Shown piece by piece: positions 1-64,000 of a stretch of 64,000 bases of DNA (the first letter of the stretch is position 1; the number at the start of each line of letters is the position of its first letter). Source of the DNA: Acidipropionibacterium virtanenii (lineage in GTDB: Bacteria > Actinomycetota > Actinomycetes > Propionibacteriales > Propionibacteriaceae); NCBI RefSeq assembly GCF_003325455.1, contig NZ_CP025198.1, positions 930,001 through 994,000 of the forward strand, read 5' to 3'. Made by a program: the position numbers and the translations under genes. The notes beneath the pieces are model-generated. The model was not told the origin of the DNA, searched no databases, and saw only the letters and a program-made list of their open reading frames with translations.

Positions 1-552
1 TATCACAACGTCGATGCCCTTCTCCCGAAGCTGGTTCGCGCGCGACGGCTCGAAGACGCCGAGGACGTCGCAGCCGTCCTTCACCACCGAGTGGCCATGG
101 CCACCGCACGCCCAGCCGGATCAGGACGCACCCGCAAGGCACCTCGCCTCATCGCTGGGCTCATCCCGGAAGCCACCGGGGCCATGACCAGTGACATGCG
201 GCAGACGCTCAACGAACGCCGAGACCTCATCGAAGCCCGAGCCGACGCCGTCCTCGACCGTGCACTCGACCAGGCAGCGCCGTGGTTGGCGCAGCTGGGA
301 CCGCAGCCCACGAACTCCAGGAAGCTGGCCACCTGGCGGCGCTCCGCCCGAGTGGTGGCCGCCTACCGAGACCGGTACCACGTCACCACCGACGCGGCAC
401 TCGGCACCCAGGTTGATACCGTCGCCCAGAAGGTCGACGCGGCGCGCGCCCGGGCAGCGCTCGACGCGGCCCGTACGGTCGCCACAGACAGACCTCAGAA
501 CGAGGATGCTGCGCGACGCTCAGAGTCACGGGTCGTGCGTCTCTCAATATGA
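1..552 (+). CDS. C-terminal end of a MobF/TraA-type conjugative relaxase (5' end outside window)
   Basis: The reading frame is open from base 1 and ends at a TGA at 550-552, so only the last ~183 residues are visible. The text around residues 95-125 (APWLAQLGPQPTNSRKLATW, then a VAAYRDRY motif) matches my memory of the C-terminal tail of actinobacterial relaxases with a TrwC relaxase domain and a helicase domain. Those proteins nick and unwind DNA at oriT during conjugation. No catalytic residue lies in the visible part. A GTG at 91 could be mistaken for a start, but the frame stays open and protein-like upstream of it. The gene marks this end of the window as part of an integrated conjugative or mobilizable element. 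The family call is moderately firm; whether the whole gene is intact cannot be seen. Confidence 0.7.
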   Translation, partial: YHNVDALLPKLVRARRLEDAEDVAAVLHHRVAMATARPAGSGRTRKAPRLIAGLIPEATGAMTSDMRQTLNERRDLIEARADAVLDRALDQAAPWLAQLGPQPTNSRKLATWRRSARVVAAYRDRYHVTTDAALGTQVDTVAQKVDAARARAALDAARTVATDRPQNEDAARRSESRVVRLSI

Positions 553-651
553 ACGATACGGAACACTTGAGGATTCATTGGTGCCAAATCGTTCGGAGCA
601 GTTCATCCGTCGTCGTAGAGGAAACCCAACGATTCAATTGAAAGAAGGGTT

Positions 652-1164
652 CTAGTCGCGCCTCATTCCTATCCGTTCATAAGCGCGACGAAGGCGTTTT
701 AGACACATGCCAATCACGAGCAAGAAATGAACAGAGGCGCCAACGGTGACTCCCGTCAAAATAGGTCCAGCACCGTCCGTTGAGATCCATCCACCCGCGC
801 CGACGACTACTAGGAAGAGCACGAGCGTCAATCCCCACACAATCGCCCACAGAGTGTTCTTCATGCATTCGTCAATAAGATCAAGATCCTTTGGTAGAAG
901 ACGCCGATCGTCTGGCAGTGAGATTCGCAGCTGAAATAGAAACACTGCCATTGAAAACAAGAGGCCAGCGACAATAGATATGCCTGCAACCGCCGCGGAT
1001 ACATCAGCAAGCCTCGCCCCGCTAAGCGCAGTCACGGCTCCACAAACCAGCGGGACAACAATTTGGCTCGTCAGGTCCCTCCAGCGGACCTTACCGGTTT
1101 GAGCATCGTAAAGCGTCTTAAAGTGATCTCTAGGGATACCAAACAGTGACGACTTGCTCATCAC
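652..1164 (-). CDS. four-helix membrane protein, RexB-like partner
   Basis: This 170-residue protein has four hydrophobic segments at about residues 30-50, 55-77, 107-130 and 135-156. Two hairpins are separated by a charged loop (PDDRRLLPKDLDLIDE), and the C-terminus is short and basic. Its start overlaps the stop of the upstream gene by 4 bp (ATGA at 1161-1164), so the two are translationally coupled. Size and layout resemble lambda RexB, a 144-residue four-helix inner-membrane protein that depolarises the membrane during phage exclusion. The last helix and tail (VGASVHFLLVIGMCLKRLRR) are laid out like the end of RexB. No family is proven from the sequence. Other small membrane effectors of abortive-infection systems would look similar. 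Confidence 0.5.
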   Translation of the reverse strand: MMSKSSLFGIPRDHFKTLYDAQTGKVRWRDLTSQIVVPLVCGAVTALSGARLADVSAAVAGISIVAGLLFSMAVFLFQLRISLPDDRRLLPKDLDLIDECMKNTLWAIVWGLTLVLFLVVVGAGGWISTDGAGPILTGVTVGASVHFLLVIGMCLKRLRRAYERIGMRRD

Positions 1165-2093
1165 TCATCACCATGTTTTCCTAACCTGCTCCAGTCAGAA
1201 ATCCAGACATCTGAATTTCTACTGCACATATCAGAGACCTTCTCGGAGCAAGTTTCAAGTAGTTCGATATCCGTCAACACTGGTTGGCTCGCATCGTTAA
1301 GAACCTCACGAACTGCAGGGGCGCCTTCTGATCCCAATATGAACTTCTTTGTTCGGCCGTCTCGCTCCATAGTGACGTACACATCGCTGCCATCGGGCAG
1401 GTCAGGCACTGAAACCAGTTCGCCCACCACCTCCTTCTTATGGAGTTGTGGAAGCAAACGGCCAGGAAAAACATTCCGACGTTCTGGGCGAGCGACATAG
1501 GAGATTGTTCCAACTTCAACTTGCGGTCCATCTGCGATGTCCGCACTATGTCCGCTCAATCGAACTTCGACCTCCTTCAGCTTCGCACCCTTCGACCACG
1601 CTTCGCTCTCTGTGACAGTCTGAGTCGTCATCGTAATCAAATCCGTGTAGTCACTAAAATAGCGCTTGAACAGCCGCAGTACTCGTGCTCCGGCTGATCC
1701 ACGTGACGACTCTTCAGCCAAGTAGTATGCAGTAGCGCCTTGTTCTGGGACGAAGAGGAGGGCTCGGTTTGCTCCAGTGGGCGCTTGGTCATCAAGAATG
1801 GTTCCGACTGTATCGCCGCTGGTAACGTCAACGATTTCACCAGGCTCTCCGTAGTAGCCGACCCTGAGATCTAGCAGCACGACCCGTGGTGCGACACTTC
1901 GCACATTTGCAATACTCACCCAGCTCTGATGCCTGTCATCCTGCGAAGTTTCGACGCCGAGATCGTTTGCCCAGTCTTGAAACAGCTTCAGCAGATCTTC
2001 TCCTTCAAGATCCGCAGGTGCATAACTTGAGGCATTACGCTTGCGTTTTTGGTGAAATGTGAGTGTTGATGCCGTTAGCGTCCGGCGTCCCAT
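1161..2093 (-). CDS. soluble partner of the membrane protein, RexA-like candidate phage sensor
   Basis: This 310-residue protein has no signal peptide or membrane helix. AAGGAG stands about 7 nt before the ATG at 2093, which supports this start. The N-terminus (TLTFHQKRKRNASS), a mid-protein LLFVPEQG strand and the later beta-rich part follow the same order as lambda RexA (279 residues), where a basic N-terminal strand is followed by an FLFVEGDTIG segment. In lambda, RexA senses phage DNA-protein complexes and activates RexB. Here the gene is followed, with a 4-bp overlap, by a RexB-sized four-helix protein, which makes the comparison stronger than either gene alone. GC content looks lower than in the flanking core genes. 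The functional label is an inference; sequence identity to RexA would be low. Confidence 0.45.
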   Translation of the reverse strand: MGRRTLTASTLTFHQKRKRNASSYAPADLEGEDLLKLFQDWANDLGVETSQDDRHQSWVSIANVRSVAPRVVLLDLRVGYYGEPGEIVDVTSGDTVGTILDDQAPTGANRALLFVPEQGATAYYLAEESSRGSAGARVLRLFKRYFSDYTDLITMTTQTVTESEAWSKGAKLKEVEVRLSGHSADIADGPQVEVGTISYVARPERRNVFPGRLLPQLHKKEVVGELVSVPDLPDGSDVYVTMERDGRTKKFILGSEGAPAVREVLNDASQPVLTDIELLETCSEKVSDMCSRNSDVWISDWSRLGKHGDE

Positions 2094-2206
2094 GCGGGCT
2101 CCTTTGTGGTTAGGTTGAGATGTATGCAGTAGTTGAGTTGAACCGGACGTGACCTCTCCTGTAGCGCTACTCTGTGAGACAAGTCAAGGCCTTCGGAGGC
2201 AATGAG

Positions 2207-2220
2207 ATTCTGAGCAGAAT
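2207..2220. promoter_or_regulatory. small inverted repeat between the ImmA-type gene and the RexA-like gene
   Basis: ATTCTG at 2207-2212 and CAGAAT at 2215-2220 form a perfect 6-bp dyad. A second palindrome, GTAGCGCTAC, lies at 2161-2170. Both sit in the 154-bp gap between the end of the XRE-ImmA gene and the start of the RexA-like gene, so they could be an operator or a weak terminator. I see no convincing -35/-10 pair here. Confidence 0.25.
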
Positions 2221-2247
2221 TTCAGTGCGACGTGTCTGGATATACCA

Positions 2248-3285
2248 CTACGCTCCTACTAGTGTTGGAACCAAATCACGCACAAATTCCGCCACGTCAT
2301 CTGTCTCCAGGTCAAGCGACCTTGCGGCTGCGGAGATTGTGACCTTGTTTGCTGATCCGAACATGACTTTGCGAAGCAGCTGTGAGCTCTCCGCCGATAT
2401 ACCCCCAGGCTCCGAAGATCGATATCCGCGGTCTGAAAGTTCTATGCACGTGGTTCGGTATTGCCAGTCACTGAGAAGATTTAGCTCATGAAGACGGTGC
2501 GTCATGGCCATTGCGGACACTTTCCAGAAGGAGCGAGCTGCCAAAATTCGATCGATGCTGGCGGCGCGCATGGACTGAGACAGTACCCTGGAACTCGGCA
2601 TCAGGAAGTTTGCAGCGAACTCATTTGCCTGTGCTTCTCGTTCCTTGGATGAACTCGGATCCATGTCTTGTTCGCCGTGCAAGACGAGGTGGCCGAGTTC
2701 ATGAGCGGCGTCAAAGCGCTGACGCTCTGCTGATCGGGAGGTATTTAGAAATACGTAAGGGATGCTATCTCGGAAGAAGCAGAACGCATCAATGTCCGTG
2801 TACTCATGACCCAAGGCAGCTACGCGCACGCCTTTAGCTTCCAATAGGTGGATCATATTGGCAACTGGACGGTCGCCGAGCTCCCATCGGTGGCGCACCA
2901 GTTCGGCGGCCTCTGCGGGGGCAAGCTTATCTAGAGATGGGATTTCAGGTTCTGGCAAGCGAAATCTCGTCGCGACAGTCCCGAAGAACTGTACCGTCAG
3001 ACTTGCGTTGGCGAGTACGGCGTCGCGTCTCGTGGCTGATGTTTTGCTGAGTTTGCGGAAGCTAGCGGCCGCGACGGGGATTGTCTCGACAGTTTCACGT
3101 GAGAAAAATGTCGACGGAACAGACAAAGCGGACGCGAGCTTATCTAAGTTCTCTGTGTTCGGAGGCTGCCTTCCGTTCTCATAGCTGGTCAGAGAGCGGA
3201 GCGACACCCCACTCTGTTCAGCGAGCTTGGTCAGTGTAAGTGCGCGACGCTTTCGCGCCAATCGGAGCTGTGAAGGATTGAACAT
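2248..3285 (-). CDS. XRE-family HTH regulator fused to an ImmA/IrrE metallopeptidase
   Basis: The protein has 345 residues. Residues ~5-60 form a Cro/C1-type helix-turn-helix (LAEQSGVSLRSLTSYENGRQ). Residues ~150-240 are an ImmA/IrrE (DUF955) peptidase with the zinc motif HELGH in FDAAHELGHLVLHGEQ and a distal Glu in a KEREAQANEFAANFLMP segment. Proteins of this kind cleave or sense a repressor and control mobile elements; in Bacillus ICEBs1, ImmA cleaves ImmR to switch on transfer. Here both functions are on one chain. The gene follows 3303-3956 with a 17-bp gap, so the two are an operon. It probably regulates the element and perhaps the downstream RexAB-like pair. The zinc ligands look intact. 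Confidence 0.88.
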   Translation of the reverse strand: MFNPSQLRLARKRRALTLTKLAEQSGVSLRSLTSYENGRQPPNTENLDKLASALSVPSTFFSRETVETIPVAAASFRKLSKTSATRRDAVLANASLTVQFFGTVATRFRLPEPEIPSLDKLAPAEAAELVRHRWELGDRPVANMIHLLEAKGVRVAALGHEYTDIDAFCFFRDSIPYVFLNTSRSAERQRFDAAHELGHLVLHGEQDMDPSSSKEREAQANEFAANFLMPSSRVLSQSMRAASIDRILAARSFWKVSAMAMTHRLHELNLLSDWQYRTTCIELSDRGYRSSEPGGISAESSQLLRKVMFGSANKVTISAAARSLDLETDDVAEFVRDLVPTLVGA

Positions 3286-3302
3286 TGTCGTTAGTAAGTC
3301 GG

Positions 3303-3956
3303 TTAGAGCGGTTCGACATTCACGTCAATGTCGCCGTCGTCGGAGTGGTCGAATACGGTGAGGTCGCCATCGAGATCTAGAAATTTGATCAGAATCCTGT
3401 CGCTCCAGTCTGTGATCCGTCCGCTCTCTGTCATCACAGCAGGGCGCGAGAGCTCAAGATTCATCCCGCGTTCGGTACGTTCGTGTATGAGCAGCCACAA
3501 GGGAGCGGCCTCCGTTGCGGCAACCAGTTTCTTTTCTTGAACGATATCCGGCACTTCGAACAAAGATGCGGTTTTGTTTCCTGATTGATCAAGCGAGCTA
3601 CGGGTAGCATCGCCCTTGCGGCGGGTATAAGGCTGCTTCCTGCGATCCGGGTTCGCGACATCCACACCTGAGGCAATCGTGAATGCCATGATTCTGTCGG
3701 GATGCAACAGTCGTGGTTGGTGGTCGATGTACACAAGATCCCATCCACGTTCAACGAGCAGACGGTTGAGCTGCTCCATGCCGTCATGGTAGATGTCAGT
3801 TCCGGGGGTAGAGCGCAAGGCCAGCGAGGTACGGTTCGCGGCCCTGGTTAAGCCGGGACGCATGCCCATGTGGATCAGTTCGGTGGACAATCCAAACTGG
3901 GCGAGCCGTTGCTCGTCGCTGGGCGGGCTGAGCGGGACTAGTGTCGCGACGGTCAC
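3303..3956 (-). CDS. hypothetical protein, operon partner of the XRE-ImmA protein
   Basis: This 217-residue soluble protein starts with GTG at 3956 behind GAAAGGAG. I do not recognise a family. The middle part (MEQLNRLLVERGWDLVYIDH, RIMAFTIASGVDVANPDRRK) looks globular and the C-terminus is acidic. It sits 17 bp upstream of the ImmA/IrrE gene on the same strand. Unknown genes beside XRE-ImmA proteins are common on mobile elements; some act as the protease target or as a toxin-like partner. Either role is possible here and neither is shown. The start is preceded by an imperfect dyad (ACCGCA...TGTGGT) near 3990-4003, which may be its operator. Confidence 0.7.
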   Translation of the reverse strand: MTVATLVPLSPPSDEQRLAQFGLSTELIHMGMRPGLTRAANRTSLALRSTPGTDIYHDGMEQLNRLLVERGWDLVYIDHQPRLLHPDRIMAFTIASGVDVANPDRRKQPYTRRKGDATRSSLDQSGNKTASLFEVPDIVQEKKLVAATEAAPLWLLIHERTERGMNLELSRPAVMTESGRITDWSDRILIKFLDLDGDLTVFDHSDDGDIDVNVEPL

Positions 3957-4349
3957 GGGGTCTCCTTTCGACCAGATGCGTGTAATGCTACCACAAGTGC
4001 GGTCAAAAAACGCGCAACAGCCCTCCAGGTTGGATCAAGCGAGTAGGGGCCCATCGACGTTGCCCTCTGAGGCATGGGCCTCAACGGGCAGCGGGCTTGA
4101 CGGAGTGGTAGTCCGCGAGAATGGCAGAGCAGCGTTGCTGGCAAGTTGCTCGCGTAGCGGAGGGCGGCTTTCTGGCGGGGCACCTGGCTGTCACGACTTT
4201 CCGATCGGGGGGTGCGTGCGGGTGTCTGACGGGTAGAATGGCTCGTGAGGCACGTCCTCTATCTGCGGGTCCTCCGGGACAGCCCTCACGGGTGCTCATC
4301 ACACAAGTTGCCTCCTCGATGGAGTACTACGTGTGACGAGAGGCCGATC
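3957..4349. other. non-coding stretch upstream of the XRE-ImmA operon
   Basis: About 390 bp separate the divergent starts at 3956 (minus) and 4350 (plus). Read on the minus strand, a TTGACC hexamer, an ACCGCACTTGTGGT imperfect dyad and a TA-rich TAGCATTACA stretch lie 15-50 bp before the GTG, and are a plausible promoter-operator. The open frames crossing this stretch have no recognisable protein features, and I see no RNA gene. Confidence 0.4.
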
Positions 4350-4688
4350 ATGCTTTGCGTTCTCTGGGCGGCGAGTGTCCGAACTCGGGATCTCACCCGC
4401 CGCTACCTTCCCACCAACATCCTGCTGGACTTCATCCGGACCAGGCGCGGCCTCAAGTGGGGCCTCCCAGCCATGCTTCTTGCTGTCCCGTACCTTGCGG
4501 TAGTGGTGTGGTGTGCGCGTTCAGTTGCCGATGGGGGCCCGGGCTGGTTGAACCTGATCATCCTTGTGGCTGCCTGGAACGCCATGAAGTTCATCGTCAT
4601 GGGGCCGGTGAGCGTTCTGACGCTGGGTCGCAGGCGGTGGCTCGAACGGTCCGCGCGTCGGGGAGCCCTACCTATGCCAACGCGCTGA
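4350..4688 (+). CDS. small membrane protein of the family often labelled sulfate permease
   Basis: I place the start at ATG 4350, where GAGAGG stands just upstream, giving 112 residues. A longer frame from 4245 has no ribosome site and an unlikely N-terminus. The sequence runs TRRYLPTNILLDFIRTRRGL, then a hydrophobic helix (LPAMLLAVPYLAVVVWC), a GPGWLNL turn and a second helix (WNAMKFIVMGPVSVLTL). This arrangement is common in small actinobacterial proteins that databases call sulfate permease on weak grounds. They are often found on plasmids and islands. Two helices are too few for a true SulP transporter, so the function is unknown. Confidence 0.65.
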   Translation: MLCVLWAASVRTRDLTRRYLPTNILLDFIRTRRGLKWGLPAMLLAVPYLAVVVWCARSVADGGPGWLNLIILVAAWNAMKFIVMGPVSVLTLGRRRWLERSARRGALPMPTR

Positions 4689-4723
4689 ACGCCGCGTAGT
4701 GCTTTCTGCGAACGCCCTGCCAT

Positions 4724-5203
4724 CTATGCCGAGCCCACCAGGTGTCGGTTCCGTCCTCGGGGACGAATGGTGACTCCCTTGGCGCTGATCGCGCGGCGAA
4801 CGGCCTGAGCGCTGGCTCCGTAACGTTGGCCAACTTCAGCGAGCGTCAGCCCGCCCTCATAGAGGCGGATCGCCTCTGCGATGTGCTCGTTCGCCAGGCC
4901 GCGCACGCGGATGGTGATGCCCCTGTGCTCAAGGTGCCGGGCGACGGTGTGACGATGGATCTCAAGCTTCTCCGCGATCTGCCCAATCGGCATCCCATCC
5001 TCGTATAGGTCCACCAAGTCGTCGATCTGCTGCGCGGTGAGAAAAGTTTGAGCCGTCTCAATCGCGCGTACGTTCGGGCCGCGGAGGTCCGTCAGCGAGG
5101 GTCCAGCGGCTCGCTCGACACGGGCATAGTGACCCCTCGACCAGCGGAAAGACAGGGTTTGGGCAGCGGAGGAAAAGTTCTCAAACTCTCTACGCAGGTG
5201 CAC
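4724..5203 (-). CDS. helix-turn-helix protein with two tandem HTH repeats, recombinase-tail-like
   Basis: The protein has 159 residues. Residues ~55-95 (TAQQIDDLVDLYEDGMPIGQ, IAEKLEIHRHTVARHLEHRG) and ~100-145 (HIAEAIRLYEGGLTLAEVGQ, RYGASAQAVRRAISAKGVTI) are two resolvase/Hin-type HTH units. The ending (IRPRGRNR) is typical. Such proteins are usually encoded beside serine recombinases or tyrosine integrases on actinobacterial elements. The first ~45 residues do not look like a normal N-terminus, and no good ribosome site stands before 5203. The gene may therefore be a truncated product whose true start lies inside, or the tail of a lost recombinase gene. It converges on the small membrane protein with a 35-bp gap. 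Confidence 0.6.
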   Translation of the reverse strand: MHLRREFENFSSAAQTLSFRWSRGHYARVERAAGPSLTDLRGPNVRAIETAQTFLTAQQIDDLVDLYEDGMPIGQIAEKLEIHRHTVARHLEHRGITIRVRGLANEHIAEAIRLYEGGLTLAEVGQRYGASAQAVRRAISAKGVTIRPRGRNRHLVGSA

Positions 5204-5400
5204 CCACTGATGCGCCTCTGACTATGGCAGGAACCGGTTCCCATCCGAAGCGATGGGAAGATTGAGGGATTCTCCTTTCCCGACCGGTCCTCTCCAGGTG
5301 ATCCCCGATGAGGGGAACAGGCCATGAGCTCAACCACCACAACCACCTGCGATATGCAGTTGCTCAGGCTGTACTTAGACATGGAGGACGCCCGCCGTGC

Positions 5401-5918
5401 CGCCGTCCGGGCTTGTTGTCGCCGGGGATGACGATCGAGTCAACGCGGCAGACGCCTGGTCTGCGCAACGCGTCACGGGCGCGGATCTTCCGAGAAGCCG
5501 GGATCATGGAGCAGTGGGGCACCGGCGTCCAGCGCGTCTTCGGTAGGAGCGCAGAGGTCAGGGCTGCCCACCTCGAGTTCGAGCGGATTCATGACCGCGT
5601 CACAGGGACGATCCGTATTGAGCACCATAGGGCGCAACTTGTAGTTCAGAATCATGACTACACGAATAGCAATGATGGTAGGCATGAAGTAGTCATGTTG
5701 AGCGCAGCTGTCAATGGACCCGTGCACCGGAACGATCTGCTTGCTGCTGGGCTGCAGCCGCTGTCGCAGAACTACTCCCGGCACATCGTCCCGTTCATCG
5801 ACGGGGGCTGCTGGAGATGACCCTGCCGGAGAAGTCCCGAAGCAAAGCGCAAGGGTGCCGGTTGACCGAGTCGGGTCGGATGTGCCTCCAGCACAGGAAA
5901 GACGCACCAGGCCGATAA
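5401..5918 (+). pseudogene. remnant of an AlbA_2/Schlafen-type ATP-binding protein (COG2865), frameshifted
   Basis: The peptide around 5413-5541 contains TPGLRNASRARIFREAGIME followed by QWGTGVQRVF, the C-terminal hallmark of RecG-like ATP-binding proteins with an AlbA_2 domain (consensus RNP..ARIF.E.G..E.WG.G..R). The ATP-binding N-terminus is absent. The frame then hits a TGA at 5818. Dropping one base at the G run 5803-5807 restores a normal family ending (LLEMTLPEKSRSKAQGCRLT) that stops at 5918. So there is a 5' truncation plus a one-base frameshift in a homopolymer. The next gene, 14 bp on, is a pglZ fragment, so this ATPase was probably part of a BREX locus. Confidence 0.65.
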
Positions 5919-5932
5919 ATTTGTTCGGTTGC

Positions 5933-6163
5933 GTGCTTCCGCCTCTGGCGGAGGAGTTCGCGCACCGAAGTCTGGTGTTCCGGCATGATCCCGGCCGCGA
6001 CTACGCCGACGAGCTGTCCAGCATCGACATCCCCGACTTCTCCGTGGTCGCGGTCGCCGATGATGAGTACACGCTCAAGTACCGGATGCTCCATGAGGAG
6101 CCGGACCCCAAATTCCTCACCTACCGCCGGGGTACTGTGCCGGAGGGGCCCAGGGACGGATGA
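5933..6163 (+). pseudogene. pglZ: truncated BREX pglZ (N-terminal ~75 residues only)
   Basis: From GTG 5933 the frame encodes a stretch including FAHRSLVFRHDPGRDYADEL, then VAVADDEYTLKYRMLHEEPD and KFLTYRRGTVPEG. This is the N-terminal signature of BREX PglZ (a phosphatase-like protein of the alkaline phosphatase superfamily, required for BREX phage resistance), which normally reads VFWHDPEG..Y..EL and EPD.KFLVYR.GPVP. The frame stops at 6163, exactly where a NWLLDLEL motif should follow, and 14 bp from the end of a chromosomal SDR gene. A full PglZ is about 800-900 residues, so over 90% has been deleted. The junction near 6160 is a likely edge of the island. Confidence 0.72.
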
Positions 6164-6176
6164 TGCCAGACGCCCA

Positions 6177-7082
6177 CTACTGCGCGGCGCAGATGCCCAG
6201 CAGTGATTCGGTGGCCCCCCAGAGGCGTGCCGCGTCGCCGAGATCCGTGAGGGAGGAGAACGGCGTCCGCTTCACTGCGGGGCCAGCCGTCTCCGACCAT
6301 CGTGACGGCGCCCACATGCAGGACTCGCGTGAGGCAAGTGCGGCGAGCGCGGGCCCGGCCGCCTGAGCCGGTGGATTCCCGAGGGTTCGCTCGGCCCAGT
6401 GGACCATGCCGGCGGGAAACATCCGCCGCAGTCGCGGTGCGATCCCGGAGCCTGGCACCACCCCCGGGTGAGCCAGCCCGGCGGAGATTCCCCACCCATG
6501 GTCCTGGCTGCGCCGAGCCAGTTCCACAGTGCTGAGGCCGAGCGCGACCTTGGACTGGCTGTATGCGGTGAAGGAGCGATAGCCGGTCTCGCCCTGGAGG
6601 TTCTCCCAGTGGATGCGGCCCCGGTCGGCGGCCAGGCTCACCTGCGCGACGACACGTGCCGAGCCGGCGCGCAGCAAGCGCATGATCGCTGTGATCAGTG
6701 CGATGTGGCCCAGGTAGTTCGCCTGGAAAGTTGCCTCGAAGCCGTCGACAGTGACCTCACGCGGTCCCTCCGCCAGCCGCACGACACCCGCGTTCAGCAT
6801 CGCGAGATGGATCGGCTCGCCGCACTTGCGCAGCTGCGCGCTCAAGGCTCGCACGGATGCCAGACTTTCGAGATCGAGACTGAACAGTTTGATGTCGGCC
6901 CCTGGAAACTCCGCCCGCAGGGTCGCGGCGGTGATCTCGCCCCTCGTACGGTTGTGCACCGGAATCAGAAGCCGGGCGCCACCTGCGGCGAGGCCGCGCG
7001 AGATCCCGAGTCCGATGCCGCCATTCCCGCCGGTGATGAGCGCGGTCTTCCCGCGGAAGGTCACCGGATCCATGGGACCCAT
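6177..7082 (-). CDS. short-chain dehydrogenase/reductase (retinol dehydrogenase-like)
   Basis: The start at ATG 7082 is chosen because GGAGG stands 8 nt upstream; a longer frame to 7148 adds 22 basic residues and overlaps the promoter region. The 301-residue protein has the NAD(P) motif TGGNGGIG at ~17-24, NAG (AMLNAGVVRL) near 95, and the catalytic YSQSK near 170. These are the classical SDR features. The arrangement and the long C-terminal part after the PG motif (AHPGVVPGSG) fit the oxidoreductase/retinol-dehydrogenase group. The substrate is unknown. It is divergent from the SnoaL-like gene at 7166, so the two may be co-regulated from the 83-bp gap. It borders the BREX remnant. Confidence 0.85.
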   Translation of the reverse strand: MGPMDPVTFRGKTALITGGNGGIGLGISRGLAAGGARLLIPVHNRTRGEITAATLRAEFPGADIKLFSLDLESLASVRALSAQLRKCGEPIHLAMLNAGVVRLAEGPREVTVDGFEATFQANYLGHIALITAIMRLLRAGSARVVAQVSLAADRGRIHWENLQGETGYRSFTAYSQSKVALGLSTVELARRSQDHGWGISAGLAHPGVVPGSGIAPRLRRMFPAGMVHWAERTLGNPPAQAAGPALAALASRESCMWAPSRWSETAGPAVKRTPFSSLTDLGDAARLWGATESLLGICAAQ

Positions 7083-7165
7083 GCTAATGATCCTCCGGCG
7101 CGGCCGGCGGCTTGGAACCCTGACACCCGCCTCATAGGCTGGTGTCACCGACGTAGGAGGCTCAG

Positions 7166-7531
7166 ATGCTTGACGATCTTCTCCAACTCGAACACCAGGG
7201 TTGGCAGTCCCTATGTGATGGCACCGGTGCGGACTTCTACGGGAGGATCATGACCGAGGACGCGGTGATGGTGCTCGCCCACGGCCAGGTCTTCGATCGG
7301 CGGGCCGTCATCGACTCCCTCAACGACGCACCTGGATGGCGGACCTACGACATCAGCGAGGAGCGGCTCGTCACTCTGGGCCATGACGACGCGGCCATCG
7401 TCTACACCGGCCGCGGCTACCGCGCCGAAGGGGCCCCGGAGTTCGTCGCCCTCATGTCCAGCGTCTACACCCGGAAGAACGGCTCCTGGCGCCTCGTCCT
7501 GTACCAGCAGACGCCGGTACCCGTGCAGTAG
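7166..7531 (+). CDS. SnoaL-like / DUF4440 nuclear transport factor 2-fold protein
   Basis: This 121-residue single-domain protein has an N-terminal helix, the YGRIMTEDAVMVLAHGQVFD segment and a C-terminal strand with NGSWRLVLYQQTP. These are the landmarks of the NTF2-like fold in the DUF4440/SnoaL group. Members include small ligand-binding proteins and steroid isomerase-like enzymes; many have no known activity. TAGGAGG stands about 9 nt before the ATG. It is followed 52 bp later by an oxidoreductase on the same strand and is divergent from the SDR, so the three may be a small metabolic set. No specific reaction can be assigned. Confidence 0.8.
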   Translation: MLDDLLQLEHQGWQSLCDGTGADFYGRIMTEDAVMVLAHGQVFDRRAVIDSLNDAPGWRTYDISEERLVTLGHDDAAIVYTGRGYRAEGAPEFVALMSSVYTRKNGSWRLVLYQQTPVPVQ

Positions 7532-7583
7532 CGACGGCCGGAATGACTTCCCCAGTGTTCCTCGACGCCCATAGGATGGGGCG

Positions 7584-8732
7584 ATGTCCGCTGCGTGGTC
7601 AGATGCCGTCGCACCGTCGTCGGGCCCCGACGAACCGGCGCGCATCGGTGTTGTCGGCGCCGGCTGGCGCGCCGGGCTCTTCGCAACCGTGGCGCGAGCC
7701 CTGCCCCAGCATTTCCACATCGTCGCTGCGCTGACTCGCACCGAGACGACGGCCGAGGAGTTCGGGCGACGCTTCGGTATCGCGACGACCACCGACTCCG
7801 ACGCCTTCCTCGGCTCGGGGCCGATGGACTTCATCCTGGTGTGCGTGGCGCGCCAGGCGACAGTGCCCTGGGTGCTGAAGCTCGCATACCGGGGCCTTCC
7901 CGTGCTCGTCGAGACCCCTCTGGCTCCCGACGCCGACGCACTTCGGCGCCTGTTCGCGGAGCTGCCCGCCGGGGCCCGCGTCCAGTCCGCCGAGCAGTAC
8001 CGGCTGCAACCTCAGCACGCCGCCCGGCTCCACATCGCCGGATCAGGGACCCTCGGGCCGGTGCACTCGGCGCTGGTCTCGGCCGGCCACGACTACCACG
8101 GCGTCGCCCTGTTGCGAGCCGCGCTCCGGCTGGGCTTCGAGGAGGTGCGGGTGTCCGCGTCCCGTTTCGCCGACCGGGTCACGAGTTCGCTGGGTCGCGA
8201 CGGCTGGGACTCATCGCTTCAGGTGCGAGAGGTCGAGCGGTTGACGGCTCGCTTCGAGGTGCCCGGGCGAGGTCTGCTCGGCGTCTCGGACTTCTCGCAC
8301 GAGCAGTACTTCTCGCCGATCCGCAGCCGCCATGTGCAGATCGCCGGCGAGCGGGGCGAGGTGTTCGACGACGACGTCCACCTGCTCGCCGGCCCCGCCG
8401 ATCCCCTCCACCTGCGCCTGAGGCGCGACGTCACCGGCGCCGACGGCGACCTGGAGGGCAGTTTCCTGCGTCGCATCACCCTCGGAGAACGGGTGGCGTA
8501 CACCAACCCATTCGCCCCGGCCCGGCTGTCGGACGAAGAGATCGCCATCGCAACCGTGCTCTCCGCGATGGCCGGATATGTGGCCGGGGGGCCGGCCTTC
8601 TACGGCATCGCCGACGCCGCCGAGGACCAGTATCTGGCGCTGCTCGCCCACGACTCTGCCACCGACGGGCGTCCGCACGAGACCGACCCCGACCGCCCGT
8701 GGGTCGATGAGCCGAGCATGCTACGGCCGTGA
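7584..8732 (+). CDS. Gfo/Idh/MocA-family oxidoreductase
   Basis: The protein has 382 residues with an N-terminal Rossmann domain (GVVGAGWRAG near residue 20) and a LVETPLAPDAD stretch near 115, where the family usually has EKP with its catalytic lysine. Here that lysine position reads as threonine (VETP), which makes dehydrogenase activity uncertain. The C-terminal half carries the alpha/beta dimer domain of NAD(P)-dependent sugar dehydrogenases such as inositol dehydrogenase. The gene lies downstream of the SnoaL-like protein and upstream of a sugar transporter on the other strand, so a role in sugar conversion is plausible. Family assignment is good; the substrate is unknown. Confidence 0.78.
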   Translation: MSAAWSDAVAPSSGPDEPARIGVVGAGWRAGLFATVARALPQHFHIVAALTRTETTAEEFGRRFGIATTTDSDAFLGSGPMDFILVCVARQATVPWVLKLAYRGLPVLVETPLAPDADALRRLFAELPAGARVQSAEQYRLQPQHAARLHIAGSGTLGPVHSALVSAGHDYHGVALLRAALRLGFEEVRVSASRFADRVTSSLGRDGWDSSLQVREVERLTARFEVPGRGLLGVSDFSHEQYFSPIRSRHVQIAGERGEVFDDDVHLLAGPADPLHLRLRRDVTGADGDLEGSFLRRITLGERVAYTNPFAPARLSDEEIAIATVLSAMAGYVAGGPAFYGIADAAEDQYLALLAHDSATDGRPHETDPDRPWVDEPSMLRP

Positions 8733-8745
8733 GCCCACCTCCCGG

Positions 8746-8991
8746 TCAGGCCCCCGATGCCACACGGTGGACGGCCCGGTCCACCAGGCCTGGTCGCCTC
8801 CCAGCGGGACGATCACCTGGGGGACGCCGGCCCGCCAGCCGGGTCTCCCGCAGCGCGGCGCTGGATTGGAGACTCATGACGGCCCCGTCTCGCCCAGCAC
8901 CGCGAGAGCGGCCGCCGTCACGGCGTCGGTCAGCCACGGCCGGGGCGGCGCAGCGTCGCCGAGGATCCGGTGCGCAGCGGCATAGGGTATT
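8746..8991 (-). pseudogene. possible coding remnant, glycosyltransferase-like
   Basis: The ~330 bp between 8732 and 9064 hold no intact gene. On the minus strand, one frame reads GVPQVIVPLGGDQAWW around 8785-8832, and the adjacent frame continues with DRAVHRVASGA and stops. The string resembles the sugar-nucleotide-binding end of GT1-type glycosyltransferases (GVPQV..P...DQ..WA.RV). Upstream, another frame has a long protein-like stretch (GDAAPPRPWLTDAVTAAALA) ending in a stop. At least two frame changes would be needed, so if it was a gene it is now broken. This is pattern reading only. Confidence 0.3.
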
Positions 8992-9063
8992 AGAAAGCAG
9001 TCTCCAATACTGGCACGGCCTGATGCTCCGACACGGCCGAACTCCCGGATAGACCCGCAGAAT

Positions 9064-10584
9064 TCAAGCGGTCGCGGGTGCCGGCGGTGTTGCTTCCGGG
9101 TTGTCCTCCCCGAGGGCGTCGTCCATGTCCTCGAGGGTGCGGCCCTTGGTCTCCGTGAGCCATTTCGCCACGAAGATCAGTGAGATGAGTGCGAACCCGG
9201 TGTAGATGCCGTAGGCGAGACCGAGAGAGACGTCCTTGAGGCCGGGGAAGGTGACGGTCACGATCCAGTTGGCGACCCACTGCCCGGCGGCAGCGAGGGA
9301 GAGCGCGGCGCCGCGGATGCGGTTCGGGAACATCTCGCCGAGCAGGACCCAGATCACCGGGCCCCATGACATGCCGAAGGCGATGACGAAAACGTTCGCG
9401 GCGACCAGGGCGATGGGGCCGGCGGCGCCGTTGAGGACCGGCGCGAGTTCGCCTGTGGCGGCGTCCAGAACCATGGGAGCGGTGCCGAAGCAGATCGCCA
9501 GGGCGGCGAGCGAGACCGTCATCCCGACAGATCCGATGATCAGCAGGAGTTTGCGGCCGATCCGGTCGACCAGCAGGATCGCAACGATGGTGGTCGCGAT
9601 GTTGACCACCGAGGTGATGACCGAGATCGTGAACGCCGAGGAGGTGTCGAAGCCGACCGCCATCCACAGGGTGTTCGAGTAGTAGAAGATGACGTTGATG
9701 CCGACGAACTGCTGCAGCATCGAGGCGATGAGGCCGATCCAGACGATGGGGTAGATCTTGCCGGTATGGCTGTTGCGCAGGTCGCGCCAGGAGGGTTTGG
9801 TCTCTCCGGCGAGGCTGCTCTGGATGCGGTGGATGGTGATCTCGAGGTTCTTCTCGCCGAGCAGCAGCGTGAGGACCTTGCGGGCTTCGGGGATACGGTG
9901 GGCGGCCACCAGGAAGCGCGGCGACTCCGGAATGGTGAAGGCGAGGACGCCGTAGACGATGGCCGGCAGGGCCAGGACGAGGAACATCCACCGCCAGGCC
10001 TCCAGGCCGAACCAGAGCATGCCATCGGGCTGGCCGGTGGGTGTGGCGTGGACCAGGAGGGCATCGACCAGCAGGGAGAGGAAGATGCCGGTGACGATGG
10101 CGAGCTGCTGCAGGGAGCCGAGCCTGCCGCGGATTCGAGGCGGGGAGACCTCGGCGATGTAGGCGGGTGCGATGACCGACGCGAAGCCGACGCCCGCGCC
10201 GCCGATGATGCGGAAGACGACGAACATCACGAGCCCCGCCGTCGTCTCCGGGGCGAGCACGCAGCCCACGGCACTGAGGATGAAGAGCCCGGCCGCGATC
10301 TTCATCACCATCAGGCGGCCGACGCGATCGGCGAGACGGCCGGCGGTCATCGCACCGGCGGCGGCGCCGATGAGGGCTGCGGCAACGGCGAAGCCGAGGG
10401 CGCCCGCACCGATATGCCAGACCTCCCCGATGGCCGAGACCGCGCCGTTGATGACGGCACTGTCATAGCCGAAGAGCAGGCCGCCGAGCGCGGCGACCGA
10501 GGCGATCCGGACGACGCCCCTGGCATCGCCCCCGTCCTCATCCATGTCCGAGGACCCGTCCAGGACGGCTGCGTGTTCACTCAT
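9064..10584 (-). CDS. sugar-porter MFS transporter (sugar:proton symporter)
   Basis: The protein has 506 residues and twelve predicted membrane helices. It shows the sugar-porter signatures: a GYDSAVINGA motif in helix 1, GRLADRVGR between helices 2 and 3, a PESPRFL motif before the central loop, the QQFVGINVIFYYS motif in helix 7 and a final ETKGRTLEDMD at the C-terminus. The family (XylE, AraE, IolT, GlcP) imports hexoses, pentoses or inositol with protons. AGGAGG stands 9 nt before the ATG. A CGTAAA/TTTACG dyad near 10703-10742 lies in the upstream gap and could be an operator. The neighbouring Gfo/Idh oxidoreductase hints at inositol or a related sugar, but this is a guess. Confidence 0.92.
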   Translation of the reverse strand: MSEHAAVLDGSSDMDEDGGDARGVVRIASVAALGGLLFGYDSAVINGAVSAIGEVWHIGAGALGFAVAAALIGAAAGAMTAGRLADRVGRLMVMKIAAGLFILSAVGCVLAPETTAGLVMFVVFRIIGGAGVGFASVIAPAYIAEVSPPRIRGRLGSLQQLAIVTGIFLSLLVDALLVHATPTGQPDGMLWFGLEAWRWMFLVLALPAIVYGVLAFTIPESPRFLVAAHRIPEARKVLTLLLGEKNLEITIHRIQSSLAGETKPSWRDLRNSHTGKIYPIVWIGLIASMLQQFVGINVIFYYSNTLWMAVGFDTSSAFTISVITSVVNIATTIVAILLVDRIGRKLLLIIGSVGMTVSLAALAICFGTAPMVLDAATGELAPVLNGAAGPIALVAANVFVIAFGMSWGPVIWVLLGEMFPNRIRGAALSLAAAGQWVANWIVTVTFPGLKDVSLGLAYGIYTGFALISLIFVAKWLTETKGRTLEDMDDALGEDNPEATPPAPATA

Positions 10585-10737
10585 GAGGTATGTGTCCTCC
10601 TCTGGACAGGGACGGGAACCGGATCAGTCCATCCGCGGGGCGACGACCACGCCGTTGCCGGGTCGCCATCGGCCTGGCACCGGAGATACTGCTGTCCCGA
10701 GACAGCGTAAATTGAAACGTCGCACAGTGCAGGTGTT

Positions 10738-11724
10738 TTACGGCTCTTCCAAACGGAGGGAGCTGGATCCGGTGGCGTCCATCAGTCGTGAGGCATGGCG
10801 CGACAGGTATTTCCGGTAGTCCTCAGGTGATTCGACGGTGAAGTCGACGTCGGAGAGGGTGAGCACGACGGTGAGCCACTGGTAGGAGTCGACGTGCGCC
10901 ACGTAGCGGCAGCTGTCGTCGCCGAGCGGCTCGAGGGTCCCGTCGACGCGGTAGAGCCTGGACGCGGCATCGGTTGCGCCGGCGTGCAGCGTGAGGACGA
11001 CGGTGAGTTCGGGGACGCCGCGGAAGTGCTCGCGCAGGTAGGTCTGGAGGTCCTCGGCGGGTAACGGCCGGCGAGGGAGCGGTCCGCCCTCCTCGGGGTC
11101 TCCGATGATGCGGTCGAGGCGGAAGGTGCGCCAGTCGTGGCGGTCGAGGTCCCATGCGAACAGGTACCAGCGCTGCTTGAGCCGCAGCAGCCGGACAGGG
11201 CCGACCTCCCGCTCAGCAGTACCGGTGCGGCTCTCATAGCCGAAGGAGACCGTCGTGGACCGTGACGCGGCCCGGGTGAGCGTGGCCAGGAGCGCGGGTG
11301 CGGGGAGCGCGACCGAGGTGGCGGAGATCTCGACGGCGTCGAGCAGCTCATCGGTGGTCCGCCGCAGCCGGGGCGGAAGGAGCCGTCGGAGCTTGTCGGC
11401 GGCCCGTCCGGCGGCCTCGGCCGTGGCACCGGAACCGGCGCCCCCGGCTGCGGCGAGCCGCAGACCCAGCACGGTGGCGATCGCCTCGTCGTCCTCGAGC
11501 ATGAGGGGCGGCAGCGCCCGTCCCGCGACGAGCCGGTAGTGGCCGCCGGGCCCCCGGGCGCTCTGGACGGGGTAGCCGAGCTCCCGGAGGAAGCCGATGT
11601 CGCGGCGCAACGTCCTGGGCGTGGTCGCGGTCGCCCGCGCGAGATCGGCGGCCGGCCACTGCCGTCCGGTCTGCAGCAGCGACAGCAGCCGGAGCATGCG
11701 CTCGCGCGGCGTCCGGGACGACAT
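10738..11724 (-). CDS. WYL-domain transcriptional regulator
   Basis: I start the gene at ATG 11724, behind GGAGAGGGG, giving 328 residues. A far longer frame to 12549 runs antisense through the UvrA-like gene and is not credible. Residues ~5-60 form a winged HTH_11 domain (ARATATTPRTLRRDIGFLRE). Residues ~140-220 are the WYL domain (VGPVRLLRLKQRWYLFAWDL), with the family WYL triad present as WYL in QRWYLFA. A C-terminal WCX-like domain follows. WYL regulators often bind nucleic-acid-type ligands and control DNA damage or defence genes. The gene is divergent from the UvrA-like gene across a perfect inverted repeat at 11743-11777, its probable operator. Confidence 0.9.
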   Translation of the reverse strand: MSSRTPRERMLRLLSLLQTGRQWPAADLARATATTPRTLRRDIGFLRELGYPVQSARGPGGHYRLVAGRALPPLMLEDDEAIATVLGLRLAAAGGAGSGATAEAAGRAADKLRRLLPPRLRRTTDELLDAVEISATSVALPAPALLATLTRAASRSTTVSFGYESRTGTAEREVGPVRLLRLKQRWYLFAWDLDRHDWRTFRLDRIIGDPEEGGPLPRRPLPAEDLQTYLREHFRGVPELTVVLTLHAGATDAASRLYRVDGTLEPLGDDSCRYVAHVDSYQWLTVVLTLSDVDFTVESPEDYRKYLSRHASRLMDATGSSSLRLEEP

Positions 11725-11742
11725 GCGATCCCCTCTCCATCG

Positions 11743-11777
11743 GATCAGTTGTGGACAGTTCCTGACCACAACTGATC
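11743..11777. promoter_or_regulatory. perfect 12-bp inverted repeat between WYL regulator and UvrA-like gene
   Basis: GATCAGTTGTGG at 11743-11754 and CCACAACTGATC at 11766-11777 are exact reverse complements separated by 11 bp. The repeat starts 18 bp from the WYL regulator start and ends 13 bp before the ATG of the UvrA-like gene. That position would let a bound dimer block both promoters, so it is the likely operator of the WYL protein. No clear Shine-Dalgarno precedes the ATG at 11791, so the message may be leaderless or nearly so. Confidence 0.75.
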
Positions 11778-11790
11778 GTAGCGTGGACGC

Positions 11791-14142
11791 ATGACTGGAC
11801 AGACACCGCAGGAGCTCACCGGCCGGGCGGGCTGGATCACCGTCGAAGGCGCGCGCACGAACAACCTGAGGAGCGTCTCGGTGCGGGTGCCAAAGCACCG
11901 GATCACGGTGTTCACCGGCGTCTCCGGATCGGGGAAGTCGTCGCTGGCCTTCGGCACGATCGCCGCGGAGGCCCAGCGGCTGGTGGCGGACTCCTATCCG
12001 CTGTTCGTGCGCAACCGGCTGCGACGGATCGGGCGCGCAGACGTCGATCGCGTCGACGGGCTGATGTTCACCACGGTGGTGGACCAGCGGCCGTTCACCG
12101 GCAACGCCCGCTCGACGGTGGGAACGGCCACCGACATCGCCCCGCTGCTGCGCATGCTGTTCTCCCGCATCGGGGCGCCCTCGGCCGGCTACTCCCCGGC
12201 CTACTCGTTCAACGACCCGTCCGGCATGTGCCCGGCCTGCGAGGGCCTGGGGACGGTCGACGACATCGACCTGGACGCCCTGCTGGACCGGACGAAGAGC
12301 CTCAACGAGGGCGCCATCCGCTTCTCGACGTTCAGGCCGGGCACCTACCGGTGGAAGCGCATGGTGCACTCGGGTCTCGTCGATCCCGACGTGCCGCTGT
12401 CCCAGCTGCCCGAGGCCGACCTGCACACCCTGCTGCATGCCGAGGACCTGCCCCTGGAGCACCCCGACCCGCAGTACCCGAAGTCCAGCAACTTCGACGG
12501 CGTCATTCCCAGACTGCGCGACTCCTATCTGCGCAGGACGCCGTCCCACCTCACCGAGGACATCAAGGAGGGGCTGGCCCGCATCGTCACCCGGCGCGTC
12601 TGCCCGGAGTGCGGCGGCGCACGCCTCAACGCCGCCGCGCGGTCGAGTCTCATCGACGGGCGCTCGATCGCCGACTGGCAGGAGATGCCGATCGGCGAGC
12701 TACGGCCGGTCGTCTCCCGGGTCCACGACGCCCGCGTGACCCCGCTGGTAGAGGCGATCGGGGAGCGCTGCGCGGCAATGGATGCGGTCGGGCTGGGCTA
12801 TCTGAGTCTGGACCGCCTCTCGACGACGCTGTCGGGCGGGGAGGCCCAGCGCGTGAAGATCGTCCGCCACCTCGGCAGCGCCCTGAGCGACGTCTGCTAT
12901 GTCTTCGACGAGCCCAGCGCCGGTCTGCACCCCCACGACGTCCACCGGCTCCTCGCGCTGCTGGCCCGGCTGCGCGACGCCCACAACACCGTTCTGGTCG
13001 TCGAGCACCATCCCGCCGTCATCGCCGCCGCCGACCATGTCGTCGACCTGGGGCCGGGCGCGGGGACGGCCGGGGGACGGATCCAGTTCCAGGGCCCGCC
13101 ACGGGCCCTCGCACGCTCCACGACCATGACCGGCCGGATGCTGCGCGATCCTGTCCGGCTCAACACCCGGCCACGCCCGCCTACCGGGAGGGTCACTATT
13201 GAGCACGCGAGGATGCACAACCTGCGCGACGTCACCGTTGACGTGCCGCTCGGCGTCCTCACCGCGGTGTCCGGGGTCGCCGGATCGGGAAAGAGCAGCC
13301 TGATGGCCGACGAGCTCGTCCGCCAGCACACGGAATTCGCCCTCATCGGCCAGGAACCGCTGCACGGCGGCGGCAGGTCCACGCCCGCCACGGTGATGGG
13401 CGTCGCCGAGCCCGTCCGCGACGCATTCGCCGCCGCGACCGGCATGGCGCCCTCCTGGTTCAGCGCCAACGGACGCGGCGGCTGCCAGGCATGCAGGGGC
13501 AGGGGCGTCGTCACCACCGATCTCGCCTTCCTCGACGACGTCGTCACCACCTGCGAGGCCTGCGGCGGCTCACGCTTCAACCCGACCGCGCTGGCCGCGA
13601 CCCTGGACGGGCAGACCATCGCCGACGTGCTGGCCATGAACGCCGGCCGGGCCGCGGAGTTGATGGCCTCCGACGCCCGGATCTCCGGGCGGCTGGGATG
13701 GCTGGAGGACGTGGGGCTCGGCTATCTGGCCATCGGGCAGGGCGCCGACACCCTGTCGGGAGGGGAGCGCCAACGGCTCCTGCTGGCCCGCCACCTCGCC
13801 GACACCCCGGCGGCCTCGCGACTGCGCATCGTCCTGGACGAGCCCACCGCAGGCCTGCACGGGGCAGACATCGACCGACTCCTCGTGCTGTTCGACCGGC
13901 TCGTCGACGAGGGGGCCACGATCATCGCGATCGAGCACAACCTGCGCGTCATCGCCCACGCCGACCACGTCATCGACATCGGCCCGGGAGCCGGGCACGA
14001 GGGCGGCACCGTCGTCCACGAGGGACCGCCCGCGGACCTGACGACGGCGGCGCGCTCCCTGACCGGCAGATACCTCCGCAGGACCCTGCCGACTCCCCTC
14101 CGGCCCGTGCAGCTCGCCGACCGGACAGGATCCCGGTCATGA
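11791..14142 (+). CDS. UvrA-like ABC protein (short UvrA2/DrrC type)
   Basis: The protein has 783 residues against ~950 for housekeeping UvrA, and carries two ABC ATPase halves. The first has Walker A GVSGSGKSSLAF near residue 50 and LSGGEAQRVK near 350. The second has GVAGSGKSS near 490 and LSGGERQRLL near 655. Zinc CxxC motifs occur at CPACEGLG, CPECGG, CQACRG and CEACGG. A UvrB-binding domain appears shortened. Such paralogues act in resistance to DNA-binding drugs (DrrC in Streptomyces peucetius) or have accessory repair roles. It is divergent from a WYL regulator with a shared operator, so it is probably induced by damage or drug. Whether it works with UvrB is unclear. Confidence 0.88.
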   Translation: MTGQTPQELTGRAGWITVEGARTNNLRSVSVRVPKHRITVFTGVSGSGKSSLAFGTIAAEAQRLVADSYPLFVRNRLRRIGRADVDRVDGLMFTTVVDQRPFTGNARSTVGTATDIAPLLRMLFSRIGAPSAGYSPAYSFNDPSGMCPACEGLGTVDDIDLDALLDRTKSLNEGAIRFSTFRPGTYRWKRMVHSGLVDPDVPLSQLPEADLHTLLHAEDLPLEHPDPQYPKSSNFDGVIPRLRDSYLRRTPSHLTEDIKEGLARIVTRRVCPECGGARLNAAARSSLIDGRSIADWQEMPIGELRPVVSRVHDARVTPLVEAIGERCAAMDAVGLGYLSLDRLSTTLSGGEAQRVKIVRHLGSALSDVCYVFDEPSAGLHPHDVHRLLALLARLRDAHNTVLVVEHHPAVIAAADHVVDLGPGAGTAGGRIQFQGPPRALARSTTMTGRMLRDPVRLNTRPRPPTGRVTIEHARMHNLRDVTVDVPLGVLTAVSGVAGSGKSSLMADELVRQHTEFALIGQEPLHGGGRSTPATVMGVAEPVRDAFAAATGMAPSWFSANGRGGCQACRGRGVVTTDLAFLDDVVTTCEACGGSRFNPTALAATLDGQTIADVLAMNAGRAAELMASDARISGRLGWLEDVGLGYLAIGQGADTLSGGERQRLLLARHLADTPAASRLRIVLDEPTAGLHGADIDRLLVLFDRLVDEGATIIAIEHNLRVIAHADHVIDIGPGAGHEGGTVVHEGPPADLTTAARSLTGRYLRRTLPTPLRPVQLADRTGSRS

Positions 14143-14251
14143 CACGCCCGGGTGATATACAGGCGCGATTCGACGGTGCCGTCGATCGCCGGGGATCCCG
14201 AGGATTCCGGCGGCCCGGGGCGGCGGCACCGCAGAATCCGGGAGGTCACTG

Positions 14252-15262
14252 ATGACCGTCGATGAATACCTGAGTGCTCCGGCAACAGGGCCGGGCTCGA
14301 CCGCCCGCCGTCACGGGAGGGCCCGTCTGGTGATCGGCTATCTGTCGATCGCGGCGATCCTGCCGTACTTCATTCTCAAACTGGCCTGGGTCGCCGGATC
14401 CACGGCCGGCATTGCGACGGCATCACCGATCGACGCAGACGTCCTTTGGGGAGGCAATGCGGTCACCATGGCGTTGGAGGTCGTCGCCGCGTTCATCATT
14501 CTGGCGTTCACCCATTCCTGGGGTCTGCGCGCCCCGGCCTGGCTCGTCCTGGCGCCCGCATGGGTGGGCACGGGGCTGCTCGCACCCTTCGTCGTTACCG
14601 GACCCGTCGTGGCCGGGTCCGGGTCGGGCGGGGACGGATCTCTGGCGCCGTGGGTGGGACCGCTGGTCTACCTCGGCTTCGGGGCCCAGGCGATCGGCAT
14701 CGCCGTCACCTTCATCCTCTACGTGCGCGCCCGGTGGCCTCAGGCCCTCGGCGGGCGGATGCGCGACCGTTCTGGCGGGCCGTACCAGCCGGCCCTGGTT
14801 TTCCTCCTCGGGGTGATGATCGCACTGCTGGCCGTGGTGACCGCGACCCGCGTGATCTGGGCCGCGGGATCGGACTCCGGGCTGTCCGCCGACCAGATCG
14901 CCAACAGGGGCGCAGCGGAATGGACGGCCGACGCCGGCACCGCGCTGTTCGCCGTCGCCGCCGCGATCGGCCTGTGGATACTGGTCCGCCGGCGCCCGGG
15001 ACGGATGCCGACATGGGTGCCGCTCGCCATGGCATGGATCGGCGGCGGCGCCGTCTTCGGCACCGGCCTCTACCCGATGGTGCTCCTGCTCATCGGAACG
15101 GCCGGGCTCGGCCCGGCCGGCTCCGGGGAGGGCCTGGTGCCCTTCGTGAACCTTACCCAGGTGGTTGTCGGCACGGTGGCCGCCGTCACCGGGATCTTCC
15201 TGCTCGTCGATCTCAATGGGCCGGCTGGCGGGGCTCAGATCCCGTCAGCGTCCCGGGAGTAG
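14252..15262 (+). CDS. multi-pass membrane protein of unknown function
   Basis: The protein has 336 residues and about eight hydrophobic helices, for example at ~30-50, 65-90, 100-120, 135-160, 175-200, 225-245, 255-280 and 300-320. A good GGGAGG site stands before the ATG. I recognise no family motif. It lies 109 bp downstream of the UvrA-like gene on the same strand. The gap has GC-rich dyads, so it may have its own promoter. Its last 28 bp overlap the 3' end of the convergent dihydrofolate-reductase-like gene, which suggests antisense overlap of the two transcripts. Confidence 0.75.
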   Translation: MTVDEYLSAPATGPGSTARRHGRARLVIGYLSIAAILPYFILKLAWVAGSTAGIATASPIDADVLWGGNAVTMALEVVAAFIILAFTHSWGLRAPAWLVLAPAWVGTGLLAPFVVTGPVVAGSGSGGDGSLAPWVGPLVYLGFGAQAIGIAVTFILYVRARWPQALGGRMRDRSGGPYQPALVFLLGVMIALLAVVTATRVIWAAGSDSGLSADQIANRGAAEWTADAGTALFAVAAAIGLWILVRRRPGRMPTWVPLAMAWIGGGAVFGTGLYPMVLLLIGTAGLGPAGSGEGLVPFVNLTQVVVGTVAAVTGIFLLVDLNGPAGGAQIPSASRE

Positions 15263-15906
15263 TCGACGACGTAGCGCAGATGAAGGGCCTGCGCTCCCTG
15301 GAGGGCGCTGATCGGTCGCAGCTCGAGCTGCTCGGCCGGCAGCCCGTCGAAGAGTCGCCGTCCCTGTCCCAGCAGCACTGGGATCAGATGAAGCTGGATC
15401 TCGTCGAGCAGGCCCGCGCGCAGCATGCGCTGCGCCACACCGGCGCCGTGGACCATGATATTGCGCCCTCCGGCCGCGGCCTTCGCCCGATGCACGGCGT
15501 CATCCAGGTCGCTGATGTAGGTGACCAGCGGGTATCCCGCGAACTCGGCCGGAGCCGGATGACGACTCAGGATGAAGATCGGCACGCCGTCATGGTGGTC
15601 GCCGCCCCAGCCGTCGGCGGTCTCGAAGGTGCCGCGGCCTGCGAGCACCGCCCCGGTCGACAGGAACTCGTCCCACACCTGCCGGTCGACGCCGGTGAGG
15701 CGTTCGGCGATCGCGCGGCCGTCGTTGACGCCGCGGTCGCCGAACCACTCGTCGTCCTGCCGGTCGTTCCGGCCGGGTCCTCTGGGGCCGAACACCCATT
15801 CGTGCAGGCGCTCACCGCCATCGCCCAGCCCGTTCCGCCGGGTTTCGTTGGGGCCGGCGATGAAGCCGTCCACCGACATCGACATGTACAGCACGGTCGC
15901 CGACAT
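15235..15906 (-). CDS. dihydrofolate reductase/RibD C-terminal-type protein
   Basis: Start at ATG 15906 with AGGAGG 7 nt upstream; a longer frame to 16362 lies antisense to the TetR gene. The 223-residue protein begins with a strand (ATVLYMSMSVDGFIAGPN), the standard opening of the RibD_C/DHFR-like family. It has a GRGTFETADGWGGDH segment near 95 and a VHGAGVAQRMLRAGLLDEIQ segment near 160, which in this family binds NADPH. Proteins of this group reduce unknown pteridine- or riboflavin-like substrates and are often regulated by TetR or ArsR genes. It is 58 bp downstream of the TetR gene on the same strand and may be co-transcribed with it. Confidence 0.87.
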   Translation of the reverse strand: MSATVLYMSMSVDGFIAGPNETRRNGLGDGGERLHEWVFGPRGPGRNDRQDDEWFGDRGVNDGRAIAERLTGVDRQVWDEFLSTGAVLAGRGTFETADGWGGDHHDGVPIFILSRHPAPAEFAGYPLVTYISDLDDAVHRAKAAAGGRNIMVHGAGVAQRMLRAGLLDEIQLHLIPVLLGQGRRLFDGLPAEQLELRPISALQGAQALHLRYVVDYSRDADGI

Positions 15907-15964
15907 CACGCACCTCCTGTTGCGGGTCGCACCGATCCGGTGCCGGATGAAGAACCTGCTCCCA

Positions 15965-16735
15965 TCATCCCCGGGCGGGGTCATCTCGCGGGTACCGATG
16001 CGGCCCGGGATGCGCCTCGTCGGCCTCGATGATCTCCGCAAGGCCCGCGAGCACCCGGTCGAGGCCGAATGCCCATGCCTGGGAGGCGCTGTACGGTGCG
16101 CCCATGTGTTCCCCTGCGGCCTGCCCGATTCTGCGCGCCAGCGGAAACCCGTCAGCGAGGTAGTGCTGAAGGCCGGCGGCCGATTGCGCCCAGATCGGCT
16201 CGAAGCTGCTTGAGGACTCCAGCCGTGAGGCGGCGCTGGAGGCGACGAAGTCGAGCAGGAAGGTGAGTGCGGCGTCGCGCTGCACGTCGTCGAGGGGTGT
16301 TCCGTCGAAGATGTGGAGCTCGTGGTCGTACTTGGTGATCGTCCCGGGGCCCAGGGCGACACGGGGATCGCGGACGTCCAGGAGCCACCGGTGGGCCAGG
16401 AACAGGGCCAGGTTGGCCTCCGCCGTCCGCGTTGCGCGCCTCCGCCAGCCCGACCGTCCGAAGGACGGCAGGGGCATCCCGGCGTGGGCGGCGTCCGCCA
16501 TGAGGACCACCAGGTCCGCGCGGGTGGTCACATGCGTGTAGATCGACATCGGCGAGACTCCCAGGGACGCGGCCAGGGAGCGCATCGTCAGGGAGCCCAG
16601 CCCGGACTCGTCGGCCAGTGCCATGGCCCGGCTGACGACATCGGAGAGCGAGTGCCTGGCGCGCGGCCCCCTGCTGCCGGTGGAGGGGGCGTCCGGGTGC
16701 TCGCGCCAGAGCAGATCGATCAGCGGTCCGGGCAT
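15965..16735 (-). CDS. TetR-family transcriptional regulator
   Basis: Start at ATG 16735 behind AGGAG; the 256-residue protein has an N-terminal DNA-binding domain at ~30-75 (SLTMRSLAASLGVSPMSIYT followed by HV) and a long ligand domain of the TetR_C type. The extra ~25 residues ahead of the HTH fit regulators of the TetR/ActII group that control drug transport or detoxification. It is divergent from the VOC gene at 16797. The 61-bp gap holds a perfect 15-bp palindrome (16759-16773), which very likely is its operator and controls both directions. Ligand unknown. Confidence 0.9.
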   Translation of the reverse strand: MPGPLIDLLWREHPDAPSTGSRGPRARHSLSDVVSRAMALADESGLGSLTMRSLAASLGVSPMSIYTHVTTRADLVVLMADAAHAGMPLPSFGRSGWRRRATRTAEANLALFLAHRWLLDVRDPRVALGPGTITKYDHELHIFDGTPLDDVQRDAALTFLLDFVASSAASRLESSSSFEPIWAQSAAGLQHYLADGFPLARRIGQAAGEHMGAPYSASQAWAFGLDRVLAGLAEIIEADEAHPGPHRYPRDDPARG

Positions 16736-16758
16736 GGGCTTCTCCTGACACTCATTTC

Positions 16759-16773
16759 CTGTACACTGTACAG
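16759..16773. promoter_or_regulatory. TetR operator palindrome CTGTACACTGTACAG
   Basis: The 15-bp sequence is a perfect dyad with arms of 7 bp around one central base. It sits midway between the TetR start at 16735 and the VOC start at 16797. A similar but imperfect TACAGTGTAC stretch occurs near 25738-25747 upstream of the MFS exporter, so the two could be read by related regulators. Confidence 0.8.
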
Positions 16774-16796
16774 AATTTATCGGTGAGGAGACTCTC

Positions 16797-17219
16797 ATGC
16801 AGATCAATCAGACCGCCGTCTCGCTGAATGTCGAGGACGTGGAGGCCTCCGCGACGTTCGCTCAGACCCACTTCGGCTTCACCGAGGAGATGTCGGCCGA
16901 CGGCTTCGTGTCGCTCGCCCATCCCACCGCGGGGATGAACCTCATCCTGCTGGCGACCGGACTGCCCACGTTCAAGCCGGCCCAGGCCGCGGGTCCGGCG
17001 GGCCAGGGTCTGCTCCTGGTGCTGGTGGTCGAGGACCTCGACGCCGAGTTCGAGCGCATACAGGCCCATGGGGCGCCGGTCGTCACGCCGCCCGAGACCG
17101 AACCATGGGGCGAGCGGTACTGCCAGTTCGCCGATCCGAACGGCCTGATCTGGCAGCTCGTGCAGTGGATGGACGAGGCGCCCCGCGGCGGGTCGGACGG
17201 TCAGTCCGGTCGGCCGTAG
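16797..17219 (+). CDS. VOC-family (glyoxalase/bleomycin-resistance fold) protein
   Basis: The protein has 140 residues with two beta-alpha-beta-beta-beta units. N-terminal VSLNVEDVEASATFAQTHFG is the standard first strand and helix. The second half has VVEDLDAEFERIQAHGAPVV and ends with WGERYCQFADPNGLIWQLVQ, containing the C-terminal metal-type Glu or Gln strand in a modified form (QLVQW). Members are dioxygenases, isomerases or antibiotic-binding proteins. GAGGAG stands before the ATG. The palindrome upstream and the divergent TetR suggest induction by a small toxic compound. The last 19 bp overlap the convergent flavoprotein gene. Confidence 0.88.
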   Translation: MQINQTAVSLNVEDVEASATFAQTHFGFTEEMSADGFVSLAHPTAGMNLILLATGLPTFKPAQAAGPAGQGLLLVLVVEDLDAEFERIQAHGAPVVTPPETEPWGERYCQFADPNGLIWQLVQWMDEAPRGGSDGQSGRP

Positions 17220-18613
17220 GCCTCCAGGAGTCTGAGCCATACCTCACTGAGGGTGGGGTAGGCCGGTACCGCGTGCCAGAGCCGATCGATGGTGACCTCG
17301 CCGACCAGTGCGACAGTCGCCGCGTGCACGAGCTCGGCGGCGTCCTGACCGACGAAGGTAGCGCCGACGATGACCCGGCGGTCCTCGTCGACGACGAGCT
17401 TCGCGCGCCCCGCGTAGCCGTCCGCGTGGAGGGCGGCGCCGGCCACCTGGCCGAGGTCGTACTCGACCGCACGGACGTTGAGCCCTGCCGTCTCGGCGTC
17501 GGCCTCGGTGAGCCCGACCGCGGCGACCTCGGGATCGGAGAACACCACGCGCGGCACCGCGGACCGGTCGGCGGTGGCGACATGGGCTCCCCATGGCCCG
17601 TCGTGGACGGGTGCGCCGTTCAGTCGGGCTGCGATCACCTCGCCGGCGGCACGCGCCTGGTACTTGCCCTGATGAGTCAGCAGCGCGCGTCCGTTGACGT
17701 CCCCGACGGCGTAGAGCCAGTCCGTGCCTGAGACGAGCATCGTGTCGTCGACGGCCGGCAACGGGGAGGCTCCGATCGAGTCGAGGCCCAGATCGTCGGT
17801 GTTCGGTCGGCGCCCCGTAGCGACCAGCAGTTCATCGGCGTCGAGTTCGGCGCCGTCGTCCAGCGTGACAGTGACGCTCCCGTCCCGGTGGCGGCCGACC
17901 CGCGCGGGGGAGGCCCCGATGCGCACATCGACACCCTCATCGCTCAGAGCCGCGGCGACCAGCTCGCCGGCGAAGGGCTCCTCGCGTTCCAGCAGCCGGT
18001 CCCGTGACAGGACCGTCACCTGCGAGCCGAGCGATGAGAACGCGAAGGCGAACTCGGTGCCGGCGACGCCCCCGCCGATGATGATGAGCCGAGGTGGCAC
18101 GTGGTCGGCGGCGGCAGCTTCGCGGGTACCCCAAGGCGCGGCCTCGGCCAGGCCGGGGATGGCGGGCAGAACCGGAATCGAACCGGTCGTCAGCGCGACC
18201 GCTCTGGCCGAATAGATGCGCCCGCCGACCTCCACTCGGCGCGGACCGGCCAGGTGGCCGTGCCCGCGAATGAGGCCGATGCCGGCGGACTCCACCCAGG
18301 CGGCCTGACCGTCGTCCCGCCATCCGCTGGTGAAGGCAGTCCGTCGGGCCAGCACCGCCGGGGCGTCGATCGCGCCTATCGCCTCGCGTGCGCCGGGCAG
18401 CCGGCGGGCCGCGCGGATCGCGTGTCCGCTGCGCAGCAGTGCCTTGGAGGGCATGCACGCCCAGTAGGAGCACTCGCCCCCGACGAGTTCGGACTCGACG
18501 ATCGCGGTATGCAGCCCGCGCCTGGTCGCGTAGTCGGCGACGTTCTCCCCGACCGGCCCGGCGCCGATGACGATGAGGTCGTAGTCGTATGTCGGATTCT
18601 TCGTGGCGGTCAT
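17201..18613 (-). CDS. FAD-dependent pyridine nucleotide-disulfide oxidoreductase
   Basis: The protein has 470 residues with an FAD-binding GAGPVGE at ~17-23, the redox pair in CSYWACMPSKALL near 47-59 (CxxxxC), a second Rossmann motif GGGVAGTEFA near 180, and an FAD motif (YAVGDVNGR) near 305. The C-terminal dimer domain ends with PAYPTLSEVW, where dihydrolipoamide dehydrogenase would have HPT; a Tyr here is seen in mercuric reductase-like and other members. So it is a class I disulfide reductase of unknown substrate. It overlaps the upstream membrane-protein gene by 4 bp (18610-18613) and is part of the operon opposite the TetR gene at 19311. Confidence 0.88.
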   Translation of the reverse strand: MTATKNPTYDYDLIVIGAGPVGENVADYATRRGLHTAIVESELVGGECSYWACMPSKALLRSGHAIRAARRLPGAREAIGAIDAPAVLARRTAFTSGWRDDGQAAWVESAGIGLIRGHGHLAGPRRVEVGGRIYSARAVALTTGSIPVLPAIPGLAEAAPWGTREAAAADHVPPRLIIIGGGVAGTEFAFAFSSLGSQVTVLSRDRLLEREEPFAGELVAAALSDEGVDVRIGASPARVGRHRDGSVTVTLDDGAELDADELLVATGRRPNTDDLGLDSIGASPLPAVDDTMLVSGTDWLYAVGDVNGRALLTHQGKYQARAAGEVIAARLNGAPVHDGPWGAHVATADRSAVPRVVFSDPEVAAVGLTEADAETAGLNVRAVEYDLGQVAGAALHADGYAGRAKLVVDEDRRVIVGATFVGQDAAELVHAATVALVGEVTIDRLWHAVPAYPTLSEVWLRLLEAYGRPD

Positions 18614-19176
18614 GCCGACTCCTTCGGCTTGATGGTGAGACGGAGGGCGGAGATGACGAAGAAGACCCCGCCCAGGGTGGCGTAACCGGCGACGCCCGCG
18701 ATGCTACCCGCGCCCTGCAGCCCCTGGAGCAGGAACCCGGCGCCGGCCAGGACTGAAATGCCGCCGGACAGCATCTGGGCCACCTGACCGCCGGAACGGC
18801 GGTTGCGGATCGCGGTGATGAGCTGCGGGATGCCGGAGCCGACGGCCCACACTCCCCAGACGACGAGGGCTGCGGGGACGGCGGTCGCCGAGGCGATGCC
18901 GAGCGCGATGGCCACGGCGACGCTGACGACCACGTTGATCCATTCCGGCGTCTTCGACCGGCGAGCGTCCGGGGCTGCGCGGAGCTGCCACAGCACCGCA
19001 CCGGCGTCGAAGAGCGGGTAGACGATGAGCAGCGCCGTGAGGAGGGGGCCGGCCGCGGAGGCCGTGGCGAAGACGAGGCCCGCCCAGGCGATGGCGAAGA
19101 CGAAGCGGATGAAGTAGAGGCGACGCAGCAGCCTGCCGTAGGTCAGGGAGGCGGCTGTCTCGGTGATGGCGGTCAT
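18610..19176 (-). CDS. small membrane protein, DUF308-like
   Basis: The protein has 188 residues and six short hydrophobic helices in pairs, for example LYFIRFVFAIAWAGLVFATA and VVVSVAVAIALGIASATAVP. The pattern resembles the HdeD/DUF308 family of membrane proteins involved in stress resistance, though I do not claim a clear match. Its stop overlaps the start of the flavoprotein gene (ATGA 18610-18613), so the two are coupled. The operon is divergent from a TetR regulator, with an inverted repeat at 19241-19261 in the gap. Confidence 0.7.
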   Translation of the reverse strand: MTAITETAASLTYGRLLRRLYFIRFVFAIAWAGLVFATASAAGPLLTALLIVYPLFDAGAVLWQLRAAPDARRSKTPEWINVVVSVAVAIALGIASATAVPAALVVWGVWAVGSGIPQLITAIRNRRSGGQVAQMLSGGISVLAGAGFLLQGLQGAGSIAGVAGYATLGGVFFVISALRLTIKPKESA

Positions 19177-19240
19177 GGTGTCTCTCTGTTCTCTGGTCGG
19201 TCAGGATCTGATCGGTTCGACGAAGTGGAGTTACTAGTTC

Positions 19241-19261
19241 GTCTACATGGCAAAGGTAGAC
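19241..19261. promoter_or_regulatory. inverted repeat GTCTAC-N9-GTAGAC, likely TetR operator
   Basis: The two perfect 6-bp arms at 19241-19246 and 19256-19261 lie in the 134-bp gap between the membrane-protein operon and the TetR gene at 19311. The flanks are AT-richer (TTACTAGTTC). Position and divergent layout support an operator for the neighbouring TetR protein. Confidence 0.65.
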
Positions 19262-19310
19262 TACGATCAGCGTTGACGCAACACCCGTCCGAGCCGCACC
19301 GGAGGAGAGC

Positions 19311-19913
19311 ATGGTCCAAGACACAGCCGAGGCCGCGACGCGCACCACCTCGGGTGCGCGCACCCGGGCACGCATCCTCGATGCGGCCAATGAGCTGTTC
19401 TATGCCGACGGGATCCGCGCGACGAGCGCGGACCGGATCATCGAGAAGGTCGGCATCACGAAGGTCACCTTCTACCGCCACTTCCGCACCAAGAGCCGGC
19501 TGGTGGTCGCCTACCTGGACGCCCAGGCCACCGCGGAGCGGGACTGGATGCAGGGCATGCGTCGCACCGACGACCCCATGGGATCGCTGCGCGCGCTCGC
19601 GACGGGCATCGGTTCGGCAAGCTGCGAGCCCGGCTTCCGGGGCTGCGCCTTCATCAACGCCGCCGCGGAGTTCCCCGATCCGAAGGATCCCGTCCGGGCG
19701 GTCGTCGACGCCCACCGCCGGTGGATTCTCGATGAGTTCGCCGGCATCGCCGCGCAGGCCGGTGCCGCAGATGCCGAGTCGGCGGCACGCCAGCTCATGA
19801 TCCTTCGCGACGGTGCGATGGTGAACGGCTACCTGGGCGAGTCATCGGCTGTCGCCGGGGCCCTGACGGGGGCCTTCGAGGCGGTGGTCACGGCGTCCCG
19901 GGGGATCGGATGA
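19311..19913 (+). CDS. TetR/AcrR-family regulator
   Basis: The protein has 200 residues with an N-terminal TetR HTH (RARILDAANELFYADGIRAT, then VGITKVTFYRHFRTKSRLVV) at ~18-65 and a ligand domain with GCAFINAAAEFPDP, the signature of the common actinobacterial TetR_C_11-like group. GGAGGAG stands before the ATG. It is divergent from the membrane protein/flavoprotein operon and probably represses it. The class often senses electrophiles or small organics. Confidence 0.92.
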   Translation: MVQDTAEAATRTTSGARTRARILDAANELFYADGIRATSADRIIEKVGITKVTFYRHFRTKSRLVVAYLDAQATAERDWMQGMRRTDDPMGSLRALATGIGSASCEPGFRGCAFINAAAEFPDPKDPVRAVVDAHRRWILDEFAGIAAQAGAADAESAARQLMILRDGAMVNGYLGESSAVAGALTGAFEAVVTASRGIG

Positions 19914-19957
19914 CCTCTCCATGAACCGGTCAGGATGCGTCGGGCCCTCGTCCGGCG

Positions 19958-20281
19958 ATGCAGGCGCTCACTCGCTCCGAAAGACGCTCGTGGTTGTTGC
20001 ATCGCCGCCTCTCCATCGATCTGACGCGTGAGCGCTTCGACGAGTGGGAACCTGTCATCGAACGCAATCTTGAATGTCTACGCGGTGGAGTGACGGGCCA
20101 GCCGCACGAGAGGAATGTCGAACGGTGGTCGGTGCTCGTGGACGGACGTGACCTGGGCGGCCTCAAGCGCGTCATGACGGGTCTGGGCCGAGATGCCGTT
20201 GAAATGCGCGAGGTGTCCCCGATGAGCGGTCTTCTCGCCGAGGACGAGCGCCGTGAAGCCCGCCGCGGCTCCGCGACCTGA
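19958..20281 (+). CDS. hypothetical protein resembling toxin-associated actinobacterial antitoxin-like proteins
   Basis: The 107-residue protein opens LTRSERRSWLLHRRLSIDLT and continues through a Trp-rich helix to EMREVSPMSGLLAEDERREA. This order (LT..ERR.WLLHR..., then ...SP..G.L...ER) recurs in small actinobacterial proteins encoded beside nucleotidyltransferase- or HEPN-like toxins. I see no toxin gene next to it: the next gene downstream is a convergent dehydrogenase. It may be an orphan antitoxin or a lone regulator. The antisense frame at 19930-20463 has no features of a real protein. No strong ribosome site is seen, so the start is uncertain. Confidence 0.6.
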   Translation: MQALTRSERRSWLLHRRLSIDLTRERFDEWEPVIERNLECLRGGVTGQPHERNVERWSVLVDGRDLGGLKRVMTGLGRDAVEMREVSPMSGLLAEDERREARRGSAT

Positions 20282-20320
20282 TGGCCGACCGCGGCTTCCG
20301 GAACTCCGTGACCCTCTGTC

Positions 20321-21235
20321 CTAGGAGTGGGCCTCCCGGGGCTGCTCTTCGGTGATGGCGGCCCAGTCGTCGTCCCCGTACCCGTCCTCGACGGCCTGAT
20401 CGAAGACGGTACGCAGCAGTTCGCCGAACGGCAGGGGGACGTCGTGCTCGGCTGCGGCGTCAAGAGCCAGGTGGAGGTCCTTGCGTCCGAGCGCGGTCGT
20501 GAACCCGGCGGGCCGATAGCGCCGGTCGGCGATCAGATCTCCGTAGGCGGCGTACGTCTGCCCGGGGAACAGGGTCGAGGTGAGCAGTTCGACGAGCTGG
20601 TGCGCGTCGACACCGGTGTGCTCGGCGAGGCTGACGGCCTCGCCGAGGGACTGGATGGTGGTGGCGATCAGGTAGTTCCCGAGGATCTTGACGAGGTGGG
20701 CCTGCTCGGGGCGGTCTCCGAGCCGCCAGGTCCTGGTGCCGATCACCTCGAACAGCGGCTGGACCCGGTCGATGAGCGCCGGATCGCCCGCGGCGAGGAT
20801 GTTGAGCCTGCCGGCCTCGGCCACGGGCACCCGCCCGAACACGGGGGCGGCCAGATAGCCGATGCCGTGGGCGGCGTGGACGTCGCGGGCGCGTCGGGCC
20901 AGCGCGGTGCTCACCGTCGCCATGTTGACGTGCACCGTGCCCTCGGGCGCCCGGGCGAGGACGCCGGAGTCCAGGAGGGTCTCCGTCACCGCCCGATCGT
21001 TGGAGAGCATGGACAGCACGGTTCCGGTCTGCAGCGCCTCCGCGACCGATGACGCCGGACGGGCGCCCTCGGCGACGAGGTCCGCCACGGGTCCCGGGGA
21101 TCGGTTCCACACGGTGACGTCGTGCCCGGCGGCGATGAGGTTGCGGGCCATGGGGCGTCCCATGGCGCCCAGACCGATGATCGAGACGGCAGTCATCGTG
21201 ATGTCCACGTGATTGATCGGCAACGGTGCATCCAT
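20321..21235 (-). CDS. NAD-binding beta-hydroxyacid dehydrogenase (3-hydroxyisobutyrate dehydrogenase type)
   Basis: I place the start at ATG 21235, with GGAGG about 8 nt upstream; an internal ATG at 21196 begins MTAVSIIGLG and is the alternative. The 304-residue form has the Rossmann GLGAMGRPMARNL motif near residue 20 and the conserved substrate stretch, although the usual DAPVSGG reads AAPVFGR here (LAAPVFGRVPVAEAGRL). The catalytic lysine region is KILGNYLIATT near 180. These proteins oxidise or reduce beta-hydroxyacids, or imines in the imine-reductase branch. The gene is divergent from a CGNR regulator with two palindromes in between, so it is probably induced by a specific compound. 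Confidence 0.85.
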   Translation of the reverse strand: MDAPLPINHVDITMTAVSIIGLGAMGRPMARNLIAAGHDVTVWNRSPGPVADLVAEGARPASSVAEALQTGTVLSMLSNDRAVTETLLDSGVLARAPEGTVHVNMATVSTALARRARDVHAAHGIGYLAAPVFGRVPVAEAGRLNILAAGDPALIDRVQPLFEVIGTRTWRLGDRPEQAHLVKILGNYLIATTIQSLGEAVSLAEHTGVDAHQLVELLTSTLFPGQTYAAYGDLIADRRYRPAGFTTALGRKDLHLALDAAAEHDVPLPFGELLRTVFDQAVEDGYGDDDWAAITEEQPREAHS

Positions 21236-21276
21236 GTCCTGGGCCTCCGCATCCTTCTCCTCCGTCCTTTTCCCGC

Positions 21277-21343
21277 TGAACCGTCTGAGACGGTTCAAGT
21301 ATGACGGAACGGTACACTCATGTCGAACCGTCCAGGACGGTTC
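21277..21343. promoter_or_regulatory. two palindromic operators with GAACCGTC half-sites
   Basis: TGAACCGTC-TGA-GACGGTTCA at 21277-21297 and GAACCGTCC-A-GGACGGTTC at 21325-21343 are both perfect dyads that share the GACGGTTC half-site. A third partial half (GACGGAAC) lies at 21303-21310. Together they fill the gap between the dehydrogenase and the CGNR-domain gene, so a dimeric regulator probably binds cooperatively and controls both genes. Confidence 0.8.
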
Positions 21344-21367
21344 ATCGGGATTCGGGGGGAAAGAACG

Positions 21368-21925
21368 GTGGCAGAGGATGCAGGGCGGGTCTTCCGTCTC
21401 GACAACGAGGTGCTCGCCTTCCGCTTCACCGCGACTCTCAGTCATCGCGCGAGCACCGACCCGCTGGAGCGCCTGACCTCACCGGAACGCCTGCGGCTGT
21501 GGCTCGGCGCGGCAGGCCTTGACCCGGGACCGGACATCACGGAGCAGGAACTGGCCGCCGGGGTGAGACTGCGAGAAGCGATCCACCGCGTCGGCAGGGC
21601 GATCTCGCGCGGTCGGACATGGGCGGCGGGGGACTGCGGCGTCCTGAACGCGACCTCGGAGGGAGGACGTCCCGCAGCTGTCCTCACCGCGGGTGGGCGG
21701 AGCTGGCGGCTGTCGGGCGAGAGTCCTGTCCGCGATGCGTTCTCGGTGGTCGCTCAGGATGCGATCGCCGTGTTCGGCACACAGGACGCCGGACGCATCA
21801 AGACCTGCGACGGCCCGGGTTGCGGAGGCCTGTTCCTGGACACCAGTCGCGGCGGCAACAGGCGCTGGTGCTCCATGAACACCTGCGGCAACAGGGTCAA
21901 GAAACTCCGTATGGTCGCGCGGTGA
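21368..21925 (+). CDS. ABATE-domain/CGNR zinc-finger transcriptional regulator
   Basis: I start at GTG 21368, behind GGGGGGAAAG, giving 185 residues. A frame from ATG 21320 would put the second operator inside the gene and lacks a ribosome site. Residues ~5-125 are the stress-induced ABATE domain. The last ~45 residues hold a zinc finger with CDGPGC and CSMNTCGNR, the CGNR motif that gives the family its name. Such proteins are single-component regulators. The divergent dehydrogenase and shared palindromes suggest that it controls this gene. Confidence 0.87.
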   Translation: MAEDAGRVFRLDNEVLAFRFTATLSHRASTDPLERLTSPERLRLWLGAAGLDPGPDITEQELAAGVRLREAIHRVGRAISRGRTWAAGDCGVLNATSEGGRPAAVLTAGGRSWRLSGESPVRDAFSVVAQDAIAVFGTQDAGRIKTCDGPGCGGLFLDTSRGGNRRWCSMNTCGNRVKKLRMVAR

Positions 21926-21964
21926 ACGGGACGGGGGAGGGCCCGCAGTCTTGCCGGATCCGGA

Positions 21965-22274
21965 TCAGCCGCTGCTGCGGTCAGGGGCCAGGAAAGCCTC
22001 GTAGCTCACGGCCCAGACGCCGAAGGCCGTGGCTCCCGCGGTGAAGGGCGCCGCCAGGGGCCGCACGCCACCGGACCCGCGCCCGGGAGCACACGGTGAC
22101 CGCGGTGCCGGCCGCCAGGTTCGTCATCCCCCAGGCGAGATTGGCGAGGGGCCCCGAGTCCTGCCCGCCGTAGGGGGTGAGCAGGTACCGGCGCCTGGCG
22201 GCCGTCACCAGGTGCGGGAGGCTGTTGGCCACGAGCATCCCGCCGATGAATGCGGCCCCTCTCCACGTGTTCAT
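21965..22274 (-). pseudogene. small membrane protein gene with a one-base frameshift
   Basis: The frame begins MNTWRGAAFIGGMLVANSLP, then HLVTAARRRYLLTPYGGQDSG and a second helix, which reads as a short two- to four-helix membrane protein. It loses its hydrophobic end near 22090, where the frame becomes Arg-rich. A shift of one base gives instead LAAPFTAGATAFGVWAVSYE and a stop at 21965, a natural last helix. So the gene has either a real frameshift or a sequencing error near 22090. Function unknown. It lies downstream of the CGNR regulator in convergent orientation. Confidence 0.6.
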
Positions 22275-22318
22275 GGCGGCACGGTACCCGCCGACAGGCC
22301 CCCCGAGGACGACGGCGA

Positions 22319-24910
22319 TCAGGATTCGGGGTGCTCCGCACGCCGCACGGTGCCGCTGGTTCCGTCGATCGTGACCGTCTCCCCGGTGCGCAGGGCGCGG
22401 GTGGCCGAACCGGTCCCCAGGACGGCCGGAATCCCGTACTCCCGCGCCACGATCGAACTGTGGCTCAGCGGGCCGCCCACGTCGGTCACCACCCCCGCGG
22501 CCATCGCGAACAGCGGCGTCCAGGCCGGCGTGGTGATCGCCGCCACCAGGATCTCGCCGGGCCGGAAGGTCGAGAACTCCGACGGGTCGGTGAGCACCCG
22601 CACCGGAGCGGTCACGGTGCCGCCGCTGCCGCCGATGCCGTGCAGCACGGCGGCGTCGGCCCCCTCGGCGGCGGGCATGAACGGGTCGAAGACGTGCCAG
22701 ATCGAGCGGTCGGGCAGCATCTGCGGGGGCTGGGCGAGTGCCTGACCGCGCCAGATGCGCCGCCGCTCCTCGACCACGGCGGCCCGCGTCGGCAGGGCCC
22801 CGACGCCGGCATCCAGCGACGCCGCCAGCTCGGCCAGTTCATCGCGGCGCAGCCAGAAGACCTGGTCCGTCTCGGCCAGCGCGCCGGCTCCCACCAGCCG
22901 CGCCCCGAGTGCCCGCAGCGCGCGCCGGGCGGCCGGCCACCCCAGGCCGATTCCGGCTAGAGCGTCCTCGCGGACCGGCGCCAGACGCTGCGCCCAGCCC
23001 AGCAGCCGGTCGAAGGCGGCGCGCAGCGGCCGGGCCAGATGTCCGCGGATCCGGGCTGCACCGGCGTCGCGGGCCCGTGCCGCCCTCTCGCGCCGCGCGG
23101 CGGGGTCGGTGCCCTCGCCCCGCAGGTACATGGCGAACACCTCCCACAGCAGGTCCGGGGTGTCGGCGGCGACCGGCCGCATGAGGTCCAGGGTGTAGGT
23201 GGCGTGCCCGTGCCGGCGCAGATGCTCGGCCAGCCGCCCCTCGAACCGCGTCCAGGTCTCGGGCGCCACCTCGGCCGGGCGCTCCTTCGGGAACCGGCCG
23301 CAGGCGAGCAGGGCCCGGGCCAGGGAGGCGTCCTCGCGGGCCCGGGCGCCCAGGTCGTAGAGGGACTGCTCGGCGCGGATGGGGGCGCTGTCATAGCCGA
23401 ACAGCAGCGAGGCCGCATCGGGGTCCCCGGGCCGGCGCACCCGCTTGCAGAAGGCGGTGAGCGAGGACTCCGCGGTCGCGACCGGGGGGATCACCGTCTG
23501 CACCGCCGTGTAGTAGGCGAACCCGGCATGGACCAGGCGCTCGGCCGAGTCCAGCAGCTCCCGGGCGCCCAGGGCCTCCGGGTCGCGCGCCGACTCCTGG
23601 GCGACGACGCCCTGGTAGCGGGGCAGTGCGGTGGTCCGCCAGTAGGTCGGCCCGCCCAGCCCCCTGGTCACCGCGCGCGGGATCATCAGGGCGGCCTTGC
23701 CCATCAGCGCGGCCATGTCCCGGTCGCTGTACTGGTAGTAGGCGTAGCCGTTGATGGTGGGGAAGCCCATGCCCTTGCCGCGGGCGAATCCCGGACGACC
23801 GGAGACGTCGGTGAGGGTCTCGTCCATGGCGGGCAGGACGTGCGCCCGGGCCAGGTCGGCGAACAGCGGGCTGAGCGGGTCGGGCATCTGCTCGACGATG
23901 CTCGCCCGGAAGTAGGCGGCATGCCCGCGGGGCACCGGCCAGGTGGTGGGGGTGGGGCCCGCCGGTTCCGGGAGGGAGACGATGGGGCGGGCCTGGGTGA
24001 TGACGAAGCCCGTGCCGGCCAGCGCCCACTCCACGTCCTGCGGGGCGCCGTAGTGGTCGGCGATGCGCGCGCCCCAGGCGGCCAGATCCAGCGCCCGGGC
24101 ATCGGTGAGCACCGGTGCGCGGCGCAGTTCTGCGGGCACCGGCCGCCGCCTGGTGCCGTTGTCCGGATCCGGGACGACCATCACCGCCTTGTCGGCCGTG
24201 GTGCGCGAGAGCACGGCCGACGCCGCGGTGTCGACCACCAGGTCATCGGTGTCCACCATCCCGGAGACCACGGCCTCGCCCAGCCCCCAGGCGGCGGAGA
24301 CGAGGGTCTCCTCACGCCGCCCCGTGGCCGGATTCGAGGTGAACATGACGCCGGCGGCGTCGGCGGCGACCATCTCCTGGATCACCACAGCCAGGGCCAG
24401 GTCCTCGGCGGGAATCCCGCGCTCGGCCCGGTAGGCGAGGGCGCGGGCGGTGAACAGGGACGCCCAGCAGTCGCGGACGGCGTCCAGGACGGCCTGCTCG
24501 CCGCGGACGTGCAGGTAGGTCTCCTGCTGCCCGGCGAAGCTGGCGTCGGCGAGGTCCTCGGTGGTGGCTGAGGAGCGGACGGCGACCGGCGGGTTGCCCA
24601 GCTCGGTCCATGCGGCGAGCAGATCGGAGCGGATCGGGGCGGGGACGGCGACGCCGGCGAACAGACCGGTGATCCGCCGGGCCGTCTCCTGGGCCCCGGA
24701 GGGATCCTCGGGGTCCACGGCGTCGGCGAGGGACGTCAGCTCGCCGACGATGCCGGCCTCGGCCACCGCCTGCCGGTAGGCCTCGGTGGTGAGCACGAAG
24801 CCCGGCGGGACCGGGAGGCCGGCCGTGCTCAGTTCGCCCAGGTTGGCGCCCTTGCCGCCCACCGTCGCGATGTCATTGCGGGAGATGTCACGGAACCAGA
24901 GCAGATTCAT
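22319..24910 (-). CDS. PEP synthase/rifampicin phosphotransferase-type enzyme
   Basis: The protein has 863 residues. The N-terminal ~330 residues are a PPDK/PEP-synthase ATP-grasp domain (VGGKGANLGELSTAGLPVPP; SSATTEDLADASFAGQQETY). The C-terminus carries the swivelling phosphohistidine domain with GGPLSHSSIVAREYGIPAVL near 830, in which the His is the phosphate carrier. The long middle part (~340-760) replaces the PEP/pyruvate barrel of true PEP synthases and resembles rifampicin phosphotransferases, which inactivate rifampicin by transferring phosphate from ATP. I cannot separate the two by eye. The 19-bp rifamycin-associated element seen before Rph genes in other actinomycetes is not present; a different palindrome lies upstream. 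Confidence 0.78.
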   Translation of the reverse strand: MNLLWFRDISRNDIATVGGKGANLGELSTAGLPVPPGFVLTTEAYRQAVAEAGIVGELTSLADAVDPEDPSGAQETARRITGLFAGVAVPAPIRSDLLAAWTELGNPPVAVRSSATTEDLADASFAGQQETYLHVRGEQAVLDAVRDCWASLFTARALAYRAERGIPAEDLALAVVIQEMVAADAAGVMFTSNPATGRREETLVSAAWGLGEAVVSGMVDTDDLVVDTAASAVLSRTTADKAVMVVPDPDNGTRRRPVPAELRRAPVLTDARALDLAAWGARIADHYGAPQDVEWALAGTGFVITQARPIVSLPEPAGPTPTTWPVPRGHAAYFRASIVEQMPDPLSPLFADLARAHVLPAMDETLTDVSGRPGFARGKGMGFPTINGYAYYQYSDRDMAALMGKAALMIPRAVTRGLGGPTYWRTTALPRYQGVVAQESARDPEALGARELLDSAERLVHAGFAYYTAVQTVIPPVATAESSLTAFCKRVRRPGDPDAASLLFGYDSAPIRAEQSLYDLGARAREDASLARALLACGRFPKERPAEVAPETWTRFEGRLAEHLRRHGHATYTLDLMRPVAADTPDLLWEVFAMYLRGEGTDPAARRERAARARDAGAARIRGHLARPLRAAFDRLLGWAQRLAPVREDALAGIGLGWPAARRALRALGARLVGAGALAETDQVFWLRRDELAELAASLDAGVGALPTRAAVVEERRRIWRGQALAQPPQMLPDRSIWHVFDPFMPAAEGADAAVLHGIGGSGGTVTAPVRVLTDPSEFSTFRPGEILVAAITTPAWTPLFAMAAGVVTDVGGPLSHSSIVAREYGIPAVLGTGSATRALRTGETVTIDGTSGTVRRAEHPES

Positions 24911-24981
24911 ACTCGGTCGCCTTCTTCACCTGTCGGCTGTGCCACCGGTCGGCGTCCAGACCACTGGGTGTCATGGCCGGT

Positions 24982-24998
24982 GCGGCCCGGCGGGCCGC
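24982..24998. promoter_or_regulatory. 17-bp perfect palindrome upstream of the PEP-synthase/Rph-like gene
   Basis: GCGGCCCG and CGGGCCGC (24982-24989, 24991-24998) flank a single G about 75 bp before the gene start at 24910 (minus strand). It could be an operator or the terminator of the TetR gene region. It does not match the rifamycin-associated element. Confidence 0.45.
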
Positions 24999-25049
24999 TG
25001 GTGACTGGAGAGCGTACTCCCGGCGGCAGCGTCGGAAAAACGCGGACGC

Positions 25050-25682
25050 TCATCCGCTCAGCGTTGCCTCGTAACCGGAAACCAGGGCCGTCAGCACGAT
25101 CTGAAACCGCTCCTCCAGACCGGGGACGCCGTCGGCGAGCGCGGCACGCATGAGCGGCAGATCCTCGCCGGCGGGGAGCGCCGACGCCGTGGCCTCCTCG
25201 GCGTCCTCGTCGCCGCGGCCGACGTGCTGGCCCAGAACGCATGCCGCGGTGGCATGCACCATCGTGAGGGCTGTCCTGGGCGTGAATCCGGCGTCGGTGA
25301 GGATCCCCAGCAGGTCCTCGAGGGTTCGCACGCCCCGCGGGGTCAGCGCCGGGCGCGTCGCGAACAGGGGCACGACGCCGGGGTGGGCGAGCAGCCCGCG
25401 GTGGAGGGCCCGGGCATAGTCCGCGAGCACCTCCTGCCAGCTCCCGTCGCCATCCGGCTCCTCGACCGACTCCGCCAGTACGTGCTCGACGATCGCATCC
25501 TCCAACGCGCCCTTGTTCCGCACGTAATGGTAGAGCGTCATGGCCTCCACCCCCAGCTCCTGGGCGAGCCGGCGCATGGACAGGGCCCTGCGCCCCTCGG
25601 CATCGATGAGCGCCACTGCGGCCTCGAGGATCTGGTCCCGGTTCAGGCCGGCGTGCCTGCCCTGGATGCGCGGCTGGTTCAT
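25050..25682 (-). CDS. TetR-family regulator with TetR_C domain
   Basis: Start at ATG 25682 behind an AGGGAGGACGTC stretch; 210 residues. The HTH is at ~12-58 (ILEAAVALIDAEGRRALSMR, LAQELGVEAMTLYHYVRNKG), a form typical of the TetR/TetR_C group. The C-terminal domain has VVPLFATRPALTP and HATAACVLGQHVG, as in regulators of MFS exporters. It is divergent from the MFS gene at 25762, with a CTTACGTCGTAAG palindrome between them. The most likely role is repressor of the exporter. Confidence 0.9.
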   Translation of the reverse strand: MNQPRIQGRHAGLNRDQILEAAVALIDAEGRRALSMRRLAQELGVEAMTLYHYVRNKGALEDAIVEHVLAESVEEPDGDGSWQEVLADYARALHRGLLAHPGVVPLFATRPALTPRGVRTLEDLLGILTDAGFTPRTALTMVHATAACVLGQHVGRGDEDAEEATASALPAGEDLPLMRAALADGVPGLEERFQIVLTALVSGYEATLSG

Positions 25683-25703
25683 GACGTCCTCCCTCTTGTG
25701 TCT

Positions 25704-25716
25704 CTTACGTCGTAAG
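25704..25716. promoter_or_regulatory. TetR operator palindrome CTTACGTCGTAAG
   Basis: Arms CTTACG and CGTAAG flank a single T in the 79-bp gap between the TetR start at 25682 and the MFS start at 25762. A TACAGTGTAC element follows at about 25738. The layout is that of a divergent regulator-exporter pair. Confidence 0.72.
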
Positions 25717-25761
25717 GGTACCGTGATCGCATCACATACAGTGTACGAGAGGAGATATCCC

Positions 25762-27339
25762 ATGGCTGGGACGCATGACATGAGAACGACTGGTTCGCGC
25801 ACCGGGCCGCTCGGGGTGCAGGCCACTTCCGCAATGGCCGCCGGCGGTCGGACCTCCGACCGGGGAGGACGCCGGAATCCGCGGCTCGGCCGGGCCTGGC
25901 CGCCGTCATCGCGGCCTGGCGGAGGCCCTCCCATGGGTGACCGCTCAGGAGCCGTGCGCAGCCAGCCTGTCGCGGTGGGCGCACTGGTGCTGGTCGGGTT
26001 CGTCTCGGTGCTGGTGAGCTCGGTGACCTCGATGGCGCTGGCCCCGCTGGCTGCGGCCATGGGGGTCTCCATGGCCGCGGTCGTCCAGGTGACGACGGCC
26101 TTCCTCATCACCGCCGGCCTGGCTCTGCCGGTGGCGGGGTGGGCGGTGGATCGTGCGGGCGGACGGCTCGTCCTGCTCATCGGGATCGCCGTGTTCGCGG
26201 CAGGTGCGCTGGGCGGCGGGCTGGCCGGATCCTTCGACCAGCTCATCGCGGCCCGCGCGGTGCAGGGCCTGGGAGGCGGGTCCCTGGAGCCGGCCTGTCT
26301 GGCCCTCATCTCCCGGATCACCGACCGTCGGCGCATCGGTGCCGTGATGGGGCTGATGGCCTCGGCGATCAACGTCGCCCCGGTCGTCGGCCCGGTGTTC
26401 GGGGCGGTGCTGCTGTCGTGGGCCGGCTGGCGCGGCATCTTCCTGTTCTCCGCTCCGCCGATGATGCTGGCGGCCGGCCTGCTGCTGCTCTCCCTTCCCC
26501 GACGTGTGGGGGAGGAGCCCGTTCCCGGCGCACCACGGGACGGGTCTGATCCGGACGGGCCGTCGCGCCCGGACCTCGCCGGCCTGGTCCTGCTGGGGCT
26601 GGGATTCACCGGCGTCGTGTTCGCCCTCGCGCGGCTGGGTGCTGCGGCGCCGTGGACGGTCGCGGGTGCGGCACTGGCGGGCGCGGCGCTGCTGGTGATC
26701 TACGTGAGGCGGGCGCTGGGGATGCCGGATCCGGCCGTCGACCCCCGGCTGTTCGCCGACCCGCGCTTCGCCGGTGCGGCGGCGATCATGGCCCTGGGCG
26801 GGGCACTGCTGTTCTCCATGCTCACCGTCGTCCCGCTCATCGCCCGGGAGGCGTGGGGTCTGAGTGGCCTGGCGCAGGCGGTACCGCTGGGGGCTTTCGG
26901 CACGGGGGTGCTCATCTCGATGAGCGCCTCGGGCGCCCTGTCGGACCGGATCGGATCGCGCCGCATCGTGACCGTCGGTGCGGTTTGTGCGGCCCTCGCA
27001 CTGGCGGCGGTGGCGGTGTGCCTCTTGATTGGGACGCAGATGACCGTGAGCCTGGTGCTGCTGGTGCTCGCCGGCGCCTCCTACGGGGCGGTCTCGGCGC
27101 CCACATTCGCCAGCATCTACCGCATCCTTCCCGAGAAGACTGCGGGTCGGGGCACCACGGCCGCACTGATGGGCATGCAGATGGGCTCGGCGCTGGGGGT
27201 CACCGGCCTCGGCCTGCTCGTGGACGCACCTGTCGCCGCGCGATTCAGCTGGGCCCTGGGCGCCCTGGCCCTCCTCATGGCGCTGGCCTCCGGCATCGCC
27301 CGTGCGGCGTTGACCGGCGAGGAGTCGTCAGCGCGTTGA
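25762..27339 (+). CDS. MFS drug exporter
   Basis: I start at ATG 25762 because GGAGATATCCC precedes it; a longer frame lies antisense to the TetR gene. The protein has 525 residues: a disordered, Gly/Arg-rich N-terminal ~70 residues, then 12-14 membrane helices. Conserved MFS motifs include PVAGWAVDRAGGRLVL (motif A variant) near 125, RAVQGLGGGSLEPACLALIS, and the motif C-like APVVGPVFGAVLL. The helix number and motif C suggest a DHA1/DHA2 proton antiporter that exports drugs or small toxic compounds. Divergent TetR and palindrome point to ligand-induced expression. The long polar N-terminus is unusual; an internal ATG at 25933 (MGDRSGAV) could be the real start. Confidence 0.88.
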   Translation: MAGTHDMRTTGSRTGPLGVQATSAMAAGGRTSDRGGRRNPRLGRAWPPSSRPGGGPPMGDRSGAVRSQPVAVGALVLVGFVSVLVSSVTSMALAPLAAAMGVSMAAVVQVTTAFLITAGLALPVAGWAVDRAGGRLVLLIGIAVFAAGALGGGLAGSFDQLIAARAVQGLGGGSLEPACLALISRITDRRRIGAVMGLMASAINVAPVVGPVFGAVLLSWAGWRGIFLFSAPPMMLAAGLLLLSLPRRVGEEPVPGAPRDGSDPDGPSRPDLAGLVLLGLGFTGVVFALARLGAAAPWTVAGAALAGAALLVIYVRRALGMPDPAVDPRLFADPRFAGAAAIMALGGALLFSMLTVVPLIAREAWGLSGLAQAVPLGAFGTGVLISMSASGALSDRIGSRRIVTVGAVCAALALAAVAVCLLIGTQMTVSLVLLVLAGASYGAVSAPTFASIYRILPEKTAGRGTTAALMGMQMGSALGVTGLGLLVDAPVAARFSWALGALALLMALASGIARAALTGEESSAR

Positions 27340-27446
27340 GATGGTCCTCGTCCCGCCTGCGCCGCCCCTGTTGCCGTCAGCGGTGCCGATCAGCTGCCGC
27401 GACGCTTGCGGTTCAGTGCACCGGCACCGTGGTAGAATATGGCATA

Positions 27447-27460
27447 ACGCAATAGTGCGT
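27447..27460. promoter_or_regulatory. inverted repeat ACGCA-ATAG-TGCGT before an NAD(P)-binding protein gene
   Basis: The dyad is 26 bp ahead of the ATG at 27486 and directly upstream of the ribosome site TGGAGGAG. A TAGAAT/TATGGC stretch at 27433-27442 is a candidate -10. The position would let a repressor cover the transcription start. Divergent binding by the PadR protein downstream is possible but not shown. Confidence 0.5.
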
Positions 27461-27485
27461 ACCGCTCTATCTGGAGGAGCGCATC

Positions 27486-28115
27486 ATGAAGCTGTTCATC
27501 GTCGGTGCCACCGGGCGCACCGGAAGCCTCGTGGTCGAGCAGGCACTGGACCGGGGCCATGAGGTCACGGCGTTCACGAGACGCCCGGATGCGGTGCTGC
27601 TGAGGCATCCGCACCTGCGGGTGGCGTCGGGGGACGGCCTGTCTGTTGATGACCTCTCGCAGGTGTCCGGGCATGACGCGGTGCTGTCGATCGTGGCCGC
27701 ACCGGATCTGAAGCGGACGACTCTCGCCGAGCAGGTCGCACGGAACCTGGTGAAGGCCATGGGCAGGGCGGGGATCGCCAGATTGGTGGTGACGAGTAGT
27801 CATGCGCTGGTGGCGACCAGGCCGAAGCCGGCCCTCGCGCTCGTGCGCGTCCTGCTGCGTCACTCGTACGCGGACGCGCGCAACATGGAGTCGGTGCTGC
27901 GCCACTCGGATCTGGACTGGCGCATCGTGCGCGCGAACCGGCTGGTGGACAAGCCGGCTCTGGGTTCAGTGCTGCGGATGCCGGACGGCCGGGACTTCAC
28001 CGGCGGCCTGAACGAGCTGACCCGGGCCGATCTGGCCTCCACGCTGCTGGACGTCGTGGCCGACGACGCCTTGGTGCGACGGGCCATCGAGGTGACCGGG
28101 GCCGGCGCCGCATGA
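27486..28115 (+). CDS. NAD(P)-binding NmrA/atypical SDR-family protein
   Basis: The 209-residue protein starts MKLFIVGATGRTGSLVVEQA, the GxxGxxG dinucleotide-binding strand of atypical SDRs. It continues to VTSSHALVAT and the NmrA-like MESVLRHSDLDWRIVRANRL stretch. No catalytic YxxxK is present, as is common in this group, where members act as NAD(P)H sensors or reductases. TGGAGGAG stands before the ATG. The PadR regulator gene at 28178 converges on it, and the two may be functionally linked. Related redox-sensing proteins are often controlled by HxlR, MarR or PadR regulators. Confidence 0.85.
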   Translation: MKLFIVGATGRTGSLVVEQALDRGHEVTAFTRRPDAVLLRHPHLRVASGDGLSVDDLSQVSGHDAVLSIVAAPDLKRTTLAEQVARNLVKAMGRAGIARLVVTSSHALVATRPKPALALVRVLLRHSYADARNMESVLRHSDLDWRIVRANRLVDKPALGSVLRMPDGRDFTGGLNELTRADLASTLLDVVADDALVRRAIEVTGAGAA

Positions 28116-28177
28116 ACGGCGCAGCCGGCTCGGGTTGGTGTCATGGGCCCCCAGCTGCGGACGGTCCGCAACGATGC

Positions 28178-28804
28178 TCAGGGCCTCGGGTGTGTGCGGC
28201 CGGGCTTCGTGACATCCTGATCCGCGAACACGTCCAGCCATTCGAGTCGTCCCGATTCGAGCCGTCTCATCAGGTCGGACATCCACGCGCGTTCGGCCTT
28301 GAGACGCGTCATCTCGAACTCGGACTCGATGAGAAGCAGTGGTTCGACATCGGACGCCGAATCGAGATCGGCCTCAAGGTGCTCGGCGGACGCCGTCAGG
28401 GCCTCGACGCGGCTGCGAAGGACCGTCATGGCCTCCTGTCGGGACAGGACCGCGATGAACGACAGCGCCGCATAGGTGATGTCGGAATCGGCAGTCGGCG
28501 TGGCCAGCAGCACATGGACGCGGCGACGCACCTCGTCACGGCCCGCCGACGTGAGGGCGTACACGGTCCGTTCGGGCCGGCCGGCCTCGCGCTCGGTGCC
28601 GACTGGTTCGATGAAACGAGACTTCTCCAGCTTGCCGACGGCGTGGTAGAGGCTGCGCGGAAGCCCGGTCACGAAGACTTTCCCGGTCTCGATGAGAAGC
28701 CGATGGATGTCATACGGGTGCCGGGGCCCGGTCGACAGAAGTGCGAGCACCGCCAGTGCCGGCAGGTCGCGGTCTCTCCGGTCGGGCTCCTGAGGCTTTC
28801 GCAC
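28178..28804 (-). CDS. PadR-family transcriptional regulator
   Basis: The 208-residue protein starts with GTG at 28804. Residues ~12-95 are the PadR winged helix (LALLSTGPRHPYDIHRLLIE, then TGLPRSLYHAVGKLEKSRFI), and residues ~100-190 hold a long alpha-helical dimer domain of the Vir_act_alpha_C type. PadR proteins repress detoxification and exporter genes and respond to phenolics or drugs. The gene is divergent from the hypothetical at 28904, with a 24-bp dyad at 28829-28852 between them, so it probably regulates itself and perhaps that gene. Confidence 0.9.
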   Translation of the reverse strand: MRKPQEPDRRDRDLPALAVLALLSTGPRHPYDIHRLLIETGKVFVTGLPRSLYHAVGKLEKSRFIEPVGTEREAGRPERTVYALTSAGRDEVRRRVHVLLATPTADSDITYAALSFIAVLSRQEAMTVLRSRVEALTASAEHLEADLDSASDVEPLLLIESEFEMTRLKAERAWMSDLMRRLESGRLEWLDVFADQDVTKPGRTHPRP

Positions 28805-28828
28805 GCCAGGAGCCTATCCAGTACCACG

Positions 28829-28852
28829 GCGGTCTGCATTGATGCGAACCGC
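28829..28852. promoter_or_regulatory. 24-bp dyad GCGGT-N2-GCAT-N2-ATGC-N2-ACCGC, likely PadR operator
   Basis: Eighteen of the 24 bases pair in a perfect GCGGT/GCAT//ATGC/ACCGC arrangement around a 2-bp centre. It lies 25 bp from the PadR start and 51 bp before the next gene. PadR operators are typically long dyads with ATGC/ATGT cores, which fits. Confidence 0.65.
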
Positions 28853-28903
28853 ACTGAGCCAACACGGCGCCGGACTGGGGAACGAATAAGGAGGTAGGAA
28901 GCC

Positions 28904-29395
28904 ATGAGGGAAGAGATGAGTGAGGCGTGGGAGGTTCTCGGCCGTTCGGCGCGATGGTTCGGTCGGAACTATCCGGTGGTGGCGTCGTACGGACTGCTGG
29001 CGTCGGTTCAGCGTTTCATGGCTGTTCGCGGCGGACGCGGAAGCTCATGGGCGGGCGGCGCTCCCGGCGAGGTGTTCACCGCCGCGACTCGCGTCGGACT
29101 GTCGGTCTGGTGCGTGACGAAGGTGTTTCGGGACTGTCCTGTCTCTCCGCGTGAGGTGCCCCGACGCATCTGGCGTCACGGACGCTCCCACCCGCAGGAC
29201 GTCGCAGCCGGAGCGGCCCTGCTCGGGGCGCTCACCGTCGTCTCCAAGGTGATTCCCGATGCGGTGGTCGCGCACCTGGATGAGGAGCGGCGCAGGCGGG
29301 CCTCGGCCTGGGGGCTGGCCGTCAAGAATGTCACCGTCATCCCCTTCACGGTGGTGTGGATGGTGATCGGAGCGCGGCACGCTGTCGACCAGTGA
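28904..29395 (+). CDS. hypothetical protein with membrane-associated helices
   Basis: The protein has 163 residues, with a strong AAGGAGG before the ATG. Helices at ~22-40 (YPVVASYGLLASVQRFMAV), ~95-115 (DVAAGAALLGALTVVSKVIP) and ~140-158 (NVTVIPFTVVWMVIG) are moderately hydrophobic, so it could be membrane-bound. No family is recognised. It lies divergently to PadR and 170 bp before an SDR gene. A hairpin GCCCCT-CCA-AGGGGC (29530-29544) lies in that gap. Confidence 0.65.
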   Translation: MREEMSEAWEVLGRSARWFGRNYPVVASYGLLASVQRFMAVRGGRGSSWAGGAPGEVFTAATRVGLSVWCVTKVFRDCPVSPREVPRRIWRHGRSHPQDVAAGAALLGALTVVSKVIPDAVVAHLDEERRRRASAWGLAVKNVTVIPFTVVWMVIGARHAVDQ

Positions 29396-29565
29396 TCCGG
29401 GCACGGATCCTCGGACGGAGGCCGTGGAGCTCCTGCGCTCCTCGGTTCCCAACCTCCCGAGAAGCGCCTGCCCGGCATAGTCGTCGGTCCTGCTGTCGCG
29501 CGTAAACTGCTGACGTCGCAGAGTCGCACGCCCCTCCAAGGGGCATCTCGCCTGAAGGAGACAGC

Positions 29566-30393
29566 ATGACTGCAATCCCCGCCGACCAGAGTGCCGAGAT
29601 CGCCCCCGCCGAGCCCGACGGCATTTGGGCCCGCTACCCCTACTCCGGCCGGGTGGTGCTGGTGACCGGTGGGGGATCGGGCATCGGGCGCGCCGTCGCC
29701 CGGGCCTTCCTGAGTCAGGGGGCCACCGTGGCGGTGGCCGGTCGGCGCGCCGAGCCGCTGGCCGGAACCGTCGAGGGGCACCAGAACTCCTCGATCCATG
29801 TTGCCGATATGTCGACACCCGAGGGAGTCGAGAGGGTCGTCGCCGAGGTGGTCGAGACCCACGGGCGGATCGACGTCGTCGTCGCCAACGCAGGCCTCTC
29901 GCTGCCGGGCACCATCGAGGACCTGGACGCCGACTCGTGGACCCGGATGCGCTCGATCAACCTCGACGGGCTCATCCTGCTCGCCCGTGCCGCAGTGCCG
30001 GCGCTGCGCGCCACCAAGGGAGTCCTCCTGGCCACATCGTCGATCGCGAGCCTGGGCGGGGACTGGAACCAGACCGGCTACAACGCGACCAAGGCCGCGG
30101 TCAACGCCCTGGTCGAGTGCATGGCCCTGGACCTGGGCCGCGACGGCATCCGCGTCAACGCCGTCGCGCCCGGGTTCATCGCCACCAGGCAGACCCGCGA
30201 CCGGCTCGACGACCCGGAGTTCTGGGACGCCCTCAACGACCGCCTCGGCGTCCCCCGCGCCGGAAAACCCGAGGACATCGCCCGGGCCGCCCTGTTCCTG
30301 TGCAGCCCCGACGCCTCCTACATCACCGGCGCCGTGCTGCCGGTCGACGGCGGCATCACGGCCTCCTGCGGGACGCCGCGGCCTCGCACGTAG
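29566..30393 (+). CDS. short-chain dehydrogenase/reductase
   Basis: The protein has 275 residues, with a classical SDR core: GGGSGIGRAVARAF near 30, NAGLSLPG near 108, catalytic Ser in ATSSIAS near 155, YNATKAA near 168, and a PVDGG strand near 265. Substrate-recognition parts (PGFIATRQT) are typical of dehydrogenases of the gluconate-5-dehydrogenase/3-oxoacyl-ACP-reductase type, but the substrate cannot be inferred. GAAGGAG precedes the ATG. The TAG stop lies inside the left arm of a 29-bp perfect hairpin. It converges on the mevalonate operon. Confidence 0.88.
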   Translation: MTAIPADQSAEIAPAEPDGIWARYPYSGRVVLVTGGGSGIGRAVARAFLSQGATVAVAGRRAEPLAGTVEGHQNSSIHVADMSTPEGVERVVAEVVETHGRIDVVVANAGLSLPGTIEDLDADSWTRMRSINLDGLILLARAAVPALRATKGVLLATSSIASLGGDWNQTGYNATKAAVNALVECMALDLGRDGIRVNAVAPGFIATRQTRDRLDDPEFWDALNDRLGVPRAGKPEDIARAALFLCSPDASYITGAVLPVDGGITASCGTPRPRT

Positions 30394-30455
30394 CGCCAGA
30401 GTCTGCACGGAGCGCCAGGTATTTCAGGCGCTCCGTGCAGACTCTGGCGCTACGT
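30388..30455. terminator. 29-bp perfect inverted repeat, bidirectional terminator or repeat element
   Basis: Arms at 30388-30416 and 30427-30455 are exact reverse complements with a 10-base loop (AGGTATTTCA). The left arm begins inside the last sense codon of the SDR gene and contains its stop. No U-run follows on either side. Its place between convergent transcription units fits a bidirectional terminator, but a 29-bp perfect stem is longer than usual and could be a dispersed repeat or folded mobile remnant. Confidence 0.8.
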
Positions 30456-30529
30456 CGGTATTTCGTTCCGTGCGGGCACTGCCGACGGCGTTTCAGTGCT
30501 GGCCGTGTCCGGGTGGAGACCCCGGACCC

Positions 30530-31645
30530 TCAGCTCTCGCGGCGCCGGGCGTAGGCCCCGGCGTCGATCCCGCGCAGCCGGGTGTATTCGCCCAGCCGGC
30601 CACGGATCAGCAGATCGGTGCGGCGCAGCGCTGGCAGGTCGACGGCCCCGAGCAGGGCCATCAGCTCGCAGACGTGACGTTGCCAGTTGCCGATGAGATC
30701 TATCAGCCCCTCGGCGCCGACCTCCACCACCGTCGACAGGAAGGCCCCCGCCACCCCGACCGCCTCGGCCCCCAGGGCCAGGGCCTTCAGGACGTCGAGG
30801 GGATTGCGGACCCCGCCGGAGGCGAACAGGATCGGTCTGGACGCCGCCTCAAGGGTCGCGGCGTCGAGCAGGCAGGCCGGGGCCGACTGCCCGAACCCGG
30901 TGAGATAGCCGTAGTCACCGTCGGAACGTCGGTCGTTCTCGATGCGCAGGAAGTCGGTGCCGCCGCGCCCCGACACATCGGCGTAGCGCACCCCGGCGTC
31001 GGCCAGACGTCGAAGGGTGCGCGCACTCAACCCGAACCCGACCTCCTTGACCAGCACCGGGACGGGGCTGGCCGACACGATCGCCTCGATGCCCCTCATC
31101 CAATCCCCGAAGCGGGGAGATCCCTCGGGCATCACCGTCTCCTGGACGGCGTTGATGTGTACCTGGAGGGCATCGGCGCCCAGCAGATCCACTGCGCGCA
31201 TTGCGTCCTCGGCGGATCGCCCGACACCGATGTTGGCCATCACCAGGCCGTCGGGGTTCTCCTCGCGGATGATCCGGAAGCCGGGCCGGGCATCGGGATC
31301 GTCCAGGGCGATGGAGACCGAGCCGCAGCCCATCGCCAGGCCGGTCTCGCGGGCGGCGATCGCCAGCTGCTGATTGATCCGCCCGGTGTGCTCGGTGCCG
31401 CCCGTCATCCCATTGATGTAGAGCGGCCAGGCCACCGGCCGCCCGAACATCTCGGCCCCCAGGTCCACCGACTCCGGCGGCACCGCATCGAGGGCGTGAT
31501 GGATGAACTCCAGGTCGTCGAACTCGTTCCCGGCGCCGCCCGGTCGTTCCCCCGGCCCGTCCTGCTGCTCCCACTGCCCAGTGGCCAGGCGGACGTGATC
31601 CTCCTTGCGGTCGTGGCGCCGTTCGGCGTCGTGGTCGCCGCTCAC
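30530..31645 (-). CDS. fni: type 2 isopentenyl-diphosphate delta-isomerase
   Basis: The 371-residue FMN enzyme interconverts IPP and DMAPP. The N-terminal RKEDHVRLA motif, the GMTGGTEHTGRINQQLA stretch near 80, the QVHINAVQE strand near 160, the VKEVGFGLS motif near 200 and the GRGGTDFLRIEN and FASGGVRNPLDVLKALALGA stretches match type II isomerases (Fni). It is the last gene of the mevalonate operon and overlaps pmk by 4 bp (31642-31645). The hairpin at 30388-30455 lies just beyond its stop. Confidence 0.95.
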   Translation of the reverse strand: MSGDHDAERRHDRKEDHVRLATGQWEQQDGPGERPGGAGNEFDDLEFIHHALDAVPPESVDLGAEMFGRPVAWPLYINGMTGGTEHTGRINQQLAIAARETGLAMGCGSVSIALDDPDARPGFRIIREENPDGLVMANIGVGRSAEDAMRAVDLLGADALQVHINAVQETVMPEGSPRFGDWMRGIEAIVSASPVPVLVKEVGFGLSARTLRRLADAGVRYADVSGRGGTDFLRIENDRRSDGDYGYLTGFGQSAPACLLDAATLEAASRPILFASGGVRNPLDVLKALALGAEAVGVAGAFLSTVVEVGAEGLIDLIGNWQRHVCELMALLGAVDLPALRRTDLLIRGRLGEYTRLRGIDAGAYARRRES

Positions 31646-32733
31646 CGGGTGGCGCCGATCGGCTCGCCCGTGGCCGCGTGGGGTTTCAGATCCAGGGGGA
31701 GGACGCCGTCGGCCCGCCAGGCTGCCAGAATGCCGTCGACGTCATGGTCATCGGGGATGAGGGCGATACCGCAGTCCCCGCCGCCGGCCCCCGAGGGCTT
31801 CGCAGCGGCGCCCGCTCCTTCGGCGACATTGCACAGGGTGCGCAGCTGGTCGGTCTCGATCGCGGTGCCCCGCAACTGCCCCAGGTGCTGAAGCAGTCGC
31901 CGACAGCGCCGGATCACCGACAGGATGGTCTCGGCATCGTGATCCCAGGCCTCGACCAGTTGATCCACCGCCTCCCGGGACATCCTCAGGAAGGCCGAGT
32001 ACCGGGCGTCCAGCTCGGCGTCGCTCATCGACACCCGCCGGACCAGCCCCTCGGTGGAGGCCGGGGTCCCGGTCCATCCGACCAGCAGCCGCAGCCCGGG
32101 GAGGGCGCTCAGCCGGGTGACCCGGCAGTTCTGCCAGCCCTCGTCGGTCAGGGCGTCGGTGATGGTGCCCTCCGATGCCGCCTGCCGCAGCCGGGCCCGG
32201 TCGGGGGAGGTGTAGCGGATGAAGCCGCCGAAGGTGCTTGCGGCGATGTCGCCTCCGGAGGATCGGGGAGCCACCTCGATGGTGGCCAGCAGGGCCAGCC
32301 GGAACCGCTCATCGCAGCTCAGGCCGGTGCCGTAGAAATCATCGAGGGCGGCGACGACCGCGACGGTGACGGCGGCCGAGGACCCCAGGCCGAATTTGCG
32401 GCCCGAGGAGTCGTCCAGCTCGCTGCTGATGTACAGGTCGAAGTATCGCGGGGCCAGGCCCCGCTCGGCGCGCAACCTCTCCATCACGGTGATGGATGCG
32501 GTGACGTAGTCGTAGGGATTGTGGTCGGCGATGATCTGGTCGTCCTCATCGCGCACCCAGGTGAGCGGGCCGTGCCCGTAACGGCTGGAATGCACCCGCC
32601 CCATCCCAGCGCTGGGGGACAGCCGTACGGTGATGCAACGGTCGACGGCCACCAGGACCGACGGCTGGCCGGATTCCACCACCGCGTACTCGCCGGCGAT
32701 GTAGAGCTTGCCCGGGGCGCTGGTCTCGATCAC
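31642..32733 (-). CDS. phosphomevalonate kinase (GHMP family)
   Basis: The 363-residue GHMP kinase begins with GTG at 32733 behind GGAGGAG. The N-terminal APGKLYIAGEYAVVESGQPS motif, the ATP-binding GLGSSAAVTVAVV near 120, and the PSGAGGGDCGIAL motif near 320 match actinobacterial phosphomevalonate kinases of the mevalonate cluster. It phosphorylates mevalonate 5-phosphate. The GTG overlaps the TGA of mvaD (GTGA at 32730-32733), so translation is coupled. The order mvk-mvaD-pmk-fni is the one known from Streptomyces. Confidence 0.93.
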   Translation of the reverse strand: MIETSAPGKLYIAGEYAVVESGQPSVLVAVDRCITVRLSPSAGMGRVHSSRYGHGPLTWVRDEDDQIIADHNPYDYVTASITVMERLRAERGLAPRYFDLYISSELDDSSGRKFGLGSSAAVTVAVVAALDDFYGTGLSCDERFRLALLATIEVAPRSSGGDIAASTFGGFIRYTSPDRARLRQAASEGTITDALTDEGWQNCRVTRLSALPGLRLLVGWTGTPASTEGLVRRVSMSDAELDARYSAFLRMSREAVDQLVEAWDHDAETILSVIRRCRRLLQHLGQLRGTAIETDQLRTLCNVAEGAGAAAKPSGAGGGDCGIALIPDDHDVDGILAAWRADGVLPLDLKPHAATGEPIGATR

Positions 32734-33728
32734 ATCTCCTCCGATCCAGGGGTCGGTACTGACCGGGCGCCCAGTCCGGGCGACACCAGTCGGGCGCCGG
32801 GGCCCGGGGACACGACGCGCACCCTGCCGAGGCCGGAGACCGCGGAGGCCACCTCTCCGGCCTCCCCGGGTGTGGTGAGCAGGCAGACATTCGGCCCGGC
32901 GTCGGCGGTGGCCCAGGCCTGCACGCCGCTGGCGCGCAGCGCCGCTGCGGCGTCGAAGACCGAGACGCTGGCCGGTGCCAGGTATCGCACAGGGGGGCGG
33001 CAGGAGGCGATGACGGCGTGCATCCGCAGGGCGTGGAGCTCGGTGAGCTCCCCGATGCGGGCGATGTCGCCGGTCCGGCAGGCGGACACCATCTCGTCGA
33101 GGACCGCCTCGGTGGAGGAAATCCAGGCGTTGTAGAAGGGGGAGGTGTCGCGGGTCAGGCGCATCGCCTCGCGGCTGGAGACCGCTTTCTCGTGGCTGTC
33201 GATGGTGACGATCACGAGCCGCAGGTCAGGGGCCGGGATCGGTTCGGCGTAGGAGCTCGCGTCGTCGCGTCCGGCATGCCACACGGCGAATCCGGGCACG
33301 ATCGATCGGCAGGCCGACCCCGAGCCGCGGCGGGCCAGCCGGCTCAGCTCGCTCTGATCCAGATCCAGCCCGTAGGCCTTCGAGGCCGCCAGCGCCAGAG
33401 CTGCGAATCCCGACGCGGAGGAGGCCAGGCCGGCCCCGGTGGGGGCCTCATTGACGGACGTCACGGCGGCCGGGCCATCGTCGGCGGCGAGTTCGCGGAC
33501 CAGGTCGAGAAAGCTGGTCGTGCGAGACATGGCAGCCTCGGCGGCGGGGGAGCCGTTGAGGGTGAAGGAGTCGGCCTCGACGCCGAGGCGCACCGTCGTG
33601 GTGGTGGTGAAGGCGTCCAGGGTCATCGACAGCGAGCCGGTAGCCGGGAGGATCAGCCCCTCGTCCCGCTTGCCCCAGTACTTCACCAGGGCGATATTGG
33701 GCTGGGCGCAGGCGGTCGCCGAACTCAT
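32730..33728 (-). CDS. mvaD: diphosphomevalonate decarboxylase
   Basis: Start at ATG 33728; the 332-residue protein opens with QPNIALVKYWGKRDEGLILP, the diagnostic decarboxylase motif. It also has EAPTGAGLASSASGFAALAL near 110 and RRGSGSACRSIVPGFAVWHA near 145, where Arg and Ser catalytic or binding residues are intact. It converts diphosphomevalonate to IPP using ATP. The last ~40 residues (after GRVRVVSPGPG) include a short repeat (GARLVSPGLGARSV) and may be disordered. It overlaps mvk by 4 bp (ATGA at 33725-33728). Confidence 0.95.
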   Translation of the reverse strand: MSSATACAQPNIALVKYWGKRDEGLILPATGSLSMTLDAFTTTTTVRLGVEADSFTLNGSPAAEAAMSRTTSFLDLVRELAADDGPAAVTSVNEAPTGAGLASSASGFAALALAASKAYGLDLDQSELSRLARRGSGSACRSIVPGFAVWHAGRDDASSYAEPIPAPDLRLVIVTIDSHEKAVSSREAMRLTRDTSPFYNAWISSTEAVLDEMVSACRTGDIARIGELTELHALRMHAVIASCRPPVRYLAPASVSVFDAAAALRASGVQAWATADAGPNVCLLTTPGEAGEVASAVSGLGRVRVVSPGPGARLVSPGLGARSVPTPGSEEM

Positions 33729-34747
33729 GCGGCCTCCACCGCCGTCCGCCAGGTGCGGGTGGCGCCGGCCCTGCGCAGGTCGGACTCCATCTGCTCGGCG
33801 TGCTCCTCGTCGCGGGCCAGCATGACGATGCAACCGCCGCGCCCGCCGCCGGTGAGCTTGGCTCCCATCGCGCCCGCCCGGTCGGCGGCGTCGACCAGAC
33901 GCTCCAGGGTGAGATCGCTGACGCCGAGTTCGGCGAGATGGCGATGCACCTCGCACATGTGGGCTCCCAGGGCCTCGCGGTCGCCAGTGGCCATGCACGA
34001 CATGCCGATCTCAGCCAGCTCGCCGAGTCGGTCGATGAGCGGAGTGACGACGTCGGGCTCGGCCTCGAGGCGTCGGCGCACCGCCGAGACGGCCTTGCCG
34101 GTGGCGCCGGCCCGTCCGGTGTCGGCCAGCACGAAATCGAGCCTGGCTCCGACCGGGACCGCAGCGACCTTGCCGTCCAGGAAGCGGATCGGGACGGCGG
34201 AGGCGACGGTGCGCGGATCCAGACCGCTGGACTTGCCGTGGGCGATCTTCTCGGCATCCATGGCGATCGCGTGGACGTCCTCGGCATCGAAATCGCAATG
34301 CTCCAGAGCCGCCACGGCCCGCGCCACGGCCACCGCGACGGCCGCGCTGGAACCCAGACCCCGCTCATAGGGAATGGTGCTGTCGAGCCGCAGGTCGACG
34401 CCCTGGCCGGTATGACCGGCGCGCCTCAGGGCGGAGTACAGGGCCTCCAGAAGGGGCTGGACGCGTGCCGGCGCCTCGTCGGCCTCACCGCGGAACAGTG
34501 CGCTGTGGATATGGGTGCCGGCCGGTCGGGGCCTCACCCGTGCGGTGGCACTGAGGGCGTGCAGGGGGATCGCTACCGCGGGGGCCCCGTACACCACGGC
34601 ATGCTCACCGAAAAGGATGGCCTTGGCGTGAGCCGCGCCGATGGCCGTCCGCTCATCGCGGACGGCGGGGCTGATCGGGGTGGACGCGAGCCCGCCGTCG
34701 GGTGTCCGCTGTGCGGCGGGGTAGCTGCCATCGACCTCGGTCGTCAC
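33725..34747 (-). CDS. mvk: mevalonate kinase
   Basis: The 340-residue GHMP kinase starts with GTG at 34747. It has AHAKAILFGEHAVVYGAPAV near 38-57, the ATP motif GLGSSAAVAVAVARAVA near 130 and TGGGRGGCIVMLA near 310. These are mevalonate-kinase hallmarks. It is the first gene of the operon. The ~40 residues before the first strand are longer than usual, so a downstream start is possible. The kinase needs mevalonate from HMG-CoA synthase and reductase, which are not in this window. The divergent LLM gene begins 239 bp away. Confidence 0.95.
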   Translation of the reverse strand: MTTEVDGSYPAAQRTPDGGLASTPISPAVRDERTAIGAAHAKAILFGEHAVVYGAPAVAIPLHALSATARVRPRPAGTHIHSALFRGEADEAPARVQPLLEALYSALRRAGHTGQGVDLRLDSTIPYERGLGSSAAVAVAVARAVAALEHCDFDAEDVHAIAMDAEKIAHGKSSGLDPRTVASAVPIRFLDGKVAAVPVGARLDFVLADTGRAGATGKAVSAVRRRLEAEPDVVTPLIDRLGELAEIGMSCMATGDREALGAHMCEVHRHLAELGVSDLTLERLVDAADRAGAMGAKLTGGGRGGCIVMLARDEEHAEQMESDLRRAGATRTWRTAVEAA

Positions 34748-34894
34748 GCGTTCTCCTGTCTGCTGCGAGGTGTCTGGATATCAGGGCCGTCGAGGGGCAG
34801 AAGGGTGCTCGGGGGCGGTCACCTGGCCGCTGGCCAGCATAGTCGCCCACGAGTAATTCTCCCTTTCGCCATCGGCTGGAGAGCCTGTGCGGAT

Positions 34895-34980
34895 CCGACG
34901 GGAACCCCGGGTCCCGGCCCGACGGGAATAGTTCCCGGGCGGCCGCGGTTCTGGTAGTTGACACATCAATTATCCAGGAG
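34895..34980 (+). promoter_or_regulatory. promoter and operator-like elements before the flavin monooxygenase pair
   Basis: A 10-bp direct repeat CCGACGGGAA occurs at 34895-34904 and 34919-34928. The dyad CGGGAA-TAG-TTCCCG lies at 34923-34937 and TTGACACATCAA at 34958-34969 (TTGA/TCAA arms), followed by AGGAG at 34976-34980 before the GTG at 34987. The dyads suggest that a dimeric regulator controls the pair and possibly the divergent mevalonate operon. No regulator gene is adjacent. Confidence 0.45.
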
Positions 34981-34986
34981 TTCACG

Positions 34987-36201
34987 GTGACCGAGACCAC
35001 TTCCGCATCCGCCATGCAGGCAGGAACCACGGCCCGGGCCGAGGCCCGGGTGCCCGTCCAGTTCGGCGTCTTCACCGTCTCCGACGTGACTTCCGATCCC
35101 ATGACTGGAAAAACTCCCAGCGAGCACGAGCGCCTGATGAACATCGTCGCGATCGCGAGGAAGGCCGAGGAGATCGGGCTGGACGTCTTCGCCCTGGGCG
35201 AGCACCACAATCCTCCTTTCGTATCGTCCTCGCCGACGACGACCCTGGGATACATCGCCGCTCAGACTCAGCGGATCATCCTGTCCACCTCGACGACGCT
35301 GATCACCACGAATGACCCGGTGAAGATCGCCGAGGACTACTCGATGCTTCAGCACCTGTCCGGAGGTCGGGTCGATCTCATGATGGGACGCGGCAACACC
35401 GGCCCGGTCTATCCCTGGTTCGGCCGTGACATCCGCCAGGGCATCAACCTGGCCCTGGAGAACTACGCCCTGCTGCACAGGCTGTGGCGCGAGGACGTCG
35501 TCAACTGGTCCGGGAAGTTCCGCACCCCGCTCACCGGATTCACCGCCACCCCGCGGCCCCTGGACGACGTACCGCCCTTCGTGTGGCACGGCTCGATCCG
35601 CTCTCCCGAGATCGCCGAGCAGGCCGCCTACTACGGGGACGGCTTCTTCCACAACAACATCTTCTGGGACATGGACCACACCCGCCGGATGATCGAGCTC
35701 TACCGCGCCCGCTTCGAGCACTACGGCCACGGGCCGGCGTCCCACGCCATCGTGGGGCTCGGCGGTCAGTTCTTCATGCGGAGGAATTCCCAGGACGCGG
35801 TCCGTGAGTTCCGTCCCTACTTCGACAACGCCCCGGTCTACGGCCACGGCCCCTCGATGGAGGAGTTCACCTCCGCGACGCCTTTGACCGTGGGCTCCCC
35901 GCAGCAGGTCCTCGATCGCACCCTCGGATTCAAGGATCAGGTGGGCCACTACCAGCGCCAGCTCTTCCTCATCGACCACGCCGGGCTCCCGTTGAAGACC
36001 GTCCTGGAGCAGATGGACCTGCTCGGGGAGATCCTCCCGCAGCTGCGCAAGGGGTTCCTGGAGGGGCGGCCCGCCGATATTCCGGACGCCCCCACCCACG
36101 CGTCGCTGGTGGCCGCCGGAGAAGCTGCCGACGACGCCTACCGATTCGAGACCGGAGACGACGTCACCGGCACCTCCGACAGAATCGAGGTCTCCTCATG
36201 A
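34987..36201 (+). CDS. CE1758-type FMN-dependent luciferase-like monooxygenase
   Basis: The 404-residue protein starts with GTG at 34987 behind AGGAG. It has the luciferase-like pattern: FGVFTVSDVTSD at ~28, a GLDVFALGEHHNPPFVSSSP stretch near 70, LQHLSGGRVDLMMGRGNTGP near 130, and an HGSIRSPEIAEQAAYYGDGF stretch near 205. The variant with MMGRGNTGPVYPWFG is the CE1758 subgroup. Such enzymes use FMNH2 and oxygen to oxidise an unknown substrate. The stop overlaps the next gene by 4 bp (36198-36201); that gene encodes the FMN reductase that supplies reduced flavin. Confidence 0.9.
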   Translation: MTETTSASAMQAGTTARAEARVPVQFGVFTVSDVTSDPMTGKTPSEHERLMNIVAIARKAEEIGLDVFALGEHHNPPFVSSSPTTTLGYIAAQTQRIILSTSTTLITTNDPVKIAEDYSMLQHLSGGRVDLMMGRGNTGPVYPWFGRDIRQGINLALENYALLHRLWREDVVNWSGKFRTPLTGFTATPRPLDDVPPFVWHGSIRSPEIAEQAAYYGDGFFHNNIFWDMDHTRRMIELYRARFEHYGHGPASHAIVGLGGQFFMRRNSQDAVREFRPYFDNAPVYGHGPSMEEFTSATPLTVGSPQQVLDRTLGFKDQVGHYQRQLFLIDHAGLPLKTVLEQMDLLGEILPQLRKGFLEGRPADIPDAPTHASLVAAGEAADDAYRFETGDDVTGTSDRIEVSS

Positions 36202-36830
36202 GGATCGCCGCTATCAGCTCGGGGCTGGGCCGGCCCTCCTCCACCCGGCTGCTCACCGACCGGCTGGTGGCCGGGCTGAAGGCCGTCGGCCTCGATGCGC
36301 AGGTCGACGTCGTCGAGGTGCGCGAGCACGCCCATGACCTGGTCAACGCCGAACTCACCGGCATGCGGACCCAGGCGCTGGCCGCCGTGCTGGATCAGGT
36401 GGCCCGCGCCGACGCCCTGGTCGTGGTGGCACCGGTGTTCAACGCTCACCCCGCCGGCCTGTTCCAGATGTTCTTCGAGGTGCTCGACGAGGGCTCCCTG
36501 GCCGGCAAGCCCGTGCTGATCGGCGCCACCGGCGGGACGCCCCGGCACTCCCTGGTGCTCGACCAGACCCTGGTGCCGATGTTCCACTACCTGCACGCGC
36601 TGGTCGCGCCGGTCTCGGTGTTCGCCGCCACCGACGACTGGGGCAGCGCCGAGAGCCTGGACGCCAGGATCGGGAAGGCCGTGGCCGCCTTCCTGCCGCT
36701 GCTGGGCGCCCGGCCGGACACGACCGGCGGCGAGGCCCGGGAGACGTTCGAGGAGGGGAGCGCCGCGCCCCACGACGACCTTGCTCTCACCGCCGATTTC
36801 GAGCAGATGATGAAGGCCCTGGGCCACTGA
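36198..36830 (+). CDS. CE1759-type NAD(P)H-dependent FMN reductase
   Basis: The 210-residue flavodoxin-fold protein opens MRIAAISSGLGRPSSTRLLT, the phosphate-binding loop of the FMN-reductase family, and has APVFNAHPAGLFQMFFEVLD near 85 and GATGGTPRHSLVLDQTLVP near 115. It reduces FMN for the monooxygenase upstream, with which it overlaps by 4 bp. The pairing CE1758-CE1759 is recurrent in corynebacteria and propionibacteria; its substrate is not known to me. Confidence 0.92.
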   Translation: MRIAAISSGLGRPSSTRLLTDRLVAGLKAVGLDAQVDVVEVREHAHDLVNAELTGMRTQALAAVLDQVARADALVVVAPVFNAHPAGLFQMFFEVLDEGSLAGKPVLIGATGGTPRHSLVLDQTLVPMFHYLHALVAPVSVFAATDDWGSAESLDARIGKAVAAFLPLLGARPDTTGGEARETFEEGSAAPHDDLALTADFEQMMKALGH

Positions 36831-36953
36831 TCCACGGGTCTGGTCCAGTCCGGGGCGGAACGGAAGCGACTCGTCGAAAACCACTGTCCACATTTTGAGA
36901 TGTGGCGGGTTCTGTCGACGGAAACTGTCAGACCGGCCTGGTTGGCTTGATCC

Positions 36954-38282
36954 ATGGAGGCGATGACGCGGTTCAGGGCGGCGGGCGACCGGCTGGTCGA
37001 CGCCGATACCGCGATGCGTCGCGCCGAGGCCGACCGGCTGCTGGCGGTGGCCGGGATGATCGACACCTACCCCGCACCGGCACCGCTGGTGGATTCTCCG
37101 GCCGCCGAACGGGTGGTCTCCGCCGGGGCGGAGAGCGCCGGTGCGGTCGGGGAGTTCGTGGCCCTGGAGGTCGGTGCGCTGCTGGGGCTGGGTGAGCCGA
37201 CGGCCTGGAGCCTGGTCCATGACGTCGCGAACCTGCGGGCCCGCCACCCCCACCTCTGGGCGGCGGTGGCGGACCTGCGCGTGGAGGCGTGGCAGGCCCG
37301 CAAGGTCGCCCAGGCCTGCGACGAACTGTCGGCCGAGGCCGCCCGGTGGGTCGATCAGAAACTCGAATCGGTGTGGGGTACGGCGCCGTGGCCGAGGATC
37401 CGACGGCGCCTGACCGGCCTCATCGTGCGCGCCGACGCCGACCTGGCCAGACCGCGGGCCGAGACCGCCCGGCGCGACCGGTTCCTGTCGATCCGTCATC
37501 TGGGAGACTCGACCTCTGTGCTGACGGCCCGGATGGACACCGCCGCAGCGCTCACGCTGGAGGCCTCGCTCGACATGATCGTCGACCAGATGATCCTCGA
37601 GGGCGCCCAGGATCCTCTGCCAGTGTTGCGGGCCCGGGCACTGGAGATGCTGGCCACACCCCAGAATCCCGACCAGGACACCACACCCACCAACCCGTCG
37701 CCGCCCCTGCCGTTGGCCGACGTCGTCGTCCATATCGCCGCCGAGAACCTCGAGACCGGGACGGGTGTCGCACGGGTGACCGCCCGCGGCAGGGATGTCG
37801 GCCCGGTGCTCGTCGACCAGCTGGCGCATCTGCTGGGCCATCACCGCATCCGTGTGCTGCCCGTCACAGACCTCAACGGTGACCCTGCGGTGGACGCCTA
37901 CGAGATCCCCGACCGCATCCGCAGACAGCTGGTCATCCGGGAGGACTACTCCGTCTTCCCGTACTCCACCTCGAGGTCTCGCAGCGCCGATCTGGATCAC
38001 ACCGTGGCCTACCGGCGGTCGACGCCGGGTTCCCCGGCCCCGCCCGGCCAGACCCGCATCTCCAACCTCGGCCCGCTGGCCCGGCGGGAACACCGCGCCA
38101 AGACCGCCGGACTCTGGACAGTCGATCAGCCCGAGCCGGGCGTCTACGAGTGGACCAATCGCACCGGACGACGCTGGCGCGTGGCCAGGGGACGCACCAC
38201 CAGGCTGCCCGGCACACCCGACGGGGCTCGGATCGGTGACCGGCCGCGCCGGAATCCCAGGATCGACGTCATCTTCGGCTGA
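36954..38282 (+). CDS. DUF222/HNH-type protein lacking the zinc cysteines
   Basis: The 442-residue protein has an alpha-helical DUF222 domain (residues ~1-300; VALEVGALLGLGEPTAWSLV, VADLRVEAWQARKVAQACDE) and an HNH-like C-terminus (SADLDHTVAYRR, then TRISNLGPLARREHRAKTAG). These are the DHI and NL..LCR.HHR..K positions of actinobacterial 13E12-type HNH proteins. The usual CxFPGC knuckle reads VFPYS, and the LCR Cys is Ala, so the zinc-binding cysteines are lost. These genes are multi-copy in actinobacteria and often mobile. Nuclease activity is doubtful; the D-H and later His residues remain. Confidence 0.82.
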   Translation: MEAMTRFRAAGDRLVDADTAMRRAEADRLLAVAGMIDTYPAPAPLVDSPAAERVVSAGAESAGAVGEFVALEVGALLGLGEPTAWSLVHDVANLRARHPHLWAAVADLRVEAWQARKVAQACDELSAEAARWVDQKLESVWGTAPWPRIRRRLTGLIVRADADLARPRAETARRDRFLSIRHLGDSTSVLTARMDTAAALTLEASLDMIVDQMILEGAQDPLPVLRARALEMLATPQNPDQDTTPTNPSPPLPLADVVVHIAAENLETGTGVARVTARGRDVGPVLVDQLAHLLGHHRIRVLPVTDLNGDPAVDAYEIPDRIRRQLVIREDYSVFPYSTSRSRSADLDHTVAYRRSTPGSPAPPGQTRISNLGPLARREHRAKTAGLWTVDQPEPGVYEWTNRTGRRWRVARGRTTRLPGTPDGARIGDRPRRNPRIDVIFG

Positions 38283-38317
38283 GTTGCCCGATCAGGGCCG
38301 GGACGGCGGACGACCCC

Positions 38318-39298
38318 TCAGACCAGGCGGGCGGCGAGCTGGCGGTACATCTCGATCTTGACGTCGACATCGGCGATGTAGCTCACCAGCATGATCTCGT
38401 CGACGCCGTGGCCGGCCCGGAACGTCGTGATCCTCTCGGCCACCTCGTCGTAGTCGCCGACCATGAACTCGTCGGGATGAGCCTCGACGTAGCGCCGCAA
38501 CTCGTCGCGATGCCCGATGTCCATCTGCTCGGGGGCCACGAAACGGATCGGCCGGCCGTGGGCCAGACCGGTCTTCATGTCCGCGGCCACCAGAGCCTGC
38601 TCGATCGCCTCGGCACGGGTCGGCGCAGCGCTCACCGACAGCGCCGACAGCGTCATCCCCTCAACGCCCGAGGGCAGTTGGGCCCGGTACCGGTCCATCA
38701 CCCCCGGGCTCTGCGTCCCGGTGAAGAACTGGGCGTAGGCGTAGTTCATGGCCTGCCTGCCGGCCCAGGCGGCCGACTGGCCGCTGGATCCCAGGAGCCA
38801 GAACTGGGGCAGTGTGTCCAGGGAGGGCCCCACCACCAGCGGCCGGTAGGGATGGTCCTCGGCCAGCTCTCCCCGCATCAGCCCGAGGGTCTCCACGATG
38901 AGCTCGTTGATGGAGTCCGGGTGGATGACGCGGCCCTGGTTCAGGGCGTAGGAGGCCCGCATGTCCCCGCCCGGCGCCCGCCCCAGGCCCATGTCCACCC
39001 GGTCGCCGAAGAGGGTGGTCATGGTGGCGAAACGCTCGGCCAGCTGCAGGGAGCCGTAGTGCATCGCCATCACCCCTCCCGAGCCGAGGCGGATGGTCGA
39101 CGTCGCGCCGAGCAGATGGGTCATGAGCAGATCGGGGGCCGTCGAGAGCATCCGGTCCGTGTTGTGGTGCTCGGCCAGCCAGAACCGGTGGTACCCGGCC
39201 TCCTCGACCCCCTGCACCAGGCGTACGGCGTCGCGCAGCGTCCCGCTCGCCGTGTGCCCGTCGAACAGTGGTAGCTGCTCCAGAACTGACAGTCGCAT
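38318..39298 (-). CDS. LLM-class flavin-dependent oxidoreductase
   Basis: The 326-residue protein starts behind GGAGG. It opens LSVLEQLPLFDGHTASGTLR and has AEHHNTDRMLSTAPDLLMTH near 45, GSGGVMAMHYGSLQLAERFA near 75 and DRVDMGLGRAPGGD near 105, the luciferase family's TIM-barrel landmarks. This subgroup (YvbT/YhbW-like) is FMN-dependent. It faces away from the HAD phosphatase gene across a 182-bp gap, and is encoded 3' to 3' with the DUF222 gene. The substrate is unknown. Confidence 0.9.
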   Translation of the reverse strand: MRLSVLEQLPLFDGHTASGTLRDAVRLVQGVEEAGYHRFWLAEHHNTDRMLSTAPDLLMTHLLGATSTIRLGSGGVMAMHYGSLQLAERFATMTTLFGDRVDMGLGRAPGGDMRASYALNQGRVIHPDSINELIVETLGLMRGELAEDHPYRPLVVGPSLDTLPQFWLLGSSGQSAAWAGRQAMNYAYAQFFTGTQSPGVMDRYRAQLPSGVEGMTLSALSVSAAPTRAEAIEQALVAADMKTGLAHGRPIRFVAPEQMDIGHRDELRRYVEAHPDEFMVGDYDEVAERITTFRAGHGVDEIMLVSYIADVDVKIEMYRQLAARLV

Positions 39299-39480
39299 CC
39301 TGCCTCCGTCATCGAGATTCCTTCAGTGCCCGCCGTCATGGGCGAGCGGGCCGGCCCCGACCGGAACCGGCGGACTCCTGCTGCAACCTCGACGGGGCAC
39401 CGATTCTTCCCTCAACGTTCATCGGCCCATGTTGGTCCATGCGGTCACGTCGCGGTTGAGCCGTCATTAGGCTGGGCCCC

Positions 39481-40272
39481 ATGAGAGAACCCGCAGAAAT
39501 CGAGTGCTGGCTCACCGATATGGATGGCGTACTGGTGCGCGAGGATCATGAGATCCCCGGTGCCGGCGATCTGATTCAGCGCTGGGTCGACACATCCCGG
39601 CGCTTCCTCGTCCTCACCAACAACTCCATCTTCACCCAGCGTGACCTCGCCGCCCGTCTTGTGGCCACCGGGCTCACCATCCCGGAGGAGAACATCTGGA
39701 CCTCTGCCCTGGCCACCGCCCGGTTCCTGGCCGATCAGCATCCCGGTGCGCGGCTCTTCGTGATCGGCGAGGCCGGACTGACCACCGCCCTCCACGAGGC
39801 AGGGTTCATCCTCACCGACTCGTCTCCCGACTACGTCGTGCTCGGCGAGACTCGCAACTACTCCTTCGAGGCCATTACCAAGGCCATCCGGTTCATCGAG
39901 AGCGGCGCCCGTTTCATCTGCACCAATCCCGACGCCACCGGGCCCTCGCCCCAGGGACCGCTGCCCGCCACCGGCTCGGTCGCAGCCCTCATCAAGGCGG
40001 CCACCGGGGGCCGCGAGCCCTATGTCGTCGGCAAGCCCAACCCGATGATGTTCCGCTCGGCCCTCAACCGCATCGAGGCCCATTCCGAGACCACCGCGAT
40101 GATCGGCGACCGGATGGACACCGACATGGTCGCCGGGATCGAGGCAGGGCTGCTCACCGTGCTCGTGCTCTCGGGCATCACCCGGCGCGAGGACATCGAC
40201 CTCTACCCCTACCGGCCGAATATCGTCCTCGACTCCGTCAACGACCTCCTGCCGCTCCTGAGCACGCCGTAA
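39481..40272 (+). CDS. HAD-IIA-family sugar/nucleotide phosphatase (NagD-like)
   Basis: The 263-residue protein has HAD motif I (CWLTDMDGVLVREDHEIPGA), motif II (FLVLTNNSIFT), a GKPNPMMFRSAL motif III, and motif IV as MIGDRMDTDMVAGIEAGLLT. The cap domain lies between motifs II and III (C2A, HAD-IIA). NagD-like enzymes hydrolyse nucleotide monophosphates or small sugar phosphates such as glycerol phosphate; the precise substrate cannot be read. The first motif begins at residue 10, so no signal peptide exists. Confidence 0.92.
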   Translation: MREPAEIECWLTDMDGVLVREDHEIPGAGDLIQRWVDTSRRFLVLTNNSIFTQRDLAARLVATGLTIPEENIWTSALATARFLADQHPGARLFVIGEAGLTTALHEAGFILTDSSPDYVVLGETRNYSFEAITKAIRFIESGARFICTNPDATGPSPQGPLPATGSVAALIKAATGGREPYVVGKPNPMMFRSALNRIEAHSETTAMIGDRMDTDMVAGIEAGLLTVLVLSGITRREDIDLYPYRPNIVLDSVNDLLPLLSTP

Positions 40273-40285
40273 TCGCCGGGCATTC

Positions 40286-41806
40286 TCAGACGACCCAGGG
40301 GGGTGTGAGGCCCTCGGCCATGTGGCCGTGGGCCTCCAGTTCGCGGCCCCAGGTCTCCACCCCCTCGGGACGCAGCTCCGGGGGCAGCCGGGCGGTCGCT
40401 CCCACCAGCTGCCGCTTGGTCTGCTCGAGCTCATCCATCTCGGTGCGCGTCGCGGTCCCGGCCAGCCAGGCCTTCTCCAGCTCCCAGCCGTGCATCCTCA
40501 GCCGCACCAGCTCATTGACGAGCCGCCGGTCCTCGGCCGTGGACTCCGCGTGGACCCGCGCCGACGTCATCCATCCGTAGTCCCGGTTGATCCTCAGCAG
40601 GCCGGGATCCACCGTCATCGAGCTGTGCACCGCCACATCCGGGGCAATCACCACGGCCCCTGCGTTGAGGGCGTAGGCGACCTCGTCCCGCTCCGTCTCG
40701 TCGGTGAGGATCTCGATGCTCCTGGTGGCCAGATCGAGCATGTTCCTGGTTCCGAAATCCCCGTCTCCCGCCGACCCCTGCGGGGAACAGGTGATGACGT
40801 AGGGATGGGTGACGCCCAGATGGCCGATGGTGATCTCGGCCGGCACGTTCTCCCTCACGCCGCCGTCGACGTAGTGCTCACCCTCGATCTCGACAGGACG
40901 GAACACCCCGGGCACCGAACATGACGCCAGCACTCCTTCGGTCACCTCATGGTGGATGTCGCTGACCGGCCTGTTGTCGCGGTCGACGAGGGTACCCTTC
41001 TCCGTCATGAAGCGCAGCTCCCCGGACTCCAGGGCCACCGTCGCGATGCGCAGGGTCAGCCCGGAATCGGCCAACCGTTCACTGCGGAACCATTCCGGAT
41101 CCAGCAGCTTCGCCAGCAGGGGACCGGCCCGGTAGGTGGAACCCGAGGCGTCGGCGCCGCGCAGAATCGTCTGAATGTCGCCGCCGTCGCGGGTGAGCTT
41201 CGACAGCACTCCCAGCAGCTGCAGCATCACCGAAGGGCTCCACGACGCCGATCCGGAGTCGGGCTCGATATCCTTGGTGGCCATCTCCAGGGTGGCCGCC
41301 TGGCCGGTCAGGGGGGCCGCCATCCGCTCGTCGTCCTCCCCGGCCCGCGGATCGGACGGGTCGACGACGGTGTCTCCGTCCGCACTGTGGGCGAAGGGGA
41401 GGTTGAGACGAGGCCGGCTCAGGCCGACCGGCGTGCGCCTGCGGTCCCGTTCGACCAGCTTCATCCAGTCCGGAGCCTTGTCGAGCAGGAGGTTGAACCA
41501 TGCCCGGCGGGCGAACATGTCCGACTGCTCCTGCATCGTCATCCACATCGACTCCAGCTGGCGGACGGCCCGGGACTGGTCCTGGCGGTCGGACCACTGG
41601 GCGATCGAGCAGGCGACGACCGATCCCGCCGAGGTGGCCGAGATCGCCGTCGGGGAGATGCCGACGACGTCGTAGAGATGGCGCAGCGCGCCGATCTGGA
41701 AGGACGCCTTCGCGCCACCGCCGGCCAGCACCAGGCCCTGAACGGGGCGGGAATTGCTGCGGCCGAACCGCAGTGTGGGCAGCCCGAGCCAGGAGGAGAG
41801 TTCCAT
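40286..41806 (-). CDS. patatin-like phospholipase family protein
   Basis: The 506-residue protein has the patatin oxyanion loop GGGAKASFQIGALRHL near residue 30 and the nucleophile in SATSAGSVVA near 62, where the usual GxSxG reads AxSxG. The catalytic Asp sits in EHYVDGGVRENVPAEI near 320. So the Ser-Asp dyad is present with a variant nucleophile elbow. Patatins hydrolyse phospholipid acyl chains. A long insertion (~105-205, with charged and Ser-rich segments) and a C-terminal helical extension are unusual. The ATG at 41806 has GGGGG just upstream. It is convergent with the HAD gene. Confidence 0.85.
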   Translation of the reverse strand: MELSSWLGLPTLRFGRSNSRPVQGLVLAGGGAKASFQIGALRHLYDVVGISPTAISATSAGSVVACSIAQWSDRQDQSRAVRQLESMWMTMQEQSDMFARRAWFNLLLDKAPDWMKLVERDRRRTPVGLSRPRLNLPFAHSADGDTVVDPSDPRAGEDDERMAAPLTGQAATLEMATKDIEPDSGSASWSPSVMLQLLGVLSKLTRDGGDIQTILRGADASGSTYRAGPLLAKLLDPEWFRSERLADSGLTLRIATVALESGELRFMTEKGTLVDRDNRPVSDIHHEVTEGVLASCSVPGVFRPVEIEGEHYVDGGVRENVPAEITIGHLGVTHPYVITCSPQGSAGDGDFGTRNMLDLATRSIEILTDETERDEVAYALNAGAVVIAPDVAVHSSMTVDPGLLRINRDYGWMTSARVHAESTAEDRRLVNELVRLRMHGWELEKAWLAGTATRTEMDELEQTKRQLVGATARLPPELRPEGVETWGRELEAHGHMAEGLTPPWVV

Positions 41807-42128
41807 GCCCCCGATGCTATGCGGGCCGCGCCGATGAGCCTGGCTCGGACGGTCGGTCGTCGCCGTACTGGGCTGATTGAATAGTTGTGTGAGGCTTGCC
41901 TGAGCTTGTTCTTCGAGGACGGGATGGTTTTCGGAATGAGGAGATGACGTAAATTGTGAACCTATCTGACAAGGTGATACTCATGGGGAATCGCGATCTG
42001 GAGGCCCATCAATGGGTGATCTCCGACAGTCTGTCGTAGGTAATGCTCAGTTTCGTTGTAGTGGCCTGGAATCGTGTTTATGCTGGGAGCATCCGAATCA
42101 CGGACGAACCCTCTGGAAAGGCCCGATC
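41807..42128. promoter_or_regulatory. intergenic region with a promoter for the DUF1540 gene
   Basis: A TTGTAG hexamer (42056-42061), a 17-bp spacer and TATGCT (42079-42084) form a good sigma-70 type promoter about 45 bp before the ATG at 42129. Near 41890 a TGAGGCTTGCCTGA stretch has AGGC/GCCT arms and looks like a weak DtxR-type iron box. No other gene is seen in this ~320-bp gap; an in-frame ATG at 42012 has no ribosome site and gives a poor protein. Confidence 0.55.
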
Positions 42129-42398
42129 ATGAGCACCGTCACCGCTGTCAAGTCCTGTGCAGCCACCACCTGCGCCTTCAACAACGGCGGTTGCGCCGCC
42201 TTCGCCGTGACCATCACCGGCAAGGCCGACTGCAGCACCTTCATCACCCTCGACGCCCGTGGCGGCCTGCCGACAGCCTCCGGCCAGGTCGGCGCCTGCC
42301 AGTGCCTGGAATGCGTCCACAACAAGGACCTGATGTGCACCATCGATGCCATCGACGTCGCCGACGGTGCTGCCTGCGCCTCCTATGAGGTCCGCTGA
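42129..42398 (+). CDS. Cys-rich DUF1540-type small protein
   Basis: The ATG at 42129 is close behind an AAAGG stretch, and the protein has 89 residues. It has two Cys-rich parts: SCAATTCAFNNGGCAAFAVT at ~9-28 and CQCLECVHNKDLMCTIDAID at ~57-76. The pattern (C..T.C..N....C.A..I...) is that of DUF1540, an unstudied family of small proteins that may bind metal. The gene is a monocistron, with its own promoter at 42056-42084 and a perfect 13-bp hairpin terminator at 42430-42459. High, regulated expression would fit a metal-storage or redox protein. The function is unknown. Confidence 0.85.
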   Translation: MSTVTAVKSCAATTCAFNNGGCAAFAVTITGKADCSTFITLDARGGLPTASGQVGACQCLECVHNKDLMCTIDAIDVADGAACASYEVR

Positions 42399-42429
42399 GC
42401 CGCGTTCACGCAGGTCTGATGAGGGGCCA

Positions 42430-42459
42430 CAGCGGGCCTCGCGAGAGCGAGGCCCGCTG
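42430..42459. terminator. perfect 13-bp hairpin after the DUF1540 gene
   Basis: Arms at 42430-42442 and 42447-42459 pair exactly around a GAGA loop. It lies between the DUF1540 stop (42398) and the convergent DUF2470 gene stop (42475), so it can end both transcripts. No U-tract follows, as is common in high-GC actinobacteria. Confidence 0.85.
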
Positions 42460-42474
42460 CCCGCGGTTCCGGCG

Positions 42475-43335
42475 TCAAAGACGCGGAGAGCTGTCCGGAA
42501 CCGAGTCTTCGATGAGACAGCTCACCTGGACCGCCAGATCGTCCAGAGTGGTGGCCGGTCGGCGGAAAGCCGCGAAGGCCGCGAGTGTCTCGTCCTCCCG
42601 CACCGACATGAGGGTCACTCCCGTGCTGTCGATATCGGCCAGGAAGACATGTCCCAGCGTGTGGTCGCAGGTGTGCATCGTGGGCCGGCGCCAGCAGATC
42701 GCACCCGGGATCGCGCCGGTGTCGACCGAGCGGCACATCTCTGCGAGGTGGGTCTCGCTGACCGAGGCCACCAGGTCGTAGGCGTTCCACTCGTCATCGG
42801 CCCCTGGGAAGGCCTGCGGCCGGTCATTGACGATCGTCCCCACCAGGTCCTCGAAATCCATCGGGGTGACGCCCAGGCTGTCGCGCAGCACCACCCGCTC
42901 GATGTCGATGACGCCCAGCCGGCCGCGGCCGTCCTCGACCAGATCGGCGACCTCGCGGGGGAGTTCACCCCACGCGTAGAGCCTCCGGGCCTCGCCCGGT
43001 GCCAGCCATCTCAGCACGCCGAGGGCGTGCACTGTCGCGGCCACCAGGCGCACCGCCGGATCGGGGGACTCCTTGAGCAGATCCACCCGTACGTCGATCG
43101 GCTCGCCGGCGTCGACGGTGGTCACCGGATCGCTCGGGTCGGGCCGTCCGGCCACGACGAACTGCCCTGAGCGGGTGAGCCCGTGGGCGATGGAGGCGGT
43201 GAACTCATCGGGGCTGAGACGATAGGCCAGCAGGGATGCCGAGCCGGCTCCCGACAGAAGGCGGTGGGCCATGGAGCGGGTGCGAGCGGCCAAGGCATCG
43301 GCATTGACGGCAGCGCGATCTGTGGATGGGAACAT
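42475..43335 (-). CDS. DUF2470-domain protein, iron-regulated
   Basis: The 286-residue protein has two DUF2470-like parts: an N-terminal one (ARTRSMAHRLLSGAGSASLL), and a C-terminal one with FEDLVGTIVNDRPQAFPGAD and the ligand-like strand ADIDSTGVTLMSVREDETLA. The domain is found at the C-terminus of HugZ-type heme-utilisation proteins. Here the N-terminal FMN-binding barrel is not evident, so this is a stand-alone variant. A DtxR-type box at 43364-43382, just before the start, suggests expression under iron limitation, which fits a role in heme or siderophore use. A catalytic role is not evident. Confidence 0.75.
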   Translation of the reverse strand: MFPSTDRAAVNADALAARTRSMAHRLLSGAGSASLLAYRLSPDEFTASIAHGLTRSGQFVVAGRPDPSDPVTTVDAGEPIDVRVDLLKESPDPAVRLVAATVHALGVLRWLAPGEARRLYAWGELPREVADLVEDGRGRLGVIDIERVVLRDSLGVTPMDFEDLVGTIVNDRPQAFPGADDEWNAYDLVASVSETHLAEMCRSVDTGAIPGAICWRRPTMHTCDHTLGHVFLADIDSTGVTLMSVREDETLAAFAAFRRPATTLDDLAVQVSCLIEDSVPDSSPRL

Positions 43336-43363
43336 CGTGATGAGCGACCTCTCTCGTTCGCTG

Positions 43364-43382
43364 AGGTAAGGCTAGCCTAAAC
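43364..43382. promoter_or_regulatory. DtxR/IdeR-type iron box
   Basis: The sequence AGGTAAGGCTAGCCTAAAC contains a perfect AGGCTAGCCT core (43369-43378) with flanking A/T matches to the DtxR consensus TTAGGTTAGCCTAACCTAA. It lies 29 bp upstream of the DUF2470 gene on the minus strand and within the promoter region of the divergent CDF gene. It may therefore control both. Confidence 0.75.
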
Positions 43383-43490
43383 TCTTGTCGGTGCTGTGGC
43401 CAACCCCGGTTCAGAGTGTGGACGGGCCCCGCCCGGGTGGTCCTGCGGCGGCTCCTCGGCCGGATGGCGAACGAGGCGGGGACTGGCACA

Positions 43491-44441
43491 ATGGGCGCAG
43501 TGAGCAGTTCCCTCATCCCTCCGGCAGTCAACCCGGCCCCGCGCCATGACCCGCCGGAGGATCTCAGCCGTTTCGCCTGGCTGTCGATCGCGGCCGCGGT
43601 GACGACGATCTGTCTCAAGGCCGGGGCCTGGCTGCTCACCGGATCGGTCGGCCTGCTCTCGGACGCCGCCGAGTCGGTGGTGAATCTGGTGGCCGCGATC
43701 GTGGCCCTGGTGGCCCTCAAGGTATCCATCAAGCCGCCGGACAAGAACCACCAGTTCGGGCACTCGAAGGCCGAGTACTTCTCCGCGGCGGTCGAGGGCA
43801 TCATGATCTTCGTCGCCGCGGCGGTCATCCTCGTCTCGGCGGTCGACCGCTTCATGCACCCCCAGGGTCTGGAGAACATCGGCATCGGACTGGCGGTCTC
43901 GGGAGTCGCCTCGGTCATCAACGGTGCGGTGGCCGCAGTGCTGATCCGCAATGGCCGACGTCGTCATTCCATGACTCTCACCGCCGACGGCCGGCACCTG
44001 TGGACCGACGTCGTGACCTCGGTCGGCGTCGTCGTCGGCGTCGGCCTGGTGTGGCTCACCGGCTGGCAACGGCTCGATCCGATCGTGGCCTTCGCGGTGG
44101 GCCTGAACATCCTCGTCACCGGTGCGAGACTGATCGGCCAGTCGGGCGCCGGCCTGATGGACGTCTCCCTGCCCAAGGACGACAACGCCGCGATCCGCGA
44201 GTTCCTGGACCAGCACAGCGGCGATCGGATCGGGTTCCACGCGATCCGCACCCGTGAGGCCGGCTACCGCAGGTTCCTCGAGTTCCACATGCTGGTGCCC
44301 GGCGACTGGACCGTTCAGCACGGTCACGACGCGATGGAGGACCTCATCGACGAACTGCTCGACAAGTGGCCCGACCTGCGGGTGATGGGCCACCTCGAGC
44401 CGATCGAGGATCCTCGCTCCTACGAGGATCTGGACGTCTGA
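43491..44441 (+). CDS. cation diffusion facilitator transporter
   Basis: I start at ATG 43491, with GAGGCGGGG upstream, giving 316 residues; ATG 43464 is the alternative. Six membrane helices and a C-terminal cytoplasmic domain are present. The metal-binding motif in helix 2 is SDAAESVVN (residues ~55), and HSKAEYFSA in the loop before helix 3 matches the CDF signature. Helix 5 has HLWTDVVTSVGV with the His-Asp pair. The C-terminal domain has HAIRTREAGYRRFLEFHM, as in YiiP-like proteins. The transporter exports Zn, Fe, Mn or Co; the nearby iron box favours iron or manganese. Confidence 0.9.
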   Translation: MGAVSSSLIPPAVNPAPRHDPPEDLSRFAWLSIAAAVTTICLKAGAWLLTGSVGLLSDAAESVVNLVAAIVALVALKVSIKPPDKNHQFGHSKAEYFSAAVEGIMIFVAAAVILVSAVDRFMHPQGLENIGIGLAVSGVASVINGAVAAVLIRNGRRRHSMTLTADGRHLWTDVVTSVGVVVGVGLVWLTGWQRLDPIVAFAVGLNILVTGARLIGQSGAGLMDVSLPKDDNAAIREFLDQHSGDRIGFHAIRTREAGYRRFLEFHMLVPGDWTVQHGHDAMEDLIDELLDKWPDLRVMGHLEPIEDPRSYEDLDV

Positions 44442-44457
44442 ACCGTGGGTCGGCGGC

Positions 44458-45660
44458 TCAGTCCAGTCGGCGGGCTGATGGGCCGGGAGCGGTGATCAGC
44501 GTGGTGGCGCGGGCCGCCTCGACCGGGAACTCGGCGCGGTAGCCCCGCAGCCAGGAGTCGGCGAAGACACCGGCGTCGGCGCCGGGCACGGCCGCCCACA
44601 CCGATCCGCCGAACCCGGCCCCGAAGGAGCACGAGGCCACGGCGCCCAGAGCCCTTGCGATCCGGGCCAGGGCCACGGTCTGGGGAACCTGATTGCCCAG
44701 CAGGGAGCCGGCCACCTCCTGGGACTCGTCGACCGCGGCCCCGAAGCCCTCCAGATCCCCGGAGCCCAGGGCATCGGTGGCGGCGGGGATGATCCGCTCG
44801 GACTCGGCCAGGAAGTGATCCAGCCGGCGGGTGAGGTAGTCGTCGCCGGACACCAGACTGTGCAGCTCCACGGCCCCGGGATCGGCCTCCAGGGCGTTGG
44901 CGAGCACCGCGTCGTCGCGGCCCGTCGCACCGTTCCACAGCCTCAGGATCTCCCTGGTGGACAGCGAGGCCCGGTTGTAGAGGTCTCGTGCGGCGCCGGT
45001 CTTCTCGGCCGCCACCCCGCTCACCGCGACCACCAGGGCCAGATCGGCCGGGAAGCCGACACGCTTCTCCAGCCGGATCGGGCAGAACCGGAACTGGCCG
45101 AGCTGCCCGGCGCGACTGGCCACCATGGCGGTGTGATCCTCAGAGCCGCCGAAGGTGCCGACTCCGGCCGCTCCCGCCAGCTCCTTGAAGCTCATGCCGT
45201 TCTCGAAGCAGGCCAGGTACTGCGCCAGATCGGCCTCGTCGGCGACATTGCGCCTCCATCTCGCCGATCCGGTGAGGCCGTTGGCATCGGCCGTCGCCAG
45301 CACCACGGAGCTCACCAGGGCCGACGAGGAACTCATCCCGCTGGCCAGCGGCAGATCGCTGGAGACGTCGAGGCGGCAGGGGGCCAGAGGGCCGAAGTTG
45401 TCGGTGAGCCGGTCGATGACGGCCTGGACGTAGCCGCCCCAGTGGCCGGCCGGGAGATGCGGGTCGGTCCCGGCGGCCAGGTGCAGCTCACCTGGCACGG
45501 CGCTCGAGGAGGCGATGACCCCGTCCCCGTCGACGGGGGTGCAGGTGGTGGTGACGCCGCGGTCGACGGCGGCGACGAGGGTGCGCCCGCCGGCATAGTC
45601 GGTGTGCTTGCCGAGCACCTCGATCCGACCCGGGACGAACCAGCGCACCGGGGCACTCAC
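44458..45660 (-). CDS. GHMP sugar kinase (galactokinase family, modified)
   Basis: The 400-residue protein begins with GTG at 45660. The opening GRIEVLGKHTDYAGGRTLVA matches the galactokinase signature GRxNLIGEHTDY with Glu changed to Lys. The ATP motif is PLASGMSSSSALVSS near 115, and the last GHMP motif is SFGAGFGGSVWAAVPG near 350. The pairing with a nucleotidyltransferase, with a 4-bp overlap at 45657-45660, suggests a two-step salvage (sugar to sugar-1-phosphate to NDP-sugar). The changed signature means galactose is not assured; arabinose, glucuronic acid or another sugar could be the substrate. Confidence 0.82.
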   Translation of the reverse strand: MSAPVRWFVPGRIEVLGKHTDYAGGRTLVAAVDRGVTTTCTPVDGDGVIASSSAVPGELHLAAGTDPHLPAGHWGGYVQAVIDRLTDNFGPLAPCRLDVSSDLPLASGMSSSSALVSSVVLATADANGLTGSARWRRNVADEADLAQYLACFENGMSFKELAGAAGVGTFGGSEDHTAMVASRAGQLGQFRFCPIRLEKRVGFPADLALVVAVSGVAAEKTGAARDLYNRASLSTREILRLWNGATGRDDAVLANALEADPGAVELHSLVSGDDYLTRRLDHFLAESERIIPAATDALGSGDLEGFGAAVDESQEVAGSLLGNQVPQTVALARIARALGAVASCSFGAGFGGSVWAAVPGADAGVFADSWLRGYRAEFPVEAARATTLITAPGPSARRLD

Positions 45661-46571
45661 AGGACGACCTCGGCGGCCCCCAGAGCGGCCTCCACCGAGG
45701 CGATGTCGCCGCGGCTGGACATGTCGAGCACGCCGGCCTCGACCGCGATGACGTCGAACCGATTCCCCTGCGCGACCATCCGGCGCACGGCGTCGACGAT
45801 CTCGAACTCGCCTCGTGGGGACTTCTCGATGCTGCGGCAGGCCGCGAAGACCGCGGGGGTGAACAGGAAGCAGTTCATCGACACCAGGGCGTCCTCTCCG
45901 GCCGCCTCGACCACCTCCGCCGAGGGCTTCTCGACGATCTCGGCGAGCTGCCCGTCGTCGGTGCTCAGCAGCGCGAAGGCGGCGATCCGGTCGGGGTCGA
46001 TGTTCGACTCGGCGATCATGGAGTGCTTCACGAAGCCGAGGGTCGCCGACGCCGGTGCCTCGGCCAGCCGGGCCACGGCCTTCGGCGGGTAGAAGTTGTC
46101 GGAGTTCACCACCAGGACGCGATCGGGCCCGGCGAAGGACTCGGCGGCGGCGACGGCGTCGGCGGTCCCCAGGGGCTCGGCCTGGACGGCGTAGGAGACC
46201 GACACCCGGGTCTTCGCCAGACCGTCGTAGTAATCGCGGATCATCTGGTGCTCAGGGCCGATCACCAGGCAGAACTCGTCGTAGCCGACATCGGCCAGGG
46301 CGGAGATGACGTGATCGAGGAAGGGCCGCCCGCCCTCCATGGAGATCATCGCCTTGACCCCCGCCGCGGCGGCCGAGGCCTGGCCGTCGTCCAGTTCGAT
46401 CCCCTCGGCGGCCCTGCGCATCCGGGTGCCCAGCCCGCGGGCCATGATGACAGCCTTGTGGGGTGCTGAGTACTCGTGCGGCGCAGTGGTGTCATCCTGC
46501 GGCGCAGCTGAGTCGTCCTGGGGCGCAGTGGTGGTCTGCCTGGTGCTGGTCTCGTCGGTCACACCCGTCAT
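45657..46571 (-). CDS. sugar-1-phosphate nucleotidyltransferase
   Basis: The 304-residue protein has the nucleotidyltransferase signature MARGLGTRMR near residue 43, and further LGTADAVAAAESFAGPDRVL, VNSDNFYPPKAVARL and the IVEKPSAEV strand. It belongs to the RfbA/GalU fold. The first ~38 residues before HKAVIM are a Thr/Ala/Pro/Asp-rich tail with a repeated TTAPQDD-like unit and are probably disordered; an internal start is possible. It is upstream of the GHMP kinase with overlapping stop and start codons, so the two likely make one NDP-sugar. Confidence 0.82.
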   Translation of the reverse strand: MTGVTDETSTRQTTTAPQDDSAAPQDDTTAPHEYSAPHKAVIMARGLGTRMRRAAEGIELDDGQASAAAAGVKAMISMEGGRPFLDHVISALADVGYDEFCLVIGPEHQMIRDYYDGLAKTRVSVSYAVQAEPLGTADAVAAAESFAGPDRVLVVNSDNFYPPKAVARLAEAPASATLGFVKHSMIAESNIDPDRIAAFALLSTDDGQLAEIVEKPSAEVVEAAGEDALVSMNCFLFTPAVFAACRSIEKSPRGEFEIVDAVRRMVAQGNRFDVIAVEAGVLDMSSRGDIASVEAALGAAEVVL

Positions 46572-46722
46572 CCTATGGGCTGGCCACCGCTCGGCGGGCA
46601 GGGCGGTGGGAGCATCGCTCGACCCGGGTGCTCACGCCCGAGGGCGACGGCCGCCGCCCCAGCGGGGCAGCCGGGGCGGTGCGAGAATGGGTCGGGATTT
46701 CCGAGGGCAGAGGGGTGGGTCC

Positions 46723-47181
46723 ATGCAGCGACAGGCCGGTTCGCCGATCACGGTTCCGGGATGGGACGACTACTTCCTGGGCATCGCCGAGGCGGTGGGG
46801 GCGAGGGCCAAATGCACCCGTCGCAGTGTGGGTGCGGTGCTGGTGCACGAGCACCGGATCATCGCCACCGGCTACAACGGGGCGGCTCCCGGACGGCCCG
46901 ACTGCCTGGAGGGCGCCTGCCCGCGGGGCCGGCTCGGCTATGACGACGTGGCCGCGCTGAGCGACTACGACGCCCCTGGCTCGCCGGGATTCTGCATCGC
47001 CATCCACGCCGAGGTGAACGCGCTCCTCTTCGCCACCCGCGACACCACGGGATCGACGGCCTACATCACCGACAAGCCCTGCCCCGGCTGCCGCAAGGCA
47101 CTGGCAGCGGCCGGCGTGGTGCGGGCGGTGTGGCCGGCCGGGGAGTTCGACGTCGACCGGCTCGTCGACTGGAACGCCTAG
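46723..47181 (+). CDS. dCMP/cytidine deaminase-family zinc enzyme (ComEB-like)
   Basis: I choose ATG 46723, with GAGGGGTGGG upstream; ATG 46687 in the same frame would add 12 residues. The 152-residue protein begins WDDYFLGIAEAVGARAKCTR, and has the zinc motif CIAIHAEVNALLFA (HAE) near 87 and the PCPGCRKALAAAGV motif (PCxxC) near 115. This is the dCMP deaminase family, which converts dCMP to dUMP for dTMP synthesis, or the related ComEB branch. The gene overlaps the convergent dhaM gene by 4 bp (47178-47181). Confidence 0.9.
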   Translation: MQRQAGSPITVPGWDDYFLGIAEAVGARAKCTRRSVGAVLVHEHRIIATGYNGAAPGRPDCLEGACPRGRLGYDDVAALSDYDAPGSPGFCIAIHAEVNALLFATRDTTGSTAYITDKPCPGCRKALAAAGVVRAVWPAGEFDVDRLVDWNA

Positions 47182-47633
47182 CCGATCTGCTTCTGCTTGG
47201 GTTCCAGGGCGCGGGCGGCCTCGGAGGCCACGGCCTCGAGATCGACCCCGGTGGAAGCGGTGATGGCCGCCACCAGGAGCCCTTCGACCAGGGGTGCCGG
47301 GCTGATCCGCATCTTTGCGGAGACCTCGGGGCCCAGAAACTCCCCGGCCATCTCGGCCGACAGGATCGATGATCCCAGGTCCACCAGGACGAGGATACCG
47401 GGACAACCGCTGAGCTCCTCCACGGCGCTGCTGACCGCGGCGGCATCGGTGCCCAGGGTGTGCTCATCCAATCCTGCGGCGATCCTGATCGTGGGCCGGG
47501 AATCGGCCTGGACCATCTCCGACGCGAGTTCGACCGCGGCCCTGGCCAGCGGGCGGCTGTGGGAGACCACGACGATCCCCACCAGATCTGTCCGCAGAGT
47601 CTGGGCGGCGGCTTCAGCGTGAGACTCGGTCAT
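47178..47633 (-). CDS. dhaM: dihydroxyacetone kinase phosphotransferase subunit DhaM
   Basis: The 151-residue EIIA-Man-type domain has the phosphorylated His in GIVVVSHSRPLARAAVELAS near residue 26, and GILVLVDLGSSILSAEMAGE near 82. It takes phosphate from HPr of the PTS and passes it to ADP bound on DhaL. It is a single-domain form, unlike the E. coli three-domain DhaM. The gene order is dhaK-dhaL-dhaM on the minus strand, with dhaL 10 bp upstream. Confidence 0.92.
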   Translation of the reverse strand: MTESHAEAAAQTLRTDLVGIVVVSHSRPLARAAVELASEMVQADSRPTIRIAAGLDEHTLGTDAAAVSSAVEELSGCPGILVLVDLGSSILSAEMAGEFLGPEVSAKMRISPAPLVEGLLVAAITASTGVDLEAVASEAARALEPKQKQIG

Positions 47634-47643
47634 GGCCCGCCCC

Positions 47644-48273
47644 TCACGCCAGAGTGCGAGCTGCGCTGTCGATGAGCATCGCCATCGACGCGGCTCCCGG
47701 ATCGAGATGGCCCTTGCTGCGCTCCCCGAGGTAGGAGGCCCTGCCGCGGCGGGCGATCATGTCGACAGTGGCGTCACGGCCCTCATCGGCCCCCTTCGAG
47801 GCGGCGGCCAGGGCCTCGGCGAAGGACTTTCCGGCATCAGCGGCCTTCTGGGCGGCGTCGACCGCGGTCGACAGGCAGTCCACCAGGGTCTTGTCTCCCA
47901 ACGACGCCTTGCCGCGGGCCACGATCCCGTCCAGGCCGGCCTTCATGGCGGCGGCCCACATGGCGGCGTCGAGCACCCCGGTGGCGGGCAACGAGGTGCC
48001 GAGCCGCAGGAAGAAGGTGCCGTAGAGAGGCCCTGAGGCGCCGCCGACGGTGCTAACCAGTGTCATCCCGGTCTTCTTCAGCAGCGCAGGGGCATCGGGG
48101 AAGGTCGTCGGGTCGAGGGCCGCGACCGCCGCCATGCCGCGCGACATGTTGGATCCGTGGTCGGCGTCGCCGATCTGGCGGTCCAGGTCGGTGAGGTAGT
48201 TGGTGTTCTCATTGATGACGTCGGCATAGTCCTTCAGCCACGTCGAGACGAGTCGCGTTGAGAGTTCAGGCAT
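47644..48273 (-). CDS. dhaL: dihydroxyacetone kinase ADP-binding subunit DhaL
   Basis: Start at ATG 48273, 5 bp after the dhaK stop, giving 209 residues. The ADP-Mg motif QIGDADHGSNMSRGM lies near 33-47 (DxDxG with Asp and His), GGASGPLYGTFFLRLG near 77 and the YLGERSKGHLDPGAASM stretch near 180. It holds the ADP that is rephosphorylated by DhaM and donates phosphate to dihydroxyacetone on DhaK. An in-frame extension to 48324 overlaps dhaK and is rejected. Confidence 0.94.
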   Translation of the reverse strand: MPELSTRLVSTWLKDYADVINENTNYLTDLDRQIGDADHGSNMSRGMAAVAALDPTTFPDAPALLKKTGMTLVSTVGGASGPLYGTFFLRLGTSLPATGVLDAAMWAAAMKAGLDGIVARGKASLGDKTLVDCLSTAVDAAQKAADAGKSFAEALAAASKGADEGRDATVDMIARRGRASYLGERSKGHLDPGAASMAMLIDSAARTLA

Positions 48274-48278
48274 CGATA

Positions 48279-49280
48279 TCAGCATCCCCATCGGAGTCCG
48301 GGCGTGTTCACCGGCGCGTCCCACAACCTCAGGAGATCATCGTCGGCATTGAGAAGCGTCAAGGAACATCCTGCCATCTCCAGCGAGGTGATGTGGTTGC
48401 CCACAAGGGTGCGGGCCACCGTCACCCCCTTGCCGGAGAGAATCCGGGCCACCTCCCCGTAGACCAGATACTGCTCGATGAGAGGGGTCCCGCCCATGCC
48501 GTTGAGCATCGCGATGACCGGTGCACCGGTGAAGTCGCGATCGGCGAGGATCGGCTCGACGAGTTCCCCGGCGACCTCGGCGGCAGAACCGAGCCTGGCC
48601 TTGCGGCGGCCCGGCTCGCCGTGGATGCCGATGCCCAGTTCGATCTCGTCCTCGGCCAGGTCGAAGGTGGGCTTTCCGGCTGCGGGGACGATGCAGGAGG
48701 TGAGGGCGACGCCGTAGGACCGGCCGCCGTCGTTGACCCGTTTCGCCAGGGAGAGCAGGGCGTCGATGTCCTGCTTCTCCTCGGCCGCCGCACCGAGGAT
48801 CTTCTCCATCAGGACGGTGAGGCCGACGCCGCGCCGCCCGGCGGTGTAGAGGGAGTCCTGCACGGCGACGTCATCGGCCACCAGTACCGACTCGATCCGG
48901 CTCCCGGTCTCGGCGGAGACCATCTCGGCGGCCATGTCGAAATTCATCACGTCGCCGGTGTAGTTCTTGACGATCTGCAGGATCCCCGCCCCGCCGTCGA
49001 CGGCCCTGGCGGCGGCCATCATCTGGTCGGGGACCGGGGAGGTGAAGATCTCACCGCAGCAGGCGGCGTCGAGCATGCCCGCGCCGACATACCCGCTGTG
49101 CATCGGCTCGTGTCCGGAACCTCCGCCCGAGATGAGACCGACCTTGCCGCTGACAGGTGCATCGGCGCGCGCCACGATGCGGTTCTCCAGATCGACAGCG
49201 AGGGAACCGGGGTGTGCGGCGGCCACACCGACCAGGGAATCCCTGACGACGTCCTCAACAGCATTGATGAGCTTCTTCAT
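48279..49280 (-). CDS. dhaK: dihydroxyacetone kinase substrate-binding subunit DhaK
   Basis: The 333-residue protein has [20 protein letters not shown] near residue 45, [20 protein letters not shown] near 97, and the covalent-binding His in [14 protein letters not shown] near 210, which forms a hemiaminal with dihydroxyacetone. It is a complete PTS-dependent DhaK and the first gene of the dhaKLM operon. The operon allows glycerol or dihydroxyacetone use through PEP. No glycerol dehydrogenase is in the window. Confidence 0.95.
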
Positions 49281-49356
49281 GCCACAAGTGAACCACCCCC
49301 CGACGGGCCCTCCAAGAAAACTCCCGGAACAGCACGGATGGCACGAGTGAGGGGAT

Positions 49357-50643
49357 TCAGCGGACGTGCCGGTCGTAGTCGAGGGTCACCTGGCCTCGCA
49401 CGATCCGTAGCCAGGGGGCCTTCTTAGACGGGTCGAAATGCACCCGGATGACGTCGTTTCGCATCACCACCCAGGTGACGACGATGAAGGTGAGTCCCAG
49501 GAAGACCGCGCCGAAGGCCATCGTGGCGCGCGGGCTGACGGCGTCGCCCAGCCAGCCCACGATCGGGGAGACCAGTGGTGTGCCACCCATCACCATGAGT
49601 GCCCAGAAACTCATCACCCGGCCGCGCATCTGCGGGGATACCGAGGTCTGCACCATGGAGTTCGCGATGATGGTGGTGGACACCGCCCCCCAACCGATCG
49701 GGGCCATCAGCACCGCGAAACTGGCGTAACCGGGGGCGAAGGTGGCCGCGGCCATCGAGACCGTGTACACCACCAGGGCCAACTCGATGTAGCGCAACCG
49801 GGGAACACGGCGGGCGGCGCCCAGGGCGGCGATGATCGCGCCGATCCCCATCACGGAGCCGAGCAGCCCGTACTCGCCCGAGCCCTTGCCGAAGGCCTGG
49901 GTGGCCATCACGGCGTCGGAGATGTTGAAGTTGAATCCGAAGGTGCCCATCATGAAGCCGATCCCCAGCAGCAGCATGAGGTCAGGACGGCCGCGCACGT
50001 AGCGAACGCCATCCCGCACACCGGCCTTCCCCCTGGCCGGTGGGGCGGGATGCAGCTGCTCGGAGCGCAGCATGACCAGCGAGGCGATGAAGATGATGAA
50101 GCAGCACACGTTGATCGCCATCACCCAGCCGACCCCGACGGCGGCGATGAGCAGACCGCCGAGCCCCGGCCCCAGCAGCCGGGCGCCGTTGAAGGAGGCG
50201 CTGTTGAGGCTGATGGCGTTGGACAGCTGCGAGAGCGGCACGATCTCGGAGACGAAGGACTGCATCGCGGGGGAGTAGAAGGAGGAGGCGATACCGTCGA
50301 GACCGGCGAAGAGGAAGACCATCCACAGCTGGACGTGACCGGTGAGCACCAGGATCGACAGCAGCGCCGCGTCGATGCCCAGCACGATCTGCGCGATGAC
50401 CATGATGCGGCGCTTGGGGAAGCGGTCGGCCAGTGCACCGGCCCACGGGGTGAGCAGCAGGATGGGCAGGAAATTGATGGCCGTCACCCAGCCCAGGGCC
50501 GAGGCGTTGCCGTGGGTGAGGATCACCAGCACGAGCCAGGACTGGGCGGTTCGAGCCATCCACTGGCCGAGGTTGGCCGCCAGTGTCCCGACGAAGAAGA
50601 TCCGGTAGTTGGGGATGGACAGGCTGGCGAACATCGTTCTCAT
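49357..50643 (-). CDS. MFS exporter (EntS/MFS_3-like)
   Basis: I choose the start at ATG 50643, with GGAG 9 nt upstream, giving 428 residues; a frame to 50682 starts with TTG and lacks a ribosome site. Twelve helices are evident. Motifs are [20 protein letters not shown] (helix 1 of MFS_3), [20 protein letters not shown] between helices 2 and 3, and [20 protein letters not shown] in helix 5. This subfamily includes enterobactin exporter EntS and macrolide exporters. It is divergent from menA, with a CTAACGTTAG palindrome in the gap that could be a TetR-type operator. Confidence 0.88.
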
Positions 50644-50686
50644 GCCGGGCGGCTCCGGGGTGCAGGACATACGGGGGGTCAACGAC

Positions 50687-50696
50687 CTAACGTTAG
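50687..50696. promoter_or_regulatory. palindrome CTAACGTTAG between MFS exporter and menA
   Basis: A perfect 10-bp dyad in a nearly symmetric context (GACCTAACGTTAGACC). It sits 44 bp from the MFS start and 75 bp from the menA ATG. Operators of TetR-type repressors for exporters often have TAACGTTA cores, but no regulator gene adjoins it. Confidence 0.5.
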
Positions 50697-50770
50697 ACCC
50701 GCGCCGGACCGGCTGACAGGCGGGCCCGGACGAATCTCAATCTCGGCAGGGGAAGCAGGGCGGATCAGGT

Positions 50771-51649
50771 ATGGCGACATTCGGCCAGTGGGTGGAGGGG
50801 GCGCGGCTGCGCACCCTGCCGATCGCGATCTCGTCTGTGATCGGCGGCTGGGCGGCCGCGGTGTTCCTGGGGCGGTTCAGCCCGGCGCCGGCGGTTCTCG
50901 CCATGGTTGTGGCGCTGGCCCTGGTGGTGGGCGTCAACTTCTCCAACGACTATTCCGACGGCATCCGCGGCTCCGACGGGGCCGACCGGGTGGGACCGCT
51001 CCGCCTGGTGGGTTCGGGGGCTGCCGAGCCCGGGACGGTGAGGGCGGCGGCCTTCGGGTGCTACGGGGTCGCCGGTCTGGCGGGCCTGGCGATCGTGATT
51101 CTCACCGGGCAGTGGTGGCTGCTGGTGGTCGGGGTGGCCTGCGTGCTGGCGGCCTGGTTCTACACCGGCGGCAAGCATCCCTACGGCTATGCCGGCCTGG
51201 GGGAGATCTTCGTCTTCATCTTCTTCGGCCTGGTGGCGGTGTGCGGCACCGCCTTCGTGACCGCCGGTGCGGTGGACGCCGCCACCGTGGTGACGTCGGT
51301 GATCTTCGGGCTGCTGGCCTGCGGGGTGCTGGTGGCCAACAACCTGCGCGACATCGACGGCGACCGGGTCTCGGGCAAGCGGACGCTGGCCACCCGGCTG
51401 GGTCACGGCGGCACCCGGGTGCTCTACGTGCTGCTGGTGGTGCTGGGGGCGGCCGGCGTGGTGGCGGTGGCCGTCCTGACCAGCTGGTGGGCGCTGCTCG
51501 GCCTGGTGATGGTGATCTTCATGATCGGCCCGGTGCGGGCGATGGTCACCGGGGCCTCCGGGATGGTGCTGGTCAAGGCGCTGCGCGACACCGGCTTCGC
51601 CGAGCTCGGCTGTTCCCTCGGGCTGCTGGCCGGCGCCCTGCTGGGATAG
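50771..51649 (+). CDS. menA: 1,4-dihydroxy-2-naphthoate polyprenyltransferase
   Basis: The 292-residue membrane protein has the two Asp-rich UbiA motifs: VNFSNDYSDGIRGSD near residue 57-71 (NxxxD) and NNLRDIDGDRVSGKRTLATR near 192-211 (DxxxD). It has about nine helices. GADRVGPLRLVGSGAAEPGT follows the first Asp motif, as in MenA. It attaches the polyprenyl chain to DHNA to make demethylmenaquinone at the membrane. menG lies 4 kb downstream on the opposite strand. Confidence 0.95.
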   Translation: MATFGQWVEGARLRTLPIAISSVIGGWAAAVFLGRFSPAPAVLAMVVALALVVGVNFSNDYSDGIRGSDGADRVGPLRLVGSGAAEPGTVRAAAFGCYGVAGLAGLAIVILTGQWWLLVVGVACVLAAWFYTGGKHPYGYAGLGEIFVFIFFGLVAVCGTAFVTAGAVDAATVVTSVIFGLLACGVLVANNLRDIDGDRVSGKRTLATRLGHGGTRVLYVLLVVLGAAGVVAVAVLTSWWALLGLVMVIFMIGPVRAMVTGASGMVLVKALRDTGFAELGCSLGLLAGALLG

Positions 51650-51700
51650 CCCGGTTCGGATAACGTGGTGCCCGAAATCTGCGACCGAGAGGACCGACCC

Positions 51701-51985
51701 ATGATCGTCACCCTGGCATTCCTGGACATCAAGCCCGAGAGCATCGACGACTTCATCGCCGCGAGCAGGGCCAACGCCGAGGCGAGCCGCCAGGAGCCGG
51801 GCGTCACCCGGTTCGACCTCACCCGTCAGCTCGACGTGCCCACCAACTTCACCCTGGTGGAGGAGTACCAGGACGTCGACGCCGTCGAGGCCCATCGCAC
51901 CACCGATCACTACCTCACCTGGAAGGCTGCCGTGGAGCCGATGCAGGCCACCCCGCGCCACTCCCACCGCTACGAGATCCTCTGA
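51701..51985 (+). CDS. YgiN-like antibiotic biosynthesis monooxygenase (ABM) domain protein
   Basis: Start at ATG 51701, behind GAGAGGACC; 94 residues. The ABM dimeric alpha+beta fold shows as AFLDIKPESIDDFIAASRAN, then PGVTRFDLTRQLDVPTNFTL and the TWKAAVEPMQATPRHSHRYE end. The family includes quinol monooxygenase YgiN and small heme-degrading IsdG proteins. Here no IsdG heme-contact pattern is visible. It is 51 bp after menA on the same strand and may act on quinols, though this is only suggested by position. Confidence 0.85.
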   Translation: MIVTLAFLDIKPESIDDFIAASRANAEASRQEPGVTRFDLTRQLDVPTNFTLVEEYQDVDAVEAHRTTDHYLTWKAAVEPMQATPRHSHRYEIL

Positions 51986-52013
51986 GCTTCCTCAGGCCCC
52001 GATCGGCCCGGCG

Positions 52014-52080
52014 ATTTCTCGTTCCAGAGTTCCTGTTCCGGCGTCAGCGGCGCACACCGGAGGGTTCTGGAGAGAGAAAT
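52014..52080. terminator. stem-loop terminator between menA/ABM operon and ABC transporter gene
   Basis: ATTTCTC-GT-TCCAGA (52014-52028) pairs with TCTGGA-GA-GAGAAAT (52066-52080), with one 2-bp mismatch. An inner TCCGG/CCGGA stem lies between. It sits in the 108-bp gap between two convergent genes, so it can end both transcripts. Confidence 0.7.
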
Positions 52081-52093
52081 TAACGGTGCGGAC

Positions 52094-53896
52094 TCACATC
52101 CTGATGCCGAACTTCGCCAGCCGCTTGCGATCGGCTCTGGAACCGGCGGCCTGGAGGGCCAGCAGCTCGGCGTAGATGCCGCCCGAGACCGCCAGCTCCG
52201 CCGGGGTGCCGATCTCGTCGATCCGGCCCTGGTCCAGGGTGACGATGCGGTCGACGCTGGAGATGGTGGAGAGCCGGTGGGCGATGATGAGGCTGGTCCG
52301 CCCCGCCATCAACGACTCCAGGCCGGCCTGCACCCATCTCTCGGACTTGGTGTCCAGGGCTGATGTGGCCTCGTCGAGCACCAGCACGGGAGCGTCCTTG
52401 AGGATCGCCCGGGCGATCGAGATGCGCTGCTTCTGGCCTCCCGACAGCTTGATGCCGCGTTCGCCGACGAGGGTGTCGTAGCCGTTGGGGAAGCGGTGTA
52501 CGAACCGGTCGGCGAAGGCCTTCCGCGCGGCCTCCAGAAGCTGCTCCTCGGTGACCTCGGACCCCGAGCCGTAGGCGATGTTCTCCCTGATCGTTCCCGA
52601 GAACAGCGACGGATCCTGGAAGACCACCCCGATGCTGCGGCGCAGCTCATCGACCGGGATCTGAGAGGTGGCGCGCCCTCCCACCTCGATCGATCCCGAA
52701 CCCGGCGGATACAGGCCCAGCAGCAGGTTGACGATGGTGGACTTGCCGCCCCCGGACTCGCCGACGAGGGCGACGCGCTCGCCGCGACCGATCGTGAAGC
52801 CGACCCTGTCGAGCACCTGATCCTTGCCGTCGTAGGAGAAGGACACGTCCTCGAAGGAGACGACCGGCCGGTCCTCGGCGATGCTGACCCTGGTCGGCCG
52901 GGATCCGTCGGTGACCTTCGGCGCGTATGACGGGCGGGTCTCCATCACCTCGAAGTAGTCCTTGGAGCCCGAGACCGCGCGCTGGGCGTTGTCGATGATG
53001 TAGCTCATCATCTGGACGGGCTGGCGCGCCATCGCCATCAGCTGGATGAGCATCACCATGACTCCCACGCTGAAGACGCCGCGCGCGGTCTGGACGAAGA
53101 TGATGGCGTAGATCGCGAAGAAGACGACGTTGAGGACGGCCCGGCGCAACGTGTCCATGAGGTGCCAGTGGGTGGACTGCTCCCTGGTGGTGCCGACCGT
53201 CCGGTCGTAGTGCTCATCGAAGTGATGCTGCTCGGAGCGCTCGGTGACGAAGGACTTCACCACCCGGATCTGGGAGATGACCTCCTGGAAGCGCCCGCCG
53301 GCCGTGTCGATGTGCTCATTGATGATCTGCTGGCGCGCCTGCCAGTGCCGCGAGGTGAGCGCGGTCAGCCAGACGTAGACCGGGAAGATGATCCCCAGCA
53401 GGACGGTGAGGGGCCAGTAGTACCAGGCCGAGATCACCAGCACGGCCACCGTGGTGAGCAGCAGGGTGAAGAAGTTGTTGGCGAAGGCCTTGGCGAAGTC
53501 GGTGACGTTGGTGATCGAGCGGGACAGCTTGCTCGTGATGGAACCGGTGAGCTCCTCGTCGAACCAGGACTGCGGCAGCGACAGCAGCTTGGAGAAGTAG
53601 CGGCTGGACAGGATCTGGCGCATCCGGGCACTCATCACGTCGCCCAGCCAGCCGTTGACGTTGGTGGTCACCGAGTTGACGAGGTCCAGGGCGAGCAGCC
53701 CCACCGCCAGCCAGATGATCGGGACGACGTTGTGGCCCTCGGTGCGCATCCCGGCGACCGCCAGATCGGTGGCCCGGCCCACCACGAATGGCACCGCGAG
53801 TGAGGTGACCGCCACCACCATGGCCGAGGCCACGACCCCTGCGTAGTACTTCCACAGGGAGCCCGTGAAACGCAGGATCCGGGTCAATGAGCGCAT
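52094..53896 (-). CDS. ABC exporter, fused permease and ATPase (multidrug/lipid type)
   Basis: The 600-residue protein has six membrane helices in residues ~15-310 (ABC_membrane), then an ATPase domain with Walker A LVGESGGGKSTIVNLLLGLY near 365, LSGGQKQRISIARAIL near 475, and Walker B with ALDTKSERWVQ. It is a half-size exporter that forms homo- or heterodimers. No signal points to one substrate. It has its own start with about 50 bp to the RecB-like gene, which lies upstream on the same strand. Confidence 0.93.
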   Translation of the reverse strand: MRSLTRILRFTGSLWKYYAGVVASAMVVAVTSLAVPFVVGRATDLAVAGMRTEGHNVVPIIWLAVGLLALDLVNSVTTNVNGWLGDVMSARMRQILSSRYFSKLLSLPQSWFDEELTGSITSKLSRSITNVTDFAKAFANNFFTLLLTTVAVLVISAWYYWPLTVLLGIIFPVYVWLTALTSRHWQARQQIINEHIDTAGGRFQEVISQIRVVKSFVTERSEQHHFDEHYDRTVGTTREQSTHWHLMDTLRRAVLNVVFFAIYAIIFVQTARGVFSVGVMVMLIQLMAMARQPVQMMSYIIDNAQRAVSGSKDYFEVMETRPSYAPKVTDGSRPTRVSIAEDRPVVSFEDVSFSYDGKDQVLDRVGFTIGRGERVALVGESGGGKSTIVNLLLGLYPPGSGSIEVGGRATSQIPVDELRRSIGVVFQDPSLFSGTIRENIAYGSGSEVTEEQLLEAARKAFADRFVHRFPNGYDTLVGERGIKLSGGQKQRISIARAILKDAPVLVLDEATSALDTKSERWVQAGLESLMAGRTSLIIAHRLSTISSVDRIVTLDQGRIDEIGTPAELAVSGGIYAELLALQAAGSRADRKRLAKFGIRM

Positions 53897-53945
53897 GGCA
53901 GCAGATCCTATTCCCGGGCCCGCGGGGACAACGAGTCCTTCCGCG

Positions 53946-55736
53946 TCAGGAGGAAGACAGTCCCCTCAGCCAGGCCCGCAGCGCGTGGGTGGCGCGGACG
54001 TCGTCCTCGTTGTAGCGCAGCACCCGCTCCGCCGATTCCCGGCGGACGTCCGGATCGGGGTCGCCGACGGCCCGTGACCACCACGTCTGGGAGTTGAGGC
54101 CGCCGGGCTCGGGATCCCTCCAGCGGAATCCGGGTCCGGCCTGGGCGACGGCCTTGAGGCCCAGCCCTGCGGTGCCGAAGAAGTGCCGGCGCATCACGGT
54201 GAACAGGTCGAGGAAGTGTCCAGAATCGAGCAGGTGCCCGGCCCGGGCCGCGGCGTCGGGACTGTGGGTGGGAGATCCGGGCCGGGAGAAGTTCCTGGCG
54301 AACCGTCTCAGGTGGACCCGTTCGTAGTCGGAGTAGTGGACGATCAGGCAGTCGGGCACGGCTCGCACGGCCTCGTCGAGCCATTCGACGGCCTCTGCGG
54401 CCAGGGTGGCCTCGGTAACGTCGTCCAGCTCGTCGAAGCTGGAGAAGGACAGGTAGTACGGGCCGCTGTGGGAGGTGCTGGAGGCCAGCCGGGCGTCCGG
54501 GTCGTCGACCCACAACCCCCACAGATAGACGCGGTCGTCGGGGGAGGTCTCGATGTCCAGATCGATCTCCAGCCGCGAGGACGGCAGCAGGATCGGTTCG
54601 TCGTCGTTGCGCTCCAGGGCGACGCCGTCGCGGATGAGCCGGGCACGGCGGGCCGCCAGGCGGATCCGTCTCTCGGGTTCGGGCCGGTGCTGCACCTGAG
54701 GCAGGTAGCCGGGAAGCACCGTGTCCAGGTCGGCGGCGGCCAGGTCGTCGACAGTGCGGATCCCCAGACGTCGCAGGGCGGCGATCTCCCGGACGTCCAG
54801 CGGGGCCTTGGAGATCCGCACCGACAGGTCGTCGGCGTCCAGCCGGGGCCGGCAGACGCTCCACCACTGGCAGGACTCGCACTCGCGCACCATGATCGGG
54901 CTCACCATCGGGCGGCCCGCCGGGCGGTCCGGCGAGGCGGCATGGGCGGCCACCGCCACCCGGAAGGCGTGCTCGTGGTCGTAGCGGTCCAACACGCTGC
55001 GGCGTCGCCAGCCCGAGGCCGCGGTCCGGGAGTAGGTGCGGATGAAGCGGTGGTCCAGATCCAGCCAGCTCGCCACGGGGCTGTCGGCGGGATCGAGGGT
55101 GTCGGTGCCGATGAGGCCGGCCAGGCGGCGCCCGGCCAGCCCGGGGAAGTCGGGGGCCGGCAGCAGGCCGAGATCGTCCAGGAGCCTCCAGAAGTGGGCC
55201 GCCTGCAGCAGCGGGCCCTGCCGTCCGGAGCGGAAGGTCTGCTCGGTGCTCAGCGCGGCTGTCAGCGGTGACGCGTCGTCCAACGGGCTCAGCCAGGTGA
55301 ACTCCGCGTGGGTGTGGTGGCGCTCGAGCACCGGGTGCGGTGTGATGTGCACCGGCAGATAGCCGGGTCGGCCGTCGGCGGTGCGGCCGGCCTGCACCAG
55401 GGCGTCGGGGGAGCCCTTCCGGTGCCCTGAGGCCGAGGCGGCCAGCAGCGGTGCGATCACCACGGGGGCCGCGTCGTCGAGGGCGCGCGAGGTCGCGGCG
55501 CGACGGCCGGCGTCGGACCGGCGCAGGTCCACGGCGCCGATGGCCGTGGCCAGGCGGCCGCAGACGTCCTGGTTGAAGGCCGCCGGGGCGGCGAACAGCT
55601 CGGCCTCGGACTCGCAGCCGGGGGCGTCATCACCGGCCGGCAGGCTGATAGAGGGGTCGAAGGCGTTCTGGGTCTTGACCGGGCAGGATCGTGCCGCCCA
55701 GGAGTCCAGCAGGATCGGACGGGACCCGGCGCTCAT
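53946..55736 (-). CDS. RecB-family nuclease/TM0106-type protein with RNase H-like C-terminal domain
   Basis: I place the start at ATG 55736, which overlaps the stop of menG by 4 bp (55733-55736); a far longer frame to 57083 is antisense to the ABC genes. The 596-residue protein has a C4-like stretch ([16 protein letters not shown]) near 280, a helix-hairpin-helix-like [20 protein letters not shown] near 315, and a predicted RNase H-like exonuclease end ([20 protein letters not shown] near 395; [20 protein letters not shown] at the end, with Asp-Asp). This is the TM0106 family of putative recombinase-type nucleases. The coupling to menG is unexpected. Function is unproven. Confidence 0.82.
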
Positions 55737-56431
55737 GCCTTCCAGGCCCGGTGCAGGGCGACCACCCCGCCGGAGATGTTGCGCCAGGCCACGGCCCGCC
55801 ATCCCGCGTCGGACATCAGATCGGCCAGCCGCTGCTGGTCGGGCCAGGCCAGGATCGACTCGGCCAGGTAGTCGTAGGCGTCGCGGTTGCTGCTGGCCAG
55901 CCGGGCCATCGCCGGGATCGCGCCCAGCAGGTAGTCCTTGTAGACGCGGCGGAAGGGCGCCCAGGTGGGGGTGGAGAACTCGCAGACGACGAGGCGTCCG
56001 CCGGGCCGGGTGACGCGCAGCATCTCGGCCAGAGCCGCGGAGGTGTTCTCGACGTTGCGCAGCCCGTAGGAGATCGTGACGGCGTCGAAGGAGTCGTCGG
56101 CATAGGGCAGCCGGGTGGCGTCCCCGGCCACGAAGTGCAGTCCGGGCTGGCGCTGATGGCCCACCTGGAGCATGCCCATGGAGATGTCGGTGGGGTAGAC
56201 CTCGGCGCCACGGGCCGCGAAGGTGGCCGAGGAGGTGCCGGTGCCGGCCGCCAGATCGAGGATCACCTGGCCGGGGGCCGGTTCCACGGCGTCGACCACC
56301 AGATCCCGCCAGCGGTCCACCGCCCCCAGCGTCATGATGGAGTTCATGACGTCGTAACGCTGCGCGACACCGTCGAACATCGAGGCGACGTCCGCGCGGT
56401 GCTTGTCGAGGGTGGCCCTGGTCGTCAACAC
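55733..56431 (-). CDS. menG: demethylmenaquinone methyltransferase
   Basis: I prefer GTG 56431 ([20 protein letters not shown]) with GGGAG upstream; an ATG at 56545 would extend into the divergent ABC gene. The 232-residue protein has the SAM motif [20 protein letters not shown] near 55, [20 protein letters not shown] near 113 and [10 protein letters not shown] near 147, matching UbiE/MenG. It methylates demethylmenaquinone to menaquinone. The stop overlaps the RecB-like gene start. It is divergent from an ABC ATPase gene. Confidence 0.94.
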
Positions 56432-56501
56432 GGGCCCAAGTCTCCCACAGCAGACGAGCCCCGTTTTGGGAGACCTCGGCGGGGGAGGGACAATATGCGC
56501 C

Positions 56502-57146
56502 ATGGCCTCGCACTCCCAAGTCCTTGTCGTCAAGGACCTCACCAAGTCCTACGGCGACCACACCGTCGTCTCGAACTTCTCCCTCACAGTCCGCACGGGT
56601 GAGGCGGTGGCCCTGACCGGACGCAACGGTGCGGGCAAGTCGACGGTGCTCCGGTGCCTGGTCGGGGCGGACCGCCCCAGCTCGGGGACCATCGAGGTGC
56701 TGGGCAGCAAGGTGAGCGAGACCAACCCGGAGTTCCGGCGCAATGTGGCCACCGTCATCGACGATCTGGACTTCTTCCCCGACCTGTCGGTGGTCGAGCA
56801 TCTCGACCTGCTGGCGCGGGCCCATGGCCTGACCGAGGCCGATGAGCTGGTCGATCAGGTGCTCGAGGAGGTGCAGCTGGTGCCGCAGTCCGGTCAGCTG
56901 CCGGGGACGCTGTCCTCCGGGCAGCGACGCCGCCTGGCGCTGGCCACCGCCTTCGTGCGTCCCCGCAAGCTGCTGGTCCTCGACGAGCCGGAGGCCCGCC
57001 TCGACGTCGAGGGAGTCGCCTGGCTCGGGGAGCGGCTCAAGGCGGAGATGAAGCACGGGCTGGCGATCGTGATGGCCAGCCATGAGCCGGCGCTGGTCGA
57101 GGCCATCGGCGCCCGCTCCGTGGAACTGGGAGGGCGGCGCGGATGA
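56502..57146 (+). CDS. ABC transporter ATP-binding protein
   Basis: Start at ATG 56502; the 214-residue ATPase has Walker [21 protein letters not shown] near 38, the signature [20 protein letters not shown] near 137 and Walker [16 protein letters not shown] near 158. Its LSSGQ signature differs by one residue from LSGGQ. It overlaps the next gene by 4 bp, a membrane protein that is probably its permease. The system is likely an exporter; substrate unknown. Confidence 0.9.
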
Positions 57147-58888
57147 GCCGGGGCAGAAGTAAGAAATTCAAGAAGCAGAGCCAGCCGCAGGAGCAGGCCC
57201 CGCAGGCCGTTCCGCAGCCCACGCCGTCCGACGTCGAGGCCCCGGAGCTGGTGATCGATCACCAGCCCGACGAGTTCTGGGCCGGTGAGGTGGACGAGAA
57301 GCAGTTGATGCTGCTGATGGGCGACTGGCGCAAGGGCCGCACCACCAGGAACATCTGGCAGGCCCTGGGCGACGCTTACGTGCTGGTCTTCTCGCTGCTG
57401 GTGGTGCTGGCGATGCTCATCAGCCTCATCGTGCAGGCCCAGGGCCAGGCGGCCGGCTGTACCGCCGTGGGATGCCGCACGGCCCGGCAGATGCTGCCGT
57501 GGGCGGCCTTCGCCGGCGTGCTGGCCTTCGCCCTGGCGGCGGGCCGGATCTTCGGCCCGGTGCTGGCCTCGGCGGCCGAGGGATTCTGGCTGATGGACGC
57601 CCCGATCCGGCGGTCCAGTTTCCTCGGGAAGCGTCTGTGGGCGGCTCTGGGAGCCGGGCTGGCGGGAGGCGCCCTGCTCGGCGCCCTCGTCTCGGCTCTC
57701 ACCGGCTCCTCGGTGATGGCGATCATCGCCTGGACGGTGGCCTGCGCCCTGGGCGGAGCCTGCGTGGTGGCCTTCGCTGCCGCCCAGCAGGGAGCCGGAC
57801 GGGTCTGGAGCGTGAAGCTGGCCGGGTCGCTGGCCGGGCTGCTGGGCCTGGCCGCCCTGCTGGCGGTGGTCTGCACGGCGACCGGCTGGCTGTCGCTGGA
57901 CTTCAGTTCCTCTGTCGCGGTCACCACGGCGTGGGGGATCGCGGCGGTCGCCGGCGTGCTGACGGTGCTCTTCGGCGCCCTGGCGCGGGCCAGGCTGAAT
58001 CGGATCCGGCGTGCCCGACTGCTGTCGGGCGGCTCGCTGGCGGCCGGCATGCAGGGCGCGGCGTTCGCCCTGGACTTCGCGCTGATGCGCGACATCCTCC
58101 AGGAGCGCGACGCCGTGGAGCGTGGCCAGGTGAGGCCCACCAGGGGGCGGGGACTCGGGCTGCAGACGCTGATCTGGCGCGATGTGCAGCGGGTGATCCG
58201 GTTCCCCAAGCCACTGCTCACCCTGGCCGTGACGGCGGTGGTGCCCTACGCCGTGGAGGCGCTGGGCATGGGCCGACTGTCCTCGACCGTCTCGGCGCTG
58301 GTGCTGGTGGCGGCCCTGGTGCCGTTCTTCACCAGCCTGCGGGTGCTCTCGCGCACCCAGGGGCTGATGCGATGCCTGCCGTTCAGCACCGGTGAGGTGC
58401 GCACCGCGGCCTCGGTGGTACCCGGTGTGCTGGCCGGGATCTGGGCGATCGCGGTGATCCCGGCCTTCCATGGCCTGGGCTCGGCCAGCACGCAGCACAG
58501 CTGGTTCGAGGCCGTCATGCTGGCGATCGTCACCGCCCTGGCCGGGTATGTCGGGGCGATCAGGTGGGTCTCGGCCAAGCCCGCCGACTACTCCGCGCCG
58601 ATGGTCGCCACCCAGATGGGCGCGATGCCACCGGGGCTGATGTTCAACCTCGTCCGTGGCCTGGACATGGTGGCCCTGGTCACCATCTGGATCGTGCTGG
58701 GCCTCTCCCCGTGGATCTCGATCGTGGTCGGCGTCATCGCCTTCTCGGTGCTGCGGATGGGCGGCCTGAACCAGCAGGAGCTCCAGGAGCGCCAGGAGGA
58801 GGCCAAGCGGGAGCTGGCCGATCAGAAGGCCGCGGCCCGGGGTGGCCGTGGATCCGCGGAGCGCAAGGTCATCACCCGAAAGAAGTGA
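57143..58888 (+). CDS. multi-pass membrane protein, probable ABC permease (DUF6297-like)
   Basis: The 581-residue protein has a basic, Gln-rich N-terminal tail ([20 protein letters not shown]), then about twelve hydrophobic helices. The soluble parts resemble proteins labelled DUF6297 in actinobacteria, usually found next to an ABC ATPase. It overlaps the ATPase gene by 4 bp and is followed by a palindromic terminator. It is likely the membrane part of an exporter. The C-terminal ~35 residues are charged (QERQEEAKRELADQKAAARG). No substrate can be named. Confidence 0.78.
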   Translation: MSRGRSKKFKKQSQPQEQAPQAVPQPTPSDVEAPELVIDHQPDEFWAGEVDEKQLMLLMGDWRKGRTTRNIWQALGDAYVLVFSLLVVLAMLISLIVQAQGQAAGCTAVGCRTARQMLPWAAFAGVLAFALAAGRIFGPVLASAAEGFWLMDAPIRRSSFLGKRLWAALGAGLAGGALLGALVSALTGSSVMAIIAWTVACALGGACVVAFAAAQQGAGRVWSVKLAGSLAGLLGLAALLAVVCTATGWLSLDFSSSVAVTTAWGIAAVAGVLTVLFGALARARLNRIRRARLLSGGSLAAGMQGAAFALDFALMRDILQERDAVERGQVRPTRGRGLGLQTLIWRDVQRVIRFPKPLLTLAVTAVVPYAVEALGMGRLSSTVSALVLVAALVPFFTSLRVLSRTQGLMRCLPFSTGEVRTAASVVPGVLAGIWAIAVIPAFHGLGSASTQHSWFEAVMLAIVTALAGYVGAIRWVSAKPADYSAPMVATQMGAMPPGLMFNLVRGLDMVALVTIWIVLGLSPWISIVVGVIAFSVLRMGGLNQQELQERQEEAKRELADQKAAARGGRGSAERKVITRKK

Positions 58889-58895
58889 GGGGGAC

Positions 58896-58920
58896 GACGC
58901 CGCCCGGACCGGGCGGCGTC
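58896..58920 (+). terminator. perfect 12-bp hairpin after the ABC permease gene
   Basis: GACGCCGCCCGG (58896-58907) and CCGGGCGGCGTC (58909-58920) pair around one A, 7 bp after the stop codon at 58886-58888. It lacks a U-run, as is usual in this lineage. It would end the two-gene ABC operon. Confidence 0.8.
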
Positions 58921-59125
58921 GGAATGCGGATTGTGCGCAACCTTCGGCTGAGCGCCGGCTACTTCAGCTCCCCGTGTTTCTATCAAGACCCGAGGACAGC
59001 GGGGATGCGTCCGTTGTGAATGCCCAGGTGTCATCGGCGAATTGGTCGGGATGTATTACACTTCCCGATCCAGTCGGCGTCCTCAGGGACGGCCCTTCCA
59101 ATGACAGCCAACTCGTGGCCGCTGC

Positions 59126-59410
59126 TCACGTTGCGTTCCCCTCTCCATGTTCTTGGGAATCGCGCAGACAGTCGAGGTACTTGGGATCGGTATGCAGGAG
59201 GCGTTCGCAGGACTGCAAGTCCTGCATCGCGTCTACGGTCAGGACGACGTCGTATTCGTAGAGCTGCGTGCATAGAATTTCGAATGCGACCTGGAGTTCT
59301 CCAACGTCGAGAAGCGAGGTGACATTTTCTGAATCTTCAGCGGGAAGACCATCCATCTGTGCCACATCCCGGAGCGCTGAGTACACTGCGTTTCTGTCAT
59401 CAGGATCCAT
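59126..59410 (-). CDS. small acidic protein, MafI-like immunity candidate
   Basis: The 94-residue acidic protein (ALRDVAQMDGLPAEDSENVT, VGELQVAFEILCTQLYEYDV) is all-helical in outline. The middle part, G(E)xxxAFEILCxQLYEY, resembles MafI-type immunity proteins to polymorphic toxins. GC content looks lower than in the flanking genes. It is in the same direction as 59465-59842, 54 bp downstream of it. No toxin gene is next to either, so they may be orphan immunity genes. The call is tentative. Confidence 0.5.
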   Translation of the reverse strand: MDPDDRNAVYSALRDVAQMDGLPAEDSENVTSLLDVGELQVAFEILCTQLYEYDVVLTVDAMQDLQSCERLLHTDPKYLDCLRDSQEHGEGNAT

Positions 59411-59464
59411 ATTGCCGTGGCTCTCTCATGTAGACCGGGGTGAGCAGGTTCATCTCGTTCCGAC

Positions 59465-59842
59465 TCAGGGATGGAGGGTGATGGGCTCGAATCGCACGTC
59501 GTCCGGTCCGGGCCAGCCTTCCGGCGGATCATCGGAGACCCACGCCTGCTCGATCGCCGACAATCGCCGGTCGTCACACCAGAGGAGGATGAATCCTACC
59601 ATTTCACCATCACGGTAGACGTTGGCATAGTCGAGAAACGGGTTGGCGGCTGATCGGAACTGTGGAGTGGACGTCGGCGTTATGACGTTGATCCAGTCCG
59701 GTGCAAAAGTCTCGATGATCGTGTCCTCGATCTGCTGCTCGCAGATCTCCTCCGGCTCGTTCGTGAAGGACAGGACGCGGCGCATGAGCATCTTGACCGC
59801 ATCGGGGAGAGGCCGGCCGATGAGAGTCGGATCCTCCTCCAT
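59465..59842 (-). CDS. small hypothetical protein upstream of the MafI-like gene
   Basis: The 125-residue protein (MEEDPTLIGRPLPDAVKMLM; a beta-hairpin ANVYRDGEMVGFILLWCDDR; then PEGWPGPDDVRFEPITLHP) is soluble and acidic. It has an alpha/beta outline with a Gly-Met turn, as in several immunity or toxin-chaperone families, but no clear match. TACGCGATGGAGGA precedes it weakly. It lies between the isochorismate synthase and the MafI-like gene on the same strand, probably as one unit with the latter. Confidence 0.5.
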   Translation of the reverse strand: MEEDPTLIGRPLPDAVKMLMRRVLSFTNEPEEICEQQIEDTIIETFAPDWINVITPTSTPQFRSAANPFLDYANVYRDGEMVGFILLWCDDRRLSAIEQAWVSDDPPEGWPGPDDVRFEPITLHP

Positions 59843-59881
59843 CGCGTACCTCCTCGTTGTTGCGCGGCTCAGACGGGGTCC

Positions 59882-61132
59882 TCAGAGGCCGACCACGCTG
59901 AGCGTCGCTCGAAGTTTCGCCTCGAGTTCGGCCGACAGGGCGTCGACGTCGTCGTCGCGGCTGACCGCCTGGCCGGTGAAGACGTGGGCCAGGTTCGGAT
60001 CGGTGCCGTCGATCTGGGCGCCCCTCCAGTCGGTGACCCATTCGCCATCGCCGTCGCGGTCGACCCAGCCCAGGGGCCCGGTGATCCGGCCGCGATCCAC
60101 CTCCTCGACCTCGGCGAGGGTGTCGGCGGCCTTCCATGGCGGCAGGCCGCTGACGAAGGGTGCCGGGTGCAGCCCGCCGACCACCGCCAGGGACCGGGTG
60201 CCCGGCAGCGCCGCGCCCGTGACGTCGGTGGAGAGCAGCTGTTCCTCGGCCGCCCACACCAGACCCGGGAAGGGGGAGTGGCGCACCGCGCTGCAGAACG
60301 GGGCGATCCGCTCGGCCGACCACTCGACGGTGCGCCGGTGCTCGGCGGCGATCGGCCCCCGGCCTCGCAGCGCGTCGAGGATGCGGCCCTCGGTGGAGTG
60401 GTTCCCGGTGGGGCCGTGGGTCAGCGCCCGGGTGCGCAGCAGCCCGTCCAGGTCGCCGACCATGAGTTTCGTGGTGACCCCGATGGCCCCCTCGACCAGA
60501 TAGGTCCAGGCGTCGGGCTCCCGGCGGATCAGGGTCTCGACGAGCCAGCGCGGATCGATCGGCGTCGCGGTGCGCACCATCGTGTCGCGCATCAGGAGCA
60601 CCCGCTCCAGGTCCCCCTCGCCGAGGATCTCCTGCACCTGGGTCGCCAGCTCCCGCCACCTCTGGACCCCGATCACTCCGTCCGCGACGGAGGTGATCTC
60701 CGACGGGCGGGGAGGAGCCTGGATGCGGGGCGGATCGGCGTCCACCGAGTCGTAGGACATCTGCGTCACCCAGGAATAGCCCGCCCGGTGGCCGATGACG
60801 GTCTCGGGAACGATCATCACCGACGGTGAGGCCGAGCGGTCCGGGTCGAAGGCGAAGGAGCCGAAGGCGATCGGCCCCGTGCCGTGGAGCCCCGGCATCT
60901 CCGTCTCGTCCTCGATCTCGGCGCTGAACGTCTCCCACCACACATCGGCGGCATCGGGGGAGTCGGTCTCGAACCGGGCCACCTCGCCCAGTCCGACGAC
61001 CCCCTCCCCGGAATGCACCAGACACATGCTGCGGGTCGGGGTGAGGTAGGCCTCCAGCGGCCCCGGATCGCGAACGGCCACGGTGCGCGCACGCAGACGG
61101 CTCGACCCGGGGTTGATGATCACATCACGCAC
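59882..61132 (-). CDS. isochorismate synthase-like protein (MenF family, divergent)
   Basis: The 416-residue protein has the chorismate-binding fold: LERVLLMRDTMVRT near residue 175, GVTTKLMVGDLDGLLRTRAL near 218 (aligned to the SPELLV strand), AAEHRRTVEWSAERIAP near 255, VGGLHPAPFVSGLPPW near 315 (aligned to HPTPAVGG), and GRITGPLGWVDRDGDGEWVT near 355 (aligned to GxYAGPVGW). The Lys of the KVVLAR base motif is Arg here, and the final GAGIV Gly pattern reads FTGQAV. So catalytic residues differ from EntC/MenF. It makes isochorismate for menaquinone if active. It lies near menG, menA and the GGR gene, which supports that role. Confidence 0.72.
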   Translation of the reverse strand: MRDVIINPGSSRLRARTVAVRDPGPLEAYLTPTRSMCLVHSGEGVVGLGEVARFETDSPDAADVWWETFSAEIEDETEMPGLHGTGPIAFGSFAFDPDRSASPSVMIVPETVIGHRAGYSWVTQMSYDSVDADPPRIQAPPRPSEITSVADGVIGVQRWRELATQVQEILGEGDLERVLLMRDTMVRTATPIDPRWLVETLIRREPDAWTYLVEGAIGVTTKLMVGDLDGLLRTRALTHGPTGNHSTEGRILDALRGRGPIAAEHRRTVEWSAERIAPFCSAVRHSPFPGLVWAAEEQLLSTDVTGAALPGTRSLAVVGGLHPAPFVSGLPPWKAADTLAEVEEVDRGRITGPLGWVDRDGDGEWVTDWRGAQIDGTDPNLAHVFTGQAVSRDDDVDALSAELEAKLRATLSVVGL

Positions 61133-61453
61133 AATACAAGTTCAGACTCGCCGATGGTGCTACCGGTCCATCGGCAATTTCGCGAATGTTCCGGCCAAAG
61201 AATCGGTCGGACCAATTATGCTGAATTGCGGCGGCCGGACCCGATGGCCGCGCGCCGGCGGGCCGGACCGGCCCGCCGTGGCTGCGGGGTCTGGTTGCAC
61301 GTGGTGCGGCGAAACGAATTATGCAACGAAAAACTCTCGTAATTCGTCTATTGTGTGCGGTAAACTACCTAGTCAACGCCATGTCAACTAATTGTGAACA
61401 CATGGCTGAGAGGCAATAGACTCATGCCCGAAGGTTCAACGAGGAGGCTCGCG
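61133..61453. promoter_or_regulatory. divergent promoter region with two dyads upstream of geranylgeranyl reductase
   Basis: A perfect 10-bp dyad GGCGGGCCGG-A-CCGGCCCGCC lies at 61257-61277, and an 8-bp dyad ACGAATTA...TAATTCGT at 61314-61321/61340-61347 with an 18-bp spacer. TAAACT at 61361-61366 is a candidate -10 box. The region serves the isochorismate synthase (minus) and the reductase (plus). The dyads are possible operators or a terminator-like structure. No gene is seen. Confidence 0.5.
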
Positions 61454-62752
61454 ATGTCGGAGCAGGCGATCGGTGGCGACGCCGCCACGCCAGCCGTCGT
61501 GGAGTCCGACGCCGTCATCGTCGGCGCGGGCCCCGGCGGTTCGGCGACTGCCGCGCACCTCGCGCGACGCGGCCTGCACGTCACGCTGCTCGAGAAGGCG
61601 ACCTTCCCCCGCGACAAGATCTGCGGAGACGGGCTCACCCCGCGCGCCGTCAAACAGCTCATCCGGCTCGGCGTCGACGTCTCCGAGGAGGCCGGCTGGA
61701 AGCACACCCGCGGCCTTCGGATCCAAGGCGGCACCATTCCGCCCTTCGTGATGCCCTGGCCCGAACTGGCCGAGTACCCCGATTTCGGCATGGTCTGCCG
61801 CCGCTCGGTGCTCGACCAGCGTCTGGCAGAGCACGCCGCCGCGCAGGGGGCCGAACTGATCACCGGCGCCAACGTCACCGATCCGGTCATCGACGAGCGC
61901 ACCGACCGGATCGTCGGGGTGCGCACCAAGGACGGGCGCACCTTCCGCGCCCCCGTCGTGGTGGCCGCCGACGGCGTCTCCTCCCGGCTGGCCACCCGGA
62001 TGGGGCTCCAGCGCCGCGCCGACCGGCCGATGGGCGTGGCCGTGCGCACCTACTTCCGTTCCCCGCGCTCCGACGACGACTGCCTCGACAGCTGGCTGGA
62101 GCTGTGGGACGGCAGACCCCACGAGTCCGACCTGCTGCCCGGCTACGGGTGGGCCTTCCCCGAGGGGGACGGCACCGTCAACGTCGGCCTGGGGATGCTG
62201 GACTCCTCCGACGCCTTCCACAAGACCGACTACCGGGCCCTGATGACCCGCTGGCTGAGCCACACCCCGCCCGAGTGGGGATTCACCCCTGAGAACCAGG
62301 AGGGCCCGATCCGCGGAGCCGCGCTCCCGATGGCCTTCAACCGGCAGCCGGCCTATCATCGCGGGCTGATGCTGGTCGGCGATTCCGGCGGCATGGTGAA
62401 CCCCTTCAACGGGGAGGGCATCGACTACGCCATGGAGGCCGGGGAGCTGGCCGCCGATGCGATCGCCGAGGCTCATTACCGCGGATCCGGGAGCCGTTCG
62501 GCGCTCAAGGCGCTGGAATCGTACCCTCGTGCATTGCGGGCGAGCATCGGTGGCTACTATCGGCTGGGCACGATCTTCGTGAAACTCATCGGTGATCCAC
62601 GGATCATGAGGTTGTGCACCACCTACGGGCTGCCGAGGAAGTCGCTCATGCGTGTCGTCAACAAGCTGCTCGCCAACCTCACCGACTCCCGAGGCGGTGA
62701 CGCGGCGGACCGCGTCATCAACGCCCTCACCAGGATGGCGCCGTCAGCATGA
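61454..62752 (+). CDS. geranylgeranyl reductase-family FAD protein (menaquinone side-chain reduction)
   Basis: I start at ATG 61454, behind AGGAGG (61443-61448); an ATG at 61424 and a longer frame from 61394 exist. The 432-residue protein has the FAD motif DAVIVGAGPGGSATAAHLAR near 20, DKICGDGLTPRAVKQLIRLG near 58 (family DxxCGDGLTP), GYGWAFPEGDGTVNVGLGML near 234 and LVGDSGGMVNPFNGEGIDYA near 308. This is the GGR/MenJ family that saturates double bonds of the menaquinone side chain in mycobacteria. It is followed 76 bp later by nuoA and could be transcribed with it. Confidence 0.9.
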   Translation: MSEQAIGGDAATPAVVESDAVIVGAGPGGSATAAHLARRGLHVTLLEKATFPRDKICGDGLTPRAVKQLIRLGVDVSEEAGWKHTRGLRIQGGTIPPFVMPWPELAEYPDFGMVCRRSVLDQRLAEHAAAQGAELITGANVTDPVIDERTDRIVGVRTKDGRTFRAPVVVAADGVSSRLATRMGLQRRADRPMGVAVRTYFRSPRSDDDCLDSWLELWDGRPHESDLLPGYGWAFPEGDGTVNVGLGMLDSSDAFHKTDYRALMTRWLSHTPPEWGFTPENQEGPIRGAALPMAFNRQPAYHRGLMLVGDSGGMVNPFNGEGIDYAMEAGELAADAIAEAHYRGSGSRSALKALESYPRALRASIGGYYRLGTIFVKLIGDPRIMRLCTTYGLPRKSLMRVVNKLLANLTDSRGGDAADRVINALTRMAPSA

Positions 62753-62802
62753 TGTCAGAGGTCGGATGCGCGCGATGCGGCGCAGGAAGCTCCGGAGGGG
62801 AA

Positions 62803-62832
62803 ATGAACGTCGACCGAGGTGGTAGGTCATGA
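62803..62832 (+). CDS. possible nine-residue leader peptide overlapping nuoA
   Basis: ATG 62803 stands right behind GGAGGGG (62794-62800) and reads MNVDRGGRS before a TGA at 62830-62832 that overlaps the nuoA ATG at 62829 (ATGA). The nuoA start itself has only a GGTGGTAGG-like site. The layout is what a translationally coupled leader would look like. It may also be a chance frame. Confidence 0.4.
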
Positions 62833-63197
62833 ACGCATATGTCGGGCTCATCAGCATGCTGATCATCGCGACGCTGTTCGTCTGCGTGATGATCGGGGTC
62901 AACCTGATCTTCAGCCCCAACCGGAAGAACCTGTCGAAGCACCAGAGCTACGAGTGCGGCATCGAACCGACCCCCCAGCCGGTGGGCGGGGGCCGCTTCC
63001 CCGTGAAGTACTACATCGTGGCGATGCTCTTCATCGTCTTCGACATCGAGATCGTCTTCCTCTACCCGTGGGCGGTCTCCTTCAACCGATTCGCCGCGCT
63101 CGGCGTCTTCGCCGTGGTGGAGATGGCGCTGTTCATCGCCGCGGTATTCGTGTCCTATATATACGTGTACCGCCGCCGCGGCCTGGACTGGGACTGA
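62829..63197 (+). CDS. nuoA: NADH-quinone oxidoreductase subunit A
   Basis: The 122-residue membrane subunit has three helices ([20 protein letters not shown]; the second with the conserved [20 protein letters not shown]; the third [20 protein letters not shown]). The loop [14 protein letters not shown] with its conserved Cys is complete. It forms part of the quinone-entry membrane domain of complex I. It is the first nuo gene and follows the quinone side-chain reductase. It is 11 bp upstream of nuoB. Confidence 0.96.
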
Positions 63198-63208
63198 GAG
63201 GAGCCGAC

Positions 63209-63805
63209 ATGGCTGAACATGACGCCGATGTGCCGGCCGGAATCATGATGACCTCGATGGAGGCCATCGTCGGCTGGCTGCGCAAGACCTCCTTCTGGCC
63301 CCTGACGATGGGCCTGGCCTGCTGCGCCATCGAGATGATCTCCTACGGCGGGCCTCGCGCCGACGCCGCCCGGTGGGGCCATGAGGTCTTCCGCGCCTCC
63401 CCGCGCCAGGCTGACCTGATGATCGTCTCGGGGCGGGTGAGCCAGAAGATGGCCCCCGTGGTGCGCCAGCTCTACGATCAGATGCCCAACCCCAAGTGGG
63501 TCATCTCGATGGGTGCCTGTGCCTCCTCCGGCGGCATCTTCAACAATTACGCCATCGTCCAGGGCTGCGACCACATCATCCCGGTCGACGTCTATCTGCC
63601 CGGCTGCCCGCCCAGTCCTGACATGCTGATCGACGCCGTCTTCAAGATCCGCGAGCAGATCCAGCACTGGCCGCTGATGGGGCACATGGCCGAGGTCGAG
63701 AAGGCCAAGGAGCAGCTGGCCCTGGCCGCCACCCCGACCCTCGAGATGGAGACGACCACCCCGAGCAAAGAGATAGGCACCGCGGCCAAGGAGATCGGAC
63801 GATGA
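63209..63805 (+). CDS. nuoB: NADH-quinone oxidoreductase subunit B
   Basis: Start ATG 63209 behind GAGAGGAG; 198 residues. The N2 cluster ligands are present: [10 protein letters not shown] (two Cys) near 37, GACASSGG near 103 and PGCPPSPDM near 135. The C-terminal ~40 residues after [14 protein letters not shown] extend beyond the usual core and are Thr/Lys-rich. It passes electrons from N2 to menaquinone. It overlaps nuoC by 4 bp. Confidence 0.96.
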
Positions 63806-64000
63806 GCGAACAGACTCCGCAGGCTCCCCAGGGATCGGGTCTGGAGGCAGCCGGCCAGAATCCCGTGATCGAGACGAAATCCGGCATGTGGGGCGGGGCC
63901 TCGGGCTCCTCAGACACCTCCGGGTACAACGGGCTCACCCGGCTGATCGAGATGCCCGGTGACTCCAACCGCCCCTACGGCGGCTGGTTCGACGCCGTCG
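63802..64000 (+). CDS. nuoC: NADH-quinone oxidoreductase subunit C, 5' end only
   Basis: ATG 63802 overlaps the nuoB stop (ATGA). The frame runs to the window end with 66 residues visible: a polar, low-complexity N-terminal tail ([18 protein letters not shown]) then [20 protein letters not shown] and PYGGWFDAV. The 30-kDa core domain lies outside. The Gly-rich [18 protein letters not shown] start matches actinobacterial NuoC. Identified mainly by its position after nuoB. Confidence 0.85.

Follow-up and report, generated by a model that had tools for sequence, protein, structure and literature searches.

Two truncated pseudogenes lie next to each other in Acidipropionibacterium virtanenii, and we consider, with a probability of about 0.94, that they are the dead remnant of a BREX type 1 operon in which a Schlafen-type accessory gene stood directly before pglZ. 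They were located in a window of 64,000 nucleotides (NZ_CP025198.1, positions 930,001 to 994,000 of the forward strand). Coordinates are those of the window unless given as genome positions. The genome consists of one contig of 3,432,872 bases, with a completeness of 100. The features are as follows.

~5344..5918, + strand: C-terminal remnant of a Schlafen/AlbA_2-HATPase_c_4-winged-helix gene, with a TAA stop at 5916-5918 (Pfam, blastx).
5915..5918, + strand: degenerate 4-base stop/start overlap, ATAA against ATGA or GTGA in intact operons (in-register alignment).
5915..6147, + strand: pglZ remnant, about residues 1-77 of ~831 (PADLOC profile, alignments to relatives).
6148..6176, no strand assigned: junction from the pglZ break to the 3′ end of the SDR gene; the open frame continues to a stop ending at 6163 (open reading frame list and sequence).
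6177-7148, 3′ end toward the relic: SDR gene, inside a variable stretch.

N-terminal fragment of PglZ

The translation of the frame at 5915-6163 matched the PADLOC PglZ profile with an E value of 6.1e-13, over profile positions 9-80 of 855, and the pglZ assignment that a first-pass annotation had made from the letters alone thus held in a profile search. A Pfam scan of the same frame gave no match. The fragment was 61% identical to residues 6-77 of the 831-aa full-length PglZ of the congener G003. It followed five aligned relatives as far as GTVPEG and stopped directly before the conserved (N/D)WLLDLELAYG, which is exactly where the first-pass annotation had placed the break, before an expected NWLLDLEL. 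About 9% of pglZ is left in the window. The assignment to type 1 PglZ applies to the N-terminal ~77 residues only; a complete pglZ with its catalytic region is absent, as the fragment ends at about residue 77 and the genome has no further PglZ match. According to the part of PMC12205998 drawn on here, PglZ is a metal-dependent nuclease, T538 and H741 are residues of the catalytic region of E. fergusonii PglZ, and both defence and methylation are said to fail when pglZ is deleted.

A 149-codon ORF at 5714-6163, which runs through the AlbA_2 tail in a wrong frame before entering the pglZ fragment, is a candidate for a gene-caller report. When the relic was used as a DNA query, no plasmid relatives were found and none of the phage records searched gave a match. 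A protein search of plasmids with the PglZ part returned 12 records, all below 60% identity.

C-terminal fragment of a Schlafen/AlbA_2 ATPase

The middle of the open frame at 5308-5820 (+) matched HATPase_c_4 of Pfam with an E value of 5.6e-9, over profile positions 18-86 of 89. This open frame is the frame of the AlbA_2 remnant up to a frameshift. When positions 4700-6000 of the window were compared by blastx with three intact Schlafen/AlbA_2 relatives (498-549 aa), the best match reached 48% over 178 aligned positions, and a further 35 aligned positions, belonging to the winged-helix tail, followed in another frame after the frameshift near 5790-5810. The remnant begins at about residue 286-304 of the 498-aa relative L148, with the N-terminal ~290 residues absent, and secure similarity starts at a PGLL motif at about 5404. 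What is left is the C-terminal third of the protein, with one frameshift. In the three intact relatives scanned, SLFN_AlbA_2 (PF04326) is N-terminal and HATPase_c_4 lies further on. The window is without an SLFN_AlbA_2 domain; only HATPase_c_4 from profile position 18 and the winged-helix tail remain. Both the profile and the blastx result agree with the first-pass description of an AlbA_2-type ATPase that has lost its N-terminus, the AlbA_2 domain itself being assigned through the full-length relatives. A putative foreign N-terminus, fused to the AlbA_2 piece from 5324, had no relatives on plasmids and gave only chance-level matches in the loci compared. A protein search of plasmids with the AlbA_2 part found no relatives.

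The AlbA_2-pglZ operon in relatives

A search of 198 genomes of the family with the pglZ fragment matched 19 genomes (own included) at 20 places. At five of the 19 other PglZ places, an AlbA_2 gene was found directly upstream of pglZ (stretches L036-L040). Three of the five (L037, L039 and L040) have brxB, brxC, pglX, AlbA_2, pglZ and brxL in succession, and brxA is also present in L037 and L040. The L036 stretch shows brxC onward, and L038 ends at the border of the stretch taken. A separate contig scan covered 64 named PglZ loci, several of them from the same genomes as the family set, so that the two sets overlap. AlbA_2 was directly upstream on the same strand in 11 of the 64 loci, and all 11 had an ATGA or GTGA overlap with pglZ. 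The upstream AlbA_2 frames had 481-549 codons in nine of them, 168 codons in L145 and 112 codons in L151.

Counted from the match, the PglZ frame had 813 codons or more in 61 of the 64 loci, and short pglZ is thus not a gene conserved as such, a check that had been proposed for this locus. The exceptions were L136 (538 codons), L138 (518 codons, running off the stretch) and L109 (125 codons). L109 comes from a MAG, and the rest of its PglZ continues in another frame, an apparent frameshift or error.

The remnant is in register with the overlap of the intact loci. Like BREX-linked accessory genes, it stands directly upstream of pglZ and shares a stop/start overlap with it, altered here to ATAA; the AlbA_2 stop is kept and the pglZ start is lost. 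The in-register overlap is better evidence of an original AlbA_2-pglZ operon than any spacing would be, and such an operon is well supported by the alignment. The first-pass annotation had suggested the operon from gene order and a spacing of 14 bp. The operon stands, on the 4-base overlap; the 14 bp is only the gap to the SDR gene.

Some AlbA_2 proteins of this family are encoded beside an AbiEi gene, with no PglZ match, so the AlbA_2 fragment by itself would not prove BREX. One case is genome G056 (L073:11460-13552), which has no match to the PglZ fragment and encodes an intact AlbA_2 family member next to an AbiEi-type gene.

Search for BREX elsewhere in the genome

A full-length PglZ query matched only this fragment in the whole 3.43-Mb genome. 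The BREX proteins queried besides PglZ were BrxC, PglX and BrxL (first 318 aa), and none of them gave a match in the whole genome; brxC, pglX and brxL, whose presence marks BREX type 1, were thus not found. A positive control was available for BrxC only: another BrxC query matched one of five genus members (G003, 73% identity) and gave no match in the own genome. The sole Pfam PglZ match, at genome positions 1939862-1940083, was rejected as a pglZ copy and belongs to a type I phosphodiesterase/nucleotide pyrophosphatase (PF01663, E 4e-39). With no second PglZ and no match to BrxC, BrxL or PglX, the first-pass claim that BREX is inactive here was supported. The relic should be inactive, and the expected function of the remnant should be none.

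We infer a complete brxABC-pglX-AlbA_2-pglZ-brxL operon as the ancestor, which, judging from the literature on BREX, would have methylated host DNA and blocked phage. At least two deletions or recombinations would have taken away everything on the left up to and including the AlbA_2 N-terminus and, on the right, the rest of pglZ together with brxL. The remaining sequence would then have drifted.

Genomic context and origin of the relic

Thirteen bases separate the stop ending at 6163 from the last base of the SDR gene at 6177, and the 14 bp noted earlier is this distance. SDR relatives were found in 37 of the 198 genomes (own included) at E 1e-30 or better, all the others having at most 46% identity; none of four congeners passed E 1e-30. 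The SDR gene had been called chromosomal. This was not established, as it lies inside a variable stretch and is without a close relative in the four congeners. The congener G001, the one congener with both flanks for comparison, is syntenic through the tRNA-Lys gene to genome position 898136, and after a break synteny resumes at genome position 937149 (window 7149), beyond the SDR gene. The break near 6160, previously read as a deletion or recombination edge and also as the edge of the island, is therefore the edge of the relic and is not established as that of the island. The same site in G001 is occupied by 5.7 kb of DNA, most of it different.

The ~39 kb between the synteny blocks contain a large serine recombinase beside tRNA-Lys, a T4SS coupling protein, Prim-Pol, ParB, an ArdC-like protein, a TrwC relaxase and defence genes. 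Its gene content suggests that this island is a conjugative element, inserted at tRNA-Lys and carrying other defence genes. No convincing att repeats were found around tRNA-Lys and the right edge; large serine recombinases require just a short core, so a missing att repeat says little. The repeats flanking the relic were short or imperfect ones only. An RmrA/RmrT pair (window 2248-3956, − strand; PADLOC E 4.3e-132 and 9.5e-41) lies in the same element. Upstream of the window, at genome positions 920664-926861 (L007:5664-11861), the genes for an Eco57I-type methyltransferase and a T5orf172/ResIII-like protein stand side by side with a GmrSD_N gene (PADLOC HEC-05, E 3.2e-223), and the three probably form another defence cluster of the element. 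Positions 4233-4616 and about 5000-5212 of the window recur in many genomes of the family at a DNA identity of about 66-84%, and the 26 bases at 5034-5059, inside an HTH gene (4724-5203, − strand), were matched exactly in 11 of the matches listed.

The relic may be decayed cargo of the present element, or a previous occupant of the tRNA-Lys site may have carried BREX and left it behind, with the present conjugative element joining next to it later. We give the earlier occupant somewhat less than even odds. The two conserved parts of the element end at ~5212 among the matches listed, further right there are only separate AlbA_2 and PglZ matches, and the same site in the congener carries different DNA, all of which would fit a separate origin. 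However, ~5212 is the border of the conserved matches and need not be the right end of the element, and G056 has its intact AlbA_2 gene ~3 kb from element-type sequence. The choice touches the origin only, and the relic is dead under both readings.

Signs of decay

The marks of decay are the frameshift in AlbA_2, the loss of the pglZ start, whose position is occupied by an Ile codon, and a replaced motif residue, Arg standing for the Trp of the VFWHDP ((F/I)WHDP) motif that is kept in nine aligned relatives. Over 77 codons and with L036 as outgroup, the branch of the window had 21.5 changed-residue and 4.5 silent changes, and the branch of G003 had 11.5 and 11.5 (Fisher p 0.036, counts entered as 22, 5 and 12, 11). 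With L040 as outgroup, the figures were 21.5 and 6 for the window against 11.5 and 10 for G003 (Fisher p 0.13). These counts are weakly suggestive of relaxed constraint on the pglZ fragment. Its third-position G+C of 0.79 is still coding-like, so the decay would be recent or slight. The argument for pseudogenes is carried by the loss of length, start and frame.

The single AlbA_2 frameshift could be a sequencing error, which is a common cause of such frameshifts, and one of the 64 loci (L109) owes its short PglZ frame to an apparent frameshift. The truncations are not explicable in this way. That a misassembly hides two genes which the cell has intact is very improbable, since the genome is a single contig with full completeness, ~290 AlbA_2 residues and ~750 PglZ residues are lacking, and the PglZ query found the lost part of PglZ nowhere else in the genome. 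It is just as hard to credit that the two short frames, open over 170 and 149 codons, are real functional small genes, as the 149-codon frame passes out of frame through the AlbA_2 tail before it reaches the pglZ part, the pglZ start is gone and PglZ is full length in nearly all relatives.

Comparison with known systems

In BREX type 1 the genes are brxA-brxB-brxC-pglX-pglZ-brxL with a PglZ of type A, and the G003 PglZ to which the remnant was compared comes from such a locus. The remnant differs from it in the small part of pglZ retained and in the lack of matches to PglZ, BrxC, BrxL and PglX in the rest of the genome. A link between Schlafen proteins and BREX has already been published (PMC12839542). 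The part of that source drawn on here describes a BREX-linked Schlafen (SLFN_AlbA_2) protein with a minimal histidine-kinase-like ATPase and a winged helix, and proposes it as a backup RNase effector in BREX. The remnant shares this C-terminal domain order and likewise stands directly before pglZ, but it has lost the Schlafen domain, the proposed RNase.

Residues 1-96 of Salmonella PglZ are predicted to bind BrxB, according to the part of PMC12205998 drawn on here. The surviving PglZ piece, if still made, could conceivably occupy BrxB of a BREX system, in this host or in a new one, and weaken that system as an anti-BREX decoy derived from a pseudogene. We regard this as highly improbable. The only support for it is the position of the fragment in PglZ, close to the BrxB-binding N-terminal domain, and the lost start codon and lost domain end argue against it. 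If it were true, the element carrying the fragment would find easier entry into relatives that have BREX, for example the congener G003.

Breakage of the accessory gene in the family

In G003, an AlbA_2 N-terminal stub (L090:2765-2986) lies between the C-terminal part of pglX and an intact pglZ. About 13 kb downstream of this pglZ there is another AlbA_2 gene (L005, about 12175-13330), which has lost an internal segment. Besides the relic, three loci (G003/L090, L145 and L151) have a broken AlbA_2 before a full-length PglZ frame. Taken with the relic, they hint that the accessory Schlafen gene breaks repeatedly and is lost more readily than the BREX core.

The pglX of G003 is itself split (L004:9626-15832). 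One piece has 869 codons, a second partial copy of 392 codons is inverted, and the region also holds a tyrosine recombinase gene and a C-terminal piece that stands apart; the arrangement resembles that of a phase-variable pglX. L036 and L038 have related recombinases in the corresponding position, and L039 has pglX pieces in inverted orientation.

The BREX-1 relic described here is an ordinary case, and its value is mainly as a record of the parts of a lost system: BREX with a Schlafen accessory gene was once present in the lineage of this bacterium. Readier loss of the accessory gene would offer a cheap test of the proposal that the Schlafen protein is a costly backup effector.
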